From: Poseidonibacter lekithochrous
GTDB taxonomy: Bacteria > Campylobacterota > Campylobacteria > Campylobacterales > Arcobacteraceae
NCBI RefSeq assembly: GCF_013283835.1
Contig: NZ_CP054052.1
Coordinates: 2,542,001-2,606,000 of the forward strand
Direction of reading: 5' to 3'
DNA length: 64,000 bases
The stretch's first letter is position 1. Every line of letters starts with the position of its first letter. The translations under genes were made by a program, and so were the position numbers. Below the pieces are notes generated by a model. The model saw only the letters and a program-made list of their open reading frames with translations, was not told the origin of the DNA and did no database searches. This document shows, piece by piece, positions 1 through 64,000 of this stretch.

Positions 1-123
1 ATTTACTTCTTTTGCAATTTTTAGCATTTCATTATCACTTAACATCTTGTCCATAAAAAGAACACCTGCTGGATTACCACCATCATTTTTATATGAGAAT
101 GCTGATATTTTTTCAACTTTCAT
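1..123 (-). CDS. PhzF-like isomerase/epimerase family protein (N-terminal part only)
   Basis: Partial gene: only the first 41 codons lie in the window and the rest runs off the left edge. The N-terminus reads MKVEKISAFSYKNDGGNPAG, and the GNPAGV segment is the hallmark near the start of PhzF-family proteins (diaminopimelate-epimerase fold, phenazine-biosynthesis-like isomerases). Start is the ATG complementary to 121-123. It is divergent from the AraC-type regulator at 254, which might control it (inference). The substrate cannot be told from this fragment. Confidence 0.72.
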   Translation of the reverse strand, partial: MKVEKISAFSYKNDGGNPAGVLFMDKMLSDNEMLKIAKEVN

Positions 124-241
124 TTTTATTCCTTATTTTTTATAGGTAAATTATAGAGTATTTTTGATCTTATGTCTTCTTCCTTTTATTCATTTAATAT
201 GCTCTATATTGCTATTTTTTATATTTTTAATAGTTATTTGA

Positions 242-247
242 TATAAT
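242..247 (+). promoter_or_regulatory. -10 box of the AraC-family gene, suggesting a leaderless transcript
   Basis: A perfect TATAAT lies only six bases before the ATG at 254. Transcription would then start at or beside the ATG, and no Shine-Dalgarno sequence precedes that ATG. Both facts fit a leaderless mRNA. No clear -35 hexamer is visible, as is common in Campylobacterota promoters. Confidence 0.5.
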
Positions 248-253
248 TTAAAC

Positions 254-1120
254 ATGAAAAGAGATACTAAACACACTAGAGCTGAAATAGTTAATAAATC
301 ACTAGCTTATATTTATAAATACATCGATACTAATATTACATTAGATGAAATAGCAAAAATAAATAGTGTTAGTAAATACCATTTTCATAGAATATTCAAA
401 GAGGAAACCGGAGAAAACTTATTTGAAAGAATTAGTGATATTCGTTTGCAAAAAGCTGCTAATTTACTTATTAGTAATTCCTACTCAACAATTAGTGAAA
501 TTAGAGAACAAAGTGGTTATAGCTCACACTCCTCTTTTGTAAAAGCATTCAAAAATAGATTTGGTTTTACTCCAAGTCAATGGAAAAATGGTGGATATAC
601 TGAATACTCAGAAAAAAACATCTCATATAATGTCAGTTTTAATGATAAGCTTTTAAATATTACTCCAAATATAAAAGTAGTACCAAAAAAAGTCTGTGCC
701 TATATACGCCATAAAGGTTATGATTTATCAGTTAGTAAAACTTGGGAAAGATTAATGGCTTATGCCTATGAAAAAAAGCTCAATAATTCACAACAATTTG
801 GGATTTTTTATGATAACCCTGTTATTACTCCATATGAAAAATGTCATTATATAGCTGGTATAGAAATTGATGAATCTGTTGTATTAAGTAATTCTATTAG
901 TAAATTAGAAATTGAAGAATCACTATGTGCTATCTTTCACTACGAAGGAGTATATGGAGATGTGACTACATTGATGGTCTATATATATAACTTTTGGTTA
1001 CCCAATAGTGAGTATGAAGCTAAAACACTGCCTCCTTATGCAATTTATCATAAGAATCATTTATTAGAAGAGAATGATAATTTTGTTTTAGACTTTTATG
1101 TTCCTATACAGATTGTTTAG
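254..1120 (+). CDS. AraC-family transcriptional regulator with GyrI-like effector domain
   Basis: Two-domain regulator of 288 aa. Residues about 8-110 form the AraC DNA-binding domain with two helix-turn-helix units; the first contains LDEIAKINSVSKYHFHRIF and the second ends in the family signature GFTPSQWK. Residues about 125-288 look like a GyrI-like/AraC effector-binding domain (small-molecule binding), as in the SoxS/Rob-type regulators with the HTH at the N-terminus. No membrane segment. The gene is divergent from the PhzF-like gene and convergent with the kinase at 1160-3763, with which it shares a terminator hairpin. The effector is unknown. Confidence 0.88.
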   Translation: MKRDTKHTRAEIVNKSLAYIYKYIDTNITLDEIAKINSVSKYHFHRIFKEETGENLFERISDIRLQKAANLLISNSYSTISEIREQSGYSSHSSFVKAFKNRFGFTPSQWKNGGYTEYSEKNISYNVSFNDKLLNITPNIKVVPKKVCAYIRHKGYDLSVSKTWERLMAYAYEKKLNNSQQFGIFYDNPVITPYEKCHYIAGIEIDESVVLSNSISKLEIEESLCAIFHYEGVYGDVTTLMVYIYNFWLPNSEYEAKTLPPYAIYHKNHLLEENDNFVLDFYVPIQIV

Positions 1121-1132
1121 AATAGTAGATTC

Positions 1133-1162
1133 AAGCCCTGAGGTATTTTCAAAGGGCTTTTA
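1133..1162. terminator. Bidirectional rho-independent terminator between AraC gene and histidine kinase
   Basis: Perfect 7-bp stem AAGCCCT (1133-1139) / AGGGCTT (1153-1159) with a 13-base loop, followed by TTTTAAG. It lies just after the AraC stop and overlaps the stop codon of the convergent kinase, so it can serve both genes. Confidence 0.6.
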
Positions 1163-3763
1163 AGAAATAGGAAGTGTTATCGTAAACTGGGCACCAGTAT
1201 ATTCAGTTTGCTCATACTTATAACTTGTATTATTAGATTCAATAGTTCCATTCATACCATCTACTATTAAATTATAAGTCATATAAAGTCCCAACCCTGT
1301 ACCTTGAGATTGTTGTTTAGTTGTAAAATATGGCTCGAATATTCTAGGTAATACATTTTCAGGTATTCCACCTGCATTGTCTTTGATTTTTATAACAGCT
1401 TTATCATTTTCTAAATATGAAGAAATAAATATAAGTTTATCATCAACATTTTTTTCATTTAAACTATCTTTTGCATTATTAAAAATATTGATAAAACATT
1501 GGATTAATTCATTTGCATATCCATTTATTTTAATATTATCATCTAACTCTAAAACTATAGAAATGTCATTACTTTTAATTGTACCATCTACTAATAGTAA
1601 AAAACTATTAATATCATTTGTTAAAGTAAAGATTTTTTTATTTTTTTCCCCTTTAATAAAGTCTCTAAAATCATCAATAGTTTTTGATAAGTATTGAGCA
1701 TTATTACCTATTGCATCACATGTACTATTAAACATATCATCACTTAATGCACCATATTCTTTTTGTAGTTTCATGCCTGTAACACCTGTAGATATTACAG
1801 AGAGAGGTTGTCTCCATTGATGAGCTATATTTCCTATCATTTCACCCATTGATGCTAGCTTTTCTGATTGAAATAGTTTTTCTTCTATCTTTCTACTTTT
1901 TTCAACTTCTAAAACTATCCTATCTTCAAGACTTCTATTAATTTCACTTATCTCTTTTGTTTTCTCTTTAACTAAATATTCTAAATTGTTATTAGCTTTT
2001 TTTAAGATGTAGTGTCTATATAAAAACAATAAAATAATAATAAATACAAAACCAAGAATCTGCCAAACTAATCTATAGTCAGTTCCTTTTTCATATTTGA
2101 TAGATACCCAATTGTTTAATATCTCTTGCTGTTTTTTGATATTAACACTTTTTACAGCTTTATTTAATACATTCAATAGAATTTGATCATCATTTCGAAC
2201 TGCTACACCAAGATGTGAGCTTTCATCAAGTTTTCCTGCTATTTTTAGATTAGCTAATAAACCTTTTTGGAATTGTAAACTTATACTTGGTAGCATTCCT
2301 ATATAACCATATAGTTCACCTTCATTTACTTTCATTAATCCATCTTGAATATTTTCTACTTCTACCATGATTAAGTTTGGATATTTATTTTTTAATAATT
2401 CAGCGTAAGAATAACCTTTTACTATCCCTACCCTTTTATTTTTAATATCTTCAATATTATTTATAAATGGTACATTCAATTTTGTTGCAATAACTATTGG
2501 TACATTTAAATACGGTACACTAAAATTAAGATAATTTTTTCTACTAGAAGTTTCCCTTGCCAAAGATAAAATATCACATTTTCTTGTTTTTACATTTTCT
2601 AGTGACTCACTCCATGTTTTTGTTTTTAATACAGTGATATCTGTTTTTAAATTATTTCTAAAAATATCATAGTAATCAGCAGTCATACCAATATGTTTAC
2701 CATTTTCATCAAACTTTTCAAAGGGCATAGCATTAGGGTCAATACACATAATAATGTTTTTTTTCTCTTTAAGATATTTTTTTTCTTTTTCTGTTAAGTT
2801 AATATTATTGATATTTTCATTGTATATAAATTCATTTATGTCAACTTGATTATCTAATAATCCCATAACATTGTACAAATCAGCAATTCTTTTGAGTTTA
2901 TTTTTATCAATATTTCCTAAATTATTAGTATTGTAAAAAGATAGTTTTTTAAGCTCTTTACCTTCAAAAATCAATTCTTCTTTTGATAAATTCTGTGTAT
3001 TATATTTTGATAGTATTAAATCAACAGATTCTTCGATATTAGAATATGCATACTCCCATCCTTTTAATGAAGCTCTTTTAAAAGCTTTTACCATTTTAGG
3101 TTCATTAGAAATCAGATGCTCACTTGTAAATAATAAATCACTATACATATCAAAACCATATTCTTTTGGTGCAAACATATTGTAACTTATCCCCTTATTT
3201 TGCAAAATAAAGGGTGATTTAGATGTATATGCAGACATAATATCAGTATTTTTTTCTATTAAATCATTTATGTCATGAGTATGTTTTAAAAAGTTTAAAT
3301 CTTCTAAATCAACATTTTTAGAATTAAGCATTGCTTTAAGAGAAACTTCACTTGCATTAGCAATTGTAGTCATGATTCTTTTATTTTTAAAATCATTGAT
3401 AGAATTTATTTTTGATTCTTTTGTAGTTAGAAGAACAAGAGGACTGGCTTGAAATAAAGCATATAAAGCAACAATATTTTTGTGCTTAGCTCTATCTAAA
3501 ATTAAAGCCTCTCTTCCAATTGCAAAGTCAATTGTATTATTACTAACCTCTTTTGGTATATCTATTCCAAATTTGAATGGTTTTATTTCAACATCCAATC
3601 CTAGTTCTTTATAAAAACCTTTTTCTTTTGCAATATAATAACCTGCAAATTGAAATTGGTCGAACCAAGATAATTGTAGAGTAACTTTCTTAACTTCTGA
3701 TGTTGCAGTTAAAGATTGTGTAAACAATAGTAAAATAATAATAAATTTATGTAAATAATTCAT
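1160..3763 (-). CDS. Hybrid sensor histidine kinase with NMT1/THI5-like and SBP_bac_3 sensing modules
   Basis: Inner-membrane sensor kinase of 867 aa. Residues 1-22 are a signal peptide or first membrane anchor. Residues 28-290 resemble NMT1/THI5/SsuA-type binding proteins (LSWFDQFQFAGYYIAKEKGF). Residues 335-555 resemble the solute-binding protein family 3. A membrane helix follows at 565-582, a coiled coil at 585-635, then the H-box SMGEMIGNIAHQWRQPL with phospho-accepting H648, the N-box FNNAKDSL (761-768), G1 DNAGGIP (795-801) and G2 GTGLGLYM (821-828). There is no receiver domain and no response regulator next door, so it is an orphan kinase. Two different periplasmic binding-protein folds in one sensor suggest it detects one or two small ligands; which ones is unknown. 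Confidence 0.9.
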   Translation of the reverse strand: MNYLHKFIIILLLFTQSLTATSEVKKVTLQLSWFDQFQFAGYYIAKEKGFYKELGLDVEIKPFKFGIDIPKEVSNNTIDFAIGREALILDRAKHKNIVALYALFQASPLVLLTTKESKINSINDFKNKRIMTTIANASEVSLKAMLNSKNVDLEDLNFLKHTHDINDLIEKNTDIMSAYTSKSPFILQNKGISYNMFAPKEYGFDMYSDLLFTSEHLISNEPKMVKAFKRASLKGWEYAYSNIEESVDLILSKYNTQNLSKEELIFEGKELKKLSFYNTNNLGNIDKNKLKRIADLYNVMGLLDNQVDINEFIYNENINNINLTEKEKKYLKEKKNIIMCIDPNAMPFEKFDENGKHIGMTADYYDIFRNNLKTDITVLKTKTWSESLENVKTRKCDILSLARETSSRKNYLNFSVPYLNVPIVIATKLNVPFINNIEDIKNKRVGIVKGYSYAELLKNKYPNLIMVEVENIQDGLMKVNEGELYGYIGMLPSISLQFQKGLLANLKIAGKLDESSHLGVAVRNDDQILLNVLNKAVKSVNIKKQQEILNNWVSIKYEKGTDYRLVWQILGFVFIIILLFLYRHYILKKANNNLEYLVKEKTKEISEINRSLEDRIVLEVEKSRKIEEKLFQSEKLASMGEMIGNIAHQWRQPLSVISTGVTGMKLQKEYGALSDDMFNSTCDAIGNNAQYLSKTIDDFRDFIKGEKNKKIFTLTNDINSFLLLVDGTIKSNDISIVLELDDNIKINGYANELIQCFINIFNNAKDSLNEKNVDDKLIFISSYLENDKAVIKIKDNAGGIPENVLPRIFEPYFTTKQQSQGTGLGLYMTYNLIVDGMNGTIESNNTSYKYEQTEYTGAQFTITLPIS

Positions 3764-3942
3764 AAGTTAATTATACATGTATTCTATTTAATATGCTCTT
3801 TTGAACTGTATAATAAAATAACATCAAATGAAGTGATAAAAATTAAGAATAAAATGTACCCTACTGTATTATCAAATGCTTAATAAGAATAAATAATCCT
3901 AAAATATTTGCTTATAAAAAACTATAAAACTTATAAAGTACA

Positions 3943-3960
3943 TTAAACTATATAGTTTAA
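3943..3960. repeat. Perfect 18-bp palindrome
   Basis: TTAAACTATATAGTTTAA is a perfect palindrome without spacer, in the gene-poor flank. It could be a binding site for a dimeric protein, or a chance AT-rich palindrome. No T-run follows it. Confidence 0.5.
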
Positions 3961-4089
3961 CAGTTTTAATGAGAATGAAGTAACTTAATTTTTATTTTTA
4001 AATTATATTTAATATAAAATGCAATATAAATTACAATGTTTAATATCTAAAGCTTCTTAAATATTATAAGCAAAGCCCTAATAACATAT

Positions 4090-4122
4090 AAATGACATAA
4101 ACCAATGTAGTTTATGTCGTTT
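4090..4122. repeat. Inverted repeat / possible terminator or element end
   Basis: Perfect 9-bp arms GACATAAAC (4094-4102) and GTTTATGTC (4110-4118) with a 7-base loop. One T/G mismatch follows, then AAA/TTT (4090-4092 and 4120-4122). On the minus strand it lies downstream of the remnant ORF at 4180-4383, where it could be an old terminator. It is among the strongest hairpins in this gene-free stretch. Confidence 0.5.
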
Positions 4123-4179
4123 CAGCAGGTGTAATTAAGCTAATAATGTCAGATTAGGCTCTTTAGTTGAAAATATTCT

Positions 4180-4383
4180 CTAGGCTAGGTCAAATAGACC
4201 AACATTGATTTTATAGTCTTTTGATAGAGAAGTGATTTTACGAGAAGTGAAGCATCTTCCAGTATCCTTATTTACTCCTACAATATTTTTAGCACGCATA
4301 AGGTTCTCTTGGATTACATTCATAATGGTGTAATCTATCTTTGTCTCTATATAAAACAATGATGACAATGTTTCTATTACTGG
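4180..4383 (-). pseudogene. Remnant ORF of unknown family
   Basis: An open frame of about 67 codons with a possible TTG start at 4368 and no good Shine-Dalgarno sequence. In-frame codons continue upstream to a stop near 4386. The product contains MNVIQENLMRAKNIVGVNKD and KITSLSKDYKINVGLFDLA, an ordinary-looking soluble composition unlike random AT-rich translation, so I read it as the tail of a decayed gene. I do not recognise the family. It may be the remains of a mobile-element gene, given the dead recombinase at the other end of the island. Confidence 0.3.
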
Positions 4384-4532
4384 TATTTATTGTAACAATT
4401 TTTACAAATATAAATTTATAAATTTTGTATTAGATATTGTTCAATAACTTAGAATTTACTATAAATAAGCTAGAATAGCGAAAAAGTATACATAAATTAA
4501 AATATGTTTAGTTGTAAAATATTTATTACAAA

Positions 4533-4573
4533 TTGACATTATTTTAAAAGAAATATGTAAATTTTGTTAAAAT
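4533..4573 (+). promoter_or_regulatory. Candidate promoter of the restriction-modification operon
   Basis: TTGACA at 4533-4538 matches a -35 box. Candidate -10 sequences are TAAATT at 4558-4563 (19-base spacer) or the weaker TAAAAT at 4568. The methyltransferase start is at 4604. The exact -10 is uncertain. Confidence 0.35.
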
Positions 4574-4603
4574 ACACAAAATCAAATCTAAGGTAGTATA
4601 GTA

Positions 4604-6514
4604 TTGCAAACACTAGTAAATAATAAAGATAATAATATTATAAATAAAAATAAGCTTGTAAAACCAATCTTAAAATGGGCAGGAGGTAAAACGCAGCTTT
4701 TACCTGAATTAATTAGTAGAATGCCCCTTCAGTATAATAATTATATAGAACCATTTTTTGGTGGTGGAGCACTTTTTTTTGCAAATAACCCTGAAAACTC
4801 TATACTAGCTGATATTAACCCAGAACTTGTAAATCTTTATACCTCAATAGCTAAAGAACCACAGAATATTATTAGTATATTAAAAACTTACGAAAACTCA
4901 GAAGAATTTTTTTATGAAATGAGAGCTCAAGATTACAATTCTCTTACAAATATAGAAAAAGCAGCTAGAACTTTATTTTTAAATAAAACATGCTTTAATG
5001 GCCTATATAGAGTTAATAAAAAAGGATTATTCAATACTCCATATGGAAGATACAAAAATCCAAATTTCGTTAATGAAGATGGTATATTTGCAGCATCTCA
5101 GATGTTAAGTAATACAACATTTGAAAACTTAGGATATAAAGAAACACTTCATCTTCATGCAAAAGAAGGAGATTTTATATTTTTAGACCCACCATATTTA
5201 CCAATAGGAAAGTATGAAGACTTTAAAAGATATACAAAAGAAGGTTTTTACGAAGAAGATCACAAAGAATTAGCTAAAGAAGTTAAACGATTGTCCGAAA
5301 TTGGATGTCATGTTATACTAACTAATTCAAATTCACCTTTAGTTTACGATTTATACGAAGATTTTGATATTACTGTTGTACAAACTAAAAGGTATGTAAA
5401 TAGTAATGCTAATAAACGTACAGGAGAAGATATAATTGTATCTGCGCCTCCTAAACTTAGAAAAATGGTTAACATTGGGTATAAAGAATTACCAGAACAA
5501 GTATCCAAATATCCTACAACAAGGTATATGGGCAGTAAACAATCTTTATTAAAACAAATATCTAATGCTACGGCACCTTTTAAATTTGAATCTGTTTTAG
5601 ATCTATTCTCCGGAAGTGGAATTGTTAGTTATATGTTTAAAACACTTGGAAAAAGTGTGATTACAAATGATTATATGACTATGAATACAACTCTTTCAAA
5701 TGCATTAATTAGCAATTCAAATATTAAATTAACAGAAAAAGATATAAATCAATTATTAGAGGGTGAACAACATAATAATGGTTTTGTTTCACAAACATTT
5801 GAAAATATTTATTATACAGATGAAGATAATGCATTTATTGATTTAGTTCGAGAGAATATTACGAAGCTTAAATGTAAAACAAAACAAGCATTAGCGATGA
5901 GCGCATTAATAAGAGCATGTACAAAAAAAAGACCTAGAGGTATTTTTACATATACTGGGTTTAGATATAATGATGGTAGAAAAGATCTTAAAATGTCATT
6001 TGAGGAACAATTTTTATCTGCTATTGAAATTTTAAATAATGCTGTATTTGATAATGGTAAAGTGAATAAGTCATTGAATAAAGATGCAATGAGTTTAAGA
6101 TCAAAAGCTGACTTAGTCTATATAGACCCTCCTTACTATAATCCAACTTCTGATAATGAGTATGTTAGAAGATACCATTTTGTTGAAGGACTCTCTAGAG
6201 ATTGGAAAGATGTTCAAATGCAATGGGAAACAAAAACAAAAAAATTTAAAAACTATCCAACACCATTCAGTACGAAAATTGGTGCTTATGATGCATTTGA
6301 TAAACTATTTAGAAAACATAAAGATAGCATTTTAGTAGTTTCTTATTCTTCTAACTCTTTTCCTACAAAAGATGAAATGATAGGACTCTTGGCAAAATAC
6401 AAAAAAGATGTAGAAGTAATAGCAATAGACTACACATATAGTATGGGTAACCAAGCTCATAAAGTAAATGATAATAAAAATAGAGTACAAGAATATATTT
6501 TTATAGGCTACTAG
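4604..6514 (+). CDS. Bifunctional (two-headed) DNA adenine-N6 methyltransferase, M.FokI/M.LlaI type
   Basis: 636 aa made of two Dam-like (MethyltransfD12) domains in tandem. Domain 1: motif X KWAGGKT (24-30), SAM-binding EPFFGGGALFF (49-59) and catalytic DPPY (195-198). Domain 2: RYMGSKQ (307-313), LDLFSGSG (about 332-339) and a second DPPY (508-511). Families with this architecture (M.FokI, M.StsI, M.LlaI) methylate the two strands of an asymmetric site with separate domains. The start is TTG with AAGG upstream; no ATG fits better. It leads a tight operon, 4 bases before the McrB-like gene, so it should protect host DNA from the McrB/McrC nuclease. Both catalytic motifs are intact. The recognition sequence cannot be read from the protein. 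Confidence 0.9.
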   Translation: MQTLVNNKDNNIINKNKLVKPILKWAGGKTQLLPELISRMPLQYNNYIEPFFGGGALFFANNPENSILADINPELVNLYTSIAKEPQNIISILKTYENSEEFFYEMRAQDYNSLTNIEKAARTLFLNKTCFNGLYRVNKKGLFNTPYGRYKNPNFVNEDGIFAASQMLSNTTFENLGYKETLHLHAKEGDFIFLDPPYLPIGKYEDFKRYTKEGFYEEDHKELAKEVKRLSEIGCHVILTNSNSPLVYDLYEDFDITVVQTKRYVNSNANKRTGEDIIVSAPPKLRKMVNIGYKELPEQVSKYPTTRYMGSKQSLLKQISNATAPFKFESVLDLFSGSGIVSYMFKTLGKSVITNDYMTMNTTLSNALISNSNIKLTEKDINQLLEGEQHNNGFVSQTFENIYYTDEDNAFIDLVRENITKLKCKTKQALAMSALIRACTKKRPRGIFTYTGFRYNDGRKDLKMSFEEQFLSAIEILNNAVFDNGKVNKSLNKDAMSLRSKADLVYIDPPYYNPTSDNEYVRRYHFVEGLSRDWKDVQMQWETKTKKFKNYPTPFSTKIGAYDAFDKLFRKHKDSILVVSYSSNSFPTKDEMIGLLAKYKKDVEVIAIDYTYSMGNQAHKVNDNKNRVQEYIFIGY

Positions 6515-6518
6515 AAAA

Positions 6519-8372
6519 ATGACTAACAGAGAAAAATATATAATCGTTTTAAAAAAAATTGATGATTGGACAAATACTAAAAATTGGGCTGAAGAAATTG
6601 CAAAAGAATTTCCCGATTTATTAGAACATGTAGACCTACAAGCCAAAAAACACAATAAACCCAGCACAGGACTTGCTGAAATTAGACGTAGACTTGATAG
6701 TGACTTAAGTTCAAATGGACTTAAATATGTAGAAACAAAATTGGATAAAGAAAAAAAACATAAATTAGCAAGATATAATGAAAATTTTAATCAAGAGGAA
6801 AATTTAATGAATATAATTAATAGTACAGATGAGTTTTATGAACATTATAAAAAATCAGGTTTTTATTTCCCAACACCATTATTAACTACTTATGCACTTT
6901 CATTGCATACTAAGCCTTTTGTTCTATTATCTGGTATTAGTGGAACTGGTAAAACTAAGATTTCTCAACTATTCAATGTTATGGAAACTTCTGAAAAAGA
7001 TGAAGATGTACCAGTTGACACAGAATCATTTATTATTAAAGTACCAAAAACTTTTGATAGATTTAATTTCCCTCAAAAACTATTAGCAACAATATTAACA
7101 GAGAAGGAACTTGCAGAATTTAATAAAAATGCTGAAAAATTTAAAAAGAGTGGTTCTGGAGGAAATTTTACTAAAGCTCATATTTTAACTATTGAAGATA
7201 AATTTGGTGAATTTAAAATTGGAGTATATGGACAAAGAGCATCTAGTCCATTAATAAGAGCTAGATATAAAAAGAGCAGAACTGATAAAACTGGTGAAGA
7301 CTATGATTCAACAAAACATTTATCTCAAAACTATAATGTTGGTGATATATTAAAACTAGAAAAAACTGGAGAGAAAACGTTCAAAGTAGTCTCAGTAAAC
7401 GATACCACGGTAAAACAGCAAGTTGAAGCTCATGATTTAAATACTATTCAGCGTTTTTGTTTTATACCTGTAAAAAGTGATTGGACAGATAGTAGTGAAT
7501 TATTTGGTTTTTACAATTTAATAGAACAAAAATATCATATTACTAAATTTTTAGACTTCATTTTAACAGCAAGAAATAATCCCGAATATCCTTTCTTTGT
7601 TCTTTTTGATGAAATGAATTTATCTAAAGTGGAACATTACTTTAGTGATGTTCTTAGTTGTTTAGAGAGTAGAAGAATGGAAGAAGATAACATGCTCCAA
7701 GAACCAATCCCTTTATACAATGGATTGAATACATTAGTGACTGATTCAGAAAAGTTTGAAGAGATTCCAAATTCAATTGAACTTCCTACAAATTTGTATA
7801 TAACTGGTACAGTAAATATTGATGAAAGTACTTATATGTTTAGCCCAAAAGTATTAGATAGAGCTAATGTTATAGAATTTAATGAAGTAAACTTAGATAC
7901 TTACGGGAAAGAACTGCCAACGGATGATGATCAATATAAATTAAAAGATTTTCCGAATTTTACTGAACTTAATTTAGCAACAATGGAGTCATATAAGGGA
8001 CTTCCTCCAAAAATCAAAACACATCTAATTGAAATAAATGCAATTTTAAAAGAATATCATTTGCATTTTGGATATAGAACAGCAAATGAAGTAGCGCTAT
8101 ATATTAACAATGCTATAAAATATATTGATAACACTGAAATAACTCAATTAACTGCATTAGATAATCAATTGGTTCAAAAAGTATTTCCAAAACTAAATGG
8201 TAGTTATGCAATGCTTGAAGCACCTTTAAATAAAATTTTAAAATACCTGTCAAAACAAGATGATATTTCCAAAATTAAAGCTGAAGACACCTTATTTCCT
8301 AAAACTATTAATAAACTACAAAAAATGTATCACAAATTAGCCACAAGTGGATACACAAGTTTTATAGATTAA
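6519..8372 (+). CDS. McrB-like AAA+ GTPase subunit of a restriction endonuclease, with inserted domain
   Basis: 617 aa. Walker A GISGTGKT (139-146), Walker B FFVLFDE (359-365), the McrB-type sensor region TGTVNIDEST (429-438, equivalent to the MNTADRS motif) and a likely arginine finger LDRAN (446-450). Strand beta2 with the McrB-subfamily pattern FIPVKSDWTDSSELFGFYN (about 315-333) lies some 155 residues after the Walker A helix. In classical McrB this gap is short, so residues about 160-308 form an inserted, partly beta-rich domain. The N-terminal 100 residues show no known DNA-binding module. In this family GTP hydrolysis drives translocation and activates the partner nuclease. The gene is 4 bases after the methyltransferase and 1 base before the McrC-like gene. 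Confidence 0.87.
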   Translation: MTNREKYIIVLKKIDDWTNTKNWAEEIAKEFPDLLEHVDLQAKKHNKPSTGLAEIRRRLDSDLSSNGLKYVETKLDKEKKHKLARYNENFNQEENLMNIINSTDEFYEHYKKSGFYFPTPLLTTYALSLHTKPFVLLSGISGTGKTKISQLFNVMETSEKDEDVPVDTESFIIKVPKTFDRFNFPQKLLATILTEKELAEFNKNAEKFKKSGSGGNFTKAHILTIEDKFGEFKIGVYGQRASSPLIRARYKKSRTDKTGEDYDSTKHLSQNYNVGDILKLEKTGEKTFKVVSVNDTTVKQQVEAHDLNTIQRFCFIPVKSDWTDSSELFGFYNLIEQKYHITKFLDFILTARNNPEYPFFVLFDEMNLSKVEHYFSDVLSCLESRRMEEDNMLQEPIPLYNGLNTLVTDSEKFEEIPNSIELPTNLYITGTVNIDESTYMFSPKVLDRANVIEFNEVNLDTYGKELPTDDDQYKLKDFPNFTELNLATMESYKGLPPKIKTHLIEINAILKEYHLHFGYRTANEVALYINNAIKYIDNTEITQLTALDNQLVQKVFPKLNGSYAMLEAPLNKILKYLSKQDDISKIKAEDTLFPKTINKLQKMYHKLATSGYTSFID

Positions 8373-8373
8373 T

Positions 8374-9957
8374 ATGAAAATATTTGAAGATGAATTAAAA
8401 ACGATAAGAGTCGATAATCAGTTATTAGAGAATAAAACATATTATATAGATTTCGAATCTGCCAGCTCGAATGCTATATTAGAGGAATTAACAAAAACAA
8501 AACTTAAGAATTTTGTTAATTGGCAAAGGGGAAATCAATTTGCATCTATTGCCATTAAAAACTTTATTGGTAATATATATTTTTTTGGTAATACATATGA
8601 TGTAAAAAGTAGCAAATTTCTAACTGAGCTGTCAGGTTCTGATCAATTCCAAACACTCCTAAATGATATTCAAAGTTTATCGAAAAATGTAATTTTTAGT
8701 TATAGTTCACCTTCTTTTGTTATGAGAGAAGTTGACTTTACAGATATTCAACCTAGTCTATTATTAATATTTAATTATTACAAACAGATTATTTTACAAT
8801 GGGGACATACTAAAAATCTTGAATCAAGCTTCCTCCGTATAATTAATAACCCAAACTTTAAATATGAACATAATTATAAAATGGAACATATTCACAAAAT
8901 AACGAAAGTTGATAGAAAAACACTTTCATCTTTGGCAAAAGACTCTAAATACTACATAAAAATAGATGAAAGTAAAAATCACTTATTAACCCTTCCTATT
9001 ACTAATTTTATCTCTAAAAATTCAAATGACAACTATTTCCCTCAAAAAACTTTAATTAAAAAAAAGTATTTAAGTTATAATACTTTAGAAAATCAATTTG
9101 TGAAATTCTTTTTTGAATATATTGAAAGTATTTCTTACCAATTAAATGGTGTGAAAAATCTGCCAGAAAACGTCTTTAAGGAAATTGAAGATGTTCTTTC
9201 TTTTTGTCATATGACACTTAGGAATCCATTCTTCAAAGATATAGGACAAATGCAAACAATACCTATCAATTCTACTGTTTTACAAAGTAGAGCTGGATAT
9301 AAAGATATATTAGATCATTTTACAAGAAGTCGTTTTGGTATCAAACATGTCTTTGATGAATTTATTCAAGAATCTATGTCAATTGATTTAAAACGTATTT
9401 CTGACCTTTATGAATACTGGGTATTTTATCAAATAGCAATCTCATTTTTAGGTAACGATATAATTATAGAACAACAAGACATTGTTCTCAAAGATGGTAA
9501 TGTATCTTACGGCATATGCTTTAAAAATAAAGATATGTCAGTATATTACAATTATACAGAATCAAGATCAAGAAAGACTACATACAGTGTATCACTTAGA
9601 CCAGATACTATGGTTAAGATTAAAAAAGATAATAAGACAATAAAATTAATTTTTGATGCTAAATACAAAGTAAAAAATAAATCAACTGAAGAAGGAATTG
9701 AAAGGCATATCAAGCCAGAGGATATTTACAAAATGCATACATATTTAGATGCTATTGAAAATTCTCTTTTTGCAGTTGCTATTTATCCAGGAACAGAATT
9801 TTATTTTTATGAAAGAATAGCGGGTTCTCAGATAAGAACTAATGTGGAATCTATCGAGACTTTTAATGGGGTAGGAGCAATACCCTTAATTCCTAATGAT
9901 CGAGATTCGTTGAATCAATTTGATCAATTTGTTTTAAAACTAAAAGAATTAATTTAA
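8374..9957 (+). CDS. McrC-like restriction nuclease subunit (DUF2357 plus PD-(D/E)XK)
   Basis: 527 aa. The N-terminal and middle parts (about 1-330) match the DUF2357-type region of McrC relatives. The C-terminal nuclease domain shows LYEYWVFYQ (345-353), SLRPDTMV (407-414), the catalytic FDAKYK (427-432) and YKMHTY (452-457), in the order expected for PDDEXK_7/McrC nucleases; likely catalytic residues are D411, D428 and K430. It is the cutting subunit and should work only with the McrB-like GTPase encoded one base upstream. The gene is complete, starts with ATG, and ends the operon. Confidence 0.87.
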   Translation: MKIFEDELKTIRVDNQLLENKTYYIDFESASSNAILEELTKTKLKNFVNWQRGNQFASIAIKNFIGNIYFFGNTYDVKSSKFLTELSGSDQFQTLLNDIQSLSKNVIFSYSSPSFVMREVDFTDIQPSLLLIFNYYKQIILQWGHTKNLESSFLRIINNPNFKYEHNYKMEHIHKITKVDRKTLSSLAKDSKYYIKIDESKNHLLTLPITNFISKNSNDNYFPQKTLIKKKYLSYNTLENQFVKFFFEYIESISYQLNGVKNLPENVFKEIEDVLSFCHMTLRNPFFKDIGQMQTIPINSTVLQSRAGYKDILDHFTRSRFGIKHVFDEFIQESMSIDLKRISDLYEYWVFYQIAISFLGNDIIIEQQDIVLKDGNVSYGICFKNKDMSVYYNYTESRSRKTTYSVSLRPDTMVKIKKDNKTIKLIFDAKYKVKNKSTEEGIERHIKPEDIYKMHTYLDAIENSLFAVAIYPGTEFYFYERIAGSQIRTNVESIETFNGVGAIPLIPNDRDSLNQFDQFVLKLKELI

Positions 9958-9976
9958 TTTAGTAGTATGATTCTAT

Positions 9977-10421
9977 TTAGATAAGATAATAATCTGTTAA
10001 ATTACTTGTATTTTTAATCAAATTAAAACTACAAGTAATTTCTTTTTCTTCATTTCTTCTAATATAAAAGCTTTGATTAATTTTTATTCTCTTTTCTAAT
10101 TCAAGATATACATTAGATTTAGACTTAACAATTACATGCCCATATGATTTTTGATACAAATCAATATCTAAAATTTCTTTCTTAAAATAGCGATTATCAC
10201 TATCTTTAATAATTATAAAATCACCTTTTCTTATCTCTTGGTTCTTTATATTAAATTCTAAGCCTGAATTATAATGAACAGCAACTACATCCTCAATTTT
10301 AACATATTTACCAATACATTCATATTCAATTTCTTTCTCAATAAGAATATTAAAAAGAAGTCTACCTAGTTTTATTAGTTTTTTTCTTTAATGTAAAAAC
10401 TTCACCATCAATATAATTCAT
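9977..10421 (-). pseudogene. Orphan small gene interrupted by a +1 frameshift in an A7 tract
   Basis: ATG at 10421 is preceded by a good Shine-Dalgarno GAGG (10427-10430). The frame reads MNYIDGEVFTLKKK and meets a stop, but after one base is removed from the homopolymer at 10379-10385 (T7 on the + strand) it stays open to the TAA at 9977, giving about 147 aa. The reconstructed protein is soluble and rich in K, I, E and N, with KGDFIIIKDSDNRYF and HVIVKSKSNVYLELEKRI, suggesting short beta strands. I do not recognise the family. It converges with the McrC-like gene. It may be a broken gene, a phase-variable gene or a sequence error; the three cannot be told apart here. Confidence 0.5.
9999..10041 (+). 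terminator. Candidate terminator of the restriction operon
   Basis: Perfect 12-bp arms AAATTACTTGTA (9999-10010) and TACAAGTAATTT (10030-10041) with a 19-base loop, followed by a T-rich run (TCTTTTTCTT). It lies 42 bases after the McrC-like stop and inside the 3' end of the convergent orphan gene. Confidence 0.5.
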
Positions 10422-10701
10422 AGTAACCTCAATATCAAATTTTAATGATTATAACTAAAAGATCATAATTATTTATATAAAAGAAATTATTGAGAGACAA
10501 CTAGATTCTAAGAAAGATTAAGACAGTTATCTTTTTTTGATGATAGCGAAATTTTTACTTGATTAGACGAGAACAATTAATATACGAAAGCTTTATTAAC
10601 TTTCATATGTACACTTTATAATTATTATATAAAATTGAATCTATTAATCAATAATAGACTATATTACTGTTATAAACAGTTAAGTACAAAGGAAGATTAA
10701 G
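10422..10701. other. Gene-free stretch with two operator-like dyads
   Basis: No gene seen. Two dyads lie close together: TCTATTA / TAATAGA (10640-10646, 10652-10658; 5-base spacer) and ACTGTT / AACAGT (10666-10671, 10675-10680; 3-base spacer). The second contains TATAAA, which could act as a -10 box for the small ORF at 10702. Confidence 0.4.
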
Positions 10702-10809
10702 ATGAGTATCACTTCAATTCTAAATAATACTACGGGGGAAGAAATATTAGTTTTAGATATATTTAAAGTAAATCTTTCTTCCCCTTTGACCTACTTGATG
10801 GTATTTTAA
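10702..10809 (+). CDS. Short ORF, possibly the 5' end of a truncated gene
   Basis: 35 codons from an ATG with a plausible Shine-Dalgarno (AGGA, 8 bases upstream) and promoter-like dyads before it. The product begins MSITSILNNTTGEEILVLD and then enters sequence antisense to the decayed recombinase. The frame change in origin near 10745-10775, marked by a 10-bp inverted repeat, suggests the start of another gene was joined to recombinase debris. Function unknown; it may not be expressed. Confidence 0.25.
   Translation: MSITSILNNTTGEEILVLDIFKVNLSSPLTYLMVF
10735..10784. repeat. 10-bp perfect inverted repeat at the broken end of the recombinase
   Basis: GGGGAAGAAA (10735-10744) and TTTCTTCCCC (10775-10784), spacer 30 bases. 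This G/C-rich pair stands out in AT-rich surroundings and coincides with the point where similarity to a tyrosine recombinase stops on the minus strand. It may mark a rearrangement junction. Confidence 0.45.
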
Positions 10810-11562
10810 AAACATTTGTCTCAAAATTAACATCCGAATATTTTAATCCTAGTACCTCACCAGTACTTGTAGATACTGATAAACTGCCTCACCCTCTATT
10901 GGCAATCTTGAATATTCTCTCATTGCATTATAAATCTTCTTAGTATCTTAAAGTACACTCAACCTTATTATCAAACTCGGGTAACTCTAATCCATCTAAA
11001 TTTAATCCTATCTTCTTTGCAAATGTTTTAATTGTATCACCCAATAATGAAACAGTAGCAGGTGCTTTAGTTTGCATTTGATTATTAATAATATCTTGTA
11101 CATCATCGACTGAATATCATCAATTACAAACTCATGTAAGGTACTACAATGTGTTATTAGAGCAGTTTTATAGTTTTAAATTGTAGAAGCTCTTGCAGAA
11201 ATAGACTTTGTTTCTATATATCTATTTACTACTTCTAAAAAAGTTTCAGCTTTTTTTGACTCTTCAATAGCTATTTTCTTTGGTCTTAATGTACCCTCTT
11301 TTATCAAAATATCTTTTATTACTTGTCTTTGGTTCGATATTTCTTCTAATGCAGATAAAAAAGTAGTTTTCTTATTATTGAATTCAAATGTCTTTTTACC
11401 TGTTTTATTTCCAACTTTTGTTCTTAGCTATAATTTAAAAGGATTTGTAAGTAGCTTTGTTGCTTCTTTAGAATCTCTGATACATCTTATATCTGAATTA
11501 GTAAATAGGTATATACCTTTACAATCTTTATTTGGAATTTTGATATTTATATATTTCCCCAT
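10762..11562 (-). pseudogene. Decayed phage-type tyrosine recombinase (integrase)
   Basis: On the minus strand an ATG at 11562 with Shine-Dalgarno AAAGG begins MGKYINIKIPNKDCKGIYLF, a phage-integrase-like N-terminus. The reading continues through two in-frame stops (after TNPFKL and after ARASTI) and at least three frameshifts. Recognisable pieces are FLEVVNRYIETKSI (SAM-like core-binding domain) and TGEVLGLKYSDVNFETNVF (start of the catalytic domain). The catalytic Arg expected before TGE appears to be Ser (AGT), and the later H-x-x-R and Tyr motifs are absent. The gene is dead and truncated. It suggests that the neighbouring restriction operon arrived on an integrating element that can no longer move by itself. 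Confidence 0.7.
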
Positions 11563-11664
11563 ATTGAGCCTTTCTATATAAGTACACTTTTTTGTAATAA
11601 CCTATACATAAGTATAACTATTTACAATTGCCTATTTAAAGTACCTATAGCACTCTGTAACTAA

Positions 11665-12432
11665 CTATAGTATCTTTTCTTGCCCAATCCGATAAAGAGC
11701 AAAATCATATTTAATTGGATCATTCCCATCAAAATCTTTCAACTTCTCCGTTATCAACATAGCTGATTTCAAGTCATAGGTTTTTCTAGTAAGTAGTCCT
11801 AATTTTTGAGAAACTTTAAAAGTATGAGTATCTAGTGGTAATAATAAATCTTTTGTATCTATCCCACTCCATAATCCCATATCTAGATTATCTTTACGTA
11901 CCATCCATCGAAGGTACATATTCCATCTCTTATATGGGGCATTACCTATTTGTTTTATATTTCCTTCTTTGTCTCTTTTGAAAGGACTTGATACTAAAAA
12001 TGTAAAACCTTGAGATTTATAGTTTGCTATTTCGTGGATTTTTGATATTACTGCATCTAAACCTTCTAGAATATTGTTTTCTTTTTTGTAAGCATCTACG
12101 AATATATTATTTAGAGAGTTTTCTTTTTTCATTTTGGCAAAGACTTTAAATATTGTTTTTACATCTTCACTATTTTGGAATCTATAGTAGTATCCATCTA
12201 GGGCTTTATCAATAGTCTTATCATCTGCATCTAATAATGAGAAATCTAAACTATCTAGAAACTTCACTATTAATCTAGCATTTCCATATGCGAAAAGTGC
12301 ACATAAAAGTATTATATATTCGTCTTTGTATCTACTAGCTACTAGTAGTGGGTCTGGTTTGTCATAGCTTAATTCACAATTATTGTTTCTATTACATACT
12401 TCTTGGTCTAAAAGTTCTTTTATATCTGTCAT
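11665..12432 (-). CDS. TIGR02757 / DUF2400 family protein
   Basis: 255 aa soluble protein of the DUF2400 family, whose members are common in Campylobacterota and Bacteroidetes and have no firmly established role. Residues about 195-235 (DTHTFKVSQKLGLLTRKTYD) resemble the helix-hairpin-helix DNA-glycosylase signature around the Asp of endonuclease III, so a DNA-related activity is possible but unproven. Length is normal for the family. The start ATG is at 12432. It borders the recombinase remnant; I saw no duplicated 3' end that would mark it as an integration site. Confidence 0.75.
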   Translation of the reverse strand: MTDIKELLDQEVCNRNNNCELSYDKPDPLLVASRYKDEYIILLCALFAYGNARLIVKFLDSLDFSLLDADDKTIDKALDGYYYRFQNSEDVKTIFKVFAKMKKENSLNNIFVDAYKKENNILEGLDAVISKIHEIANYKSQGFTFLVSSPFKRDKEGNIKQIGNAPYKRWNMYLRWMVRKDNLDMGLWSGIDTKDLLLPLDTHTFKVSQKLGLLTRKTYDLKSAMLITEKLKDFDGNDPIKYDFALYRIGQEKIL

Positions 12433-12455
12433 TATTTAACCTAAAATTTTTGATT

Positions 12456-12464
12456 TGCTATAAT
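12456..12464 (+). promoter_or_regulatory. Extended -10 promoter of the nitroreductase gene
   Basis: TTGCTATAAT contains TGnTATAAT with a perfect -10 hexamer at 12459-12464, 27 bases before the ATG at 12492. TTTTTGATT precedes it, matching the T-rich upstream pattern of Campylobacterota promoters. Confidence 0.6.
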
Positions 12465-12491
12465 ATCAAGAAATGAAAAAAAAGAGTTTAA

Positions 12492-13073
12492 ATGAATTAT
12501 AATGAACTAAAAACATTAGTACAAGATGCAAGAACTACAAGAAGATTCAAAAAAGATTCAAGTGTTAGTTTTGAGGACTTAAGAGAAATCCTAGACCTTG
12601 CTAGAATCACATCTAGTGCAAAAAATGTACAACCTATCAAATATATTTTAGTTACAAAAGAAGAAGATGTTTTAAAACTATCTACTACAGCAGCTTGGGC
12701 TGCACACTTAAAAGAATGGGATCAAAGTGAAGATGAAAGACCAAGTGCTTTTATTTTGATGTTAAACGACAGAATGATTGATGGTTTCCCAATGTTTGAT
12801 GCAGGAGCATCTTTCACAGCTATTTCTCTTGCAGCTAAAGCAAAAGGACTATCTACTTGCCCAATGGCTTCAATAAACAAAGAGTTATGTAAAGAGCTAT
12901 TTGTAATCCCAGATTCTTTTGATGTTATGATTGGAATTGCACTTGGTGTTGGAGTTGAGAAGGTAGAACTTGTAGATGCAAAGAATGGAGATACAAACTA
13001 TTATAGATTAGAAGACCAAACACACTGTGTTCCAAAGAGAACTTTGGATCAAATTATCATAGGAGAGTACTAA
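12492..13073 (+). CDS. Nitroreductase family protein
   Basis: 193 aa FMN-dependent oxidoreductase of the nitroreductase fold, cytoplasmic, probably a dimer. TTRRFKKDSSVSFEDLREIL near residues 14-34 is the usual phosphate-binding start of the family, and ITSSAKNVQPIKYILV (about 42-57) and the GLSTCPMASIN segment (about 119-129) fit the FMN pocket. The substrate (nitro compound, quinone or other) is not evident. Single gene with its own promoter, upstream of an unrelated binding protein. Confidence 0.85.
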   Translation: MNYNELKTLVQDARTTRRFKKDSSVSFEDLREILDLARITSSAKNVQPIKYILVTKEEDVLKLSTTAAWAAHLKEWDQSEDERPSAFILMLNDRMIDGFPMFDAGASFTAISLAAKAKGLSTCPMASINKELCKELFVIPDSFDVMIGIALGVGVEKVELVDAKNGDTNYYRLEDQTHCVPKRTLDQIIIGEY

Positions 13074-13156
13074 AACTCACATTTTTTGATAAAAGCATTA
13101 TGTTTTTTTATTAAAGAATTACTATAATAAATAAAAAGTACTAAAGGAGTATTATT

Positions 13157-13948
13157 ATGAATATTAAAAAGCATGTTTTCTTATATTTATTTTCTATACT
13201 ATTTAGTACTATATACCTAAATGCAAACGAACTACGAATAATCACAAATGAAGAACCTCCGACAAATTACCTAGATGAAAATCAAGAAATTGTAGGTATT
13301 ACAGTTGACGTAGTAAAAAAACTAAAAGAAGAACTAAAGCTCGATACTCAAATAGAATTTATGCCATGGACAAAGGCTTATAATATTGCATTAGAAAAAC
13401 CAAATATTGTTATATTCACGGCTGGAAAAACATTTGAAAGAATAAAAGAAGGTTTTCATTTTATTGGTCCAATTGTTACAAAAAAACATATTCTATTCTC
13501 AAAAGCTACTAAAAATATCGAAGTTTCCACTGCACTTGATATCAAAAAACAAGAACTAAAAATTGGTGCCATGCAAAACGACTGGAGATCTAAATACTTC
13601 AAAGATAAAGGTCTTATAGTTTCAGATGTATTAAATCACCAAGAAAACGTAAACAAACTAATGATTGGAAAAATAGATTTATTAACCTCTTCTAGTTTAG
13701 AGTTTCCATTTATTATGCAAAAAGCAAATATATCTATGGATAAAATAAAAGACTCTTATGTATTCAAAGAGTTTGATAGTTATATTATGATCTCAAAAGA
13801 AACATCAAGAAAAGATGTCAAAAAATGGAAATTAGCTTTCAAAAAACTACAAAAAACAGACTTCTTTAAAAATACTGCAAAAAAATGGAGCGAGATTTTA
13901 GATATAAATCTTGAATACTCAAAAGACAAAGGCTTCTACAAACAATAA
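13157..13948 (+). CDS. Periplasmic solute-binding protein, family 3 (SBP_bac_3)
   Basis: 263 aa. Residues 1-23 form a Sec signal peptide ending in NANE. The mature part (LRIITNEEPPTNYLDENQEIVGITVDVVKKL) is a standard SBP_bac_3 N-lobe; a second lobe follows to about residue 250. No permease or ATPase gene is adjacent, so it may be a stand-alone ligand-binding protein like many in this group. A TATAAT at 13123-13128 and AAAGGAG before the ATG support expression and start. The ligand is unknown. Confidence 0.82.
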   Translation: MNIKKHVFLYLFSILFSTIYLNANELRIITNEEPPTNYLDENQEIVGITVDVVKKLKEELKLDTQIEFMPWTKAYNIALEKPNIVIFTAGKTFERIKEGFHFIGPIVTKKHILFSKATKNIEVSTALDIKKQELKIGAMQNDWRSKYFKDKGLIVSDVLNHQENVNKLMIGKIDLLTSSSLEFPFIMQKANISMDKIKDSYVFKEFDSYIMISKETSRKDVKKWKLAFKKLQKTDFFKNTAKKWSEILDINLEYSKDKGFYKQ

Positions 13949-13965
13949 GCTTTTATTATTTTTGA

Positions 13966-13971
13966 TATAAT
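13966..13971 (+). promoter_or_regulatory. -10 box of the SDR gene
   Basis: Perfect TATAAT preceded by TTTTTGA, 41 bases upstream of the ATG at 14013, predicting a short 5' leader. Confidence 0.5.
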
Positions 13972-14012
13972 ACTTCTTTTTTAAATTACTAGCTTATAAA
14001 ATTAGGATACAT

Positions 14013-14837
14013 ATGCAAAATATATTAATAACTGGATGTTCAACAGGTATAGGACTTCAAACAGCTATTACACTAAGAGACAATGGATACAAAGTATATC
14101 CAACTGCAAGAGATGAAAAAGATGTAGAGTCACTAAAAGCTCTAGGTTTTGAATACGCTCGAAAACTTGATGTAACAATAAAAGAAGACATAACACTTGC
14201 AATTCATCACATTATGCAAAGAGATGAAAAACTAGATGCTGTATTTAACAATGCTGGATATGGACAACCAGGAGCAGTTGAAGATGTGAGTGTAGATACT
14301 CTAAAAGAACAGTTTGAAACTAATGTATTTGGTTTACATGAAGTTACACTTCAAGCTATGAGAATCTTCAGAGAGCAAGGTTATGGAAAAATCATCCAAC
14401 ACTCATCAGTATTAGGTATTATTTCACTTAAATTCAGAGGTGCTTACAATGCTAGTAAGTATGCTATTGAAGGACTTGCAGATACAATGAGACAAGAGGT
14501 TTTAGGAACAGATATTTATATCTCTACAATTAACACAGGTCCAGTTACTTCAAAGTTTAGAGAAAATGCTCTAAAAAAATTCAATGCGAATATAGATATA
14601 GAAGATAGTCCATTTACAGAAGTTTATAAAAAAGAGTTAAAAGTTAGACTTGAAAATGACAAAGATAATACGCCATTTAACTTACCTGCTACTTCAGTGG
14701 CAGAAATTGTTTTTGAGATTATGAAAGCAAATAAACCAAAACCAAGATATTATGTGACAAAAGCTACTCATATTTTAGGTTTCTTCAAACGAATCCTAAG
14801 CACTTCACTTTTAGATAGATTATTAAATAGGATATAA
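14013..14837 (+). CDS. Short-chain dehydrogenase/reductase
   Basis: 274 aa NAD(P)-dependent SDR. Nucleotide-binding GCSTGIGLQTA (about 8-18), NNAGYG (about 89-94), catalytic Ser near 142 (HSSVLG) and YNASK (Tyr and Lys of YxxxK, about 153-157). Classical SDR of the retinol/ketoacyl-reductase-like group (SPQ/YusZ-like), substrate unknown. The final 30 residues add a basic, hydrophobic tail (HILGFFKRILSTSLLDRLL) that may associate with the membrane. Monocistronic, followed by a bidirectional terminator shared with the antiporter gene. Confidence 0.87.
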   Translation: MQNILITGCSTGIGLQTAITLRDNGYKVYPTARDEKDVESLKALGFEYARKLDVTIKEDITLAIHHIMQRDEKLDAVFNNAGYGQPGAVEDVSVDTLKEQFETNVFGLHEVTLQAMRIFREQGYGKIIQHSSVLGIISLKFRGAYNASKYAIEGLADTMRQEVLGTDIYISTINTGPVTSKFRENALKKFNANIDIEDSPFTEVYKKELKVRLENDKDNTPFNLPATSVAEIVFEIMKANKPKPRYYVTKATHILGFFKRILSTSLLDRLLNRI

Positions 14838-14864
14838 AAAGAAGGAATTAAATTCCTTTCTTTT
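14835..14864. terminator. Bidirectional terminator between SDR and antiporter genes
   Basis: Palindrome AAGGAATT-A-AATTCCTT (14841-14857) flanked by AAAAAG and CTTTTT, giving T-runs on both strands. It sits between two convergent stops. Confidence 0.75.
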
Positions 14865-14866
14865 TA

Positions 14867-16573
14867 TTAATCCATATAAGGTTTTCCGTAGAATCTTATA
14901 ACTAGATACATTACTGCTAAACCAAGAGGTAGTAGTAAATATACAGATACACCAAACGCAGCTGGTAAATATCCACATAAAATAGCAACAGCACCTACGA
15001 ATAACGCGTATGGTAACTGAGTTGAGATGTGATCCATGTGATTACAAGATGAAGCCATAGATGATAAAATTGATGTATCAGAAATAGGAGAACAATGATC
15101 TCCAAAGATAGCACCAGTTAATACAGCACCTACATTTAATACGATATAACTATGTAAATCAGCACCTTCTAATCCAGTATTAATTCCAATTGCATTTGCT
15201 AAAGGAATAGTTAATGGCATTAAAATCCCCATTGTTCCATAAGATGTTCCTGTTGAGAACGAAATAATAGAACCAAGAATAAAAATAATAGTTGGTAAAA
15301 TAAACTGCGGAGTTGCATCAGATAATACAGCTACTAAATAAGCGGCAGTTCCTACTTCTTTCATTACAGCAGATAAAGACCAAGCAAGGATTAAAATTAC
15401 AGCTGTAATAACTAAAGCTTTTACACCATAAACCCATGTTTCAATAGCTTCATGTAATGAGAAAATCTTTTGTTGTAAACCCATTCCAATAGCAACTAAT
15501 GATGCTAATAATGCAGCTTCAAAGATTACAATAGATGCATCAGCAGCACCAAATGCTTCTCTAATTGCAGCAAATGAATAAGGAGCAGCTTCTAATATTT
15601 TTAAAGACTCACCTTCAAGTGCAGATGCACCATTCATATAGAATCCTACAATCGCTACAATAATAAGAGTAAAGATAGGAACAATTGCATTATAAATAGA
15701 ATAAGTAACACCCTCTTTTGGTAACATAAATGAGTTTTCTTGGTTCATTAATGTACTGTCAGTTTTAGGATCTGTTACTTGTCCAGTTTCATGAGCTCTT
15801 TTAGCAGCTGCATGCATTGGTCCAAATTCTCTTAAAGTAAATGCAGAAATAAATACAAATGCAAGCATTAAGATATTATAGAACCTATATGGTAAAGTCT
15901 CTACAAATACAGCAAAAGCATTAACTTCTGGCTGACCAATAGCAACATAAGCATCTTTAATTAAAGATAACTCATATCCTACCCAAGTAGAAATAAGTGC
16001 AAGCCCAGCAATAGGAGCAGCAGTAGAGTCAATAATAAATGCTAATTTTTCTCTAGCAACTTTTAACTTATCTGTTACTGGTTTCATAATAGGACCCACA
16101 ACTAGTGAGTTAGCATAGTCATCAAAGAAGATAAAGAAACCCATAATCCAAGTATAAACTTGTGCAGATGCAGGAGTCTTAGCCTTTGCTGCTAATTTTT
16201 CAGCAATAGCTCTAGGTCCACCCATTTTAGTAATAACAGCAATCATACCACCGATAGTTAAAACTTGAAGAACAATACCAGCATTCCAAGAATCAGCAAG
16301 AGAACCTACCATTTTTCCTGACATGTCAACGAAAGCATTGAAGAATGATGCGAAAATATTCGAACCACTAACATTTACCATAAATGTACCACTAAAGATA
16401 CCCATAAATAATGAAAAGATAACATTTCTAGTTACAAAGGCTAACACAATCGCTACTAAAGGCGGAATAAGTGTTAATGCTCCAAAGGTAACAGAATTAT
16501 CTTTTGCATCAGCTGCAAATATAGCAATAGGTAGAATTGCTAACAGCATAAAAGTTTTGAAAAACTTAGTCAA
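14867..16573 (-). CDS. Na+/H+ antiporter NhaC family protein
   Basis: Polytopic inner-membrane protein of about 568 aa with a cleavable-looking hydrophobic N-terminus (FKTFMLLAILPIAIFAADA) and around a dozen membrane helices. IMGFFIFFDDYANSLVVGPIMKP and the late NVGAVLTGAIFGDHCSPISDTSI segments, with conserved acidic residues inside helices, are typical of NhaC-type antiporters. I chose the TTG at 16573 because AGGA stands 5 bases before it; an in-frame ATG at 16606 adds 11 residues but has no Shine-Dalgarno. It probably exchanges Na+ (or an organic acid pair, as some NhaC relatives do) for protons, fitting a marine organism. Confidence 0.85.
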   Translation of the reverse strand: MTKFFKTFMLLAILPIAIFAADAKDNSVTFGALTLIPPLVAIVLAFVTRNVIFSLFMGIFSGTFMVNVSGSNIFASFFNAFVDMSGKMVGSLADSWNAGIVLQVLTIGGMIAVITKMGGPRAIAEKLAAKAKTPASAQVYTWIMGFFIFFDDYANSLVVGPIMKPVTDKLKVAREKLAFIIDSTAAPIAGLALISTWVGYELSLIKDAYVAIGQPEVNAFAVFVETLPYRFYNILMLAFVFISAFTLREFGPMHAAAKRAHETGQVTDPKTDSTLMNQENSFMLPKEGVTYSIYNAIVPIFTLIIVAIVGFYMNGASALEGESLKILEAAPYSFAAIREAFGAADASIVIFEAALLASLVAIGMGLQQKIFSLHEAIETWVYGVKALVITAVILILAWSLSAVMKEVGTAAYLVAVLSDATPQFILPTIIFILGSIISFSTGTSYGTMGILMPLTIPLANAIGINTGLEGADLHSYIVLNVGAVLTGAIFGDHCSPISDTSILSSMASSCNHMDHISTQLPYALFVGAVAILCGYLPAAFGVSVYLLLPLGLAVMYLVIRFYGKPYMD

Positions 16574-16650
16574 AATAATCCTTTTTTTAAAAATCAAACC
16601 CTGCATAGTACCATTTAGTCACTTTAAAGTTACAATTTTATTGTATTTGA

Positions 16651-16656
16651 ATTATA
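16651..16656 (-). promoter_or_regulatory. -10 box of the NhaC-type antiporter gene
   Basis: On the minus strand TATAAT lies about 78 bases before the chosen TTG start, in an AATATAATTC context. A second candidate (TACAAT) lies nearer. Moderate support only. Confidence 0.35.
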
Positions 16657-16685
16657 TTAAGTTGTATAAAATTACAAAAAATAGT

Positions 16686-17327
16686 TTATTTACTTTTCAT
16701 TTCTTTTATGAGTTTTTTTGAGGTATTTAAAATCGCATCATTTAGTGCTTTTTCTAAATATTGTTTTTTTGAATAAATCTCAGCTTGAGAAAAAGACGAA
16801 TCAATAGAATCATTTACTTCATAATTTGTATAAAGCACATTATCATTTTGATCTAATACTTTTAATTCTATATATAATTTTGCATAAGCAGTAGAGGAAA
16901 TAAAAGAATCATCCATTTCATATTTTGAAACAAAAAGATGAATAGTATGATTTGCACCAAAGGGAACAAATTTGTTTTTATAAAACTTATCTTCATTCAT
17001 TGCTCTTGAGAAACCTCTAAATACTAGCTCTTCTAAATTAATATTAAATTTTTCAATTCCTCTTTTTAAATTCAAGGCATCACTGTTTTTAATATCTGGT
17101 CGAACACTTGTACCTACATTAATTCCAACATGTTTAGATACATATCCTCCAAGACCTAAACCAATAGAAATAGGAGATTTTACAGTTTTTGGTACATTTG
17201 CTATTGATATATTTTTATCTAAAGATATTGAGTTTATTTGAGAGTTTAGACTTATTTCTTTTTTTGAAGAACAAGCTGTAAAAGATATAATAATAAAGAA
17301 AAATAATATGCTATTGATATATTTCAT
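16686..17327 (-). CDS. Uncharacterised lipoprotein
   Basis: 213 aa with a clear lipoprotein signal (ILFFFIIISFTACSSKK; lipid Cys about residue 19), so it should be attached to the inner or outer membrane facing the periplasm. The middle has a glycine-rich segment (PISIGLGLGGYVSKHVGINVGTS), and the C-terminal half has a beta/alpha pattern like lipoproteins that assist envelope assembly. No named family recognised with certainty. It lies between the antiporter and the 7TM kinase on the same strand, with gaps of 65-110 bases. Confidence 0.65.
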   Translation of the reverse strand: MKYINSILFFFIIISFTACSSKKEISLNSQINSISLDKNISIANVPKTVKSPISIGLGLGGYVSKHVGINVGTSVRPDIKNSDALNLKRGIEKFNINLEELVFRGFSRAMNEDKFYKNKFVPFGANHTIHLFVSKYEMDDSFISSTAYAKLYIELKVLDQNDNVLYTNYEVNDSIDSSFSQAEIYSKKQYLEKALNDAILNTSKKLIKEMKSK

Positions 17328-17391
17328 AAGAGCCTCTTTTTTTCTTAACTTTAACCTTATAATACTTAAAATATATATAAAGAATATGTAG

Positions 17392-19086
17392 TTAAATTTC
17401 TATAATGAAAGAAGCTCCCTTTGTACTGTTTTCTAAATATAGTTTTCCCTCAAAATGCTCACTAATTATCATACTTGACATATATAGACCTATTCCACTA
17501 CTTTTATCTTTTGTCGTAAAATATGGTTCAAATATTTTATTTACTAACTCTTGTTTAACTCCATTTGCATTATCAATTACTAATACTTTATTTTTATCCA
17601 TTTTTATTTTAATACATGGTTCTTTTATTTTTTGATTTATCAACTCATCTTTTGCATTACTTATAAGGTTTAATATTACTTGTGAATACTCATTTTTATA
17701 ACCTAAAATTTCTTTTGACTCATCAATATCTACTTCTATTAATATTTTATTCTCTACAAGTATTGGTTTTATAATATTTATTGCACTAGCAATTGCATCA
17801 ATCAAAGTAAATAATTCTTTCTCTTTTTTGGGTTTATAAAAATCTCTAAAGTTATCAATGGTTTCAGACATAAACTCTAGTTGAGAATTGGCTTGTTTCA
17901 TTTTTTTATCTAAGTATTCTTTATCTAATTCCCCATGCTCATGTGCACTATTTATATTCATAAGAACATAACTTAGATGAGTTAGGGGTTGTCTGTATTG
18001 GTGAGCGATATTATTTATCATTTCTCCCATGGAAGCCAGTTTATTTTGATGAATTAACATCTGCTCATGTAATAGTTGCTTATTTTCTAGTTGTTTCATT
18101 TTATAAGCCAAAGAAAAAGATAGAATCAAAGATTCTAAAGGAATACCAAAATGTAAGGCATAAGTATCAGGATAATCTAAAAAATCATACTCTATTAAAA
18201 ATACACATATAAAAATAATACTCCACCCTAAAATATAAAATAGAGCTATTTTATACCCTTGACGATAAACCATAAAAGAAGATAAAACCAAAATACCAAG
18301 TAATAAACTAGTAGGAAGATAACCATCAATTATTGCCGTTTCATTAAAAACAATTAAGAATGTATCAATGATTAATAAAATCAGAAAAAATATAAGAACT
18401 TTGTCAAGTTTAGGAATATATTTTTTTGAATCTAAAAAAGATCTATTAAATAAAACTGCAAAAATTAAAGCAAATTGACCTAAAACATCAGCTAAAGGAA
18501 TATATTCATATATTGGCTTGAAAATATCCAGAGTCATAGTATTATTTAATAAAAAAAATAAAAGTGAAAATTGTAATAAAGAGTAATATAAAAAGCTTTT
18601 TTCTTTGTTAAAAAGAAAAAGTACAAAATTATATAAAAAAGCACAGAATATTATTCCATAAGCCAAACCAAACAGAAGTTTTTCTGTATCCAAAATACTT
18701 TTGAATTCTTCTTCATCATATAGATCTAGAGTTAAATATAAGGAGCTTTTTGTAGAGCTACTATCCATATTTAAAATAATATCTTTAGGCATAGTTTTTT
18801 TCAACTCAACAATTAATTGATTATCATCCCTAAAAGCATCAACATTTATATCTTTTATATTTTGATAGTTATGAGTAAAACGTAAGTAGTATTTCTTATC
18901 CTCTAAAGCATTTTTATTTAATACTATTTTAAAATCAAGCTTTTCTAAACTATTATCAAACTCTGCTTCTTGAATATCTATATATTTATTCCCCTCCATT
19001 GAAACATAAATATTAGTGATAATATCTTGTTTTGTATAAGCGAATAATGTATTCATAAAAATAAGTATTAGAAATAAGTACTTCAA
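17392..19086 (-). CDS. Sensor histidine kinase with periplasmic 7TMR-DISM module
   Basis: 564 aa. Signal peptide (1-16), periplasmic beta-rich domain (about 20-130) as in 7TMR-DISM extracellular modules, seven membrane helices between about 137 and 328, then a short coiled coil and the kinase. The H-box is ASMGEMINNIAHQYRQPL with H362. The N-box is NLISNAKDEL and the G2 box is SSGIGLYMS. DISM receptors often sense carbohydrate-like or other small ligands; here unknown. It follows the response regulator at 19135-19821 by 48 bases, so the two form one two-component operon. Confidence 0.88.
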   Translation of the reverse strand: MKYLFLILIFMNTLFAYTKQDIITNIYVSMEGNKYIDIQEAEFDNSLEKLDFKIVLNKNALEDKKYYLRFTHNYQNIKDINVDAFRDDNQLIVELKKTMPKDIILNMDSSSTKSSLYLTLDLYDEEEFKSILDTEKLLFGLAYGIIFCAFLYNFVLFLFNKEKSFLYYSLLQFSLLFFLLNNTMTLDIFKPIYEYIPLADVLGQFALIFAVLFNRSFLDSKKYIPKLDKVLIFFLILLIIDTFLIVFNETAIIDGYLPTSLLLGILVLSSFMVYRQGYKIALFYILGWSIIFICVFLIEYDFLDYPDTYALHFGIPLESLILSFSLAYKMKQLENKQLLHEQMLIHQNKLASMGEMINNIAHQYRQPLTHLSYVLMNINSAHEHGELDKEYLDKKMKQANSQLEFMSETIDNFRDFYKPKKEKELFTLIDAIASAINIIKPILVENKILIEVDIDESKEILGYKNEYSQVILNLISNAKDELINQKIKEPCIKIKMDKNKVLVIDNANGVKQELVNKIFEPYFTTKDKSSGIGLYMSSMIISEHFEGKLYLENSTKGASFIIEI

Positions 19087-19134
19087 GGACAGCCTTTTAT
19101 TTTTATGATATTGAAATAATATGTTGAAATAATG

Positions 19135-19821
19135 TTAATTAATAAAATTGATTTTATAACCTATTCCAGATAGGTTTTCAATTGCATCTAAAGGAAGTTT
19201 TTTTCGTAAAGCACGAACAAGACATCGAATAGCATCTCCACTCATATAAGAGTCATACCAAATATAGTTTTGTATTTCTTCATAAGAAATAGCTCTATTA
19301 GAATTAATACATAGTAATTCTAAAAAAAGTATTTCATTTTTTGTAAGTTTTTTAATTTCATTATTAACCAATAAAGTTTTATTAAAAGTATCAAAACAAG
19401 TATTAGACGAGAGTTTTTTTATATTAGAAACATCTTCTTTTATATTTGAAATGCAAGTTTTTAAAACTGGCATTAATTTTGATTCAAGTATAGGTTTAAT
19501 CATATATTTAACAAGATGTAACTCAACAGCTTCCATTAAATAATCTGTATCTGTATGAGCAGTTGCAATAATAATTTGAGTTTTTTTATCCTCACGTCTA
19601 ATTTCTTTGGCTAATTCTAAACCATTTAAATTTGGCATATTAATATCTGTAATAATAATATGAGGTTTCACTTCTCTTACAAGTTCTAATGCCTCTATTC
19701 CATCTTTTGCTTCATAAACATTATCAAAATATCTACTTAAATACTCTACTGCATTCTCACGAATCAATGCTTCATCTTCTACATATAATAGTTTTATATT
19801 TTTGAATTCTTCTTTTTTCAT
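19135..19821 (-). CDS. OmpR-type response regulator, partner of the 7TM kinase
   Basis: 228 aa. The receiver domain (about 8-125) has acidic pair E15/D16, phospho-acceptor D59 (IIITDINMP), switch T87-region (IIATAHT) and Lys in YMIKP. The winged-helix DNA-binding domain (about 145-226) contains LTKNEILFLELLC and IRCLVRALRKKLP, with the usual GIGYKI at the end. It is the first gene of the operon with the downstream kinase. Targets are not evident; the divergent small lipoprotein at 19914 and the nearby lipoprotein at 16686 are candidates by position only. Confidence 0.88.
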   Translation of the reverse strand: MKKEEFKNIKLLYVEDEALIRENAVEYLSRYFDNVYEAKDGIEALELVREVKPHIIITDINMPNLNGLELAKEIRREDKKTQIIIATAHTDTDYLMEAVELHLVKYMIKPILESKLMPVLKTCISNIKEDVSNIKKLSSNTCFDTFNKTLLVNNEIKKLTKNEILFLELLCINSNRAISYEEIQNYIWYDSYMSGDAIRCLVRALRKKLPLDAIENLSGIGYKINFIN

Positions 19822-19886
19822 AAAAACAAGTATATCAAAATTTATGCCTTATTTTGAATTCACATATTTTACACATATAAAAAATT

Positions 19887-19892
19887 TATAAT
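19887..19892 (+). promoter_or_regulatory. -10 box of the small lipoprotein gene
   Basis: TATAAT 21 bases before the ATG at 19914, with AAAGGA as Shine-Dalgarno sequence in between. Confidence 0.45.
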
Positions 19893-19913
19893 GAAAAAAA
19901 TAAAAGGACCATC

Positions 19914-20246
19914 ATGAAAAAAACTCTTTTAACAACTCTTCTAATTGTAACTATTGCCAGTATATTTACAGCTTGTTCAACAAAAAGATATGGAAGACTT
20001 CAAAATGTAACAGGTATGGAAAGTGAATACTTAACTTGTAAAGCAATAGATATAGAAATAGACAAAGCTCAGAATTTCTTGAAAAATGCATATTATAAAA
20101 ACGATAAAATTGACAAAGAGTACATCTTAGGTATTTTAGGAGATTTAGGAATTGGAAATAGAATGGAATATAGTGAAGCTATAAAATCTGCAAAAAATAG
20201 ATTAGCAGATCTAAAAAAATTACAAGTTGAAAAATCTTGTAACTAA
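19914..20246 (+). CDS. Small lipoprotein of unknown function
   Basis: 110 aa with signal peptide and lipobox FTACSTK (Cys about residue 21). The mature part is short, charged and mostly helical, with two cysteines (MESEYLTCKAI and the final SCN) that could pair. No family recognised. It lies divergent to the two-component operon and is closed by a strong hairpin. Confidence 0.65.
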   Translation: MKKTLLTTLLIVTIASIFTACSTKRYGRLQNVTGMESEYLTCKAIDIEIDKAQNFLKNAYYKNDKIDKEYILGILGDLGIGNRMEYSEAIKSAKNRLADLKKLQVEKSCN

Positions 20247-20251
20247 AAATT

Positions 20252-20286
20252 AAAATCAAAAGACTTTTAAATCTTTTGATTTTTTA
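20252..20286. terminator. Bidirectional terminator
   Basis: 12-bp perfect stem AAAATCAAAAGA (20252-20263) / TCTTTTGATTTT (20272-20283), 8-base loop, followed by TTA/T-rich sequence on both strands. It serves the small lipoprotein and the outer-membrane factor gene. Confidence 0.8.
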
Positions 20287-20288
20287 TT

Positions 20289-21641
20289 TTACTTTGTATC
20301 TTCAAATCCTCCACCAAGGGCTAAATGAAGATTTATTCTATTAAATATTCTTTTACTAGAAATATCAATTAATGAAATTTCTGAAGCAATTAGTCTATTA
20401 GTTAATTGCGAAACTTCTAAATACTCAACACTTCCAACTTCAAAAGCAACTTTACTCAGTTGTAATGAATTTTTGTTATCAGAAACTATCTCTTTTAAAT
20501 AATTCTCTTGTTCTAATAGTTTTTCTTCCAAAGACAATGATGTTTCAACCTCTTTAAAAGCAACTAGTGCTTTTTGAGCATAATCTTCAATTGATTGTTT
20601 TTGAACAGCTGTTGCTTTATCAACTTCTGCCTCAATTGCTCCACCTTGATATAGAGGGAAAAACAATCCAGCAAGTAAATCAGATGCCGCATTTGTCAAA
20701 TTATTGATAGAAGCCCCAATTGAAAAAGAAAACTTCGGTAAATGTAATAATTCTGATTCTCTTTGTTTATAAAAAGCTGCGGCAACTCTTTGCTCAGCAG
20801 CAACTAAATCAGGTCGTCTCTCTAATACTTCTGAAGGAATTCCCAAAGGAATAGAATAAGTTAATTTACTTAAACTATTATTTCCTTTAATTAAAGCAGA
20901 AGGATAACGTCCTAAAAGTAACTCAAGATTTCTTTGAGAATCTTCCATAGAAGTTAAAGCCATAGAATAAGCATTTTTAGCAGAACTCAAGTTTGATTTT
21001 GCAAGATAAACATTTTTTTTATCAACTTGCCCAACCTCGTGTTTTACATTCATTATTTGTAATTCTTTTTCAAATAACTTAACTATATCTTTTGAATAAT
21101 CAGCTTGTAATTTACTAGTAGTTAACATAACCCATGCTTTTGCAATGGAAGCCACTAAAGACTGTCTTGCAAATTCATAATCAGATTGAGTAGCCATTGC
21201 ACCTTCTAAAGAAGCTGTTTTAGCAAGTTCTAATCGACCCCAAATATCTGCTTCCCAACCAATAGTTAATCCACCACCATGTATTTCATTTAATGCGTCA
21301 CTATTTCTACTGCTATATTTTCCACTTAATCCAACTGTGGGTTTAAGTGCTGCGGCTGCTTTTTTAACTAAAGATTGTGATTTAGCAATTTGTATTTTTA
21401 AAGATCTTATTTCTCTATTATTTGCTAAACCTTCTTTTATTAATTCTTCTAAAATCGGATCATTAAAAGTTTTAACCCAATCTGTATTAACAGCTCCACT
21501 ATCTTTAACTTGTTTCCAAACTTTAGGCTCATTAAATTGTTCTTTTTTTACAGTCTGGTTTGCAACTTCCTCATGAGTTGGAAGTTGTTTGCTACATCCT
21601 GTAATAAATATTAGAACTATAATTAAAATTAAATTTTTCAT
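20289..21641 (-). CDS. Outer-membrane efflux lipoprotein, NodT/TolC family
   Basis: 450 aa with lipoprotein signal (IIVLIFITGCSK). Two OEP repeats follow: the N-terminal half contains LEELIKEGLANNREIRSLKI and the pattern VAEAxxAAWVML-like helices; the second contains GIPSEVLERRPDLVAAEQRV, a strong NodT signature. It forms the trimeric outer-membrane channel of a tripartite exporter. It is the third gene of the set DUF3302 / HlyD / OMF, 12 bases after the HlyD gene. No inner-membrane pump of the RND, MFS or ABC type is encoded beside it. Confidence 0.9.
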   Translation of the reverse strand: MKNLILIIVLIFITGCSKQLPTHEEVANQTVKKEQFNEPKVWKQVKDSGAVNTDWVKTFNDPILEELIKEGLANNREIRSLKIQIAKSQSLVKKAAAALKPTVGLSGKYSSRNSDALNEIHGGGLTIGWEADIWGRLELAKTASLEGAMATQSDYEFARQSLVASIAKAWVMLTTSKLQADYSKDIVKLFEKELQIMNVKHEVGQVDKKNVYLAKSNLSSAKNAYSMALTSMEDSQRNLELLLGRYPSALIKGNNSLSKLTYSIPLGIPSEVLERRPDLVAAEQRVAAAFYKQRESELLHLPKFSFSIGASINNLTNAASDLLAGLFFPLYQGGAIEAEVDKATAVQKQSIEDYAQKALVAFKEVETSLSLEEKLLEQENYLKEIVSDNKNSLQLSKVAFEVGSVEYLEVSQLTNRLIASEISLIDISSKRIFNRINLHLALGGGFEDTK

Positions 21642-21653
21642 AATATTACCTTT

Positions 21654-22601
21654 CTAGTGTAACCTAACATAGTTTTTCCAACTCATCATTCTAATTAATA
21701 TCTTTCTAACAATTGATATATGATGAAAGTCTTCACTATAAATTGCAATAGTTGCAGCACTTCCCATTGGTAAATAAAAACCAGAAATATCATCTGTAAT
21801 TTCAATTTCTACAGGAACTAATCCCTCTTGTATTCTAGGGTTTACACTAATCATTGTAGCTGAGGGAGAAAGTTGACCTTCTGCAATTGCATCCATAATA
21901 TTCACAACTTTAGCTTTAAATACTCGACCAGGAATTCCAGGGAAAAATATCTCTGCATCATTTCCTACTTTTATATTTTGCATTGGTTGTTGTGTAAAAC
22001 CACCAAAGTAATTAGTTTTTTTAGTATGAATAAATGTCATCAATGGAGCAAAAGGAAGTGTTGTAGCCATCATTCCCGGTCTTAACCGTAAATGAGTTAC
22101 AAAACCATCAGTAGGTGCTCTTACAATTGTACTTTCTAAATCAAACTTTGCATCAACTAATTTTGACCTAGTTGTTGCAACATCTTTTTCATATTTTTCA
22201 ACATCGTATTTACTACCAGCAGAAACTTTTACAAGTTTTCTAGATTGAGCAAGTCTTTTTTTTGCAAAACTTAATTCAGATTTTAACTGATCAACTTTCG
22301 CTTGAAAAGGTACAGGATCAATTTTAAATAAAATATCACCTTTTTTCAAATCTTTATTTGCTTGTACATTTACTTCAACAACCGTACCCTTAACATTTGG
22401 AATGATAGGAGTTGTAATAAAGTAACTTCTAGCAGTTACAGAAGCTGGATGGAAATATGAAACAATAGATAACATTGTTCCAAGAATAATTAAAGCACCA
22501 AGAACAACAGTTGTAATTGACCAAGTATTAATTGAAATATTAAATATTCTAAAAATCACCCAACAAATAGAGAAGTAAGTTATAAGTATAAGTAAATCCA
22601 T
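21654..22601 (-). CDS. HlyD-family membrane fusion protein (YiaV-like)
   Basis: 315 aa. Two hydrophobic helices near the N-terminus (about 2-20 and 28-48) rather than one, then a biotinyl-lipoyl-like barrel (IIPNVKGTVVEVNVQANKDLKKGD), a short coiled-coil hairpin (about 100-150) and a second lipoyl half (STIVRAPTDGFVTHLRLRPG). Two N-terminal helices and a neighbouring DUF3302 gene match E. coli YiaV/YibH-type adaptors. It should span the periplasm and connect to the NodT channel encoded downstream. Substrate unknown; YiaV-type adaptors often lack a classical pump. Confidence 0.87.
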   Translation of the reverse strand: MDLLILITYFSICWVIFRIFNISINTWSITTVVLGALIILGTMLSIVSYFHPASVTARSYFITTPIIPNVKGTVVEVNVQANKDLKKGDILFKIDPVPFQAKVDQLKSELSFAKKRLAQSRKLVKVSAGSKYDVEKYEKDVATTRSKLVDAKFDLESTIVRAPTDGFVTHLRLRPGMMATTLPFAPLMTFIHTKKTNYFGGFTQQPMQNIKVGNDAEIFFPGIPGRVFKAKVVNIMDAIAEGQLSPSATMISVNPRIQEGLVPVEIEITDDISGFYLPMGSAATIAIYSEDFHHISIVRKILIRMMSWKNYVRLH

Positions 22602-22604
22602 AAT

Positions 22605-23030
22605 TTAATCCTCCTCTTTCTTTAATCTATCTTCTAAGATAGATAATCTTTGCTCTAATGATCCAATTTCTTCTTTTAAGTTGATATTATCTTCTAAGAT
22701 TTCATCGTATCTATTATCTTCTATTTCTTCTATTGCATTAATATTTTCCTCTTCTTCATTCTCAGAATTAGAAGGAAACTTGGTATTATTCATATTCCAA
22801 CCTACATCAGGTTTATATAAAGACGCCCATATCCATAAAAAAGGCCATATAATATGTAATAAAAGAAGACTTACCCAACAAGCAGTATGTATTGCTTCTG
22901 TATGAGGATGGTTTCTTTTTTTTGCCATCATATAAGGAATGTCATGAATAAACATACCTCCATATATTATTGTTAAAACAACAAATATTAAAACTCCAAG
23001 TGCTATATAATCTAATAATCTATCTTCCAC
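22605..23030 (-). CDS. DUF3302 inner-membrane protein (YiaW-like)
   Basis: 141 aa. Two membrane helices (about 7-28 and 48-70) with the family pattern FIHDIPYMMAKKRNHPH and WPFLWIWASLYKPDVGW, then an acidic tail ending in a predicted coiled coil (NLKEEIGSLEQRLSILEDRL). E. coli YiaW is the type member, always next to an HlyD-like YiaV; here the HlyD gene follows after 3 bases. The partner role is inferred from this constant pairing. Confidence 0.82.
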   Translation of the reverse strand: MEDRLLDYIALGVLIFVVLTIIYGGMFIHDIPYMMAKKRNHPHTEAIHTACWVSLLLLHIIWPFLWIWASLYKPDVGWNMNNTKFPSNSENEEEENINAIEEIEDNRYDEILEDNINLKEEIGSLEQRLSILEDRLKKEED

Positions 23031-23070
23031 ATTAAATCCTTTAAAAATTAATATCTATAAATCAAATTCA

Positions 23071-23721
23071 CTATTTATTTATTAACTTCTCTAAAGTTGA
23101 TTTATAATGGCTAACCCATTTATCTATAGAAGGTTTAATATCAGTTAATGTAATTCTTTTATCCGCAGGGAATCCCTTTTGAACATCAGAATCAACAACC
23201 ATAGCAACTAATTCATTTGTACTTGCATCTCTTACTTTTATGGCAATTTGGATTACAAGATTTTTATCTTCACCAACCACACCTCTTTTTATAACTGTTA
23301 ATGCTAAACCAACAGGAATGTATTGATAAAGTTTTAGATCCTTATACTCTTTGCCTAAAGATGTAATAGCAACATCAACTGTAAGTGCTTTATTACCTGC
23401 ATTTGATTCTAAGGCAGAATTTAATTCATATTGTAAACTACTTTGAAAATAACTTGAAACATTGTCAAGTGTAGTATTACTTATTGTTTCATCTTTCTTG
23501 TCGCTTTTAACAATAGGTATATTTGAAACTCTAACTTCTCTATAATCTTTAAAATTAATTCCATCTTTTAAATAAGAATATGCGCCCTCTTTTGTAGGTG
23601 AAGGTTTTAATAAAGAAGTGTCTTCAATAAAGCTATTTGATGAGGGTTGGTTTCCAATAGCACAACCTGTAAATAATAAACCAGCTAAACTAATACTTGC
23701 TAATGTCATATAATGTTTCAT
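23071..23721 (-). CDS. DUF3313-like lipoprotein
   Basis: 216 aa with lipoprotein signal (LAGLLFTGCAIG, Cys about residue 20). The body contains INFKDYREVRVSNIPIV and a long alternating segment up to the C-terminus (DVQKGFPADKRITLTDIKPSIDKW) consistent with DUF3313 proteins, which are periplasmic-facing lipoproteins of unknown function. It is the first gene of the YiaVW-like export operon, 40 bases upstream of the DUF3302 gene, so a role in the same envelope process is likely. Confidence 0.72.
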   Translation of the reverse strand: MKHYMTLASISLAGLLFTGCAIGNQPSSNSFIEDTSLLKPSPTKEGAYSYLKDGINFKDYREVRVSNIPIVKSDKKDETISNTTLDNVSSYFQSSLQYELNSALESNAGNKALTVDVAITSLGKEYKDLKLYQYIPVGLALTVIKRGVVGEDKNLVIQIAIKVRDASTNELVAMVVDSDVQKGFPADKRITLTDIKPSIDKWVSHYKSTLEKLINK

Positions 23722-23874
23722 CTTAATTCCTTTGTGTATTATTAAAATAATATTTACTTTATTATTTCTATATATTATATTTTATTATTTAATACTTAAA
23801 AGACAATGAATATATTGCAATATATATGATTTTAAAAGATGAGAGAACTAAGGAAAAAAAAGGGGAGAATTATT

Positions 23875-24675
23875 TTATGATTTTTGGATTTCTTTTTGAT
23901 TTGCTTTTGATTGTAAGAAATCAGATATTTGCATTAAAGAGAATGTAATTATAAATATCATTAACCCAGGGAAGAAACTAACCCACCATGCAATATCAAT
24001 AACAGCTTTTCCATCACTAAGTAGACTTCCCCAAGACATTTGAGGTGGGTTAATCCCTAGTCCTAAGAATGATAATCCTGATTCCGCCAAAATAGAACCA
24101 CCTACTCCAAAAGTAAATGATATTAAAAAAATTGGAGCTAATAAAGGAGCAAAGTATTTAAATATTATTTTCATTGTAGATACATTTGCTAGTTTAAGTA
24201 TTTTGATAAAAGGTTTATTTCCTATTGCAAAACTCTCGCTTCTAATAAGTCTAGCCATTCCCATCCATCCAGTAATAGATATTACAATGATAAGAATAAC
24301 AGCTGAAGCTTGAATATACGAAACTAAAGCTAATAATAAAAAGAATGTAGGGAAAGTAAGAAATAAATCAATAACAATTGTAATTGTTTTGTCAATATTA
24401 CCTTTGAAATATCCCGCATTTATTCCAATAAATAATCCAACTAAAGAAGATATAGAAGCAGCTAAAAATCCAATAATTAGGGATGTCTGACCACCTTCAA
24501 GTATTCTAGCAAATACATCACGACCTAGTCTATCAGTACCAAAGATGTGAGCTAAAGATGGTCCTTCTAAAATCTTACTTGGATTTAATTCATAAGGAGA
24601 TACAGTGTAAATAAATGGCAGTAAAAATACTAAAGCAATAACAGATACTAGTAAATATACAGCCATTTTAAACAT
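23875..24675 (-). CDS. ABC transporter permease, OppC/DppC type
   Basis: 266 aa inner-membrane permease. HIFGTDRLGRDVFARILEGGQTSLIIGF (about 44-71) is the OppC N-terminal signature, six or so membrane helices follow, and GGSILAESGLSFLGLGINPPQMSWGSLL (about 187-215) is the second family hallmark. It normally works with OppB, two ATPases and a binding protein for peptide or nickel uptake; none is in the window. It is 3 bases after rsmD and appears translationally linked to it. Confidence 0.88.
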   Translation of the reverse strand: MFKMAVYLLVSVIALVFLLPFIYTVSPYELNPSKILEGPSLAHIFGTDRLGRDVFARILEGGQTSLIIGFLAASISSLVGLFIGINAGYFKGNIDKTITIVIDLFLTFPTFFLLLALVSYIQASAVILIIVISITGWMGMARLIRSESFAIGNKPFIKILKLANVSTMKIIFKYFAPLLAPIFLISFTFGVGGSILAESGLSFLGLGINPPQMSWGSLLSDGKAVIDIAWWVSFFPGLMIFIITFSLMQISDFLQSKANQKEIQKS

Positions 24676-24678
24676 GTT

Positions 24679-25275
24679 TTACTCTTGTGTATAAGTGAAG
24701 TAAGAAAGAGAACTCTTACCGAATTTTTTAGTTTTCTTTAATGAAAACTTACCAAGAACATCTGGAATTTCTAATGTACTTACATGTTCAACAATAATCA
24801 TGTAAATATTTTCATTTTCAATTTCTCTAATCATTTTAAATGATTTTTCATAAATCTCTTCCATTCCATCTCTAAAATCAAATGGTGGATCTACATATAA
24901 AATTACTTCGTCATTAGAGTTTTTTAAACTATCTAAAATAGCAGGTGTCTGTACAAAAGTATCACCTAACATTGTTTGACAAGAATTCATATCAATAAAT
25001 TTACAGTTTCTTACTAAAATATCATAAGATTTTTTATTTAATTCTACAAAATATGCTCTTTTTGCATCTCTTGAAACTGCTTCAAGACCAATAGACCCAG
25101 AACCCGCAAAAGATTCTACAAATATTTTATCAATAATATCAAATTGTAAAACATTAAAAAGTGATTCTTTTAGTCTAGACTTTGAAGATCTAGTAACTTC
25201 TAAAGATGGTAATTCTAAAGTTTTACCTTTATATTTACCTGCAATGATTTTTGTTGTTGGTTTATCGTTTTTCAT
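24679..25275 (-). CDS. rsmD: 16S rRNA (guanine-966-N2)-methyltransferase RsmD
   Basis: 198 aa. IIAGKYKGKTLELP at the start, SAM-binding VESFAGSGSIGLEAVSRDA (about 53-71) and catalytic DPPF (about 129-132) are the RsmD set. It methylates G966 of 16S rRNA in the assembled 30S subunit. Length is normal. It precedes the OppC-like permease gene by 3 bases. Confidence 0.9.
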   Translation of the reverse strand: MKNDKPTTKIIAGKYKGKTLELPSLEVTRSSKSRLKESLFNVLQFDIIDKIFVESFAGSGSIGLEAVSRDAKRAYFVELNKKSYDILVRNCKFIDMNSCQTMLGDTFVQTPAILDSLKNSNDEVILYVDPPFDFRDGMEEIYEKSFKMIREIENENIYMIIVEHVSTLEIPDVLGKFSLKKTKKFGKSSLSYFTYTQE

Positions 25276-25397
25276 AATACTCTTAATAATTTAATTTTTT
25301 GTATTATATTCAAAGTTTCATAAGTAAACTATTTAATTTAAAAACTATGTAATCAAAAGCTAATTAAATTATGTTATTTTAAAAGAAAAGAAGAAAA

Positions 25398-25886
25398 TTG
25401 CCTAAAAAAATTTTACAGAAAATATTACCAAGTCACAAAAAAATTAAAGAACAAAAATATTTAAAAATATTTGGTCAAGCTTTATATAAAAGAGAAATAT
25501 GGAGTTTACATAGAAAAAGGGTTTTAGGAGCAGTATTTCTTGGAGTATTTGTATCTTGCTTACCAATACCTCTTCAAATGGTATTAGTAACATTCCTCGC
25601 AATAATATTTAATGTAAATTTACCTATTAGTTTTGCTTTATTGTTTATAAATAATCCTATAACAATACCTTTTATATTCTATATAGAGTATGAGATTGGT
25701 GCATATATTTTAAATGCTTCAAACAGTATTACTTTTGACTTAGATTCAATGTATGAGAATCTAGGAGATATAGCTATTTATTTATATTTAGGTTCAATTA
25801 TACTTGGATTGGTTTTGGCTAGTATTAGTACAGTTATTACAAATATTTCATGGATTTATTATGTAAGGAAAAAAAGAAAAAGCTAA
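25398..25886 (+). CDS. DUF2062 inner-membrane protein
   Basis: 162 aa with a basic N-terminus and two or three membrane helices. LHRKRVLGAVFLGVFVSCLPIPLQMVLVT and the NNPITIPFIFYIEYEIG segment are typical of DUF2062. The start is TTG at 25398 with GAAAAGAAGA upstream. Role unknown; relatives are found near envelope-lipid genes. It is divergent from rsmD and convergent with rny. Confidence 0.8.
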   Translation: MPKKILQKILPSHKKIKEQKYLKIFGQALYKREIWSLHRKRVLGAVFLGVFVSCLPIPLQMVLVTFLAIIFNVNLPISFALLFINNPITIPFIFYIEYEIGAYILNASNSITFDLDSMYENLGDIAIYLYLGSIILGLVLASISTVITNISWIYYVRKKRKS

Positions 25887-25907
25887 AAATTAAATTTTTA
25901 GCTTTTT
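25877..25907. terminator. Bidirectional terminator between DUF2062 gene and rny
   Basis: 31-base near-perfect palindrome: AAAAAGCTAAAAATT, one centre base, AATTTTTAGCTTTT, ending in T-runs on both strands. It overlaps the end of the DUF2062 gene. Confidence 0.8.
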
Positions 25908-25909
25908 TA

Positions 25910-27454
25910 TTATCTAGCGTAAGATTCTGCTCTTAATTCTCTAATTACATTTACTTTAATTTCACCAGGATATTGAACTTTTTCTTCAATTTCTTGAGCA
26001 ATCTCAGTAGCTAAAATTACAGCTTCGTCATCGTTTACAAGCTCAGCTTGAACAATAACTCTTACTTCTCTACCTGCATTAATTGCATAAGCATTTAATA
26101 CACCAGTTTTAGAAGTTGAAATATTTTCAACCTCTTCTACTCTTTTTAAGAAGCTCTCTAAAACTTCTCTTCTAGCACCTGGTCTTGCAGCTGATAAAGC
26201 ATCAGCAGCACAAACAGAAGCAGATTCGACATTGATAGGTTCTTCATGTCCATGGTGAGCATAAATAGCATTTAATACTGTATCTGGCTCATCATATCTT
26301 CTACAAATCTCAGCACCTAAATGTACGTGTGAACCTGGCATATCATGAGTTAATGCTTTACCAATATCATGTAATAATCCAGCACGTCTAGCTAAGATTG
26401 CATCTCCACCCATTTGAGCAGCTAATAATCCAGAAAGATGTGCTACTTCTAATGTATGTGCTAATGCATTTTGTCCATAAGAAGCTCTATATCTTAATTT
26501 ACCAACAAGTTTAACTAACTCTGGATGCATAGATTTAATTCCTAATTCAAGAATTACATCTTCACCCTCTTTTTGAATGTTTTTATCAAATTCGAGTTTT
26601 ACTTTTTTGTAAATCTCTTCAATTCTAGCAGGTTGAATTCTTCCGTCTTCAAGTAATGCTTTAATTGTTTTAGTAGCTACTGCTCTTCTATATAAATTAA
26701 AAGAAGAAATAGTAATAGTATTAGGAGTATCGTCAATAATTACATCAACACCTAATAACATTTCAAGGGCTTTAATATTTCTACCCTCTTTACCAATAAT
26801 TTTACCTTTAGTTTCTTCATCGTTTAAAGGAAGATTATTGATTAATCTCTCCGCTGCAAACTCACCTGCATATCTAGTAACAGCATGAGATAACATATTG
26901 TTGATTTCATTCTTACAATTTGTTTCTGCAACTTTATATTTTTTTCTAAAAATAGAAGCAATTTTTGCTCTTGAGTCTTCTTTTACTTTTTGAAGCATAA
27001 GTTCTTTAGCTTCATCAACAGTAAGACCAGAAGCATTTTCTAAAATTTTAATAGCTTCTAAAGTTTTTTCTTCATAATTCTTTTTTTGTTTTTCAATACC
27101 ATCTTTTAAAGTGCTAAGACTTTTATTCTTTTCACTTATTTCAGATTTTTCTTTTTTAATCGCTTTTAATTCACACTCTAAGTGTTCGTTTAATTCTCTT
27201 TCTTTTTTCTCAATTTTTGCAAGCATAGAATCATATTCTCTTCTCGCACTTTTGAACTCTCTATCACAATCAGTTTTCGCTTTTAACTGAGCATCTTTCA
27301 ATGCAACTTCTGCTTCGTGTTCAATAACTTTAGCTTTTGCTTTTGCCTGTTCTATAAAAATTTGAAATTTTGCTTTATCAATTTTTCTTACTACAAAAAT
27401 ACTCATTATAGAACTTAAAAGTGCTACAACTACCCCTACTATTATGTATTCCAT
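25910..27454 (-). CDS. rny: Ribonuclease Y
   Basis: 514 aa endoribonuclease of mRNA decay. N-terminal membrane anchor (about 3-22), long charged coiled coil (about 30-190), KH RNA-binding domain (GKIIGKEGRNIKALEMLLGV, about 215-235) and HD hydrolase domain (about 330-430) with LLHDIGKALTHD. Full length for the family. Its order with 5-FCL, TlpA and ftsY is the one I recall from Campylobacter. It starts 10 bases after the cyclo-ligase stop and is probably co-transcribed with it. Confidence 0.95.
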   Translation of the reverse strand: MEYIIVGVVVALLSSIMSIFVVRKIDKAKFQIFIEQAKAKAKVIEHEAEVALKDAQLKAKTDCDREFKSARREYDSMLAKIEKKERELNEHLECELKAIKKEKSEISEKNKSLSTLKDGIEKQKKNYEEKTLEAIKILENASGLTVDEAKELMLQKVKEDSRAKIASIFRKKYKVAETNCKNEINNMLSHAVTRYAGEFAAERLINNLPLNDEETKGKIIGKEGRNIKALEMLLGVDVIIDDTPNTITISSFNLYRRAVATKTIKALLEDGRIQPARIEEIYKKVKLEFDKNIQKEGEDVILELGIKSMHPELVKLVGKLRYRASYGQNALAHTLEVAHLSGLLAAQMGGDAILARRAGLLHDIGKALTHDMPGSHVHLGAEICRRYDEPDTVLNAIYAHHGHEEPINVESASVCAADALSAARPGARREVLESFLKRVEEVENISTSKTGVLNAYAINAGREVRVIVQAELVNDDEAVILATEIAQEIEEKVQYPGEIKVNVIRELRAESYAR

Positions 27455-27464
27455 ATCCGAAACC

Positions 27465-28004
27465 TTAACTCGTTATTATATAATCAGCTTGAATATCATA
27501 TTTATCAGAAAGTATTTTATCGCTTTTGCAAAGTGTTAATTGAGTAAAAATAAGTTTAGGTTGATAATCTATCCTGTCAAAAAATCTATCATACATTCCT
27601 TTTCCAAAGCCGATTCTTTTGCCAATAGCATCTACCCCTACAATAGGTACTATAGCAACATCAATTTTTGCGGCCTTAAAAAAAGAGTTATTTGGCTCTT
27701 TTATTCCAAACTTCTTACCGTGTAATGGTAATCTGTACTTAACAATCTTAAAACTATCACCTATCATATAAGGAACATAAACATTTTTGTTTTTATATTT
27801 TCTTAATTTATTTATTAAAGGTTTAACATCAACCTCTGTTCCTAGTGGTACATATAATAAAATATTTTTTACTTCTTTTAATTTTATAAAGTTTTCTAAT
27901 TTTCTAATAATAATTTTGTCTTTATAATACTTTGAAAAACGACTTGAAAATTCTAATTTTTTAATACACAATTTTCTAAAATCACTCTTGTGATTTACAT
28001 TCAT
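27465..28004 (-). CDS. 5-formyltetrahydrofolate cyclo-ligase
   Basis: 179 aa. ATP-dependent conversion of 5-formyl-THF to methenyl-THF. Motifs: basic N-terminus, PLGTEVDVKPLI (about 53-64), VAIVPIVGVDAIGKRIGFGKGMYDRF (about 114-139), where GFGKGMYDR is the substrate/ATP signature. Start ATG at 28004 with GAGG 8 bases before. Divergent from the TlpA gene. Confidence 0.88.
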   Translation of the reverse strand: MNVNHKSDFRKLCIKKLEFSSRFSKYYKDKIIIRKLENFIKLKEVKNILLYVPLGTEVDVKPLINKLRKYKNKNVYVPYMIGDSFKIVKYRLPLHGKKFGIKEPNNSFFKAAKIDVAIVPIVGVDAIGKRIGFGKGMYDRFFDRIDYQPKLIFTQLTLCKSDKILSDKYDIQADYIITS

Positions 28005-28017
28005 ATTTAAGCCTCAC

Positions 28018-28052
28018 TTGGGTAAAATTCCTACCCAACAAATAATTTTACC
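28018..28052 (+). promoter_or_regulatory. Leader with two mutually exclusive hairpins upstream of the TlpA gene
   Basis: TTGGGTA (28018-28024) can pair with TACCCAA (28032-28038), or GGTAAAATT (28021-28029) can pair with AATTTTACC (28044-28052). The arms share bases, so only one can form. The second hairpin ends 2 bases before the AAAGGA Shine-Dalgarno of the gene at 28066. Regulation is inferred, not shown. Confidence 0.35.
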
Positions 28053-28065
28053 TAAAGGAATTAAA

Positions 28066-28632
28066 ATGCAGTTTAAAACATTAGCATTTTTATCAATTTT
28101 ATCAATTTTATTTTTTACAGGCTGTAGTTCAGAAGATAAAAAAACTGCACAAGATTCGCAAAATAGCCATGAGTCAAGCATTCAAAGCAGTAAAAAAGAG
28201 ATAAAATTATCAACAATTGATAATAAAAACATCACAATAATTAAAGAGAATGAAAAAATTATTATCAAAGAGTATCCAAATAAGATTGTACTATTAAATT
28301 TCTTTGCAACTTGGTGTCCACCATGTAAAGCAGAAATCCCAAATCTAATTGATTTACAAAATAAATATTCAAAAGATTTCGTAGTAATAGCAGTTTTATT
28401 AGAACAAGGTAAAACAAATGAAGAGATTGCATCTTTTGCAAGTGATTTCAAAATCAATTACCCAGTAACAAATAGTAAAAGTAATTTTGATTTATCAAAT
28501 AGCATAGGCCCAATCAAATCTATCCCAACAATGTTTATGATAGATAAAGACTCAAATATTTTCCAAAAATATGTAGGAATTGTTCCTGTAGAAATGATGG
28601 AAATGGATATCAATAAAGTTTTAAAAAAGTAG
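28066..28632 (+). CDS. TlpA-family thioredoxin-like lipoprotein
   Basis: 188 aa. Lipoprotein signal (SILFFTGCSSE), a Ser/Lys-rich linker, then a thioredoxin fold of the TlpA/ResA type with the active site TWCPPCK (about residues 80-86) and cis-Pro region SIPTMFMID. It acts as a membrane-bound thiol-disulphide reductase facing the periplasm, for example in cytochrome c maturation. I chose ATG 28066, which has AAAGGA before it; a longer frame upstream lacks a signal peptide start. It is 10 bases before ftsY. Confidence 0.87.
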   Translation: MQFKTLAFLSILSILFFTGCSSEDKKTAQDSQNSHESSIQSSKKEIKLSTIDNKNITIIKENEKIIIKEYPNKIVLLNFFATWCPPCKAEIPNLIDLQNKYSKDFVVIAVLLEQGKTNEEIASFASDFKINYPVTNSKSNFDLSNSIGPIKSIPTMFMIDKDSNIFQKYVGIVPVEMMEMDINKVLKK

Positions 28633-28642
28633 AAGGTAGTTA

Positions 28643-29860
28643 ATGTTTAGTTTTTTTAAGAAAAAAAAGAAAAAAGAAGAACCAAAAGTAGAAGAAGTAC
28701 AGGTTGTTGAAGAAGTACAAGAAGAAATTCTAACAACTAGCACACCTGACAAAGAAGAAAATACTCCTACTAAAGATGAAACTACAGAAGAAGTAGTAAA
28801 TCAAGTGGATGAAATTATCCAAGAAAAAAAGACTGAAGAAGTTTCAAAAGAAGAAGTTGTTGTTGAAGAAACAATAATAGAAGAAGAGACTAAAACAGAA
28901 ACTATTGTAGAAGAAGCAGTAGTTGAAGAAAAAGTAATTGAAGAGATAGTTGAAGAAAAGATTGAGGAACCTAAAGAAGAAAAGAAAGGTTTCTTTTCAA
29001 GAGCTTTAGAAAAAACTTTTGCAAGTATCAAAACAGTAGTTCCTCAGAAAAAAGAGAAAATTGCTTTTGATGATGTAGAAGAGATGTTAATCGAAGCTGA
29101 TATGGAATATGAAATTATTGAAAAAGCAATGGATGGACTTCCTGAAGAGATTACAAGAAAGCAGTTAAGACATAGACTTGTAATGTTATTTGAACACGCT
29201 CCTGATGTTGATTTAAATAATTTACCAAAACCTTTTGTAAGACTTATTATTGGAGTTAATGGAGCTGGTAAAACAACTACTATTGCAAAACTTGCCAATA
29301 AGTCTAAAAAAGAAGGAAAATCTGTAATCCTAGGAGCTGGTGATACATTCAGAGCAGCTGCAATTGAGCAATTAGCAACTTGGGCAGATAAACTTGATGT
29401 TCCAATTATCAAAACAAAACAAGGTCATGATTCATCAGCAGTTGCTTATGATACGATTTCATCAGCAGTTTCTAGAAATATTGATAATGTTATCATTGAT
29501 ACAGCAGGAAGATTACAAACACAAACTAATTTAAACAATGAATTAAAAAAGATTGTAAAAGTTTGTGGTAAAGCACAAGAAAATGCACCACATCAAAAAC
29601 TAATGATTTTAGATGGAACTCAAGGTAATACAGCAATTGCACAAGCTAGAGCATTTAATGAAATGGTTGGTATTGATGGAATTATTGTTACTAAACTTGA
29701 TGGTACAGCAAAAGGTGGAGCATTATTCTCTATCTCAAATCAACTTGAACTTCCAATTTTCTTTGTGGGAATTGGTGAAAAACAAGATGACTTAATCGAA
29801 TTTAGCCCAGATGCTTTCGTAGACTCATTACTTGATGAAATCTACACAGAAGAGAAATAA
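28643..29860 (+). CDS. ftsY: Signal recognition particle receptor FtsY
   Basis: 405 aa. Residues 1-12 are basic (FSFFKKKKKKE), residues 13-115 a highly acidic Glu/Val/Thr-rich A domain, then the NG domain with G1 GVNGAGKTTT (about 205-214), GDTFRAAA, DTAGR (about 291-295) and TKLDGTAKGG. It receives SRP-ribosome complexes at the inner membrane. The acidic tract is the usual membrane- and translocon-binding region of FtsY. The same gene neighbours occur in Campylobacter. Confidence 0.95.
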   Translation: MFSFFKKKKKKEEPKVEEVQVVEEVQEEILTTSTPDKEENTPTKDETTEEVVNQVDEIIQEKKTEEVSKEEVVVEETIIEEETKTETIVEEAVVEEKVIEEIVEEKIEEPKEEKKGFFSRALEKTFASIKTVVPQKKEKIAFDDVEEMLIEADMEYEIIEKAMDGLPEEITRKQLRHRLVMLFEHAPDVDLNNLPKPFVRLIIGVNGAGKTTTIAKLANKSKKEGKSVILGAGDTFRAAAIEQLATWADKLDVPIIKTKQGHDSSAVAYDTISSAVSRNIDNVIIDTAGRLQTQTNLNNELKKIVKVCGKAQENAPHQKLMILDGTQGNTAIAQARAFNEMVGIDGIIVTKLDGTAKGGALFSISNQLELPIFFVGIGEKQDDLIEFSPDAFVDSLLDEIYTEEK

Positions 29861-29884
29861 ATACTAATTAAAAAAGGATAAACT

Positions 29885-30535
29885 ATGAGCATGGATATTA
29901 TTTTAACATTTACGGTAATTTCTATACTTCTAGTTGTCTCTCCAGGTCCAAATGGAGTACTTATTCTAAAAACAGTACCTATGCATGGTAAGAAAAATGC
30001 CATGAATAATGTCTTTGGCATTTTTGCAGCTACTTATTTACATGGAGTATTATCTTTTTTTGGTTTATCAGCAATTATTCTAAGCTCAGCAGAAATTTTT
30101 ATGGTAGTGAAGATTTTAGGAGCATTATATCTATTATTTTTAGGTCTTAAAGCTATATATTCAATTTTCAAAAAAGATGAAGATATAAAAGAGACTTTAG
30201 ATAAAAGTATAAGAAAAGAGAAAAAAAGAAGCCATAAACTATCTTTTATTGAAGGTTTTTTAACACAACTTTTAAACCCAAAAGTTTCAATGTTTTATCT
30301 AGCAGCTTTTCCACAATTAATAGATTTTAAAAATGCTGCATTTAGTGAAATCTTAATTCTTACTTCTATTCATGCATTTACAATGGGAATATGGTTTACA
30401 TTTTTTATTCTTTTATTAGGAAAATCTACAAAAGCCATGTCTTCAAAAAAAATGAAAAATATAATAAATGGACTTACGGGAACAGTATTTTTATACTTTA
30501 GTTATAAAATACTAAATATAGAATCAAGTAAATAA
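29885..30535 (+). CDS. LysE-family transporter
   Basis: 216 aa inner-membrane protein with about six helices. SPGPNGVLILKT (about 21-32) is the LysE/RhtB signature, followed by a charged cytoplasmic loop (about 95-120) and the second half (FLTQLLNPKVSMFYLAAFPQ). Probably exports an amino acid or derivative. 24 bases after ftsY with its own Shine-Dalgarno, closed by a strong terminator. Confidence 0.87.
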   Translation: MSMDIILTFTVISILLVVSPGPNGVLILKTVPMHGKKNAMNNVFGIFAATYLHGVLSFFGLSAIILSSAEIFMVVKILGALYLLFLGLKAIYSIFKKDEDIKETLDKSIRKEKKRSHKLSFIEGFLTQLLNPKVSMFYLAAFPQLIDFKNAAFSEILILTSIHAFTMGIWFTFFILLLGKSTKAMSSKKMKNIINGLTGTVFLYFSYKILNIESSK

Positions 30536-30553
30536 ATTTCATTTACTTGATTT
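30522..30553 (+). terminator. Terminator after the LysE gene
   Basis: 12-bp perfect stem AATCAAGTAAAT (30522-30533) / ATTTACTTGATT (30541-30552), 7-base loop, then TTTATC. It overlaps the last codons of the gene. Confidence 0.65.
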
Positions 30554-30598
30554 ATCATCTAACATTTTGATCTAAAAAACTAACAAGAGGATATTTAT

Positions 30599-31495
30599 TT
30601 GAATAAAAGTATTTTTAAAACAAACAAATATCTTCTCTTATTAATTCCATTAACACTTTTTTTCATAGCCTTTATATTCTATTTATTAGGGAATATAAAT
30701 AATAATGAACAACTAATCTCAAAACTTGAAAATTCATTAGTTTATACAAAAAATATATTTGAAGAAGAAAAGAAATATGCTTTATCTTTAGCTATTTTAT
30801 TATCCAAAGATAAAGAGATTATTCAATCTTTTCTAAAAAGAGATAGAGTTGAATCTTTTAATTTTGTAAATAAAAAAGTAGCTACATTAAAAAAATTGCA
30901 AAACAGTGATATTGAAATACAAATTCATAATCAAGATTTAAAAACATATATAAGAAGTTGGAATATAAATATAAAAGATATTCCCCTGTCTTCTTTTAGA
31001 CAAGGGTTAGTAAAAGTAAAAGAATTATTAGAGCCTTTAGTTTCTATAGAATTAGGAAAAAGATTAAATATAAAAGCTATTTCACCTTTTATTGTAAATA
31101 ATAAATTTATTGGTTCAATTGAAGTAATAATAAACTTTAAGCGTTTAACAAAGAGATTAAATGAAAACTCTTTAAATATGTATGTATTACTTGATAATAA
31201 ATATTTAAATATTGCAAAAGATTTAGTAAATAATCAAAAAATTAAAAATTTCACATTAGTTAATCAAAAAATGATAAATACTAAAATATTTAAAGATATT
31301 GATTTAAAAAATCTAAAAGACTATGGATATTTTACAAATGAAGATTTTGCTTTTTCATATTTTACATTTTATAGTTTAAGTAGAGAAAAACTAGGATATG
31401 TAATTATTTCATCAAAAAATAGTAATAATATACATCTAAGTAGTACTTATGAAAAACAGCTAAATAAAATTAAAAATGGGATTATAATAGAATGA
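30599..31495 (+). CDS. Membrane-anchored periplasmic sensor protein, Cache-like
   Basis: 298 aa. Starts at TTG with AAGAGGA 7 bases upstream. One N-terminal helix (about 9-30) then an all-periplasmic domain that looks like a double Cache ligand-binding module: a long helix (about 35-95), LKTYIRSWNINIKDIPLS, and a strand-rich part with NIKAISPFIVNNKFIGSIEVIINF. No kinase or methyl-accepting part is present. Its stop overlaps the response regulator start by 4 bases (ATGA), so it is very probably a separate sensing subunit for the response regulator / histidine kinase pair that follows. Confidence 0.72.
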   Translation: MNKSIFKTNKYLLLLIPLTLFFIAFIFYLLGNINNNEQLISKLENSLVYTKNIFEEEKKYALSLAILLSKDKEIIQSFLKRDRVESFNFVNKKVATLKKLQNSDIEIQIHNQDLKTYIRSWNINIKDIPLSSFRQGLVKVKELLEPLVSIELGKRLNIKAISPFIVNNKFIGSIEVIINFKRLTKRLNENSLNMYVLLDNKYLNIAKDLVNNQKIKNFTLVNQKMINTKIFKDIDLKNLKDYGYFTNEDFAFSYFTFYSLSREKLGYVIISSKNSNNIHLSSTYEKQLNKIKNGIIIE

Positions 31496-32157
31496 AAATA
31501 CTTTTACTAGAGGATGATTTTGATTATAAAAATAGTATCAAGGATTATTTAGAATCATTAGACTATGAAATTGATGATTTTGAAAATGGAGAAGAAGCAT
31601 TAAGTGCAATCTATGAAAAGTCATATCACCTTTTAATTTTAGATATAAGAGTTCCTGGTATTAGTGGTTATGACTTAGTTAAAACTATAAGAGAAAATGA
31701 CAATAATATTCCTGTAATTTTTATAACTTCATTAACAGATATAAATAATCTTAGCTTAGGATATGAGCTAGGATGTAATGATTATATAAAAAAACCTTTT
31801 TCTCCTAAAGAATTAAAATATAGAATTGAACAAGTAATTAAGGCTTTTTATTTTTCAGCAAATGAAAATTATATAGAATTGAATAACGGTTTTTTATATG
31901 AACCTTTAAAAAAAGAGCTGATAAAAGATGATATCAAAGTTAATTTAACTAAAAAAGAAAGCGAAACAATTTTTTGTTTAATCACAAATAAGAACCAATT
32001 TGTTAGCATTGAAAAATTGCGATTTGAAGTTTGGGACGATAAGTATATAAATGAAGCAGATATAAGAGTTTGTATTAAAAATATAAGAGATAAAACATCA
32101 AAAGAATTTATAATAAACCAAAGAAGTGTTGGATACAAAATTGAAAGAAAGTCATAA
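31492..32157 (+). CDS. OmpR-type response regulator
   Basis: 221 aa. Receiver domain with MKILLLEDDFD (acidic pair about 8-9), phospho-acceptor D51 (LLILDIRVPG) and Lys in DYIKKPF. The winged-helix output (about 130-219) has LTKKESETIFCLI and DIRVCIKNIRDKT, and ends in GYKIERK. Middle gene of a sensor / regulator / kinase operon; it overlaps both neighbours. The likely target is the cytochrome gene at 33347, by position. Confidence 0.88.
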   Translation: MKILLLEDDFDYKNSIKDYLESLDYEIDDFENGEEALSAIYEKSYHLLILDIRVPGISGYDLVKTIRENDNNIPVIFITSLTDINNLSLGYELGCNDYIKKPFSPKELKYRIEQVIKAFYFSANENYIELNNGFLYEPLKKELIKDDIKVNLTKKESETIFCLITNKNQFVSIEKLRFEVWDDKYINEADIRVCIKNIRDKTSKEFIINQRSVGYKIERKS

Positions 32158-33265
32158 TAAAAATCATATAATAAAACTTAGTCTTGCTTATACTATTAGT
32201 ATTATTGTGCTTATTTGTATTCCCGCTTATTTATATATGCAAAGTGAAATAAATAGCTATAAATTTAATCAATATAAAAATATTGATGAACATTCATTGA
32301 ATATCCAAAGAGCCATATATGATTTTAATGATTCAAAAAATATGATTTTTAGATTTCCAAAATCTTTTTTAATAGACTCTTATCTTTTATCGAAAAATAA
32401 AGAACTAATATTTTCTACTACATCACAAACATTAAACTATAAAAACAATATCTCAAAACAAGTTACATTAAGTTCAAATAGGTTAGATGCGAAATACTTG
32501 ATCGTAACAAAAAGATTTTCATATAAACAAATATATTTAAAAATTGCTATTTTAACCCTTTGTATTGGATTATTTATATTTATCTCCGCATATTTAATCA
32601 TTAAACAAAGTATTATTCCATATAAAGAAGCAAATGCTTATTTGGATGCATTTTTTAATGATGCTATGCATGAACTAAAAACACCACTTGGAGTAATTCA
32701 ATTAAACTTAGAAATATTAGAAGAGAAACAACAAACAAAAGAGTTATCAAGAGTATTAAATGGAGTAAAGAATCTTCATTTAATTTATGATGATATTGAA
32801 TACCTAATTAAAAATAAAAGAGTTCTATATAAAAAGGAAAACACTAATTTCTCTGAGCTGTTAAATCAAAGAATAAATATTTTTGAAAGTTTAGCATTAT
32901 CAAAAGAGATAAAAATAGATATGAATATTACAGATAATATTCATATTGAGTTCAATAGAACAGAACTTCAAAGAATAATTGATAATACAATCTCAAATGC
33001 AATTAAGTATTCAAAAGCAAAAAGCAATATAAAAATACAGCTTATAAAAAATGAAAAAGTAGTATTTAAAGTTGAAGATTTTGGAGCAGGAATAAAAGAC
33101 ACATCAAAAATATTTAATAGATACTACAGAGAAGATTCAATAAAAGGTGGTTTTGGTATTGGTCTTAATATTGTAAAAAATATTTGCGACAAAAATAAAA
33201 TAGAAATCATATGTAATTCAGAGATTAAAAAAGGAAGTACTTTTACTTATATTTTCAATACTTAA
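32126..33265 (+). CDS. Sensor histidine kinase
   Basis: 379 aa. Helices at about 15-37 and 139-159 enclose a small periplasmic region of about 100 residues. The classical HisKA H-box is NDAMHELKTPLGV with H182, N-box NTISNAIKYSKA, G1 VEDFGAGI and G2 FGIGLNIVKN. The start is uncertain: GTG 32126 overlaps the regulator by 32 bases, and TTG 32141 would remove five residues. Unlike the three other kinases in this window it has the HELKTPL rather than the HQWRQPL H-box. Confidence 0.83.
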   Translation: MLDTKLKESHNKNHIIKLSLAYTISIIVLICIPAYLYMQSEINSYKFNQYKNIDEHSLNIQRAIYDFNDSKNMIFRFPKSFLIDSYLLSKNKELIFSTTSQTLNYKNNISKQVTLSSNRLDAKYLIVTKRFSYKQIYLKIAILTLCIGLFIFISAYLIIKQSIIPYKEANAYLDAFFNDAMHELKTPLGVIQLNLEILEEKQQTKELSRVLNGVKNLHLIYDDIEYLIKNKRVLYKKENTNFSELLNQRINIFESLALSKEIKIDMNITDNIHIEFNRTELQRIIDNTISNAIKYSKAKSNIKIQLIKNEKVVFKVEDFGAGIKDTSKIFNRYYREDSIKGGFGIGLNIVKNICDKNKIEIICNSEIKKGSTFTYIFNT

Positions 33266-33346
33266 TTTATTCTTAAAGTATTCACAAAAAAACAAACATT
33301 AAACTTACAAAGACTTGTTAAGATTTCTCAAATAAAAGGAGAAGTC

Positions 33347-34234
33347 ATGAAAAAGTCAATTTTATTATTAGGTTTAGTTTCAATAATGTTTGCTCAAATA
33401 CCAGATGCACCAACTATTTATCCAAAAGGGGAAGTTGGAAAAATGGTTAAATTAGGTGAAGATATTATAATGAACACAAACACGCATCCACTTACAAAAG
33501 AGTATGTTGGCAACGATCTTAAATGTACAAGCTGCCATTTAGGTGGTGGAAAAGAGAAGAGCATAGGAACATTCATAGGAACAGCTGCTGCATTTCCAGC
33601 ATTTTCAAAAAGAGAAAAAACAGTTCAGACATTACAAGATAGAATTAACAACTGTTTTATGAGAAGTATGAATGGAAAAAGACCAATTGTTGATACTGAA
33701 GCATCAATTGCAATGGCAACATACATTACTTGGTTATCAACTGACATACCTATGAAAATGAATGAAAAAAAACCTGTAAATAAGTACTTTACAAAAACTT
33801 GGCCAGGAAGCAAACAACTAAAACCGATAATAAAAAAAGCCACACATGATAATTATAAAAATGGTATGAATTTATATACTAATAAATGTTCATCATGTCA
33901 TGGAGCTGATGGTCAAGGAATTGGAACATTCCCACCAGTATGGGGAAGTAAATCGTATAATACAGGTGCAGGATTAAGTAAACTAGATAAAATGGCTTCA
34001 TGGATGAAAGGTAATATGCCCTTAGGAAATCCAAACCTTACAAAAGAAGAAGCTATTGATATTAGTATTTATATAAATGCACAAGAAAGAGATGCATTTA
34101 ATTTAAAAGATCATTTACTTCCAAGAGAAAAAATGGGACACTATAATTCAAAAGTTTTTGAAGAAAAACATACAGTTGAATCAAACTTTAAAGCATTTGG
34201 ATTAGATGTAAATGAGATTAGAGGAAATAAATAA
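33347..34234 (+). CDS. Dihaem cytochrome c, TsdA-like (thiosulfate dehydrogenase / tetrathionate reductase family)
   Basis: 295 aa. Signal peptide 1-16 (LVSIMFAQIP), haem sites C60-x-x-C-H64 (CTSCH) and C181-x-x-C-H185 (CSSCH). LQDRINNCFMRSMNGKRP (about 96-113) contains Cys103 at the position where TsdA/SoxA proteins place a cysteine haem ligand, and RSMNGK is typical of that region. M224 (NMPLG) may ligate haem 2. It probably acts on thiosulfate/tetrathionate in the periplasm. It follows the sensor trio with an 81-base gap and its own AAAGGAG ribosome site. Confidence 0.77.
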   Translation: MKKSILLLGLVSIMFAQIPDAPTIYPKGEVGKMVKLGEDIIMNTNTHPLTKEYVGNDLKCTSCHLGGGKEKSIGTFIGTAAAFPAFSKREKTVQTLQDRINNCFMRSMNGKRPIVDTEASIAMATYITWLSTDIPMKMNEKKPVNKYFTKTWPGSKQLKPIIKKATHDNYKNGMNLYTNKCSSCHGADGQGIGTFPPVWGSKSYNTGAGLSKLDKMASWMKGNMPLGNPNLTKEEAIDISIYINAQERDAFNLKDHLLPREKMGHYNSKVFEEKHTVESNFKAFGLDVNEIRGNK

Positions 34235-34260
34235 AGAACTATTTAATCTAGAAGGTATAA

Positions 34261-34293
34261 AAAACAAGTAAATGATTTTATTTACTTGTTTTT
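34261..34293. terminator. Bidirectional terminator after the cytochrome gene
   Basis: 12-bp perfect stem AAAACAAGTAAA (34261-34272) / TTTACTTGTTTT (34281-34292) with 8-base loop and T-run; A-run on the other side also serves the convergent hydrolase gene. Confidence 0.8.
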
Positions 34294-34298
34294 ACCAA

Positions 34299-34850
34299 CT
34301 AAGCTAAAAAACTTCCAATCTTTCTAAAGTAACTTTCAATATTTTCAAAAGAGTGAGTTCCACCCTCTTCTATTACTAGTTCACTTTCGCTTAATTTTTC
34401 AACAGCATCGTTATAATCTAGAACTTCATCTTCTGTTTGTAGAAGTGTGATAAAGTTTTCTTGATTAGATATTTCACTAACTTCCAAACTTTTTAATGCT
34501 TGAATATGTTCATTTGTAACTTCAAAAGTTGTAAGGTCATAGTAGTTTCTAGCCATTCCAATTTTATCAAGTGTTTTATATGGGAAAATTGCAGGATTAA
34601 TTAACACTGCTTTTAAATCATATTTATTAGCTAAATAAATTGAATAATACCCACCTAAAGATGAACCAACTAAACCAACTGTTTCGCCTTTTTCTAATAA
34701 CATTTCAATTAATTGCTCTAAGGTATCAATTGCTAAATTTGGCACATAAGATAAAGAAGGTGCTATTACTTCATCTTCAAAATATTCTCTAAAAAGTGAA
34801 GCTTTTCCACCATGTCCACTACTTCCAAAACCATGTATATATATAATCAT
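34299..34850 (-). CDS. YqiA/YcfP-family alpha/beta hydrolase
   Basis: 183 aa small hydrolase. MIIYIHGFGSSGHGGKA carries the oxyanion-hole HGF, GLVGSSLGGYYS (about 59-70) is the nucleophile elbow with Ser, LLQTEDEVLDY provides the Asp and GGTHSFENIE the His. E. coli YqiA is an esterase of unclear substrate. Monocistronic. Confidence 0.85.
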   Translation of the reverse strand: MIIYIHGFGSSGHGGKASLFREYFEDEVIAPSLSYVPNLAIDTLEQLIEMLLEKGETVGLVGSSLGGYYSIYLANKYDLKAVLINPAIFPYKTLDKIGMARNYYDLTTFEVTNEHIQALKSLEVSEISNQENFITLLQTEDEVLDYNDAVEKLSESELVIEEGGTHSFENIESYFRKIGSFLA

Positions 34851-34967
34851 TATTGATCCTTTAAAAACGAATTATAAATTTATTTTTATAAAAGTGTGCT
34901 TTTAAACTTAATAATAACTAAACAAAATTCTCATATAATTTTAATGTGCACTTATAAGGAGTATATT

Positions 34968-35951
34968 ATGAAAATATTTCTTAAGATAATAGCCTTTACA
35001 ATTCTCACAACAAATCTTTTTTCACAATCCTTATCTTTATATTTAGAAAATGACTTTATTGGTGGATATGATAAACACTATACAAATGGATTTGCAATTG
35101 CTTATGTAAATAATACCAACGACGAAGATGTTAAAATCACAAACAATAAACTCTATGATTTTTTATATAAAGTACCTACTTTTTATGGAGATATGAAATA
35201 TAGTAATTCAGGTTTAGTTTTTTCTCATCTTACATTCACTCCCCATGATATTAGTAAAAAAGAGAAAATTACAAATGACCTTCCCTATGCAGGAGTTGCT
35301 ACATTTGATTTCTTTGTACAAAAATGGAATGAAAAGATTCTTCATCAATATATGTTGACACTAGGATTAGTAGGACCAAGTACTTATGCCAAACAACTAC
35401 AAAAAGAGATGCACTCAATATTTGGGAATAATGACCCAAAAGGCTGGGATAATCAACTAAAAGATGACTTTATTTACAATGCAGCTTATAGTTTATCAAC
35501 TAAACCATATACTAAAGACATTGGAAGTAAAAAGTTTGATATAACAAATACCTATAAAATAGATTTAGGTAATTATTACAGAGCAATTCAAGTAGGTTCA
35601 AAAATTAGAATAAGTAAAAATTTTGCTAATAATTTTAATACAATAGGCAGATTAATCGGAATAAATGAAAATTTAATCACTAATTATGCCTCATTTAAAA
35701 ACAAAAAATTTGCTTGGGCACTTTCTTATGGACTTTCATATTCATATATTGATTACTTTTATATAAATGATTATGATAAATCATATAATAATCAAAAGAT
35801 CAAAAATGTATTTACTCATATTATCTCAGCAGAAACAATATGGAAAAAATATATTTTATCTGTTACGGCAAAAATCTCAAACACAAGTCTTAATAATGAT
35901 CATCCTATTAAAAACAATTGGGCAGGATTAAATATCACTTATTTATTTTAA
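34968..35951 (+). CDS. LpxR-like lipid A 3'-O-deacylase, outer membrane
   Basis: 327 aa. ATG 34968 has AAGGAG before it and begins a clean signal peptide (MKIFLKIIAFTILTTNLFSQS); a longer frame upstream has none. The mature protein is a predicted 12-stranded beta-barrel with LYLENDFIGGYDKHYTNGF near the N-terminus, matching LpxR/DUF2219, where Asn/Asp and His residues here bind Ca2+ and catalyse removal of the 3' acyl chain of lipid A. Single gene. It would remodel the outer-leaflet lipid A. Confidence 0.83.
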   Translation: MKIFLKIIAFTILTTNLFSQSLSLYLENDFIGGYDKHYTNGFAIAYVNNTNDEDVKITNNKLYDFLYKVPTFYGDMKYSNSGLVFSHLTFTPHDISKKEKITNDLPYAGVATFDFFVQKWNEKILHQYMLTLGLVGPSTYAKQLQKEMHSIFGNNDPKGWDNQLKDDFIYNAAYSLSTKPYTKDIGSKKFDITNTYKIDLGNYYRAIQVGSKIRISKNFANNFNTIGRLIGINENLITNYASFKNKKFAWALSYGLSYSYIDYFYINDYDKSYNNQKIKNVFTHIISAETIWKKYILSVTAKISNTSLNNDHPIKNNWAGLNITYLF

Positions 35952-36008
35952 TGATTATAGAAAGTATTTCATTTTGAAATATTTTCTATTCAATAATAAA
36001 AATTTGAC

Positions 36009-36014
36009 TATAAT
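36009..36014 (+). promoter_or_regulatory. -10 box of radA
   Basis: TTTGACTATAAT: perfect TATAAT 28 bases before the ATG at 36043. Confidence 0.5.
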
Positions 36015-36042
36015 TGCATCAAGATTTAAATAGGAAATATTT

Positions 36043-37392
36043 ATGGCAAAGAAAAAAACATCATTATTTGAGTGTCAACACTGTGGAGAACAATCTACAA
36101 AATGGCTAGGTAAGTGTCCAAATTGTGGAGGATGGGATAGTTTTATTGAACTAAACCAAGAACAACAAGAAGTTCTTAAAAAAGTCTCAAAAGTTTCATC
36201 AAGTACTTCAAAAGCAACACCAATTACGCAAATTGTGCAAGATGATGTAACAAGATTTTCATCTTTTAATGAAGAGTTTGACCTAGTATTAGGTGGAGGA
36301 ATTGTTCCTGGAAGTTTAACACTAATTGGTGGAAGCCCAGGAGTTGGAAAGTCAACACTACTATTAAAAGTAGCAGGAAGCATGGCAAACAGTGGTAAAA
36401 AAGTTTTATATGTATCAGGGGAAGAAAGTGCTGGACAGATTAAACTGAGAGCAAATAGATTAGATGCTAACCATGATGGACTTTTTTTATTAAGTGAAAT
36501 TAAACTAGAAGAGATTCAAGATGAACTTCTAAGACAAGATTATCAAGTAGTAATTATTGATTCTATTCAAACAATTTATTCTTCAAACCTAACATCAGCT
36601 CCCGGTTCTGTATCACAAGTAAGAGAGATTACTTTTGAGCTTATGAGAAAAGCAAAAGAGTCTGATATTGCTATGTTTATTATTGGACATATTACAAAAG
36701 ATGGAAGTATTGCAGGTCCTAGAGTTTTAGAGCATATGGTTGATACAGTTTTATATTTTGAGGGAGAGTCTTCAAAAGAGTTAAGAATGCTAAGAGGTTT
36801 CAAAAATAGATTTGGTTCAACATCAGAGATTGGTATTTTTGAAATGACACAAGAAGGATTAGTAAGTGCAAAGGATATTACATCAAAATTCTTTGATAAA
36901 TCAAAAGCACAAAGTGGTTCAGCTCTTACAGTTGCAATGGAAGGAAGCCGTGCTTTAATCTTAGAAGTACAAGCTTTAGTGACAGAGAGTACTCATCCAA
37001 ATCCTAAAAGATCAGCTACTGGGTTTGATGGAAATAGATTAAATATGCTTTTAGCTTTACTTGAGAAAAAAATAGACTTACCGCTTAATCACTATGATGT
37101 ATTTGTAAATATTTCAGGTGGAATAAAAATCAAAGAAAGTTCAGCAGATTTAGCAGTAGTTGCCGCAATTATTTCTTCTTTTAGAGATAGACCTATTTCT
37201 AAAGAGTCTGTATTTATTGGAGAAGTTTCATTAACTGGTGAGATTAAAGATGTTTATTCAATTGATATGAGATTAAAAGAAGCTCAAGCTCAAGGGATTC
37301 AAAAAGCTGTAATCGCTTTAAAACCTAACCTTAAACTTGATATTAAATGTTTTGCCGTTGATGAAGTACCAAAAATGATAGAACTTTTCTAA
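36043..37392 (+). CDS. radA: DNA repair protein RadA (Sms)
   Basis: 449 aa. C4 zinc finger (CQHCG and CPNCGGW, residues 11-30), Walker A GGSPGVGKST (96-105), Walker B VVIIDSIQT, the RadA signature KNRFG (about 261-265) and a C-terminal Lon-protease-like domain (HYDVFVNISGGIKI onward). RadA is a DnaB-type branch-migration helicase in recombination. Complete. It overlaps the convergent transglutaminase-like gene by 4 bases at its end. Confidence 0.95.
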   Translation: MAKKKTSLFECQHCGEQSTKWLGKCPNCGGWDSFIELNQEQQEVLKKVSKVSSSTSKATPITQIVQDDVTRFSSFNEEFDLVLGGGIVPGSLTLIGGSPGVGKSTLLLKVAGSMANSGKKVLYVSGEESAGQIKLRANRLDANHDGLFLLSEIKLEEIQDELLRQDYQVVIIDSIQTIYSSNLTSAPGSVSQVREITFELMRKAKESDIAMFIIGHITKDGSIAGPRVLEHMVDTVLYFEGESSKELRMLRGFKNRFGSTSEIGIFEMTQEGLVSAKDITSKFFDKSKAQSGSALTVAMEGSRALILEVQALVTESTHPNPKRSATGFDGNRLNMLLALLEKKIDLPLNHYDVFVNISGGIKIKESSADLAVVAAIISSFRDRPISKESVFIGEVSLTGEIKDVYSIDMRLKEAQAQGIQKAVIALKPNLKLDIKCFAVDEVPKMIELF

Positions 37393-37958
37393 ATTTTTAT
37401 AGGAAGGTTCTTTTTCATATCTTCATATTTGTCGTATTTATTTAAAAATTCTACAATACTAGGAAGAGGTTTTGAGTATAAAGTATCTATATTATACTCG
37501 CCCTCTTCTAATTCAAAAGCTAACTTTTCAATAGGAGGAATACATAAGGCATTAACACCTTCTTTATTTCCTCTTGGATCTAAACGATACCATCCATATT
37601 TATCTAAATACACCGCATTCAAACCATGTAAAGAAAATTCATCTTTTTTATATTCATTACAATTAAGATATTGATAACATAAAGCAGTTGGAATTCCATT
37701 AGTTCTTGTTAATGCTGCAAAGAGATGACTTTTTGCATAACACCACCCAATTTTGGCCTCTAATACTTCACTTGCTTTACAAGTTTTAATATCTCTTGGA
37801 TAATCCCCAATATGTTTAATATTATCTCTAACATATAAAAAACAGTTCCCAACTATTTGTTCATCTGTCTTACAATTAGTCGAAAGTTTTTTTGCTAACT
37901 TTTGAATATTCTCATTAGAATAGTCAATAATTTCACACTCCCCTAAAAATTCTTCCAT
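37389..37958 (-). CDS. Transglutaminase-like domain protein
   Basis: 189 aa cytoplasmic protein. Catalytic triad of the transglutaminase/protease fold visible: Cys in IGWCYAKSHLFAAL (about 73), His in LHGLNAVYLD (about 115), Asp in WYRLDPRGN (about 129). The small stand-alone architecture is typical of uncharacterised bacterial members. No partner gene. Start ATG 37958 with AAGGA before it. Confidence 0.82.
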   Translation of the reverse strand: MEEFLGECEIIDYSNENIQKLAKKLSTNCKTDEQIVGNCFLYVRDNIKHIGDYPRDIKTCKASEVLEAKIGWCYAKSHLFAALTRTNGIPTALCYQYLNCNEYKKDEFSLHGLNAVYLDKYGWYRLDPRGNKEGVNALCIPPIEKLAFELEEGEYNIDTLYSKPLPSIVEFLNKYDKYEDMKKNLPIKI

Positions 37959-38046
37959 TATGCATCCTTATTAGCCCTATTTTAATATAGTTAAACTTTT
38001 AATTTGCAAAGATTTGATACAATCGCGCAAATTAAAAGGTAAAATT

Positions 38047-38466
38047 ATGATTGATATTGAAAATAATACTTCTTTTGAAATAGATTTATCATCACTAGAA
38101 TCTATAGCAAATGAGCTAACATCAAAAGATATTGAATTAATCATCACTCAAAATGATGAAATTCAAGAATTAAATAAAGAACATAGAAATATTGACAAAG
38201 CTACAGATGTATTAAGTTTTCCTCTAGAATTCGATATGCCAAATATGCCAGCGGGTTCAATTGTAATATCAACAGATTTTGTTGAAGAAAAAGCAAAAGA
38301 GTATGGACATACTTTTAACGAAGAGTTATCATTATTGTTTATTCACGGACTACTTCACCTAATTGGTTTTGATCATGAAGTTGATAATGGTGAGCATAGA
38401 GACAAAGAAGAAGAATTAATTAATAAATTTAATTTACCAAAAAGTTTAATCATAAGGAATTCATAG
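38047..38466 (+). CDS. ybeY: Endoribonuclease YbeY
   Basis: 139 aa metal-dependent RNase for 16S rRNA 3' maturation and ribosome quality control. Zinc site HGLLHLIGFDHE (about 100-111) in the H-x3-H-x5-H pattern. ATG 38047 with AAGG upstream is the likely start; an 11-codon longer frame begins with non-conserved sequence. One base before the exchanger gene. Confidence 0.92.
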   Translation: MIDIENNTSFEIDLSSLESIANELTSKDIELIITQNDEIQELNKEHRNIDKATDVLSFPLEFDMPNMPAGSIVISTDFVEEKAKEYGHTFNEELSLLFIHGLLHLIGFDHEVDNGEHRDKEEELINKFNLPKSLIIRNS

Positions 38467-38467
38467 A

Positions 38468-39388
38468 ATGGATTTAATTATATTTACAGTAGCTATGGCT
38501 GCTTTAATTTACGGCGCAGATTTTATTATTGAACAAAGTGAAAAAATTGCACTTCATTATAATATCTCACATTTTGTAATTGGTGCTACACTAATTGCAT
38601 TAGGAACATCACTACCTGAAATGGCAGTATCAATTTCAGCTTCTATGAAAGGAAGTGCAGATATTGCAGTAGCAAATGTTATTGGAAGTACTATTTTTAA
38701 TATTGCCTTAGTTTTAGGTGCAGTATTTTTATTAGCTAAAAAAATAGCTCCTACAAGAGATTTATTTGCAAAAGATTCTGCATGGGCATTATTCCCAATA
38801 TTAGTATTTATTTTAATGGGACTAGATGGACAATTAAATCTTGTTGATGGAGTTTTATTCTTACTTTTAATGGCTGCTTATTTAATTTTCTTAATTGGAT
38901 CAAACCAAGTAGAAGATATAGATGAAGACTTAGCAAAAGAAAAATTTGCATGGGGAAAAACATCTGTTTTATTAATAGTAGGATTTGTATTTGTAGTTGT
39001 TGGTGCTGATTTTGCAATTGATAGTGCAGGAAATATTGCTAGACAATTTGGTATTTCAGAATGGATTATTGGATTATTCTTAGTTGCATTTGGTACATCA
39101 TTACCTGAATTAACTATCTCTATTAAATCTGCAATGAATAATAATGCTGATTTAGCAATTGGTAATATTATAGGATCAAATGTTGCTAACTTTACAATGG
39201 TATTAGGATTAGCATCAATTCTTAATCCATTAAATGTTGATTTAAATGCTTATTTCTTTGATATAGCAGCAGCAGTGATACTTTCATTAATGTTAGTATT
39301 TATTACAGCAAATAAACTTTATAATAAATCTGCAGGTGTAGTATTTATGGTAGTTTTAGCATTAGTAATTCAAAATGGTTTAGCTTAA
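38468..39388 (+). CDS. Calcium/sodium antiporter (CaCA, YrbG-like)
   Basis: 306 aa, ten membrane helices. The two inverted alpha-repeats are clear: GATLIALGTSLPEMAVSIS (about 40-58) and LVAFGTSLPELTISI (about 203-217), the latter followed by NIIGSN. Exchanges Ca2+ for Na+ at the inner membrane. Immediately follows ybeY. Confidence 0.92.
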   Translation: MDLIIFTVAMAALIYGADFIIEQSEKIALHYNISHFVIGATLIALGTSLPEMAVSISASMKGSADIAVANVIGSTIFNIALVLGAVFLLAKKIAPTRDLFAKDSAWALFPILVFILMGLDGQLNLVDGVLFLLLMAAYLIFLIGSNQVEDIDEDLAKEKFAWGKTSVLLIVGFVFVVVGADFAIDSAGNIARQFGISEWIIGLFLVAFGTSLPELTISIKSAMNNNADLAIGNIIGSNVANFTMVLGLASILNPLNVDLNAYFFDIAAAVILSLMLVFITANKLYNKSAGVVFMVVLALVIQNGLA

Positions 39389-39397
39389 AAGCTAAAC
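39378..39397. terminator. Short hairpin between exchanger gene and perR-like gene
   Basis: GTTTAGCTT / AAGCTAAAC (39378-39386, 39389-39397) overlaps both convergent stops. The T-runs are short (TATTTTG), so termination strength is uncertain. Confidence 0.4.
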
Positions 39398-39801
39398 TAT
39401 TTTGAACATTTAGGGCAAGTACCGCTTAAAACGATATTTATAGAGTCAACTTGAAACTGACTTAGTGTTGAAGCTTCACTAACAACAGAATTCGTGTTAA
39501 CTGTAACATCTTCAATATGACCACATGATGAACATAACATGTGAGCATGTTCTTCTTTTACTAATTCATAAACTGATTTAGAATTTGGTATCTTAACTTC
39601 TGAAAGAAATACTTTTTCAACCATAGCATTAATATTTTTATATATTGTTGCTAATGATATAGATGGAAACTTTGAAAGTAACTTTTTATATAAATCATCT
39701 ATATTCATATGACCATTAAGGTAAAGCTCTTCTACAATAGCTACCCTTTGAGGAGTCACTTTTAAATCATAATCTTTCAGTAAACTTGTATAATTTGTCA
39801 T
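39397..39801 (-). CDS. Fur-family transcriptional regulator, PerR-like
   Basis: 134 aa. Winged helix with KVTPQRVAIVEELYLNGHMNIDDLY and ISLATIYKNINAMVEK, metal-binding H-rich hinge EEHAHMLCSSCGHIEDV and a second CxxC (GTCPKCSK) for structural zinc. I chose ATG 39801, preceded by AGGAAGAG; the longer frame lacks a ribosome site. It is divergent from two rubrerythrin genes, which in this phylum are peroxide-defence genes, so PerR-type peroxide sensing is the best reading. Confidence 0.85.
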   Translation of the reverse strand: MTNYTSLLKDYDLKVTPQRVAIVEELYLNGHMNIDDLYKKLLSKFPSISLATIYKNINAMVEKVFLSEVKIPNSKSVYELVKEEHAHMLCSSCGHIEDVTVNTNSVVSEASTLSQFQVDSINIVLSGTCPKCSK

Positions 39802-39925
39802 AATTACTCTTCCTTTCGTGAAATAATACAATATTAATCATTTAATTTCACATAATTTATATATTTAATGAATAGCGAATACTTATATTCATAAAAAATA
39901 AGTATAACATAATTTTTATTAAACG

Positions 39926-39956
39926 AGAATAATTTTCCTTTAAGGTTAATTATTCT
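39926..39956. promoter_or_regulatory. 31-bp operator-like dyad between perR-like and rubrerythrin genes
   Basis: AGAATAATT (39926-39934) and AATTATTCT (39948-39956) are perfectly complementary, and the core CCTTTAAGG (39937-39945) is a palindrome on the same centre (39941); only the TT/TT steps do not pair. A second dyad GGAAAA/TTTTCC lies at 39971-39985, and TTTTCCTTTAA occurs in both. Fur-family proteins bind such AT-rich dyads. Confidence 0.55.
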
Positions 39957-40021
39957 ATACTTCTCTCAACGGAAAAAAATTTTCCTTTAATAAAAAATAT
40001 AATTAACTAAAGGGTTAGAAA

Positions 40022-40684
40022 ATGAAACAATATGAAACTTACAAATGTAATACATGTGGTTGTGAAGTAGAAGTACAAGAGACAGGAGTTAATGCAAAAT
40101 TATCATGTTGTGGTGAAGAGATGGCAATGATTACAGAAAACTTAACAGCTGTTAACTTAATGAAAGCATTTGCAGGTGAATCACAAGCTAGAAATAAATA
40201 TGAGTTCTTTGCAGAAGTTGCATTTTCTGAAGGTTTACATAAAATCGCTAAGTTTTTCCAAGAAGCTGCTGATAATGAAAAATACCATGCAATGGCAGAA
40301 TTTAAAGCTTATAATAAATTAGTACATGATGTAGAATTAGATTCAACTGCTAAAAATATTCAATATGCAGCAGATGGTGAGAAATATGAACATGAAGAAA
40401 TGTACCCTAACTTTGAAGCAATTGCTAAGAGTGAGGGTTTAAAAGAGATTGCAAGAATGTTCAAAGCAATTGGAAAAGTTGAAGTTGAGCATGAAAAAGA
40501 GTATTTAGAATTAAAACAAGCATTAATTGACGAAGGTTTCTTAGAATCAGATGTAGAAGAAGAATGGGTATGTGAAGTATGTGGTCACGTTCACAGAGGT
40601 AAAAAACCACCAAAAGCTTGTCCTTTATGTAGAGTTGAAAAAGAGTATTTTAAAAAGAAAAATAAAGATGTAACTGTAGGTTAA
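40022..40684 (+). CDS. Rubrerythrin with N-terminal desulforedoxin-like domain (desulforubrerythrin)
   Basis: 220 aa peroxide reductase, cytoplasmic. N-terminal iron knot C9, C12, C29, C30 (desulforedoxin pattern CxxC...CC), four-helix di-iron domain (about 38-170) with MKAFAGESQARNKYEFFAE and repeated ExxH motifs (EKYHAMAEF, EVEHEKEY), C-terminal rubredoxin (WVCEVCGHVHRG and ACPLCRV). Same architecture as Campylobacter jejuni Rrc. Reduces H2O2 using NAD(P)H-derived electrons through its FeS4 centres. First of two paralogues. Confidence 0.92.
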   Translation: MKQYETYKCNTCGCEVEVQETGVNAKLSCCGEEMAMITENLTAVNLMKAFAGESQARNKYEFFAEVAFSEGLHKIAKFFQEAADNEKYHAMAEFKAYNKLVHDVELDSTAKNIQYAADGEKYEHEEMYPNFEAIAKSEGLKEIARMFKAIGKVEVEHEKEYLELKQALIDEGFLESDVEEEWVCEVCGHVHRGKKPPKACPLCRVEKEYFKKKNKDVTVG

Positions 40685-40741
40685 TAATATATTTATAATT
40701 AATTAAATACTATTTATATAATAAAATTCAAGGAGTTAAGA

Positions 40742-41392
40742 ATGAGACAGTATGAAACATATAGATGTAACAAATGTGGTAACGAAGTTGAAGTACAAAA
40801 TGTTGGTGGAGGAACTCTATCTTGCTGTGGCGAGCCAATGGAGATGGCAACAGAGAACTTAACAGCTGTTAACTTAATGAAAGCATTTGCTGGTGAATCA
40901 ATGGCTAGAAACAAGTATGAATATTTTGCTAAGATTGCTCAAAAAGAAGGTTATAGAGATATTGCTGAACACTTCCAAAGAGCTGCTAATAATGAAAAAG
41001 TACATGCAAAACTTGAATTAAAGCTATATAACCAAATGACTATGGAAAAAGATTTTGGAGATACTGTTGAAAACCTTAAATATGCCATTGAAGGTGAGTC
41101 TTACGAAAACGTAACTATGTATCCTGATTTTGCAAAAATTGCAAAAGAAGAAGGACATAAAGAAGCAGCAAGGATTCTTGCAGGAATTGGTAAAATTGAA
41201 ATCGAACATGAAAATATGTACAGAGAACTTCTAAAAAGATTAGAAACTGGTGCAGAGCATGAAAGCGATGAAGAAGAAGAGTGGATTTGTGAAGTATGTG
41301 GACACGTACATAGAGGGAAAAAAGCTCTAAAAAAATGTCCAGTATGTGATCATCCACAAGAGTACCAATCAAGACTAAACGCTAAAAAATAA
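40742..41392 (+). CDS. Second rubrerythrin paralogue (desulforubrerythrin)
   Basis: 216 aa, closely similar to the preceding protein: N-terminal C9, C12, C28, C29, shared block ENLTAVNLMKAFAGES, di-iron ligands in EKVHAKLEL and EIEHENMY, C-terminal rubredoxin (WICEVCGHVHRG, KCPVCDH). It follows the first copy by 57 bases with its own AAGGAG. This is a tandem duplication that has diverged well beyond recent copies. Probably co-regulated with its neighbour. Confidence 0.92.
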   Translation: MRQYETYRCNKCGNEVEVQNVGGGTLSCCGEPMEMATENLTAVNLMKAFAGESMARNKYEYFAKIAQKEGYRDIAEHFQRAANNEKVHAKLELKLYNQMTMEKDFGDTVENLKYAIEGESYENVTMYPDFAKIAKEEGHKEAARILAGIGKIEIEHENMYRELLKRLETGAEHESDEEEEWICEVCGHVHRGKKALKKCPVCDHPQEYQSRLNAKK

Positions 41393-41397
41393 ATATA

Positions 41398-41428
41398 AAA
41401 GAAGCATTTTATTTTGCTTCTTTATAAT
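41398..41428 (+). terminator. Terminator after the rubrerythrin genes
   Basis: 9-bp stem AAAGAAGCA / TGCTTCTTT (41398-41406, 41415-41423), 8-base loop, then ATAATTTT. Confidence 0.65.
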
Positions 41429-41484
41429 TTTACCTCTTAGACATAATATATTCGATAATATTATAAAAAATTATTGGAGATATT

Positions 41485-43044
41485 GTGTTAAGAGTTTTTC
41501 TATTTTTATGTATAACTATCAATCTTTTCGCACAAAACTTCACAGTAGCATCTTATAATGTAGAAAACTTATTTGATTTAAAAAAACAAAATACTGAATA
41601 TAAAGAGTTTATTCCTTTTACCAAATCAAAATGGAATAAAAAAAACTTTAATATAAAACTCAAAAATACAATAAGAGTAATAAAAGATATCAATGCAGAT
41701 ATTATTGCTTTTCAAGAAATAGAAAATAAAGACTTATTGGTATTTCTAAAAAAGAAACTACCTCAATATAAATATCACTCTTTTTCAAAATACCCAAAAT
41801 CTTCAGTGGGAATTGGATTCTTATCAAAAATAAAAATCATAAATAACAATACCATAAATGTAAAATTTAAAAGAAGAACATATAGACCAATTCAAGAAAC
41901 TACTTTTAGAATAGATAATATAGATTTTAAAATCTTTAATAACCATTGGCCTTCAAAAAGAGTTGCAGAATCATATAGAATAAAGTATGCAAAAAGATTA
42001 CAAGATAGATTAAAAAAACTTCCAAAAGATTATGATTATATATTATTAGGAGATTTCAATTCTAATTATGATGAAATGCAAAGTTTTAGATATAACAAAA
42101 AACTAAATAATACAGATGGTATTACAGGAATTAATCAAGTTTTAAACACTAGTTATAATAAAAGATATGTTACTTATGATGATGTATTAAAAATACAAAA
42201 AAAAGTACATTTTAATTTGTGGTTAGATGTAGAAGGAAAAGAGAGGTTCTCAAGTAAATTTAGAAATCAAAACAATACGCCTGATAACATCATAATTCCC
42301 CCTGCACTTTTAGATACAAAAAGAATTTCTTATATTCACAGATCTTTTAATGTCTTTAAACCTAAGTATTTATATAAAAACAAACAAGTACAAAGATGGA
42401 AAATGAAAAACAGAATCCATCAAGGATATGGATATTCAGATCATTTGCCAATATATGCGGAGTTTTCTACAAATAAAGAGAATAGAAACTTAGTAAAAAA
42501 ACTAGAATTAAATAAAACAGAGATAAATAAAATTTCACATTTATACTCAAAAACAAAATTAATAGAACCTATTATTCTAAAAAATATTATTGTTATTTAC
42601 AAAAATAGAACTAGCGCTATTATCAAACAAAAAAATGATAAAGCCATATATATTTATAAAAATGCAAAAGATTTAAAACTTGGATACTCATATAATATAA
42701 AAGTTAATCAAATCAAAAACTATAATGATTTACAAGAAATTGAAGATTTTGAAATCATTCAGAAAAATGCAAAATATGAAAACTATAAAGATTTATACAT
42801 AAATAATAAAACAAATATATTAAACCCTAAGTATCAAAATGAAATAATTACGAATCTAAGAGGTATAATAAAAAATAGAAAATTATACTTTAATGGAAAA
42901 GTAATTTACATCTATTCAAAAAACAAAGAATTATTACCAAAAAACAATCAAAATATTTTAATAAAAACAGGACATATATCAGTGTACAGAGGCAACATGC
43001 AAATTCAAATTCATAAAAAATCAGACTATAAAGTAGAATATTAA
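41485..43044 (+). CDS. Endonuclease/exonuclease/phosphatase (EEP) family protein, exported
   Basis: 519 aa. GTG start with TTGGAGA upstream; signal peptide 1-16 (FLFLCITINLFAQ). EEP domain about 17-325: VASYNVENLFD, FQEIENK, LLGDFNSNYDEM and the C-terminal catalytic SDHLPIYAEF (near 316-325). The remaining ~190 residues are lysine- and asparagine-rich with beta strands, resembling an OB-fold nucleic-acid-binding tail. It is likely a periplasmic or secreted nuclease/phosphodiesterase. Its stop overlaps the murJ start (TAATG). Confidence 0.83.
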   Translation: MLRVFLFLCITINLFAQNFTVASYNVENLFDLKKQNTEYKEFIPFTKSKWNKKNFNIKLKNTIRVIKDINADIIAFQEIENKDLLVFLKKKLPQYKYHSFSKYPKSSVGIGFLSKIKIINNNTINVKFKRRTYRPIQETTFRIDNIDFKIFNNHWPSKRVAESYRIKYAKRLQDRLKKLPKDYDYILLGDFNSNYDEMQSFRYNKKLNNTDGITGINQVLNTSYNKRYVTYDDVLKIQKKVHFNLWLDVEGKERFSSKFRNQNNTPDNIIIPPALLDTKRISYIHRSFNVFKPKYLYKNKQVQRWKMKNRIHQGYGYSDHLPIYAEFSTNKENRNLVKKLELNKTEINKISHLYSKTKLIEPIILKNIIVIYKNRTSAIIKQKNDKAIYIYKNAKDLKLGYSYNIKVNQIKNYNDLQEIEDFEIIQKNAKYENYKDLYINNKTNILNPKYQNEIITNLRGIIKNRKLYFNGKVIYIYSKNKELLPKNNQNILIKTGHISVYRGNMQIQIHKKSDYKVEY

Positions 43045-44345
43045 TGTTAATCAAATCAATATTTACAAATAGTACAGGTATTCTTACTTCAAGAATTTTA
43101 GGTTTTATAAGAGATTTATTAACAGCATCAATCCTAGGAGCTAATATCTATTCAGATATTTTCTTTGTAGCTTTTAAACTACCAAATCTTTTCAGAAGAA
43201 TATTTGCAGAAGGTGCATTTACACAAGCATTTATACCAGCTTATGCAAGATCAAAACATAAAATACGATTTTCTTCTGTAGTTTTTTTACAACTCTTTGG
43301 CTTTTTGATTATTCTATCCCTACTTGTATCTATGTTTTCACACCTAGTAGCAAAAGCTATTGCCGTTGGATTTGATCAAGAAACAATAGACTTAGCCGCA
43401 CCTCTATTTGCAATAAACTTTTATTATTTACCAATGATATTTGTTGTTACTTTTATGGCAGCACTATTACAATATAAAAACCACTTTGCAACAACAGCTT
43501 ATTCTACTGCTTTATTAAATCTTACTATGATTGGTGGATTATTAATTGCACAAGATATGGAAAAATATGAAATCACATTCTATTTATCTTATGGGGTATT
43601 AGCAGGTGGATTATTACAAATTTTAGTTCATTTGTATGCAATAAAAAGATTAAATTTATTAAAAATATTTCATTTCAAAAAACATGCTAAAAAAGAAGAA
43701 AATAAATTCTATAAGAACTTTATGTCAGCAACTGTTGGTTCTTCAACTACACATATCTCAGCATTTTTAGATACATGGTTAGCTTCATTTTTAATGTCTG
43801 GTTCTATCTCATATTTATATTATGGAAATAGAGTTTTTCAACTGCCTCTTGCTTTATTTGCAATTGCAACATCAATTGCCCTATTCCCAATGATTGCAAG
43901 ATCTATTAAAAATAAAGATGAAAATAAAGCCTTAAATCTAATGAGAAAATCTTCACTTATTTTATTTGGACTTTTATCTATTGCTACATTAATAGGTATA
44001 GTTTTTGATGAATTTATAATCTCTCTTTTATTTGAGAGAGGTGCTTTTACAGCTCAAGACACTGCAAATACGGCGCTTATATTAACTATGTATTTAATTG
44101 GTCTTATTCCTTTTGGTGTAGCAAAAATTTTCTCACTTTGGTTATATGCAAAAGAACAACAGTTCTTAGCTGCAAAAATATCAATGAAAAGTTTAGCTTG
44201 GAATATTGTTTTTTCATTAGCTTTAATTGAACCATATGGTGCAGCTGGACTTGCATTTGCATCAACACTTAGTGGTTTTATTCTGTTTTATTTAACTATA
44301 AAAGAGTTTGGATTTAGAAAGTTTAAAGAATTATTAATTAAATAA
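43044..44345 (+). CDS. murJ: Lipid II flippase MurJ
   Basis: 433 aa polytopic protein of the MOP superfamily. SRILGFIRDLLTASILGANIYSDIFFVAFKLPNLFRRIFAEGAFTQAF is split over the first 60 residues and is diagnostic for MurJ. Flips lipid II across the inner membrane. It is at the short end for the family (often 470-510 aa), apparently with fewer C-terminal helices. Translationally coupled to the EEP gene. Confidence 0.92.
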   Translation: MLIKSIFTNSTGILTSRILGFIRDLLTASILGANIYSDIFFVAFKLPNLFRRIFAEGAFTQAFIPAYARSKHKIRFSSVVFLQLFGFLIILSLLVSMFSHLVAKAIAVGFDQETIDLAAPLFAINFYYLPMIFVVTFMAALLQYKNHFATTAYSTALLNLTMIGGLLIAQDMEKYEITFYLSYGVLAGGLLQILVHLYAIKRLNLLKIFHFKKHAKKEENKFYKNFMSATVGSSTTHISAFLDTWLASFLMSGSISYLYYGNRVFQLPLALFAIATSIALFPMIARSIKNKDENKALNLMRKSSLILFGLLSIATLIGIVFDEFIISLLFERGAFTAQDTANTALILTMYLIGLIPFGVAKIFSLWLYAKEQQFLAAKISMKSLAWNIVFSLALIEPYGAAGLAFASTLSGFILFYLTIKEFGFRKFKELLIK

Positions 44346-44445
44346 TTAGTTTTTTAAGCTTTGTAATTTCTTAAAGATTAGTGATATTATTGTTTTAAGT
44401 GATATAGTTTAAAAGATAAATAACTGATAATATTAGGAGGTTCCT

Positions 44446-45216
44446 ATGTTATTAAAAGTCTTAATTCTTATATTTTTTATTACAATTTCAATACAAGCAA
44501 AAGAGAATAAAGTAGGACTATATGAAAGTCAAAATACTTATATTCCCACTAACTTAGAATTCACAAATGAATACAATCAAAAAGTCAATCTCAAAGAGAT
44601 AATATCAAATACCCCCACAATTGTCTCCTTCAATTATTTTGATTGTCCAGGACTATGCTCACCTCAGCTATTTAGTGTTGCTTCAATTATAGACAAAGTT
44701 CAACTCAAACCTTTTATAGATTATAAAATAATAACTATAAGTATAGAATCAAAAGATTCAATAAGTAAAGCTTTAGAAAAGAAACAAACTATTTTAAAAA
44801 CTCTATCCCAACCTTTTCCCCCTCAAACTTGGTCATTTTTAACCTCAACAAATCAAAACAATATAGATTCAATTACAAATAGTGTTGGTTTTAAATATGA
44901 AAAAAGAGTTAAAGATGGAGTTATTGATTATCTACACCCTGCAATGCTTGTAGTAATCTCACCAAAAGGAAAAATCATCAGATATTTAAATGGTATTGAT
45001 TATTTACCTTTTGATTTAAAACTAGCCTTACTTGAAGCCCAAGAAGAGAAAGCCAGACCAACTATTGCAAAAACACTTTTATATTGTTTTGCTTATGATG
45101 CAAAAAGTAAAACTTATGTATTTCAAGCAGAAAAAGTATTAGGTTCATTTATTTTTGGAATAGTTTTATTTTTCTTTTTATACTTAATAAAAACAGGAAG
45201 GAAAAAAGATGAGTGA
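44446..45216 (+). CDS. SCO1/SenC-family copper chaperone
   Basis: 256 aa. Signal peptide, thioredoxin-like SCO domain with copper ligands in FDCPGLC (CxxxC, about 62-68) and His in YLHPAML (about 164), and a C-terminal membrane helix (about 229-250). Delivers Cu to the CuA site of cytochrome oxidase. First gene of the oxidase operon; its end overlaps the subunit I start by 8 bases. Confidence 0.9.
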   Translation: MLLKVLILIFFITISIQAKENKVGLYESQNTYIPTNLEFTNEYNQKVNLKEIISNTPTIVSFNYFDCPGLCSPQLFSVASIIDKVQLKPFIDYKIITISIESKDSISKALEKKQTILKTLSQPFPPQTWSFLTSTNQNNIDSITNSVGFKYEKRVKDGVIDYLHPAMLVVISPKGKIIRYLNGIDYLPFDLKLALLEAQEEKARPTIAKTLLYCFAYDAKSKTYVFQAEKVLGSFIFGIVLFFFLYLIKTGRKKDE

Positions 45217-46876
45217 AAAAACAACTAGCTTTTATGATGAAACACATACAGTTTTTGGTCACCATCATAATAAGCTTTTACAATGGATTTTTTCAATTGA
45301 CCATAAAAGAATTGCCATACTTTACATAATAGTAATGCTGTGTTTTTTTGTCTTAGCTATTAGTATTGGTCTTACAATGAGATTAGAGTTATTTTTCCCA
45401 GGGGAGCAAATACTAACACCAGATAGATATAACCAAGCCTTTACTCTACATGGAACCATAATGATATTCTTATTTGTAGTTCCGGGAATACCTGCTGTAT
45501 TTGGTAATTTCTTATTACCTTTATTAATTGGTGCTAGAGATGTATCCTTTCCTCGATTAAACCTACTTTCTTGGTGGTTTTATCTAATAGGATGTATGGT
45601 TGCTTTAGTATCATTATTTATAGGACCCGGCTTTGCAGATACTGGATGGACATTTTATGCTCCATATTCTGTAAAAACAGAAACTAATGTAATATTTGCT
45701 CTTACGGCTGCATATATATTAGGTCTATCTTCAATATTAACAGGTATTAATTTTGTTGTTACAGTTCATAGATTAAGAGCTCCAGGAATGAATTTCTTTA
45801 AAATGCCTCTATTTGTATGGGGTTTATACTCAACAGCTTGGATTCAAATACTTGCAACTCCTGTTGTTGGGATTACTCTTATACTTGTAATAATAGAGAA
45901 GACTTTAGGAATAGGAATATTTGATCCATCAAAAGGTGGAGATCCAATTTTATACCAACATCTATTCTGGATCTATTCACATCCAGCAGTTTATCTAATG
46001 ATTCTACCAGCCTTTGGGGTTGTATCTGAGATACTTCCAACATTTTGTAGAAGAACAATCTTTGGATATAGATCAATTGCCATATCTTCAGCACTTATTG
46101 CAATTATTGGATATTTAGTTTGGGGACATCACTTATTTACATCAGGTATGAGTGAATGGACAAAAATTATATTCTCATTTCTAACGTTTTTTGTATCCAT
46201 ACCAACGGGAATTAAATTCTTTGATTGGGTCGCAACCATGTATAAAGCCTCAATAGTATTTAAAACTCCTATGCTTTGGGTAGTTGGAACTATTATTACC
46301 TTTGCCATTGGTGGATTAACAGGTATTACTTTAGTAACTCTTGGAGTTAATATTCATTTACATGATACTTATTTTGTAGTTGCTCATTTCCACTACACTA
46401 TTTTTGGTGGAGTTGTATTTATGCTATTTGCAGCTATGCACTATTGGTATCCAAAATTTATAGGAAAAATGTATGATGAAGCAAAAGCAAAAATTGCCTT
46501 TTATTTAATCTTTATAGGTTTTAATACTTTATGGTTCCCAATGTTTTTTGCAGGTGCTTTAGGAATGCCTCGAAGATACTTTGATTACTTACCAGAATTT
46601 ACAATCTATCACCAAATAGCAGGTGTTGGGGCAGTTATAACTGTATCTGGTATTTTATTTATGCTTTATACTTTAATTAGTGGAATTAAAAAAGGTGAAA
46701 GATGTGGAGCAAATCCTTGGAATGCTTCTACTTTAGAGTGGCAAATTGATTCCCCTCCTCCACTTGAAAACTTTAAAAATATTCCTTATGTTGATTTTGA
46801 ACCTTATGAATATGAAAAAGGTGAACCAAAACATAACTTATACAATAAGATAAAAGGAGTTCAAAATGAAAACTAA
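45209..46876 (+). CDS. ctaD: Cytochrome c oxidase subunit I, A2-type
   Basis: 555 aa, 12 helices. Haem a ligand H81 (LHGTIM), D-channel Asp D111 (GARDVSFPRLN), CuB/Tyr motif WIYSHPAVYLM (254-264) with H258 and Y262, the two-His GHHLFTSGM, and haem ligands in HDTYFVVAHFHY. The YSHPxV motif without the Glu of HPEVY assigns it to the A2 subfamily of haem-copper oxidases, like Thermus caa3. Reduces O2 to water and pumps protons. Confidence 0.95.
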   Translation: MSEKTTSFYDETHTVFGHHHNKLLQWIFSIDHKRIAILYIIVMLCFFVLAISIGLTMRLELFFPGEQILTPDRYNQAFTLHGTIMIFLFVVPGIPAVFGNFLLPLLIGARDVSFPRLNLLSWWFYLIGCMVALVSLFIGPGFADTGWTFYAPYSVKTETNVIFALTAAYILGLSSILTGINFVVTVHRLRAPGMNFFKMPLFVWGLYSTAWIQILATPVVGITLILVIIEKTLGIGIFDPSKGGDPILYQHLFWIYSHPAVYLMILPAFGVVSEILPTFCRRTIFGYRSIAISSALIAIIGYLVWGHHLFTSGMSEWTKIIFSFLTFFVSIPTGIKFFDWVATMYKASIVFKTPMLWVVGTIITFAIGGLTGITLVTLGVNIHLHDTYFVVAHFHYTIFGGVVFMLFAAMHYWYPKFIGKMYDEAKAKIAFYLIFIGFNTLWFPMFFAGALGMPRRYFDYLPEFTIYHQIAGVGAVITVSGILFMLYTLISGIKKGERCGANPWNASTLEWQIDSPPPLENFKNIPYVDFEPYEYEKGEPKHNLYNKIKGVQNEN

Positions 46877-47528
46877 TACTCCTGAAATAATTTATGATAA
46901 AGATGGAAATCCACATGAAATTGTGGACTTCAATGATGATTATACAGCTTCAAAACTAGGCTTTTGGCTGTTTTTATTCACAGAACTAATGCTTTTTGGA
47001 GCAATGTTTTTAGTATTTGCATTTTTCTTTTATAAAATGCCTGATGATTTCCAAACAGCATCAGGTAATTTAAATATTCTCCTTGGAGGATTAAATACCT
47101 TTATATTACTTTTAAGTACTTATTTTATGGGTATTGCTTTAATTCACTTAAGAGAAAAAGATATAGATAAGTGTAAAAAAAGTATTTATATTACTATTGC
47201 CTTAGCATTTGTGTTTTTAGTAATTAAATATATTGAATGGTCAATAGAGATTAATCATGGAATATACCCAGATTCTGAAATTCTAAATAGTAAATCAAAT
47301 GGAGAAATTCTATTTTTTGGTTTATATTTTACAATGACAGGATTTCATGGAATACATATTATTGCAGGAATTGCTTTGATGATATGGGTGTTAATTCTAA
47401 TTAATAAAAAAATAGTTAATAATAAAAAATACGTAATACTTGAGAATATCTCTTTATACTGGGATTTAGTACATCTAGTTTGGGTTTTTTTATTTCCACT
47501 ATTTTATATTATTGGTTTAGGAGGATGA
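46866..47528 (+). CDS. ctaE: Cytochrome c oxidase subunit III
   Basis: 220 aa, about five helices. KLGFWLFLFTELMLFGAMF (about 31-49) and FHGIHIIAGI with YWDLVHLVWVFLFP at the C-terminus are subunit III hallmarks. Start overlaps the subunit I gene by 11 bases; AAAAGGAG lies before it. Confidence 0.93.
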   Translation: MKTNTPEIIYDKDGNPHEIVDFNDDYTASKLGFWLFLFTELMLFGAMFLVFAFFFYKMPDDFQTASGNLNILLGGLNTFILLLSTYFMGIALIHLREKDIDKCKKSIYITIALAFVFLVIKYIEWSIEINHGIYPDSEILNSKSNGEILFFGLYFTMTGFHGIHIIAGIALMIWVLILINKKIVNNKKYVILENISLYWDLVHLVWVFLFPLFYIIGLGG

Positions 47529-47529
47529 G

Positions 47530-47841
47530 ATGAATACTGACTTACATGTAATGGATTTACGAATGTACTTTAAAATATTTATTGTTTTATTTATACTAAC
47601 AGTATTTACATTTGTGCAACCATATATATTATCCCCTAGTTTACAAGATACAGTTATAGTTCAAATGCTTTTAGCACTAGTTAAAACAGTAATAATTATT
47701 GCTTATTATATGCATTTAAAATACGAATCAAAACTTTTCAAAAGTATTGTAATTATGGCAGGAGTTGTATTATTGATATTCTTTATAATCACTGCTAGTG
47801 ATGCAATATTTAGAAATGAATCTTTTGATGCATTTAAATAA
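47530..47841 (+). CDS. Cytochrome c oxidase subunit IV family protein
   Basis: 103 aa, three helices; MLLALVKTVIIIAYYMHLKYESKLFK carries the conserved YYMHLK of prokaryotic subunit IV (COX4_pro). Small stabilising subunit, one base after subunit III and 11 bases before subunit II. Confidence 0.88.
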   Translation: MNTDLHVMDLRMYFKIFIVLFILTVFTFVQPYILSPSLQDTVIVQMLLALVKTVIIIAYYMHLKYESKLFKSIVIMAGVVLLIFFIITASDAIFRNESFDAFK

Positions 47842-47852
47842 AGGAGGATGTT

Positions 47853-49100
47853 ATGCTAGAAGGTATAGAAGGTGTTTCAAGTTTTGCAAATGAAATAGAC
47901 AATACTTTTATTATTGTTACAGTTATTACTCTTCTTTTATTTGTAGTAACTATTGGCTCGATGTTATATTTTGTTTATAAATATAGTTCATCAAAAGTAA
48001 AAAAAGAAGATGCACAAAATATCAAACACTATACTCCAATAGAAATTGCTTGGACAGTAATTCCTACAATTTTAATGATGATAGTTTTTTATTTTGGGCT
48101 AGAGAGTCTAAGAGTTCAAAGAACAATGCCAAGTGATGATATGGCACAAGTAGTGAAAGTAACAGGGCAGAGATGGTTTTGGACTTTTGAATATGAAAAT
48201 GGCAAAAAAACAAATGAATTAACAGTTCCAAAAGATACTGCAATAAAACTAGTTATGACAGCACCAGAAGAGGATGTTTTACATAGCTTTTTTGTACCTG
48301 CTTTTAGAATCAAAGAAGATGTACTTCCTGGAACTACAACATATTTATGGTTTAATGCCGAAAAAATGGGTCGTTATGATATTCAATGTGCCGAGTATTG
48401 TGGAACAAGACATTCATATATGAGATCATTTGTAAATGTAGTAAGTAAAGAAGATTATAAAAACTTTTTATTTCCTAAAAAAGAAGAGCCTAAAAAAACA
48501 GCAATTGATTTATTTAATGATTATGGATGTGTTGGGTGTCATAGTTTAGAAGATATGGTACTTGTGGGTCCAAGTTTTAAAGATATTTACAACAAAGAAG
48601 TAAGTATTACAAGCAAAGGTGTAAAAAAAGTCATTAAACGAGATGAAAACTATTTAAGAAACTCTATATTGAATCCACAAGATGATGTAGTTGAAGGATA
48701 TGTACCCCACTTAATGCCAAGTTTTAAAAATGTTATAAATGAAGAAGAATTAAATACAATCATAAAATACTTCAAAGGTGAAAAAGAAGAAGCAAAAAAA
48801 GAAAAAACAATTGATGGTCTAAGTTTAATTCAAAATAATGGATGTATTGGATGTCATTCATTAGATGGCAGTAAAATTGTAGGACCTACTTTTAAAGATA
48901 TATACAATAGAAAAGTAGTAGTAACAAAAGGAGACGAAAAAATAGAGTTAACTTCAAATGAAGAGTATTTAAAAAATTCTATTTTAGACCCAAAAGTAGA
49001 GGTAGTTGAAAACTATCCAAATATTATGCCTTCATTTAAAGGCTTGTTAAAAGATGAAGAAGTAGATGCAATTATTGAGTATTTAAAAACTATAAAATAA
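47853..49100 (+). CDS. ctaC: Cytochrome c oxidase subunit II with two fused cytochrome c domains (caa3-type)
   Basis: 415 aa. Two helices (about 18-42 and 62-84), CuA cupredoxin domain with H144, C179, E181, C183, H187 and M190 in CAEYCGTRHSYM, then two cytochrome c domains in tandem: haem 1 C226-C229-H230 with M288, and haem 2 C331-C334-H335 with M392. The two domains share the frames GCxGCHSLxD, VGPxFKDIYN and MPSFK, showing a tandem duplication. It accepts electrons from a periplasmic donor and passes them to CuA. Usual caa3 subunit II has a single such domain. No N-terminal lipobox. Confidence 0.94.
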   Translation: MLEGIEGVSSFANEIDNTFIIVTVITLLLFVVTIGSMLYFVYKYSSSKVKKEDAQNIKHYTPIEIAWTVIPTILMMIVFYFGLESLRVQRTMPSDDMAQVVKVTGQRWFWTFEYENGKKTNELTVPKDTAIKLVMTAPEEDVLHSFFVPAFRIKEDVLPGTTTYLWFNAEKMGRYDIQCAEYCGTRHSYMRSFVNVVSKEDYKNFLFPKKEEPKKTAIDLFNDYGCVGCHSLEDMVLVGPSFKDIYNKEVSITSKGVKKVIKRDENYLRNSILNPQDDVVEGYVPHLMPSFKNVINEEELNTIIKYFKGEKEEAKKEKTIDGLSLIQNNGCIGCHSLDGSKIVGPTFKDIYNRKVVVTKGDEKIELTSNEEYLKNSILDPKVEVVENYPNIMPSFKGLLKDEEVDAIIEYLKTIK

Positions 49101-49110
49101 AGGATTTAAG

Positions 49111-49962
49111 ATGATTACTTTAAAACAATTTTTAATCTTAACAAAATTTAAACTATCTTTTGTAGTTAGTTTATCTTTAGTCTTTGGTTTTATATTATCC
49201 AAAAATAGTATTGATATAAGTATCATCAATCCTTTTTTAGCTGTATTATTACTTGCATTAGGAGTTAGTGCATTAAATCAAGTACAAGAGTATAAAGAAG
49301 ACTCCCTAATGCCTAGAACAAAAAACAGACCTATTGCTTCAAAGGCTATTTCACCACAACAAGGTTTTTTTATTTCAAGTGCTTTAATTATTTTAGGTTT
49401 TGTATTTATTTATATTACTTTAGATTTATTAGGGATCTTCTTATTTGCATTTGTTGTTTTAATGTATAACCTTTTATATACAAAAGCTAAAAAAATCACA
49501 ATTTATGCAGCTGTTTTTGGAGCAATATTAGGAGTTATTCCACCACTTATTGGTTGGCTTAGTGCCCAAGGTAATCTAAATGATTTAGGATTCATAGCAT
49601 TAGGCTTATTTTATTTTATATGGCAAATCCCTCATTTTTGGTTATTGACATTAAAATATCACAAAGAGTATGAAAAAGCTTCTTTTCCCACAGTTGTAAA
49701 AAGATTTGGGATTGAAGGACTTGAGAGAATTACTTTTATTTGGTTGTTACTTACATTAATTGCAGGAATGTTCTTAACAATAATTTTTTCAACTGAATCT
49801 ATAATCATCACTTCTTTGTTAATTATAATAAATTTATATACTTTATATTTAATATTTAGTCTTCGAAAAACTCATAACTATTTACATACTTTTGTAGGAA
49901 TAAACTCCTATATGTTAGCTGTTATGGTAATACTAATAGTAAATGCAATGATATATAATTAA
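49111..49962 (+). CDS. ctaB: Protohaem IX farnesyltransferase (haem O synthase)
   Basis: 283 aa UbiA-type prenyltransferase, nine helices. MPRTKNRPIAS (first Asp-rich-region equivalent), YNLLYTKAKKITIYAAVFGAILGVIPPLIGW and the HFWLLTLKYHKEYEKA loop are haem O synthase features. Makes haem O from haem B for the oxidase. Last gene of the operon, 10 bases after subunit II. Confidence 0.93.
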   Translation: MITLKQFLILTKFKLSFVVSLSLVFGFILSKNSIDISIINPFLAVLLLALGVSALNQVQEYKEDSLMPRTKNRPIASKAISPQQGFFISSALIILGFVFIYITLDLLGIFLFAFVVLMYNLLYTKAKKITIYAAVFGAILGVIPPLIGWLSAQGNLNDLGFIALGLFYFIWQIPHFWLLTLKYHKEYEKASFPTVVKRFGIEGLERITFIWLLLTLIAGMFLTIIFSTESIIITSLLIIINLYTLYLIFSLRKTHNYLHTFVGINSYMLAVMVILIVNAMIYN

Positions 49963-49977
49963 TACTATTTAATCATG

Positions 49978-50009
49978 TTTTAGCTATAATCTACGCCTTA
50001 TAGCTAAAA
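49978..50009. promoter_or_regulatory. 12-bp inverted repeat overlapping the -10 box of the exporter gene
   Basis: TTTTAGCTATAA (49978-49989) and TTATAGCTAAAA (49998-50009) are perfect arms around an 8-base spacer. The left arm contains TATAAT (49985-49990), 32 bases before the ATG at 50023. It could be an operator for that promoter or a read-through terminator of the oxidase operon; only TATT follows, so the T-run is poor. Confidence 0.5.
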
Positions 50010-50022
50010 TATTAGGATTTAA

Positions 50023-51732
50023 ATGAAAGAATTTTACAAACACTATCTACCATATATTAAAAATTATAAACTGAAGTTTTTTTACGCAGTAATTGGTATG
50101 ATATTAGTTGCAACTGGTACAGCAGGTACTGTATACATTATTCAACCTCTACTTGATGATATCTTTATTAATAAAGATACTGAGATGCTTTATATTATGC
50201 CATTTATTATTGTAAGTATTTATACTGCAAAAAGTATTGGTGCTTATGTTCAAACATATTACATTTCATATATTGGACATGATATTGTAAGAATAATTAG
50301 AGATAAACTTTTAAATCATATACTTAAACTTGATATGTCATTCTTCCATAGAAAACATGGTGGTGAGTTAATCTCAAGAATTACCAATGATATTAATAGA
50401 ATCCAAGCTGCTGTTTCAAATTATGTTGCAGATATTGTAAGAGAGTTTTTAACAATTGTAGGATTAGTAGCAGTAGCTATTTATCAAAGTCCCGAATTGG
50501 CTTTTTATGGATTAGTAGTACTTCCTCTTGCTATTTGGCCATTATCAAAACTAGCAAGAAAAATGAAAAAGTTATCATTTAAATCACAAGAATCAGTATC
50601 TGATATTACCTCACAATTAAGTGAAACATTTAACAATATTGAATTAATTAAAGCAAATAATACAAATAGTATTGAAGAAAAAGACTTTAAAGTACATAAT
50701 CAAAACTTTTTTGATATTACAATTAAAACGGTAAAAACAAATGCCTTAGTATCTCCAATAATGGAAATTATAGGTTCTGTTGGTTTTGCAGTTGTAATAA
50801 TAGTTGGTGGAACACAAGTAATTGAAGGAGAGTTAACTACAGGTCAATTCTTATCATTTACAACAGCCCTATTCTCATTATACACACCAATTAAAAGATT
50901 ATCTGGACTATTTAATAAATTACAAGATGCAATTGCCGCGGATATTAGAATTAAACAAATCTTTGCAGAAAAAGCTGATATTATTTCAGGAAAGAACAGT
51001 TTCCCAGAGCAAATTGATAGTATAGAATTTAAAGATGTAGAATTAAAATATGATGATTTTACAGCACTTAAAAATATTAACTTAATAGCTAAAAAAGGTG
51101 AGAAATTTGCCTTAGTGGGAGATAGTGGTGGTGGAAAATCTTCTGTTATTAATCTATTAATTAGATTTTATGATATTTCAAAAGGTGAAATTAATTTTAA
51201 TAATTCAAGTATTAAAGACCTCGATATAAACTCATTAAGAAATAATATTTCAGTTGTAACACAAAGAGTTTATATTTTTAATGACTCAATTGCAGCAAAT
51301 GTTTCTTATGGTTTTGATATAGATGAACAAAGAGTAATTGATGCTTTAAAACAAGCTCATGCTTATGATTTTATCAAAGACTTAGAAGATGGAATTTATA
51401 CAAAACTTGATGAGTTTGGAACAAATTTAAGTGGGGGTCAAAGACAAAGAATTGCCATTGCAAGAGCCTTATACAAAAACCCACAAATACTAATACTTGA
51501 TGAAGCAACATCAGCATTAGATAATGAAAGTGAATCAATTATTTCAGAAGTAATTGATGAAGTTTCAAAAAATAAAATTACATTTGTAATTGCACACAGA
51601 CTAAGCACAATAAAAAATGCAAATAAAATTGCCGTATTCAAAGAAGGTGAAATCATTGCTATTGATTCAGAAAAGAACCTTCTAGACACTTGTCCTGAAT
51701 ATAAACGACTACATAATTCAGCAAATATTTAA
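50023..51732 (+). CDS. msbA: ABC exporter, MsbA-like (lipid A-core / lipid flippase)
   Basis: 569 aa half-transporter. Six-helix membrane domain (about 15-310) with MSFFHRKHGGELISRITNDI, ATPase domain with Walker A GDSGGGKSS (about 366-374), signature LSGGQRQR, Walker B ILILDEATSALD and H-loop AHRLSTI. The position next to pyrD and the M16 peptidase matches the Campylobacter MsbA homologue as I recall it. Substrate by homology only: lipid A-core transfer across the inner membrane. Confidence 0.88.
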   Translation: MKEFYKHYLPYIKNYKLKFFYAVIGMILVATGTAGTVYIIQPLLDDIFINKDTEMLYIMPFIIVSIYTAKSIGAYVQTYYISYIGHDIVRIIRDKLLNHILKLDMSFFHRKHGGELISRITNDINRIQAAVSNYVADIVREFLTIVGLVAVAIYQSPELAFYGLVVLPLAIWPLSKLARKMKKLSFKSQESVSDITSQLSETFNNIELIKANNTNSIEEKDFKVHNQNFFDITIKTVKTNALVSPIMEIIGSVGFAVVIIVGGTQVIEGELTTGQFLSFTTALFSLYTPIKRLSGLFNKLQDAIAADIRIKQIFAEKADIISGKNSFPEQIDSIEFKDVELKYDDFTALKNINLIAKKGEKFALVGDSGGGKSSVINLLIRFYDISKGEINFNNSSIKDLDINSLRNNISVVTQRVYIFNDSIAANVSYGFDIDEQRVIDALKQAHAYDFIKDLEDGIYTKLDEFGTNLSGGQRQRIAIARALYKNPQILILDEATSALDNESESIISEVIDEVSKNKITFVIAHRLSTIKNANKIAVFKEGEIIAIDSEKNLLDTCPEYKRLHNSANI

Positions 51733-51746
51733 TAAAAATATTTGCT
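51720..51746 (+). terminator. Terminator after the MsbA-like gene
   Basis: 11-bp perfect stem AGCAAATATTT / AAATATTTGCT (51720-51730, 51736-51746), 5-base loop, then AATTATT. A/T-rich, so moderate strength. Confidence 0.5.
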
Positions 51747-51800
51747 AATTATTACTTTAAAATAACTAATAAACTTTATTAAAACTAATATTTAACGATT

Positions 51801-51819
51801 TTTAGATAAAATATCTAAA
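51801..51819 (+). repeat. Dyad in the pyrD promoter region
   Basis: TTTAGATA / TATCTAAA with 3-base spacer, 20 bases before the TTG start of pyrD. It includes the likely -10 region (GATAAAAT). Possible operator; unproven. Confidence 0.35.
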
Positions 51820-51838
51820 TTTTAAAAAAGGTACACAT

Positions 51839-52903
51839 TTGATAAGCTATAATACAGTTAAAAAAATTCTATTCAAGTTTGAACCAGAAACAGCACATCA
51901 CATGGCTGAGTTTGGATTAAAGATATTAGGTAGTTGTAAACTAATAAAAAATCCTATGGAGAAAAAGAATTTTATAAATGATTCAAAACTTACTCAAGAG
52001 ATATTTGGAGTTAAGTTTGTGAACCCTGTTGGATTAGCTGCAGGATTTGATAAAAATGCAACAATGATTAAATCAATGCCTGCAATGGGATTTGGATTTA
52101 CAGAGATTGGAACAATGACTCCAAGACCTCAAGATGGAAATGCAAAACCTAGAATGTTCAGATATCCAGAACATAAATCAGTACAAAATGCAATGGGATT
52201 CAACAATGATGGAGGACATGCTGTTTTAAAAAATCTTAAAAAAGTATATCCGTTTGAAATTCCAGTTGGTGCAAATATTGGTAAAAATAAAACTACACCA
52301 GAAGAATATGCATTAAGTGATTACAAAATGTTAATCAAAAAATTTGAAAATACTAGTGATTATTTAGTAATTAATATTTCTAGTCCAAATACACCAAATT
52401 TAAGAGATTTACAAAATGAAGAATTTATTACTGAATTATTCACAATGGCAAAAGATTTAACACAGAAACCAATTTTATTAAAAATTGCTCCTGATATGGA
52501 ACCACAAGTAGCTATTGATTTATGTAACTCTGCTGTTAATGCTGGAGCAGCAGGTATTATTGCAACAAATACAACAATTGATTATGATTTAGTTCCAGGA
52601 TGTCAAGATTTTGGTGGATTAAGTGGTGCTTGTTTAACAGAAAAATCATATACTTTATTCAAAGCTTTAGCTAAAGAATTATATGGAAAAACAGAATTAA
52701 TCTCAGTTGGTGGTATATCAACAGGAGAGCAAGCTTATGATAGAATAAAAGCTGGAGCTTCATTAGTTCAAGTATATTCAGGATTAGTATTTGATGGTCC
52801 TTCTATGGTTAGAAAAATCAATGAAGAAATGTTAGAACTACTTGCTAAAGATGGTTATTCACACATCTCTGAAGCAATTGGTGCAGATTTAAAAGAAGAT
52901 TAA
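51839..52903 (+). CDS. pyrD: Dihydroorotate dehydrogenase, quinone-dependent (class 2)
   Basis: 354 aa. TTG start with AAAAGG before it. N-terminal amphipathic helices (about 1-45) for membrane contact, then the FMN barrel: GLAAGFDKNA, MGFNNDGG, ANIGKNKTTP, NISSPNTPNLRDLQ with the class 2 catalytic Ser, and ISVGGISTGEQAYDRIKAGA. Oxidises dihydroorotate to orotate with reduction of quinone in pyrimidine synthesis. Leads a long + strand gene run. Confidence 0.95.
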   Translation: MISYNTVKKILFKFEPETAHHMAEFGLKILGSCKLIKNPMEKKNFINDSKLTQEIFGVKFVNPVGLAAGFDKNATMIKSMPAMGFGFTEIGTMTPRPQDGNAKPRMFRYPEHKSVQNAMGFNNDGGHAVLKNLKKVYPFEIPVGANIGKNKTTPEEYALSDYKMLIKKFENTSDYLVINISSPNTPNLRDLQNEEFITELFTMAKDLTQKPILLKIAPDMEPQVAIDLCNSAVNAGAAGIIATNTTIDYDLVPGCQDFGGLSGACLTEKSYTLFKALAKELYGKTELISVGGISTGEQAYDRIKAGASLVQVYSGLVFDGPSMVRKINEEMLELLAKDGYSHISEAIGADLKED

Positions 52904-52918
52904 AAAGGAAAATGAAAA

Positions 52919-54247
52919 ATGACAAATAAAACTTACAAGAACTTAGCTTTTACCTTTTCATTTTTCATTATATTTATGGGGGAATTAATGAGTAGTAGTT
53001 TACCAAAATATTATAGTAAGACTTTAGAAAATGGCCTGCAAGTTGTAGCCATTCCAATGGATAATGATTCAAATGTTGTATCAACAGACATTTTTTATAA
53101 AGTTGGTAGTAGAGATGAAAAAATGGGAAAAAGTGGTATTGCCCACATGTTAGAACACCTAAATTTCAAATCTACTAAAAATCTTAAAGCTGGGGAATTT
53201 GATGAAATAGTAAAAGGATTTGGAGGAATTAATAATGCTTCAACATCTTTTGATTATACACACTATTATATCAAATCTGCATCTAAAAACATGGGGAAAT
53301 CATTAGGTCTATTTGCTGATCTAATGGAAAACCTTACATTAAAAGATGAAGAATTTCAACCGGAGAGAGATGTAGTAGCAGAAGAGAGAAGATGGAGAAC
53401 AGACAATAACCCAATGGGTTATATGCAATTCAGACTTTTTAACAATGCTTATTTATATCATCCATATCACTGGACTCCAATTGGATTCATGAGTGATATT
53501 AAAAACTGGACTATTAATGATATTAGAGATTTCCATAGTACATATTATCAACCAAAAAATGCAATTATTGTAGTTGCGGGTGATATAGATAAAGATGAAG
53601 TTTTTAAATCTGCAAAAAAATATTTTAAAGAGATTAAAAACACAAAAGAGATTCCATCTAAGCTACATACCGTAGAACCAAAACAAGATGGAGCTAAAAG
53701 AGTTGAGATTATTAGAGACTCAGCTGTACAGATGTTGACAATTGCTTATCATTTACCAAACTTTGAGCATAAAGATCAAGTAGCCCTATCAGCACTTAGT
53801 GAATTATTAAGTTCTGGGAAAAGTTCAGTTTTACATAAAGTATTAGTTGATGAAAAAAGATTAGTTAACTCAATTTATGCTTACAATTTAGAACTTAAAG
53901 ACCCTGGATTATTTTTATTTTCAGCAGTTGCAAATGAAGGTGTAAAAGCTAAAGAAATTGAAAAAGAAATTTTAGCTATAATTGAAGACATCAAAAAAGG
54001 GAAAATATCTAAAAAAGATATTGAAAAAATTAAAATCAACACTAAAGCTGATTTTATATTCTCTTTAGAGAGTTCAACTTCAGTTGCATCTTTATATGGT
54101 TCATATTTTGTTAGAGATAATATAAAACCATTAACGCAATATGAAGCAAAAGTTGAAACTTTAACTAAAAAAGATTTAGTAAAAGTTGCCAACAAATACT
54201 TAAACAAAAATAATTCAACTACAGTTATCTTAAAAGAAGAAAAGTAG
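52919..54247 (+). CDS. M16-family zinc peptidase
   Basis: 442 aa. Inverted zinc motif HMLEH (about 78-82) with the downstream Glu in VAEERRWRTDNNP, and a second M16 half from about 190. The N-terminus (KNLAFTFSFFIIFMGE) is hydrophobic and may be a signal peptide or anchor; an alternative ATG at 52988 with GGGGGA before it would give a cytoplasmic form of 419 aa. The end overlaps the globin start. Confidence 0.9.
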   Translation: MTNKTYKNLAFTFSFFIIFMGELMSSSLPKYYSKTLENGLQVVAIPMDNDSNVVSTDIFYKVGSRDEKMGKSGIAHMLEHLNFKSTKNLKAGEFDEIVKGFGGINNASTSFDYTHYYIKSASKNMGKSLGLFADLMENLTLKDEEFQPERDVVAEERRWRTDNNPMGYMQFRLFNNAYLYHPYHWTPIGFMSDIKNWTINDIRDFHSTYYQPKNAIIVVAGDIDKDEVFKSAKKYFKEIKNTKEIPSKLHTVEPKQDGAKRVEIIRDSAVQMLTIAYHLPNFEHKDQVALSALSELLSSGKSSVLHKVLVDEKRLVNSIYAYNLELKDPGLFLFSAVANEGVKAKEIEKEILAIIEDIKKGKISKKDIEKIKINTKADFIFSLESSTSVASLYGSYFVRDNIKPLTQYEAKVETLTKKDLVKVANKYLNKNNSTTVILKEEK

Positions 54248-54714
54248 TGGATTATCATATAAGTAAAACAAATTTTGGAGAAACTCCAGACTTTGAATAT
54301 CCAAAAGCTCTTTTTTTAGAAGAAATGGGAGAAGAAAGATTAGTTAAACTATTTAGCGATTTTTATGATTTAATCATTGATAGTGATATAGGAAACTTCT
54401 TCCCTCAAGAAGAAGAGGAACTTGAAAAGATCAAAGCTCATAATGTTAAGTTTTTCATCGAAGCAGCAGGTGGTCCAAAGTACTACACTGAAGCTGTTGG
54501 ACATTTTGATATGTTAAAAACACATGAGCAATTCTCTATTACTGAAAAAGCAAGAAGAGAATGGCTGGGTACGATGGAAGAAGTTCTTAGAAAAGTTGAT
54601 ATTTCTGATGAAGCAAAACAGAGTTTCTGGGATTTTTTAGAGACGTTTTCAAAACATACAGTAAATGTTGGTGAAAGATTAGAATTAGAAGATTTAGTAG
54701 TAAATAAAGGATAG
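54247..54714 (+). CDS. Truncated haemoglobin, group 2-like
   Basis: 155 aa globin. B-helix [42 protein letters not shown] with probable proximal His in KTHEQF, and [12 protein letters not shown] follow the trHb group 2 plan; the GGPxxY turn is typical. About 25 extra residues precede the A helix and 15 follow. Likely binds O2 or NO for detoxification. GTG start overlaps the peptidase stop by one base; 2 bases before dapA. Confidence 0.85.
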
Positions 54715-54716
54715 AA

Positions 54717-55604
54717 ATGGAAATTATTACTGGTGCAATGACTGCACTTATTACACCATTTAAAAATGGTAAAGTTGATTTAGAAAAATATGAGTCTTTA
54801 ATTAAAAGACAAATTGAACAAGGTATGGATGCAGTTGTTCCTGTTGGAACTACTGGAGAGAGTGCTACATTATCACATCAAGAGCATAAAGATTGTATCT
54901 CTGTTGCTGTTGCCGCTTGTAAGGGAACAAATGTAAAAGTTATTGCTGGTGCTGGTTCAAATGCAACACATGAAGCTTGTGATATTGCTAAACATGCCCA
55001 AGATGTTGGAGCTCATGGATTATTATCAGTTACTCCATACTATAACAAACCAACTCAAGAAGGTCTATATCAACACTATAAAGCAATTGCTAATTCAGTA
55101 GAAATTCCATTTATGCTTTATAATGTACCAGGAAGAACTGGTGTTGATTTAGAAGCAGATACAACTATTAGATTATTTGACGATGTAGCAAATATCTATG
55201 CAATTAAAGAAGCTACAGGATCTTTAGAAAGAACTGTTGAACTTTTATCAAGAAGAAAAGACTTAGTAGTTGTTTCTGGTGATGATGCTATTGATTTCCC
55301 AATGTTAGTAAATGGTGGAAAAGGTATTATTTCTGTAACATCAAACATTTTACCAAACCTAAAATCTGAACTAGTTCATAGTGTAGAAGAAGGTAAATTT
55401 AATGTAGCAAGACAAATCAATGAGGATTTATATCCTTTAAACAAAGTATTATTCTGTGAAAGTAATCCAATACCTATTAAAGCAGCAATGTATTTAGCAG
55501 GATTATTAGATACATTAGAATACAGATTACCATTGACAGCTCCAAGTGCAGCAACAATGAAAAAATTAGAAGAAACTTTAAAATTATACGAGGTAATAAA
55601 ATAA
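54717..55604 (+). CDS. dapA: 4-hydroxy-tetrahydrodipicolinate synthase
   Basis: 295 aa TIM-barrel aldolase of lysine/diaminopimelate synthesis. [14 protein letters not shown] at the start, [27 protein letters not shown] with the catalytic Tyr (about 132) and [10 protein letters not shown] with the Schiff-base Lys (about 160). Complete; stop and next start overlap (TAATG). Confidence 0.95.
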
Positions 55605-56383
55605 TGAGTAATGAAATGCAAGGTAAAACTTTAGTAATTTCTGGTGGTACAAAAGGTATCGGTAAAGAGTGTGTATATAAATTTGCAAAAAATGGTGTAA
55701 ACGTAGCTTTTACATATAATTCAAATCAACAATTCGCTGAAGATATCTGTAAAGACGTAGAAGAAAAATATGGTGTTAAGTGTAAAGCTTACCCATTTAA
55801 TATTTTAGAGCCAGAAACATATAAAGAGTTATTCTTAGAAATTGACAAAGACTTCGATAGAGTTGATTTCTTTATTTCTAATGCAATGATTTACGGAAGA
55901 GCTGTTGTTGGTGGATATGGTAAATTTATGAAATTAAAACCAAGAGGTTTAAATAACATTTATACTGCAACGGTAAATGCATTTGTATGTGGTTCTCAAC
56001 AAGCTGCTAAAAGAATGCAAAAAGTTGGTGGGGGAGCTATTGTTTCTTTATCTTCTACTGGTAACTTAGTATATATTCCTAATTATTCAGGTCATGGTAC
56101 AAACAAAGCAGCAGTTGAAGCAATGGTAAGATATGCAGCAACTGAATTAGGTGAAATGAATATTAGAGTAAATGCTGTTTCAGGAGGTCCAATTGATACT
56201 GATGCATTAAAAGCATTTACAAACTATGAAGAAGTTAAACAAAAAACAATTGACTTATCTGCATTAAAAAGAATGGGACAACCAGAAGATTTAGCTCAAT
56301 CATGTTATTTCTTATGTACTAATGATGCTTCATGGATCACTTCTCAAACATTAATTGTTGATGGTGGGACTACTTTCAGATAA
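55604..56383 (+). CDS. fabL: Enoyl-ACP reductase, FabL-like SDR
   Basis: 259 aa SDR. NAD(P)-binding SGGTKGIGKE (about 13-22), YSGHGTNK (Y-x6-K spacing of enoyl-ACP reductases rather than YxxxK) and NAVSGGPIDTDALKAF, which strongly resembles Bacillus FabL (NAVSGGAIDTDALKHF). Reduces trans-2-enoyl-ACP in fatty-acid elongation. The same gene follows dapA in Campylobacter. Could instead be an uncharacterised paralogue if a FabI exists elsewhere. Confidence 0.82.
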   Translation: MSNEMQGKTLVISGGTKGIGKECVYKFAKNGVNVAFTYNSNQQFAEDICKDVEEKYGVKCKAYPFNILEPETYKELFLEIDKDFDRVDFFISNAMIYGRAVVGGYGKFMKLKPRGLNNIYTATVNAFVCGSQQAAKRMQKVGGGAIVSLSSTGNLVYIPNYSGHGTNKAAVEAMVRYAATELGEMNIRVNAVSGGPIDTDALKAFTNYEEVKQKTIDLSALKRMGQPEDLAQSCYFLCTNDASWITSQTLIVDGGTTFR

Positions 56384-56925
56384 TGAAAAATGCTTTAAAT
56401 TTACCAAATATTTTAGCACTTTTTAGAATAGCATTAGCTCCGCTAATGCTATGGTTTTTAATAGATAGAGATAATTCTATCTTCTCTACTTGGCACCCTT
56501 CTTGGTTTGATTATTTTGCTGGATTAATTTTTGTAATTGCTTCTGTTACTGATTTCTTTGATGGTTTTATTGCAAGATCATGGGATCAAATGACAAAACT
56601 AGGTGCAATTCTTGACCCATTAGCAGATAAAATGCTAATACTTGCTGGATTCTTAGGACTTATGGTAATAGATAGAGCTTCTGCTTGGGCTGTATTTTTA
56701 ATACTTTCAAGAGAATTTTTTATAACAGGATTACGTGTTGTTGCAGTAAGCGAAGGCAAAAATGTAGCTTCTACAATGGCAGGTAAAGTTAAAACTGTTG
56801 TACAAATGATTGCAATTGGTTTTTTAATTATGAACTGGCCTTTTGCTACTGAACTTTTATGGGCAGCTGTTGCTTTAACTTTATACTCTGGATACGAGTA
56901 TATTAGAGACTACTTTACAAATTAA
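56383..56925 (+). CDS. pgsA: CDP-diacylglycerol-glycerol-3-phosphate 3-phosphatidyltransferase
   Basis: 180 aa, about five helices. CDP-alcohol phosphatidyltransferase motif DFFDGFIARSWDQMTKLGAI followed by LDPLADK gives the D-x2-D-G-x2-A-R...G-x3-D-x3-D pattern. First committed step of phosphatidylglycerol synthesis. One-base overlap with the preceding gene, 15 bases before rseP. Confidence 0.93.
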   Translation: MKNALNLPNILALFRIALAPLMLWFLIDRDNSIFSTWHPSWFDYFAGLIFVIASVTDFFDGFIARSWDQMTKLGAILDPLADKMLILAGFLGLMVIDRASAWAVFLILSREFFITGLRVVAVSEGKNVASTMAGKVKTVVQMIAIGFLIMNWPFATELLWAAVALTLYSGYEYIRDYFTN

Positions 56926-56940
56926 TATTCGGAGTTTTTT

Positions 56941-57999
56941 TTGGGTACTATTACTTTTATACTTGTACTATCTTTTTTAGTATTTTTTCATGAACTAGGA
57001 CACTTTTTAGCTGCACGTTATTTTGGTGTTAAAGTTCATGTTTTTTCAATTGGTTTTGGAAAACAACTTTTCTCTAAAGAATGGAAAGGTACAACTTGGC
57101 AATTTGCATTAATACCTCTTGGTGGTTATGTAAAAATGAAAGGTCAAGATGATACAAAACCTATCAATGAAGAAGATGGTGATGATTCATATAATACAAA
57201 AAGTCCATGGCAAAGAATTGTAATTTTATTTGCAGGTCCTTTTGCTAACTTTATATTAGCTGCAATCTTATATTTTGTTATTGCTATATTAGGTGCTAGT
57301 GCATTAGCTCCAAGTATTGGTACAGTTGTTGAAAACTCGCCTGCTAAAAAAGCAGGTTTAATCAAAAATGATGAAATTTATAAAATAAACAATACTAATG
57401 TTCAAACATGGGAAGATATTGGAAAAGTAATTACTAATACTCAAGGACCTTTAAAATTTTATATTAAAAGAGATAATAAAAATATTGCAAAGACAATTAA
57501 TCCTTATATCTCTGATTCTCAAAATATGTTTAAAGAGAAAATCAAAAAAAGAATGATTGGTATTTCACCATCAGGAAAAGTAATAAAACTTGATTTATCA
57601 TTTGGCGAGTCCTTAGTATTTGCATATGAAAAAACTATTTTTGCATCTACAATGATTTTCCAAGGTGTTCAAAAGTTAATTCAAGGTGTTATTCCAAGTA
57701 GTGAAGTTGGAGGAGTACTTACAATAGGTAAAGTAGTTTCAGATGCTAGTGCATCTAGTATTATTGCTTTATTAAGTATTACTGCTTTAATCTCAGTTAA
57801 CTTAGGGGTTTTAAACCTACTTCCAATCCCAGCATTAGATGGTGGGCATATAATGTTTAACATATATGAAATGATTACAAGAAGAAAACCTAGTGATCAA
57901 GTATTTATGTTTTTAACAATTGCAGGATGGGTGATTCTTGCAGGACTTATGCTTCTAGGTATTTATAATGATATAACTAGAATTTTTTTAAATGATTAA
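56941..57999 (+). CDS. rseP: Site-2 intramembrane metalloprotease RseP
   Basis: 352 aa. Zinc motif FFHELGHF (about 16-23) in the first helix, one PDZ domain (about 115-190, GTVVENSPAKKAGLIKNDEIYKI) and the C-terminal LNLLPIPALDGGH. TTG start with CGGAG upstream. Cleaves transmembrane anti-sigma factors or leader peptides. Only one PDZ domain is evident, as in other members of this phylum. Confidence 0.93.
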   Translation: MGTITFILVLSFLVFFHELGHFLAARYFGVKVHVFSIGFGKQLFSKEWKGTTWQFALIPLGGYVKMKGQDDTKPINEEDGDDSYNTKSPWQRIVILFAGPFANFILAAILYFVIAILGASALAPSIGTVVENSPAKKAGLIKNDEIYKINNTNVQTWEDIGKVITNTQGPLKFYIKRDNKNIAKTINPYISDSQNMFKEKIKKRMIGISPSGKVIKLDLSFGESLVFAYEKTIFASTMIFQGVQKLIQGVIPSSEVGGVLTIGKVVSDASASSIIALLSITALISVNLGVLNLLPIPALDGGHIMFNIYEMITRRKPSDQVFMFLTIAGWVILAGLMLLGIYNDITRIFLND

Positions 58000-58016
58000 A
58001 AGAGAGAAACAATAAA

Positions 58017-58697
58017 ATGAATAAACAATTAGCAACTAAAAATTTAGATGATATTATCACAAGAGTAGAAGGTGCAAGACTTAAGATATCAGAACACCAT
58101 ATTGTAAAAATTATTGGTATTTCAAAATATTCAGAAGTAAATGACGTAGCTACATTATATGAAGCAGGTCAAAGAGCTTTTGGTGAAAATAAAGTTCAAG
58201 ATTTAAAAACAAAAAGTGATGAACTAGATGAACTACCAATTGAATGGCATTTTGTAGGTAGGTTACAAAAAAATAAAATCAATAATCTTATTGATATAAA
58301 ACCATCACTTGTTCAATCTCTAGATTCACTTGATTTAGCACAGGAATTTAATAAGAAATTAGAAGCAAAAGATAAAAAAATCAATGCTCTACTTCAAATT
58401 AATTCTGCAAATGAAGATTCTAAAACTGGAGTAAATCCAGAAGAAGCAGTATCAATTTATAAAGAAATCTTAGATACATGTCCAAACATAAGACTAAAAG
58501 GTGTTATGAGTATTGGAGCACATGTAGAAGATGAAAAAATTATTAAAGATTCATTTAAAACTACTAAAAAAATCTATGATGAATTAGTTCCATTTGGAGC
58601 TAAATATTGTTCTATGGGAATGAGTTCTGATTACGAATTAGCAATTGCATGCGGATCGAATATGATTAGAGTTGGTTCTACTTTATTTAAAGACTAA
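58017..58697 (+). CDS. YggS-family PLP homeostasis protein
   Basis: 226 aa alanine-racemase-like barrel without racemase activity. PLP Lys in IIGISKYSEV (about 37), GENKVQDLKTK, WHFVGRLQKNKI, INSANEDSKTG and GMSSDYELAI are PLPBP signatures. Controls free PLP levels. Last gene of the + strand run. Confidence 0.92.
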   Translation: MNKQLATKNLDDIITRVEGARLKISEHHIVKIIGISKYSEVNDVATLYEAGQRAFGENKVQDLKTKSDELDELPIEWHFVGRLQKNKINNLIDIKPSLVQSLDSLDLAQEFNKKLEAKDKKINALLQINSANEDSKTGVNPEEAVSIYKEILDTCPNIRLKGVMSIGAHVEDEKIIKDSFKTTKKIYDELVPFGAKYCSMGMSSDYELAIACGSNMIRVGSTLFKD

Positions 58698-58714
58698 TTT
58701 AGTCTTTAAATAAA
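58682..58714. terminator. Perfect 33-base palindromic bidirectional terminator
   Basis: 16-bp arms around a single centre T at 58698, core AAAGACTAA / TTAGTCTTT. T-rich on both sides; it lies between the convergent YggS and tautomerase stops. Confidence 0.8.
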
Positions 58715-58715
58715 T

Positions 58716-58937
58716 CTACTTTGAAAGCTCTTTTGCTTCTTTTCTAACTTCAGTAATAGTTTTACCTCCAACTGAATAATTATCAGTAGAAATCTCTTCT
58801 ATTATAACTACAGCTGTTTTTCCACCACGACCAAAGATATCATCAAATAATCTTGCCATACCTTTATGTAATTTTTGTTTCTGCTCTAATGTTGCTCCAC
58901 CATCTTCTTCTGTCATCTTTACATTTATTATTGGCAT
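58716..58937 (-). CDS. 4-oxalocrotonate tautomerase family protein
   Basis: 73 aa. Begins MPIINVKM with the catalytic Pro1 after Met removal; GRGGKTAVVIIEEIS region fits the family. A small oligomeric tautomerase. End of a three-gene operon with a monooxygenase (1 base apart: start at 58937, stop at 58938) and an MFS transporter. Confidence 0.87.
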   Translation of the reverse strand: MPIINVKMTEEDGGATLEQKQKLHKGMARLFDDIFGRGGKTAVVIIEEISTDNYSVGGKTITEVRKEAKELSK

Positions 58938-59261
58938 TTAATTCTCCTTGAATTCACTTGTTTCCATTGTATAATCTTTATAAACCTCAGCTAATCTAAT
59001 TCTATAATCTTTAAATAATTTTGCTCTACCTGCAGCTTGTGCATTCATATGATCAAGATTCTTTTTCCAATTATCTATATCTTCTTTTCTTTCCCAAAAA
59101 GATAAGGATAATAATTTACCTTCATTTACTAAAGATTCAAATCTCTCAATAGAAATAAATCCAGGCATTGTTACTAATATCTCTTTTAATTTTGCAGCAA
59201 TTGCTAAATACTGCTCTTGCCCACCCTCTTCTAATTCTACTTCAAATATAACCGCAAACAT
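58938..59261 (-). CDS. Antibiotic biosynthesis monooxygenase (ABM) family protein
   Basis: 107 aa ferredoxin-like fold. FAVIFEVELEEGGQEQYLAIAAKLKEIL and FISIERFESLVNEGKLLSLSFWE (two segments) are the ABM pattern; relatives act on quinols or haem-like substrates. Follows the MFS gene without a gap. Confidence 0.82.
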   Translation of the reverse strand: MFAVIFEVELEEGGQEQYLAIAAKLKEILVTMPGFISIERFESLVNEGKLLSLSFWERKEDIDNWKKNLDHMNAQAAGRAKLFKDYRIRLAEVYKDYTMETSEFKEN

Positions 59262-60452
59262 TTATTCTCCTTTTAATTTAAATACTTTTGTAAATATCAA
59301 TAATAAAATCCCAATTGATACAATAAAAGCTGTAACAAATAAAACATAATCATAATTTTTAAACTCTTCAATTAGTGCAACACTATACAAAGGAGCTAAT
59401 ACTTGCCCTATTCCATAAGCTGTTGTTAAAGCACCCATTAACAATACAGGATTACTCCCCGCTAATTTCCCACCTAAATTCATAAATAATGCAACTAGTC
59501 CAACAAATGTTCCACCATATAATATTCCTGATAAAAGATTTAAATATACATTATTTGTAAGTGCTGAAATTAATATTCCTATTACTTGAATAAACATTGC
59601 AAGCATTATTATATTAACACTTCCATATCTATGGGCTAATAACATCCATATTATACAAGAAGGAATTCCTGCTAATCCAACTAAAGTCCAAGTAAAACTA
59701 CCAAAACCTTCCAGTCCGTCTAAAGAATTAATTATATCAGGTAAAAAAGTACCTTGAACAACCATTCCTACACCTTCACAAAAATATGCAATAATTAATA
59801 GTATTACAAAAGGTGAAAATAATTTTTTATCAATTGTATGTTTAACACTACTATTTTGTAACTTCTTATCAAAAGATAAAATATACATTGAATATAAAGA
59901 AACAATAAAAGCAAAAATAGTTAATACAATCCATGAAAATTGCCAAGTACCATTAAAATAAAACACAGTTCTTACTATTAAATCACTAATTAAAATAGAA
60001 AATCCAATTCCCGAGAAATGAATTCCCATTGCTTTTGTTTTATTCTCAATATTTAATTTACTCATAACAATTGCAGAACCAACTACTAAAGCCATAGCAG
60101 CACCAAATCCTGCCAATACTCTTGATATCATCCAAACTATATCATTTGTGCTAATACCTAATATAAGCGTTGTTACAATACACAAAAACATACCAATTCT
60201 AAAAAACTTAACTTTTGTATTTATATCTTTTATAAATACAGCAAAAATTGAACCTGCTAAATATCCTATATAGTTTACAGAGGCTAATACTCCAGCAAAA
60301 CTAACACTCAAATAATCATCTAACATGGGAGGTAATAATGATGTAAATACAAATCTAGCAACACCCACACCCACAACTAATGAAATAATTCCAGCAAGGA
60401 TAATTGCAGCATTAGCATTTTTATCTAATAAAACTTTTGTATTCATATTCAT
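59262..60452 (-). CDS. YbfB/YjiJ-family MFS transporter
   Basis: 396 aa, 12 helices. GVGVARFVFTSLLPPMLDDY (about 26-45), where ARF-x(5)-P is the YbfB/YjiJ signature, and GFGAAMALVVGSAIV. First gene of the operon with the monooxygenase and tautomerase; start ATG 60452 with AAGGAAGGA upstream. Substrate unknown; the enzymes beside it suggest an aromatic or quinoid compound. Confidence 0.87.
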   Translation of the reverse strand: MNMNTKVLLDKNANAAIILAGIISLVVGVGVARFVFTSLLPPMLDDYLSVSFAGVLASVNYIGYLAGSIFAVFIKDINTKVKFFRIGMFLCIVTTLILGISTNDIVWMISRVLAGFGAAMALVVGSAIVMSKLNIENKTKAMGIHFSGIGFSILISDLIVRTVFYFNGTWQFSWIVLTIFAFIVSLYSMYILSFDKKLQNSSVKHTIDKKLFSPFVILLIIAYFCEGVGMVVQGTFLPDIINSLDGLEGFGSFTWTLVGLAGIPSCIIWMLLAHRYGSVNIIMLAMFIQVIGILISALTNNVYLNLLSGILYGGTFVGLVALFMNLGGKLAGSNPVLLMGALTTAYGIGQVLAPLYSVALIEEFKNYDYVLFVTAFIVSIGILLLIFTKVFKLKGE

Positions 60453-60466
60453 CCTTCCTTTAATTT

Positions 60467-60501
60467 GTGTTATAATATCACTAAAAATGATGTTATGTCA
60501 A
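60467..60501. promoter_or_regulatory. Divergent promoters with LysR box between MFS operon and regulator
   Basis: TCACTAAAAATGA (60478-60490) is a T-N11-A LysR box with TCA/TGA dyad. On the minus strand TTGACA (60501-60496) and TATTAT (60477-60472), 18 bases apart, form the MFS operon promoter, and the box fills the spacer. On the + strand TGTTATAAT (60468-60476) is an extended -10 for the regulator. Confidence 0.65.
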
Positions 60502-60538
60502 ATACTAAATCATGATTAATGATATAAGGAAATATGAT

Positions 60539-61366
60539 ATGGATTCTAATTTACTAAAAGTATTCGTCGAAGTTGCAAAAGAAAAAAGTATTACAAAAGC
60601 CGCAAATAAGTTAAATTTTGCCCAATCAAATGTTACTTCAAGAATAAAACAACTTGAAAAATCTTTAGGATTTTCCCTATTTCATAGAGTGCCAAAAGGT
60701 GTGATATTAAGTAATGAAGGTGAAAAATTATATCCTAGAGCATGTGAAATAGTTAAGAAAATTGAAGAAGTTACATATGATATGAAAAACATCAATAAAC
60801 AAGAACATTTAATTATAGGTTCGACTGAATCAAATGCAGCTACAAGAATTGTTTCTTTCTTATTGCAAGTGCATAAAGATTACCCAGATATGAATCTAGA
60901 ATTAATCACAAATACAACAAGAGATATAACAAAAGAGTTATTAGAATACAAAGTTGATATTGCATTTATTAGTGGAGAGCCTAAAAGTGATGAACTTATC
61001 ATTTTAAATAAAGTATTAGAAACAATTGTTTTAGTAGAACCTAAAAAAGAGACTTGCCCTGATGTATTTTTATCATTTAAAAATGGTTGTGCTTATAATG
61101 AATTCGGTCAAAACTATCTAAAACAAATTTCAAATAATGAACACAAGAATTTAGAATTTGGTAACTATGAAACTATCTTAGGTTGTGTAAAAGCAGGAAT
61201 GGGAAAAAGTCTACTTCCACTAAGTATTGTAAAAAAACTCAATTATGAAAATGAGTTAAGAATTACAGAACTTCCAAAAGAGTTAGCAAATATGCCAACA
61301 TGTATGGTATGTAGAAAAGATTGTATTCCAAAAATAAGAGAATATTTAGAAGAGTATAAATTATAA
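60539..61366 (+). CDS. LysR-family transcriptional regulator
   Basis: 275 aa from ATG 60539 (AAGGAA 8 bases upstream); an in-frame ATG at 60512 adds nine residues but contains that ribosome site inside its codons. N-terminal winged helix (about 1-60, ITKAANKLNFAQSNVTSRIKQLEKSLGFSLF) and effector domain (about 85-270). Probably controls the divergent MFS / monooxygenase / tautomerase operon through the LysR box. Confidence 0.9.
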   Translation: MDSNLLKVFVEVAKEKSITKAANKLNFAQSNVTSRIKQLEKSLGFSLFHRVPKGVILSNEGEKLYPRACEIVKKIEEVTYDMKNINKQEHLIIGSTESNAATRIVSFLLQVHKDYPDMNLELITNTTRDITKELLEYKVDIAFISGEPKSDELIILNKVLETIVLVEPKKETCPDVFLSFKNGCAYNEFGQNYLKQISNNEHKNLEFGNYETILGCVKAGMGKSLLPLSIVKKLNYENELRITELPKELANMPTCMVCRKDCIPKIREYLEEYKL

Positions 61367-61368
61367 TT

Positions 61369-63195
61369 CTAATCTAATGGTAATTCAATAAAAAATTTTG
61401 CTCCATCATCAGTATTTTGAGCATAAATTCTTCCCATTAAACTATCAGTAATTATCTTATAACTCATATGTAAGCCAAGCCCTGTACCTTGAGTTTTATG
61501 TTTAGTTGTAAAGTATGGTTCAAAGATACGAGGCATAATATCATCTGGAATTCCACCTCCATTATCTTCAATTGAAATTACTATCTTTTTATTTAAGTGA
61601 ATCAGATTTACTTTGATATACGCATCATCAACCTCTTTATCAATTATTACATCTTTTGCATTATTAATTACATTAATTATTACTTCAGATAACTCTCCTG
61701 AAATAGTATTAATACAAATTGGACTTAGTTTATTTATATTGTTCTCTAGTTCAATAAAATTATCTCGCAAAGAAGAATTAACAATATCAAGTGCCATATT
61801 TATACTATCTTGTAAAATAATGTCCTTATACTCTTTTCCTTCTGTTAAAAAATTTCTAAAGGTATCAATTGTTTCAGATAAGTATTGTGTTTTCTCAACT
61901 ATTTTATCCATATGAACAGGCAATTCTTCATAATCATACTGACCAAACTGATGTCTTAATTTTATTCCTGAAGCATTTGTTGAAATAAGACTTAATGGTT
62001 GTCTCCATTGGTGGGCAATATTACCAATCATATCCCCCATAGCTGCAAGTTTTGCTTGGGCAAATAATTGTTCTTCTTTCTCTTTATTTTTTTTAATTTC
62101 TTCTTTTACTTTATGTTCAAGATTTTCATTTAGTTCTTGCAACTCTTTTGTTTTTTCACTTACCTTATGCCCTAAAACAACATTTAGTTTTTTTGTATCT
62201 TTTAAAATAAAAAATAGCTTTTTTAGATATTTTGAAAAAAGAATACTCATTAATAGAGATAATAAAACAATAATTAAAGAAACAATCAAGTACTGGTTTA
62301 ATTTCTCTTTTTGATTTTTTACTAAATACTCATTTTTAAACTGTACTAGTATTTTGAGTTTTTCAGGAGTATCAAAATCTAAGCTTTTTGATATAAATTT
62401 TTTATTTTGAATCAAATTATCTTTTAGTATATATTTTGTATAAATATTAAATTCATTTTCTAATGCATTTTCTTCATTATTATAAAAAGACCAATTTTTT
62501 GTATTGTCATGATGGACTAAATAGTCACCCTTTTCATTTAATAAAATAATATCATATAAAGAAGTATGTATTAACTCATTTAAAGCATCTGCCATAAAAT
62601 AATTGATGATTAAAACTCCAGCAAATTCATTATTAAAAGATATTGGTAACATAGCTCGAAGTGTTGGAATAAAAGGTTTTATAACTTTTCCCTTTTCCAT
62701 ATTTAAATCAATATTTGAATACCATACTTTTTCAATCTCTTTTTCTTTTGAGTCAGAAAAATAGTATCTATTTGATTTATTCTGTAAACCATTTTTATTT
62801 ACAATAATAGGTTTTAAATCTTTGTTCTTTCTATCAATTCTAATTTTTTCAATACCATTTTTATCAATAAATCTAAACTGCATAATATTTTTATTTATAC
62901 TTGATATTGTAAGAAAGATATCATCAAGTTCACTTTTATATAATTTTGGATTATTTAAATACTTATTAAAATAGTTTGATTTACGAGTAGACTCTAAAAT
63001 ATCTTTTGGAGTGTTAAAATAAGATGAAAATGTCTTTTCTTTTTCTTTAATTTTCGACAAGGCATTATTCATTGCTGTTTTTTCTAATTGGTCTGAGAAA
63101 AATGTCATATCTACTAAGACAAATGTTATTATAAGACCTAAAGAAAAAACGAAAAAGTACGATGATATTTTTTGATGTTCCGTTATTTTATTCAT
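61369..63195 (-). CDS. Orphan histidine kinase with periplasmic Cache domain
   Basis: 608 aa. Helix about 12-30, periplasmic double-Cache region (about 40-295) with IMQFRFIDKNGIEKIRIDR and DIILLNEKGDYLVHHD, helix about 301-321, coiled coil about 340-380, H-box AAMGDMIGNIAHQWRQPL with H396, N-box VINNAKDVI and G2 GTGLGLHMS. No response regulator nearby. A conserved kinase core shared with the proteins at 1160 and 17392. Ligand unknown, perhaps a carboxylate or amino acid as for other Cache domains. Confidence 0.9.
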   Translation of the reverse strand: MNKITEHQKISSYFFVFSLGLIITFVLVDMTFFSDQLEKTAMNNALSKIKEKEKTFSSYFNTPKDILESTRKSNYFNKYLNNPKLYKSELDDIFLTISSINKNIMQFRFIDKNGIEKIRIDRKNKDLKPIIVNKNGLQNKSNRYYFSDSKEKEIEKVWYSNIDLNMEKGKVIKPFIPTLRAMLPISFNNEFAGVLIINYFMADALNELIHTSLYDIILLNEKGDYLVHHDNTKNWSFYNNEENALENEFNIYTKYILKDNLIQNKKFISKSLDFDTPEKLKILVQFKNEYLVKNQKEKLNQYLIVSLIIVLLSLLMSILFSKYLKKLFFILKDTKKLNVVLGHKVSEKTKELQELNENLEHKVKEEIKKNKEKEEQLFAQAKLAAMGDMIGNIAHQWRQPLSLISTNASGIKLRHQFGQYDYEELPVHMDKIVEKTQYLSETIDTFRNFLTEGKEYKDIILQDSINMALDIVNSSLRDNFIELENNINKLSPICINTISGELSEVIINVINNAKDVIIDKEVDDAYIKVNLIHLNKKIVISIEDNGGGIPDDIMPRIFEPYFTTKHKTQGTGLGLHMSYKIITDSLMGRIYAQNTDDGAKFFIELPLD

Positions 63196-63333
63196 TTTCT
63201 AATCTATGTTAATTTTATTGATATTATTATTTTATCACAGTAAGTATTATTATCTATTAAAATATAGGGTTTTTAGTTATAAATATACATATTTTATTAT
63301 TATTTAAATATAGAAAAGATTATTTTTATTAAG

Positions 63334-63369
63334 AGATAACTTTTATTAAATATTCAATAAAAGTTATCT
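63334..63369 (-). terminator. Terminator of trpC
   Basis: 14-bp perfect stem AGATAACTTTTATT (63334-63347) / AATAAAAGTTATCT (63356-63369), 8-base loop, just after the trpC stop in the minus direction. Confidence 0.7.
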
Positions 63370-63374
63370 TATTG

Positions 63375-64000
63375 TTAGTTCATAGAGTTTTTAAATTTTG
63401 TAAGTTCGTCTTCTATGCTTGGTACTCTCATAAAATGCTCTCCAATTAAGAAAGCATCAGCACCAATACCACTTAATCTTTTAATAGTTTCTGTATTTGA
63501 AACTCCAGATTCAGCAACAATGATTTTTCCATTTGGAATCATTGGAATTAATTTATCACATAATTCCATATCCATTTCAAATGTATCTAGATTTCTGTGA
63601 TTAATACCAATAATATTAGCTCCACATTTCATTGCTTTAGTTAAATCTTCTTTATCATGAATTTCTACTAATACTTCTAATCCAACGTGTAAAGCATATT
63701 CATATAATTCTTTTAGTTCTTTAGTTCCTAAAGATTTTGCAATTAATAAAATAAAGTCAGCTCCATATACTAAAGCTTCAACAATTTGATACTTATCAAC
63801 AATAAAGTCTTTTCTTAATAATGGTGTTGGTACATATCTTCTAATAGCAGTTAAGTATTCTAAATTACCTTGGAAGTAATGTGGTTCTGTTAAAACAGAA
63901 ATAGCATTAGCTCCACTATTACTATATGCTTGAGCAATTGCAATAGGATCAAAGTCTTCTTTTATAATACCTTTAGAAGGACTAGCTTTCTTAACCTCAG
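63375..64000 (-). CDS. trpC: Indole-3-glycerol phosphate synthase (5' end outside the window)
   Basis: 208 codons are visible; the N-terminal ~50 residues lie beyond the right edge. Barrel motifs in order: [10 protein letters not shown] (catalytic Lys), [39 protein letters not shown] and the final [12 protein letters not shown]. Converts CdRP to indole-3-glycerol phosphate in tryptophan synthesis. The frame stays open from 63375 to the edge. Confidence 0.93.

Follow-up and report, generated by a model that had tools for sequence, protein, structure and literature searches.

A predicted GGATC restriction-modification operon in Poseidonibacter lekithochrous joining an AlwI-type methyltransferase to McrBC-like genes with a putative B3-like reader

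Three intact open reading frames were identified on the forward strand at positions 4604-9957 of the 64,000-nucleotide stretch of Poseidonibacter lekithochrous DNA chosen for the analysis (hereafter referred to as the window). They encode a DNA methyltransferase (4604-6514, TTG start, 636 amino acids), a McrB-like GTPase (6519-8372, 617 amino acids) and a McrC-like nuclease (8374-9957, 527 amino acids), with intergenic gaps of 4 nt between the first two and 1 nt between the last two. The three-gene methyltransferase-McrB-McrC operon is confirmed as real and intact, far beyond chance, and fits best the description of a GGATC methyltransferase of the AlwI type combined with a LlaJI-like McrBC pair that carries a predicted B3 reader inside its motor. 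The operon is most likely a working restriction-modification (R-M) system, and the reading preferred here, with a probability of about 0.7, is that of a modification-blocked system in which the methyltransferase would protect GGATC, the B3-like insert of McrB would read the unmethylated GGATC and McrBC would cut the DNA. It is based on the gene order, the domains, the methyltransferase family and the exchange of nuclease partners, together with the predicted fold of the insert. The initial annotation of this DNA had described a methyltransferase with two DPPY sites followed at 4 and 1 bases by McrB-like and McrC-like genes; both DPPY sites are present, and the two downstream genes are identified by motifs and modelled fold (McrB) and by Pfam domains and nuclease residues (McrC).

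The methyltransferase (4604..6514, forward strand) is a fused, two-headed m6A DNA methyltransferase, in which each head has a SAM-binding motif of its own. The N-terminal, Dam/DpnM-like head (residues ~18-280; 4655..5443, forward strand) carries FFGGG at residue 51 and DPPY at residue 195 (5186-5197) and is matched by TIGR00571 and, in the PDB, by DpnM (2dpm, E 4e-65) and E. coli Dam (2g1p, E 3e-34). The C-terminal D12 head (residues ~303-636; 5510..6511, forward strand) carries FSGSG at residue 335 and DPPY at residue 508 (6125-6136) and corresponds to the second of two MethyltransfD12 (PF02086) matches and to the PADLOC MTase_II models, which align to about residues 301-636. Pfam gives the two MethyltransfD12 matches in the protein with E 1.1e-79, and the MTase_II model PDLC03261 covers the protein in its full length with 984 bits. 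The two D12 domains score 209 and 71 bits in the search of the genome, where no second D12 methyltransferase was found elsewhere.

The fusion of two m6A heads and the full-length similarity to the AlwI-associated methyltransferases place the protein, by sequence, in the M.AlwI/M.EacI/M.GmeI family. DpnM and Dam are GATC enzymes. In the fused enzymes M.GmeI, M.AlwI and M.EacI, one head makes GGm6ATC and the other Gm6ATCC, and SMRT data support GGATC methylation for M.GmeI (PMC3526280). Because this family methylates GGATC and the N-terminal head is nearest to DpnM and Dam, GGATC on both strands is the target to be expected for the enzyme of the window, with GGm6ATC and Gm6ATCC as the predicted products. 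LlaI and FokI, with which the enzyme had been compared earlier, give way here to M.AlwI, M.EacI and M.GmeI as the documented kin, whose relatives usually adjoin AlwI-type nucleases.

Full-length relatives of the methyltransferase with 55-60% identity were found on plasmids of Geobacillus, Priestia, Acinetobacter and others, most of them followed by a gene for an AlwI-family endonuclease, and a Pfam check found PF09491 in two of the AlwI-family endonucleases beside methyltransferase relatives. When 84,980 species genomes were scanned, 80 full-length relatives from other genomes were obtained, 72 of which have an AlwI nuclease alone beside the methyltransferase. The same methyltransferase-McrB-McrC order was observed in two (L041 and L051), one (L048) has both machines, with AlwI 3' of the methyltransferase and a divergent McrBC 5' of it, and five have neither AlwI nor McrBC beside the methyltransferase. 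In two of these five, L097 and L108, the predicted nuclease gene is of a different kind: it has a DUF7226 domain, codes for about 350 amino acids and follows the M.AlwI-type methyltransferase (L097:7821-8858; L108:4854-5912). No nuclease was seen beside the methyltransferases of L053, L095 and L102. A remnant of a DUF7226 nuclease is present at L002:7803-8297, and the M.AlwI-type methyltransferase family has at least three kinds of nuclease partners (AlwI, McrBC and DUF7226). The homologue search for the three-gene order, suggested in the initial annotation, was thus answered by L041 and L051; the same two loci dispose of the concern raised there that the homologues might always occur without the McrB and McrC genes, yet most of the methyltransferase homologues do lack McrBC.

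No AlwI-family endonuclease gene lies next to the methyltransferase of the window, and McrB and McrC occupy its place. The closest methyltransferase in the other genomes of the phylum (G235, 75% identity), from another family of the same order, is followed by an AlwI endonuclease, so that the nuclease partner was swapped within a close methyltransferase clade. The methyltransferase of L040, with an AlwI partner, has 75% identity to that of the window. In a tree of 86 methyltransferases, those of the window and L041 are sisters (support 94) and L040, with AlwI, joins both at 100, while L051 and L048 are placed elsewhere. Three changes of the McrBC label are required on this tree, at least two of them forced by the starred branches. 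The spread of this label therefore indicates that on more than one occasion McrBC was added to, or took the place of, the AlwI nuclease, or that the partners were swapped repeatedly. L048, with both nucleases, may represent an intermediate in the exchange. At this Oxalobacteraceae locus (L048:560-8325) a divergent B3-insert McrBC adjoins a complete AlwI-type R-M pair, and one methyltransferase possibly serves two restriction machines. The presence of McrBC in the slot of the cognate nuclease favours a cognate role.

The McrB-like protein (6519..8372, forward strand) was recognised as an AAA+ GTPase of the NxD-motif type by its motifs, fold and relatives, and Pfam gave no match to it at 1e-3. 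It has a Walker A motif GISGTGKT (residue 139; 6933..6956, forward strand), a Walker B motif DEMN (residue 364; 7608..7619, forward strand) and an NxD signature instead of NxxD (N433-I-D435 in GTVNID, residues 430-435, of GTVNIDES; 7815..7823, forward strand). The solved structure nearest to the modelled AAA+ core is that of E. coli McrB (6ut6, Z 11.7, rmsd 3.4, 164 residues aligned), and the AAA+ GTPase motifs and the McrB-like core fold assign the protein to McrBC, for which a GTP-driven function would be expected. The NxD and NxxD signatures are defined in the sections of PMC11090510 considered here, according to which the NxD-motif McrB GTPases were uncharacterised at that time. An N-terminal helical extension (residues 1-103; 6519..6827, forward strand; low-confidence model) is absent from the McrB proteins of L041, L051 and L048 and has no homologue in plasmids. 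Assignment to the CoCoNuT systems, tested by their hallmark of a long coiled-coil fused to McrB and a HEPN or other effector, was ruled out, as the McrB extension is only 103 amino acids long, the operon has no effector gene and the McrC nuclease is intact.

The McrC-like nuclease (8374..9957, forward strand) contains DUF2357 (about 8635-9315; Pfam E 3.9e-28) and a PD-(D/E)xK domain (about 9406-9795; PDDEXK_7, E 7.7e-15) with intact nuclease residues RPD (409) and DAK (428), as in McrBC systems. Searches for relatives of McrC by peptide patterns in genome contigs found none, and none were found in the 396 other genomes of the phylum.

An insert between Walker A and Walker B of McrB (residues 153-313; 6975..7457, forward strand) is predicted to have a B3-like DNA-recognition fold. 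An insert of about 160-175 residues is common to the McrB of the window and its four closest relatives, those of L041, L051, L048 and L123; the five form a single clade (support 89/96) and have a Walker A-B spacing of 225-240 as against 73-80 in most other McrB homologues. Other insertions occur at the same place in L122 and L135 and after Walker B in L006, in agreement with the general remark, in the part of PMC11090510 drawn on here, that insertions, likely to encode specificity domains, are frequent in the GTPase domains of McrB proteins. Sequence searches with the insert in PDB, Pfam, plasmids and phages gave nothing credible, and the B3 fold was seen by fold comparison only. The insert modelled alone by AlphaFold from a 5-sequence alignment (mean pLDDT 75) has the element order b1 b2 a b3 b4 b5 a b6 b7; its top Foldseek match is the N-terminal B3 domain of LlaJI.R1 (probability 0.99), and rows 1-22 of the structural list all have the B3 fold (FUS3, VAL1, BfiI, LlaJI.R1, EcoRII and others) with modest Z-scores (under 8, the best being 6.6). 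Conservation at the loops that we take to be the DNA-binding arms of B3 (p 0.003 for strict loop limits, 1e-5 for wider ones, both set after the alignment had been seen) is no more than suggestive. The insert thus models as a B3 DNA-recognition domain, and specificity probably sits inside the motor; the earlier claim that there is no separate specificity subunit stands to the extent that none is encoded as a gene of its own, but McrB has this internal B3-like domain.

The nature of the reader bears on what McrBC would recognise. The site-specific DNA binding of H. pylori LlaJI is due to its N-terminal B3 domain, while E. coli McrB reads methylcytosine by DUF3578 and T. gammatolerans McrB reads 6mA by a YTH fold (PMC7680126), so that the target indicated by a B3 reader is an unmodified sequence and not modified bases. 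This matters for a type IV defence placed beside a solitary methyltransferase, in which McrBC would cut DNA modified in another methylation pattern: classical McrBC is methylation-dependent (PMC1459862), and orphan-like M.AlwI-type methyltransferases do exist, as in L053, L095 and L102 with no visible nuclease. Such a defence is nevertheless considered unlikely, as L041 and L051 keep the tight operon order in the usual AlwI slot and the predicted reader has the B3 fold, whose members in restriction enzymes read unmodified sites, and not DUF3578 or YTH (PMC7680126). In the type IV McrBC of E. coli, cutting depends on methylation and there is no cognate methyltransferase; the operon of the window does encode a methyltransferase. 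McrBC might also read some other unmethylated site, longer than or unrelated to GGATC, with the methyltransferase giving partial protection or acting with another methyltransferase. The specificity of a B3 domain is unreadable from sequence and the McrB of the window has the extra 103-residue N-terminal extension missing in its relatives, but the McrB proteins of the single insert clade stand beside three separate branches of GGATC-family methyltransferases and the genome has no second D12 methyltransferase, so that recognition of another site appears improbable. The co-occurrence of insert-bearing McrB and methyltransferase is ascertainment-biased, as L041, L048 and L051 were obtained via the methyltransferase scan; the sole insert relative found independently of the methyltransferase is L123, a short IMG/VR viral contig with a B3-insert McrB and McrC that ends 5' of McrB. 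No further insert-bearing McrB was detected with the McrB/insert profile in 296 genomes of the phylum of L051, 369 of the class of L048 or 349 of the phylum of L041.

In the preferred, modification-blocked system, the methyltransferase would mark both strands of GGATC with m6A, one head making GGm6ATC and the other Gm6ATCC, and the B3-like insert of McrB would bind the unmethylated GGATC as its putative target. McrB and McrC would constitute an AAA+ translocating endonuclease, in which McrB may hydrolyse nucleotide, GTP by analogy with the family, and move the DNA, and the PD-(D/E)xK domain of McrC would cut it. Such a system would have arisen by replacement of the usual AlwI-type nuclease with a McrBC that has a reader of its own for this site. 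For the specificity being located in the AAA+ protein as a B3 insert between Walker A and Walker B, with a motor that replaced AlwI while GGATC was kept and two unrelated nucleases hence convergent on one site, the odds seem a little better than even. The McrBC-powered, modification-blocked operon with an asymmetric target, as first proposed, is supported by the genomic context, while GTP use, by analogy, and restriction activity are predicted.

Among the closest known systems, the type IIS R-M systems AlwI, EacI and GmeI (GGATC) resemble the operon in the fused two-headed methyltransferase, 55-75% identical, encoded 5' of the nuclease, but they cut with an AlwI-family type IIS endonuclease (PF09491) and have no GTPase motor. 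LlaJI of Lactococcus and its H. pylori homologue share the two restriction genes, a McrB-like R1 with B3 and a McrC-like R2, and the modification-blocked mode with an asymmetric site, predicted in the present case; however, their B3 domain is at the N-terminus of R1 and not between Walker A and Walker B, and their methyltransferases and site are different. The LlaJI methyltransferases are two separate C5 enzymes. E. coli McrBC has the same AAA+ core fold and the DUF2357 and PD-(D/E)xK nuclease, but differs in its N-terminal DUF3578 5mC reader, the NxxD motif, the lack of a methyltransferase and its methylation dependence. The methylase of LlaI, like that of the window, has two domains. A strict LlaI homologue, with FokI/LlaI-type specificity and McrBC subunits, was the reading first proposed. 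In its favour, LlaI pairs the methylase gene llaIM with a set of three restriction genes that includes a McrB-like one, and LlaI and BsuMI both combine a methylase with a McrB-like GTPase and a nuclease. According to PMC1459862, however, the restriction genes of LlaI and BsuMI number three and the GTPase is short (~340 amino acids; ~337 in LlaI), whereas the operon, when compared with LlaI by its described layout, has two and a long GTPase of 617 amino acids, nearer to the LlaJI layout. The methyltransferase, moreover, clusters with the AlwI-partnered ones in the tree, which leaves strict homology to LlaI with very little probability. Among the full-length relatives of the methyltransferase in the plasmid collection, none was lactococcal. 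The NxD methyltransferase-associated McrBC systems of Bell et al. 2024 (PMC11090510) share the NxD motif, the association with a methyltransferase and the insertions in the GTPase domain; in the sections of that paper considered here such systems are deferred to a later publication, with no mention of a B3 identity or an AlwI-type partner. The combination of three genes, a NxD-motif GTPase, a predicted internal B3 and an AlwI-type methyltransferase is new within the LlaI/LlaJI kind.

Word counts and the surroundings of the operon were also examined. Of all 5-mers, GGATC exceeds its Markov expectation the most in a 464 kb sample of the source genome, which shows no avoidance of the word, and a similar excess is present in three relatives of the genus (G342, G1063 and G359). 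Avoidance of GGATC was dropped as evidence of restriction, as the excess is genus-wide and the operon is unseen among the genus matches listed; since genus members without a seen operon show a similar excess, it says nothing on the system. GATC occurs at 0.34-0.46 of Markov expectation throughout the genus, with GGATC relatively spared (sample L153-L172; G342, G1063, G359), a pattern not connected with the operon. In G235, with an AlwI nuclease and the 75%-identical methyltransferase, GGATC is under-represented (L207-L212; 0.63, rank 6 of 1022). No copy of the operon was found in the genus among the matches listed, which cover the flanking genes only, and the operon appears to be strain-specific. 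A gene-poor stretch with broken reading frames lies on the reverse strand at 10700-11650, one of the frames being weakly similar to a phage integrase (PF00589, E 0.009, below the cut-off), and the stretch may be what is left of an element through which the operon arrived. The reverse strand at 1160-3763 encodes an 867-amino-acid protein in which NMT1-like and SBP_bac_3 sensing domains are joined to a histidine kinase, and stretches related to this gene are many in the genus.

The operon amounts to a natural experiment: the methyltransferase has stayed nearly constant (75% identity between the window and L040) while the restriction machine has changed from a type IIS enzyme to a predicted nucleotide-driven motor. 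It predicts GGATC as the site of an uncharacterised NxD-branch McrBC, which makes the biochemistry of this branch directly testable, and the putative B3 reader lies where it could link recognition of the DNA site with the nucleotide site of the motor. As the swapped-in motor seems to bring its own DNA-reading domain, the findings suggest that cutting machines are exchangeable while the protected DNA word, GGATC, stays constant.
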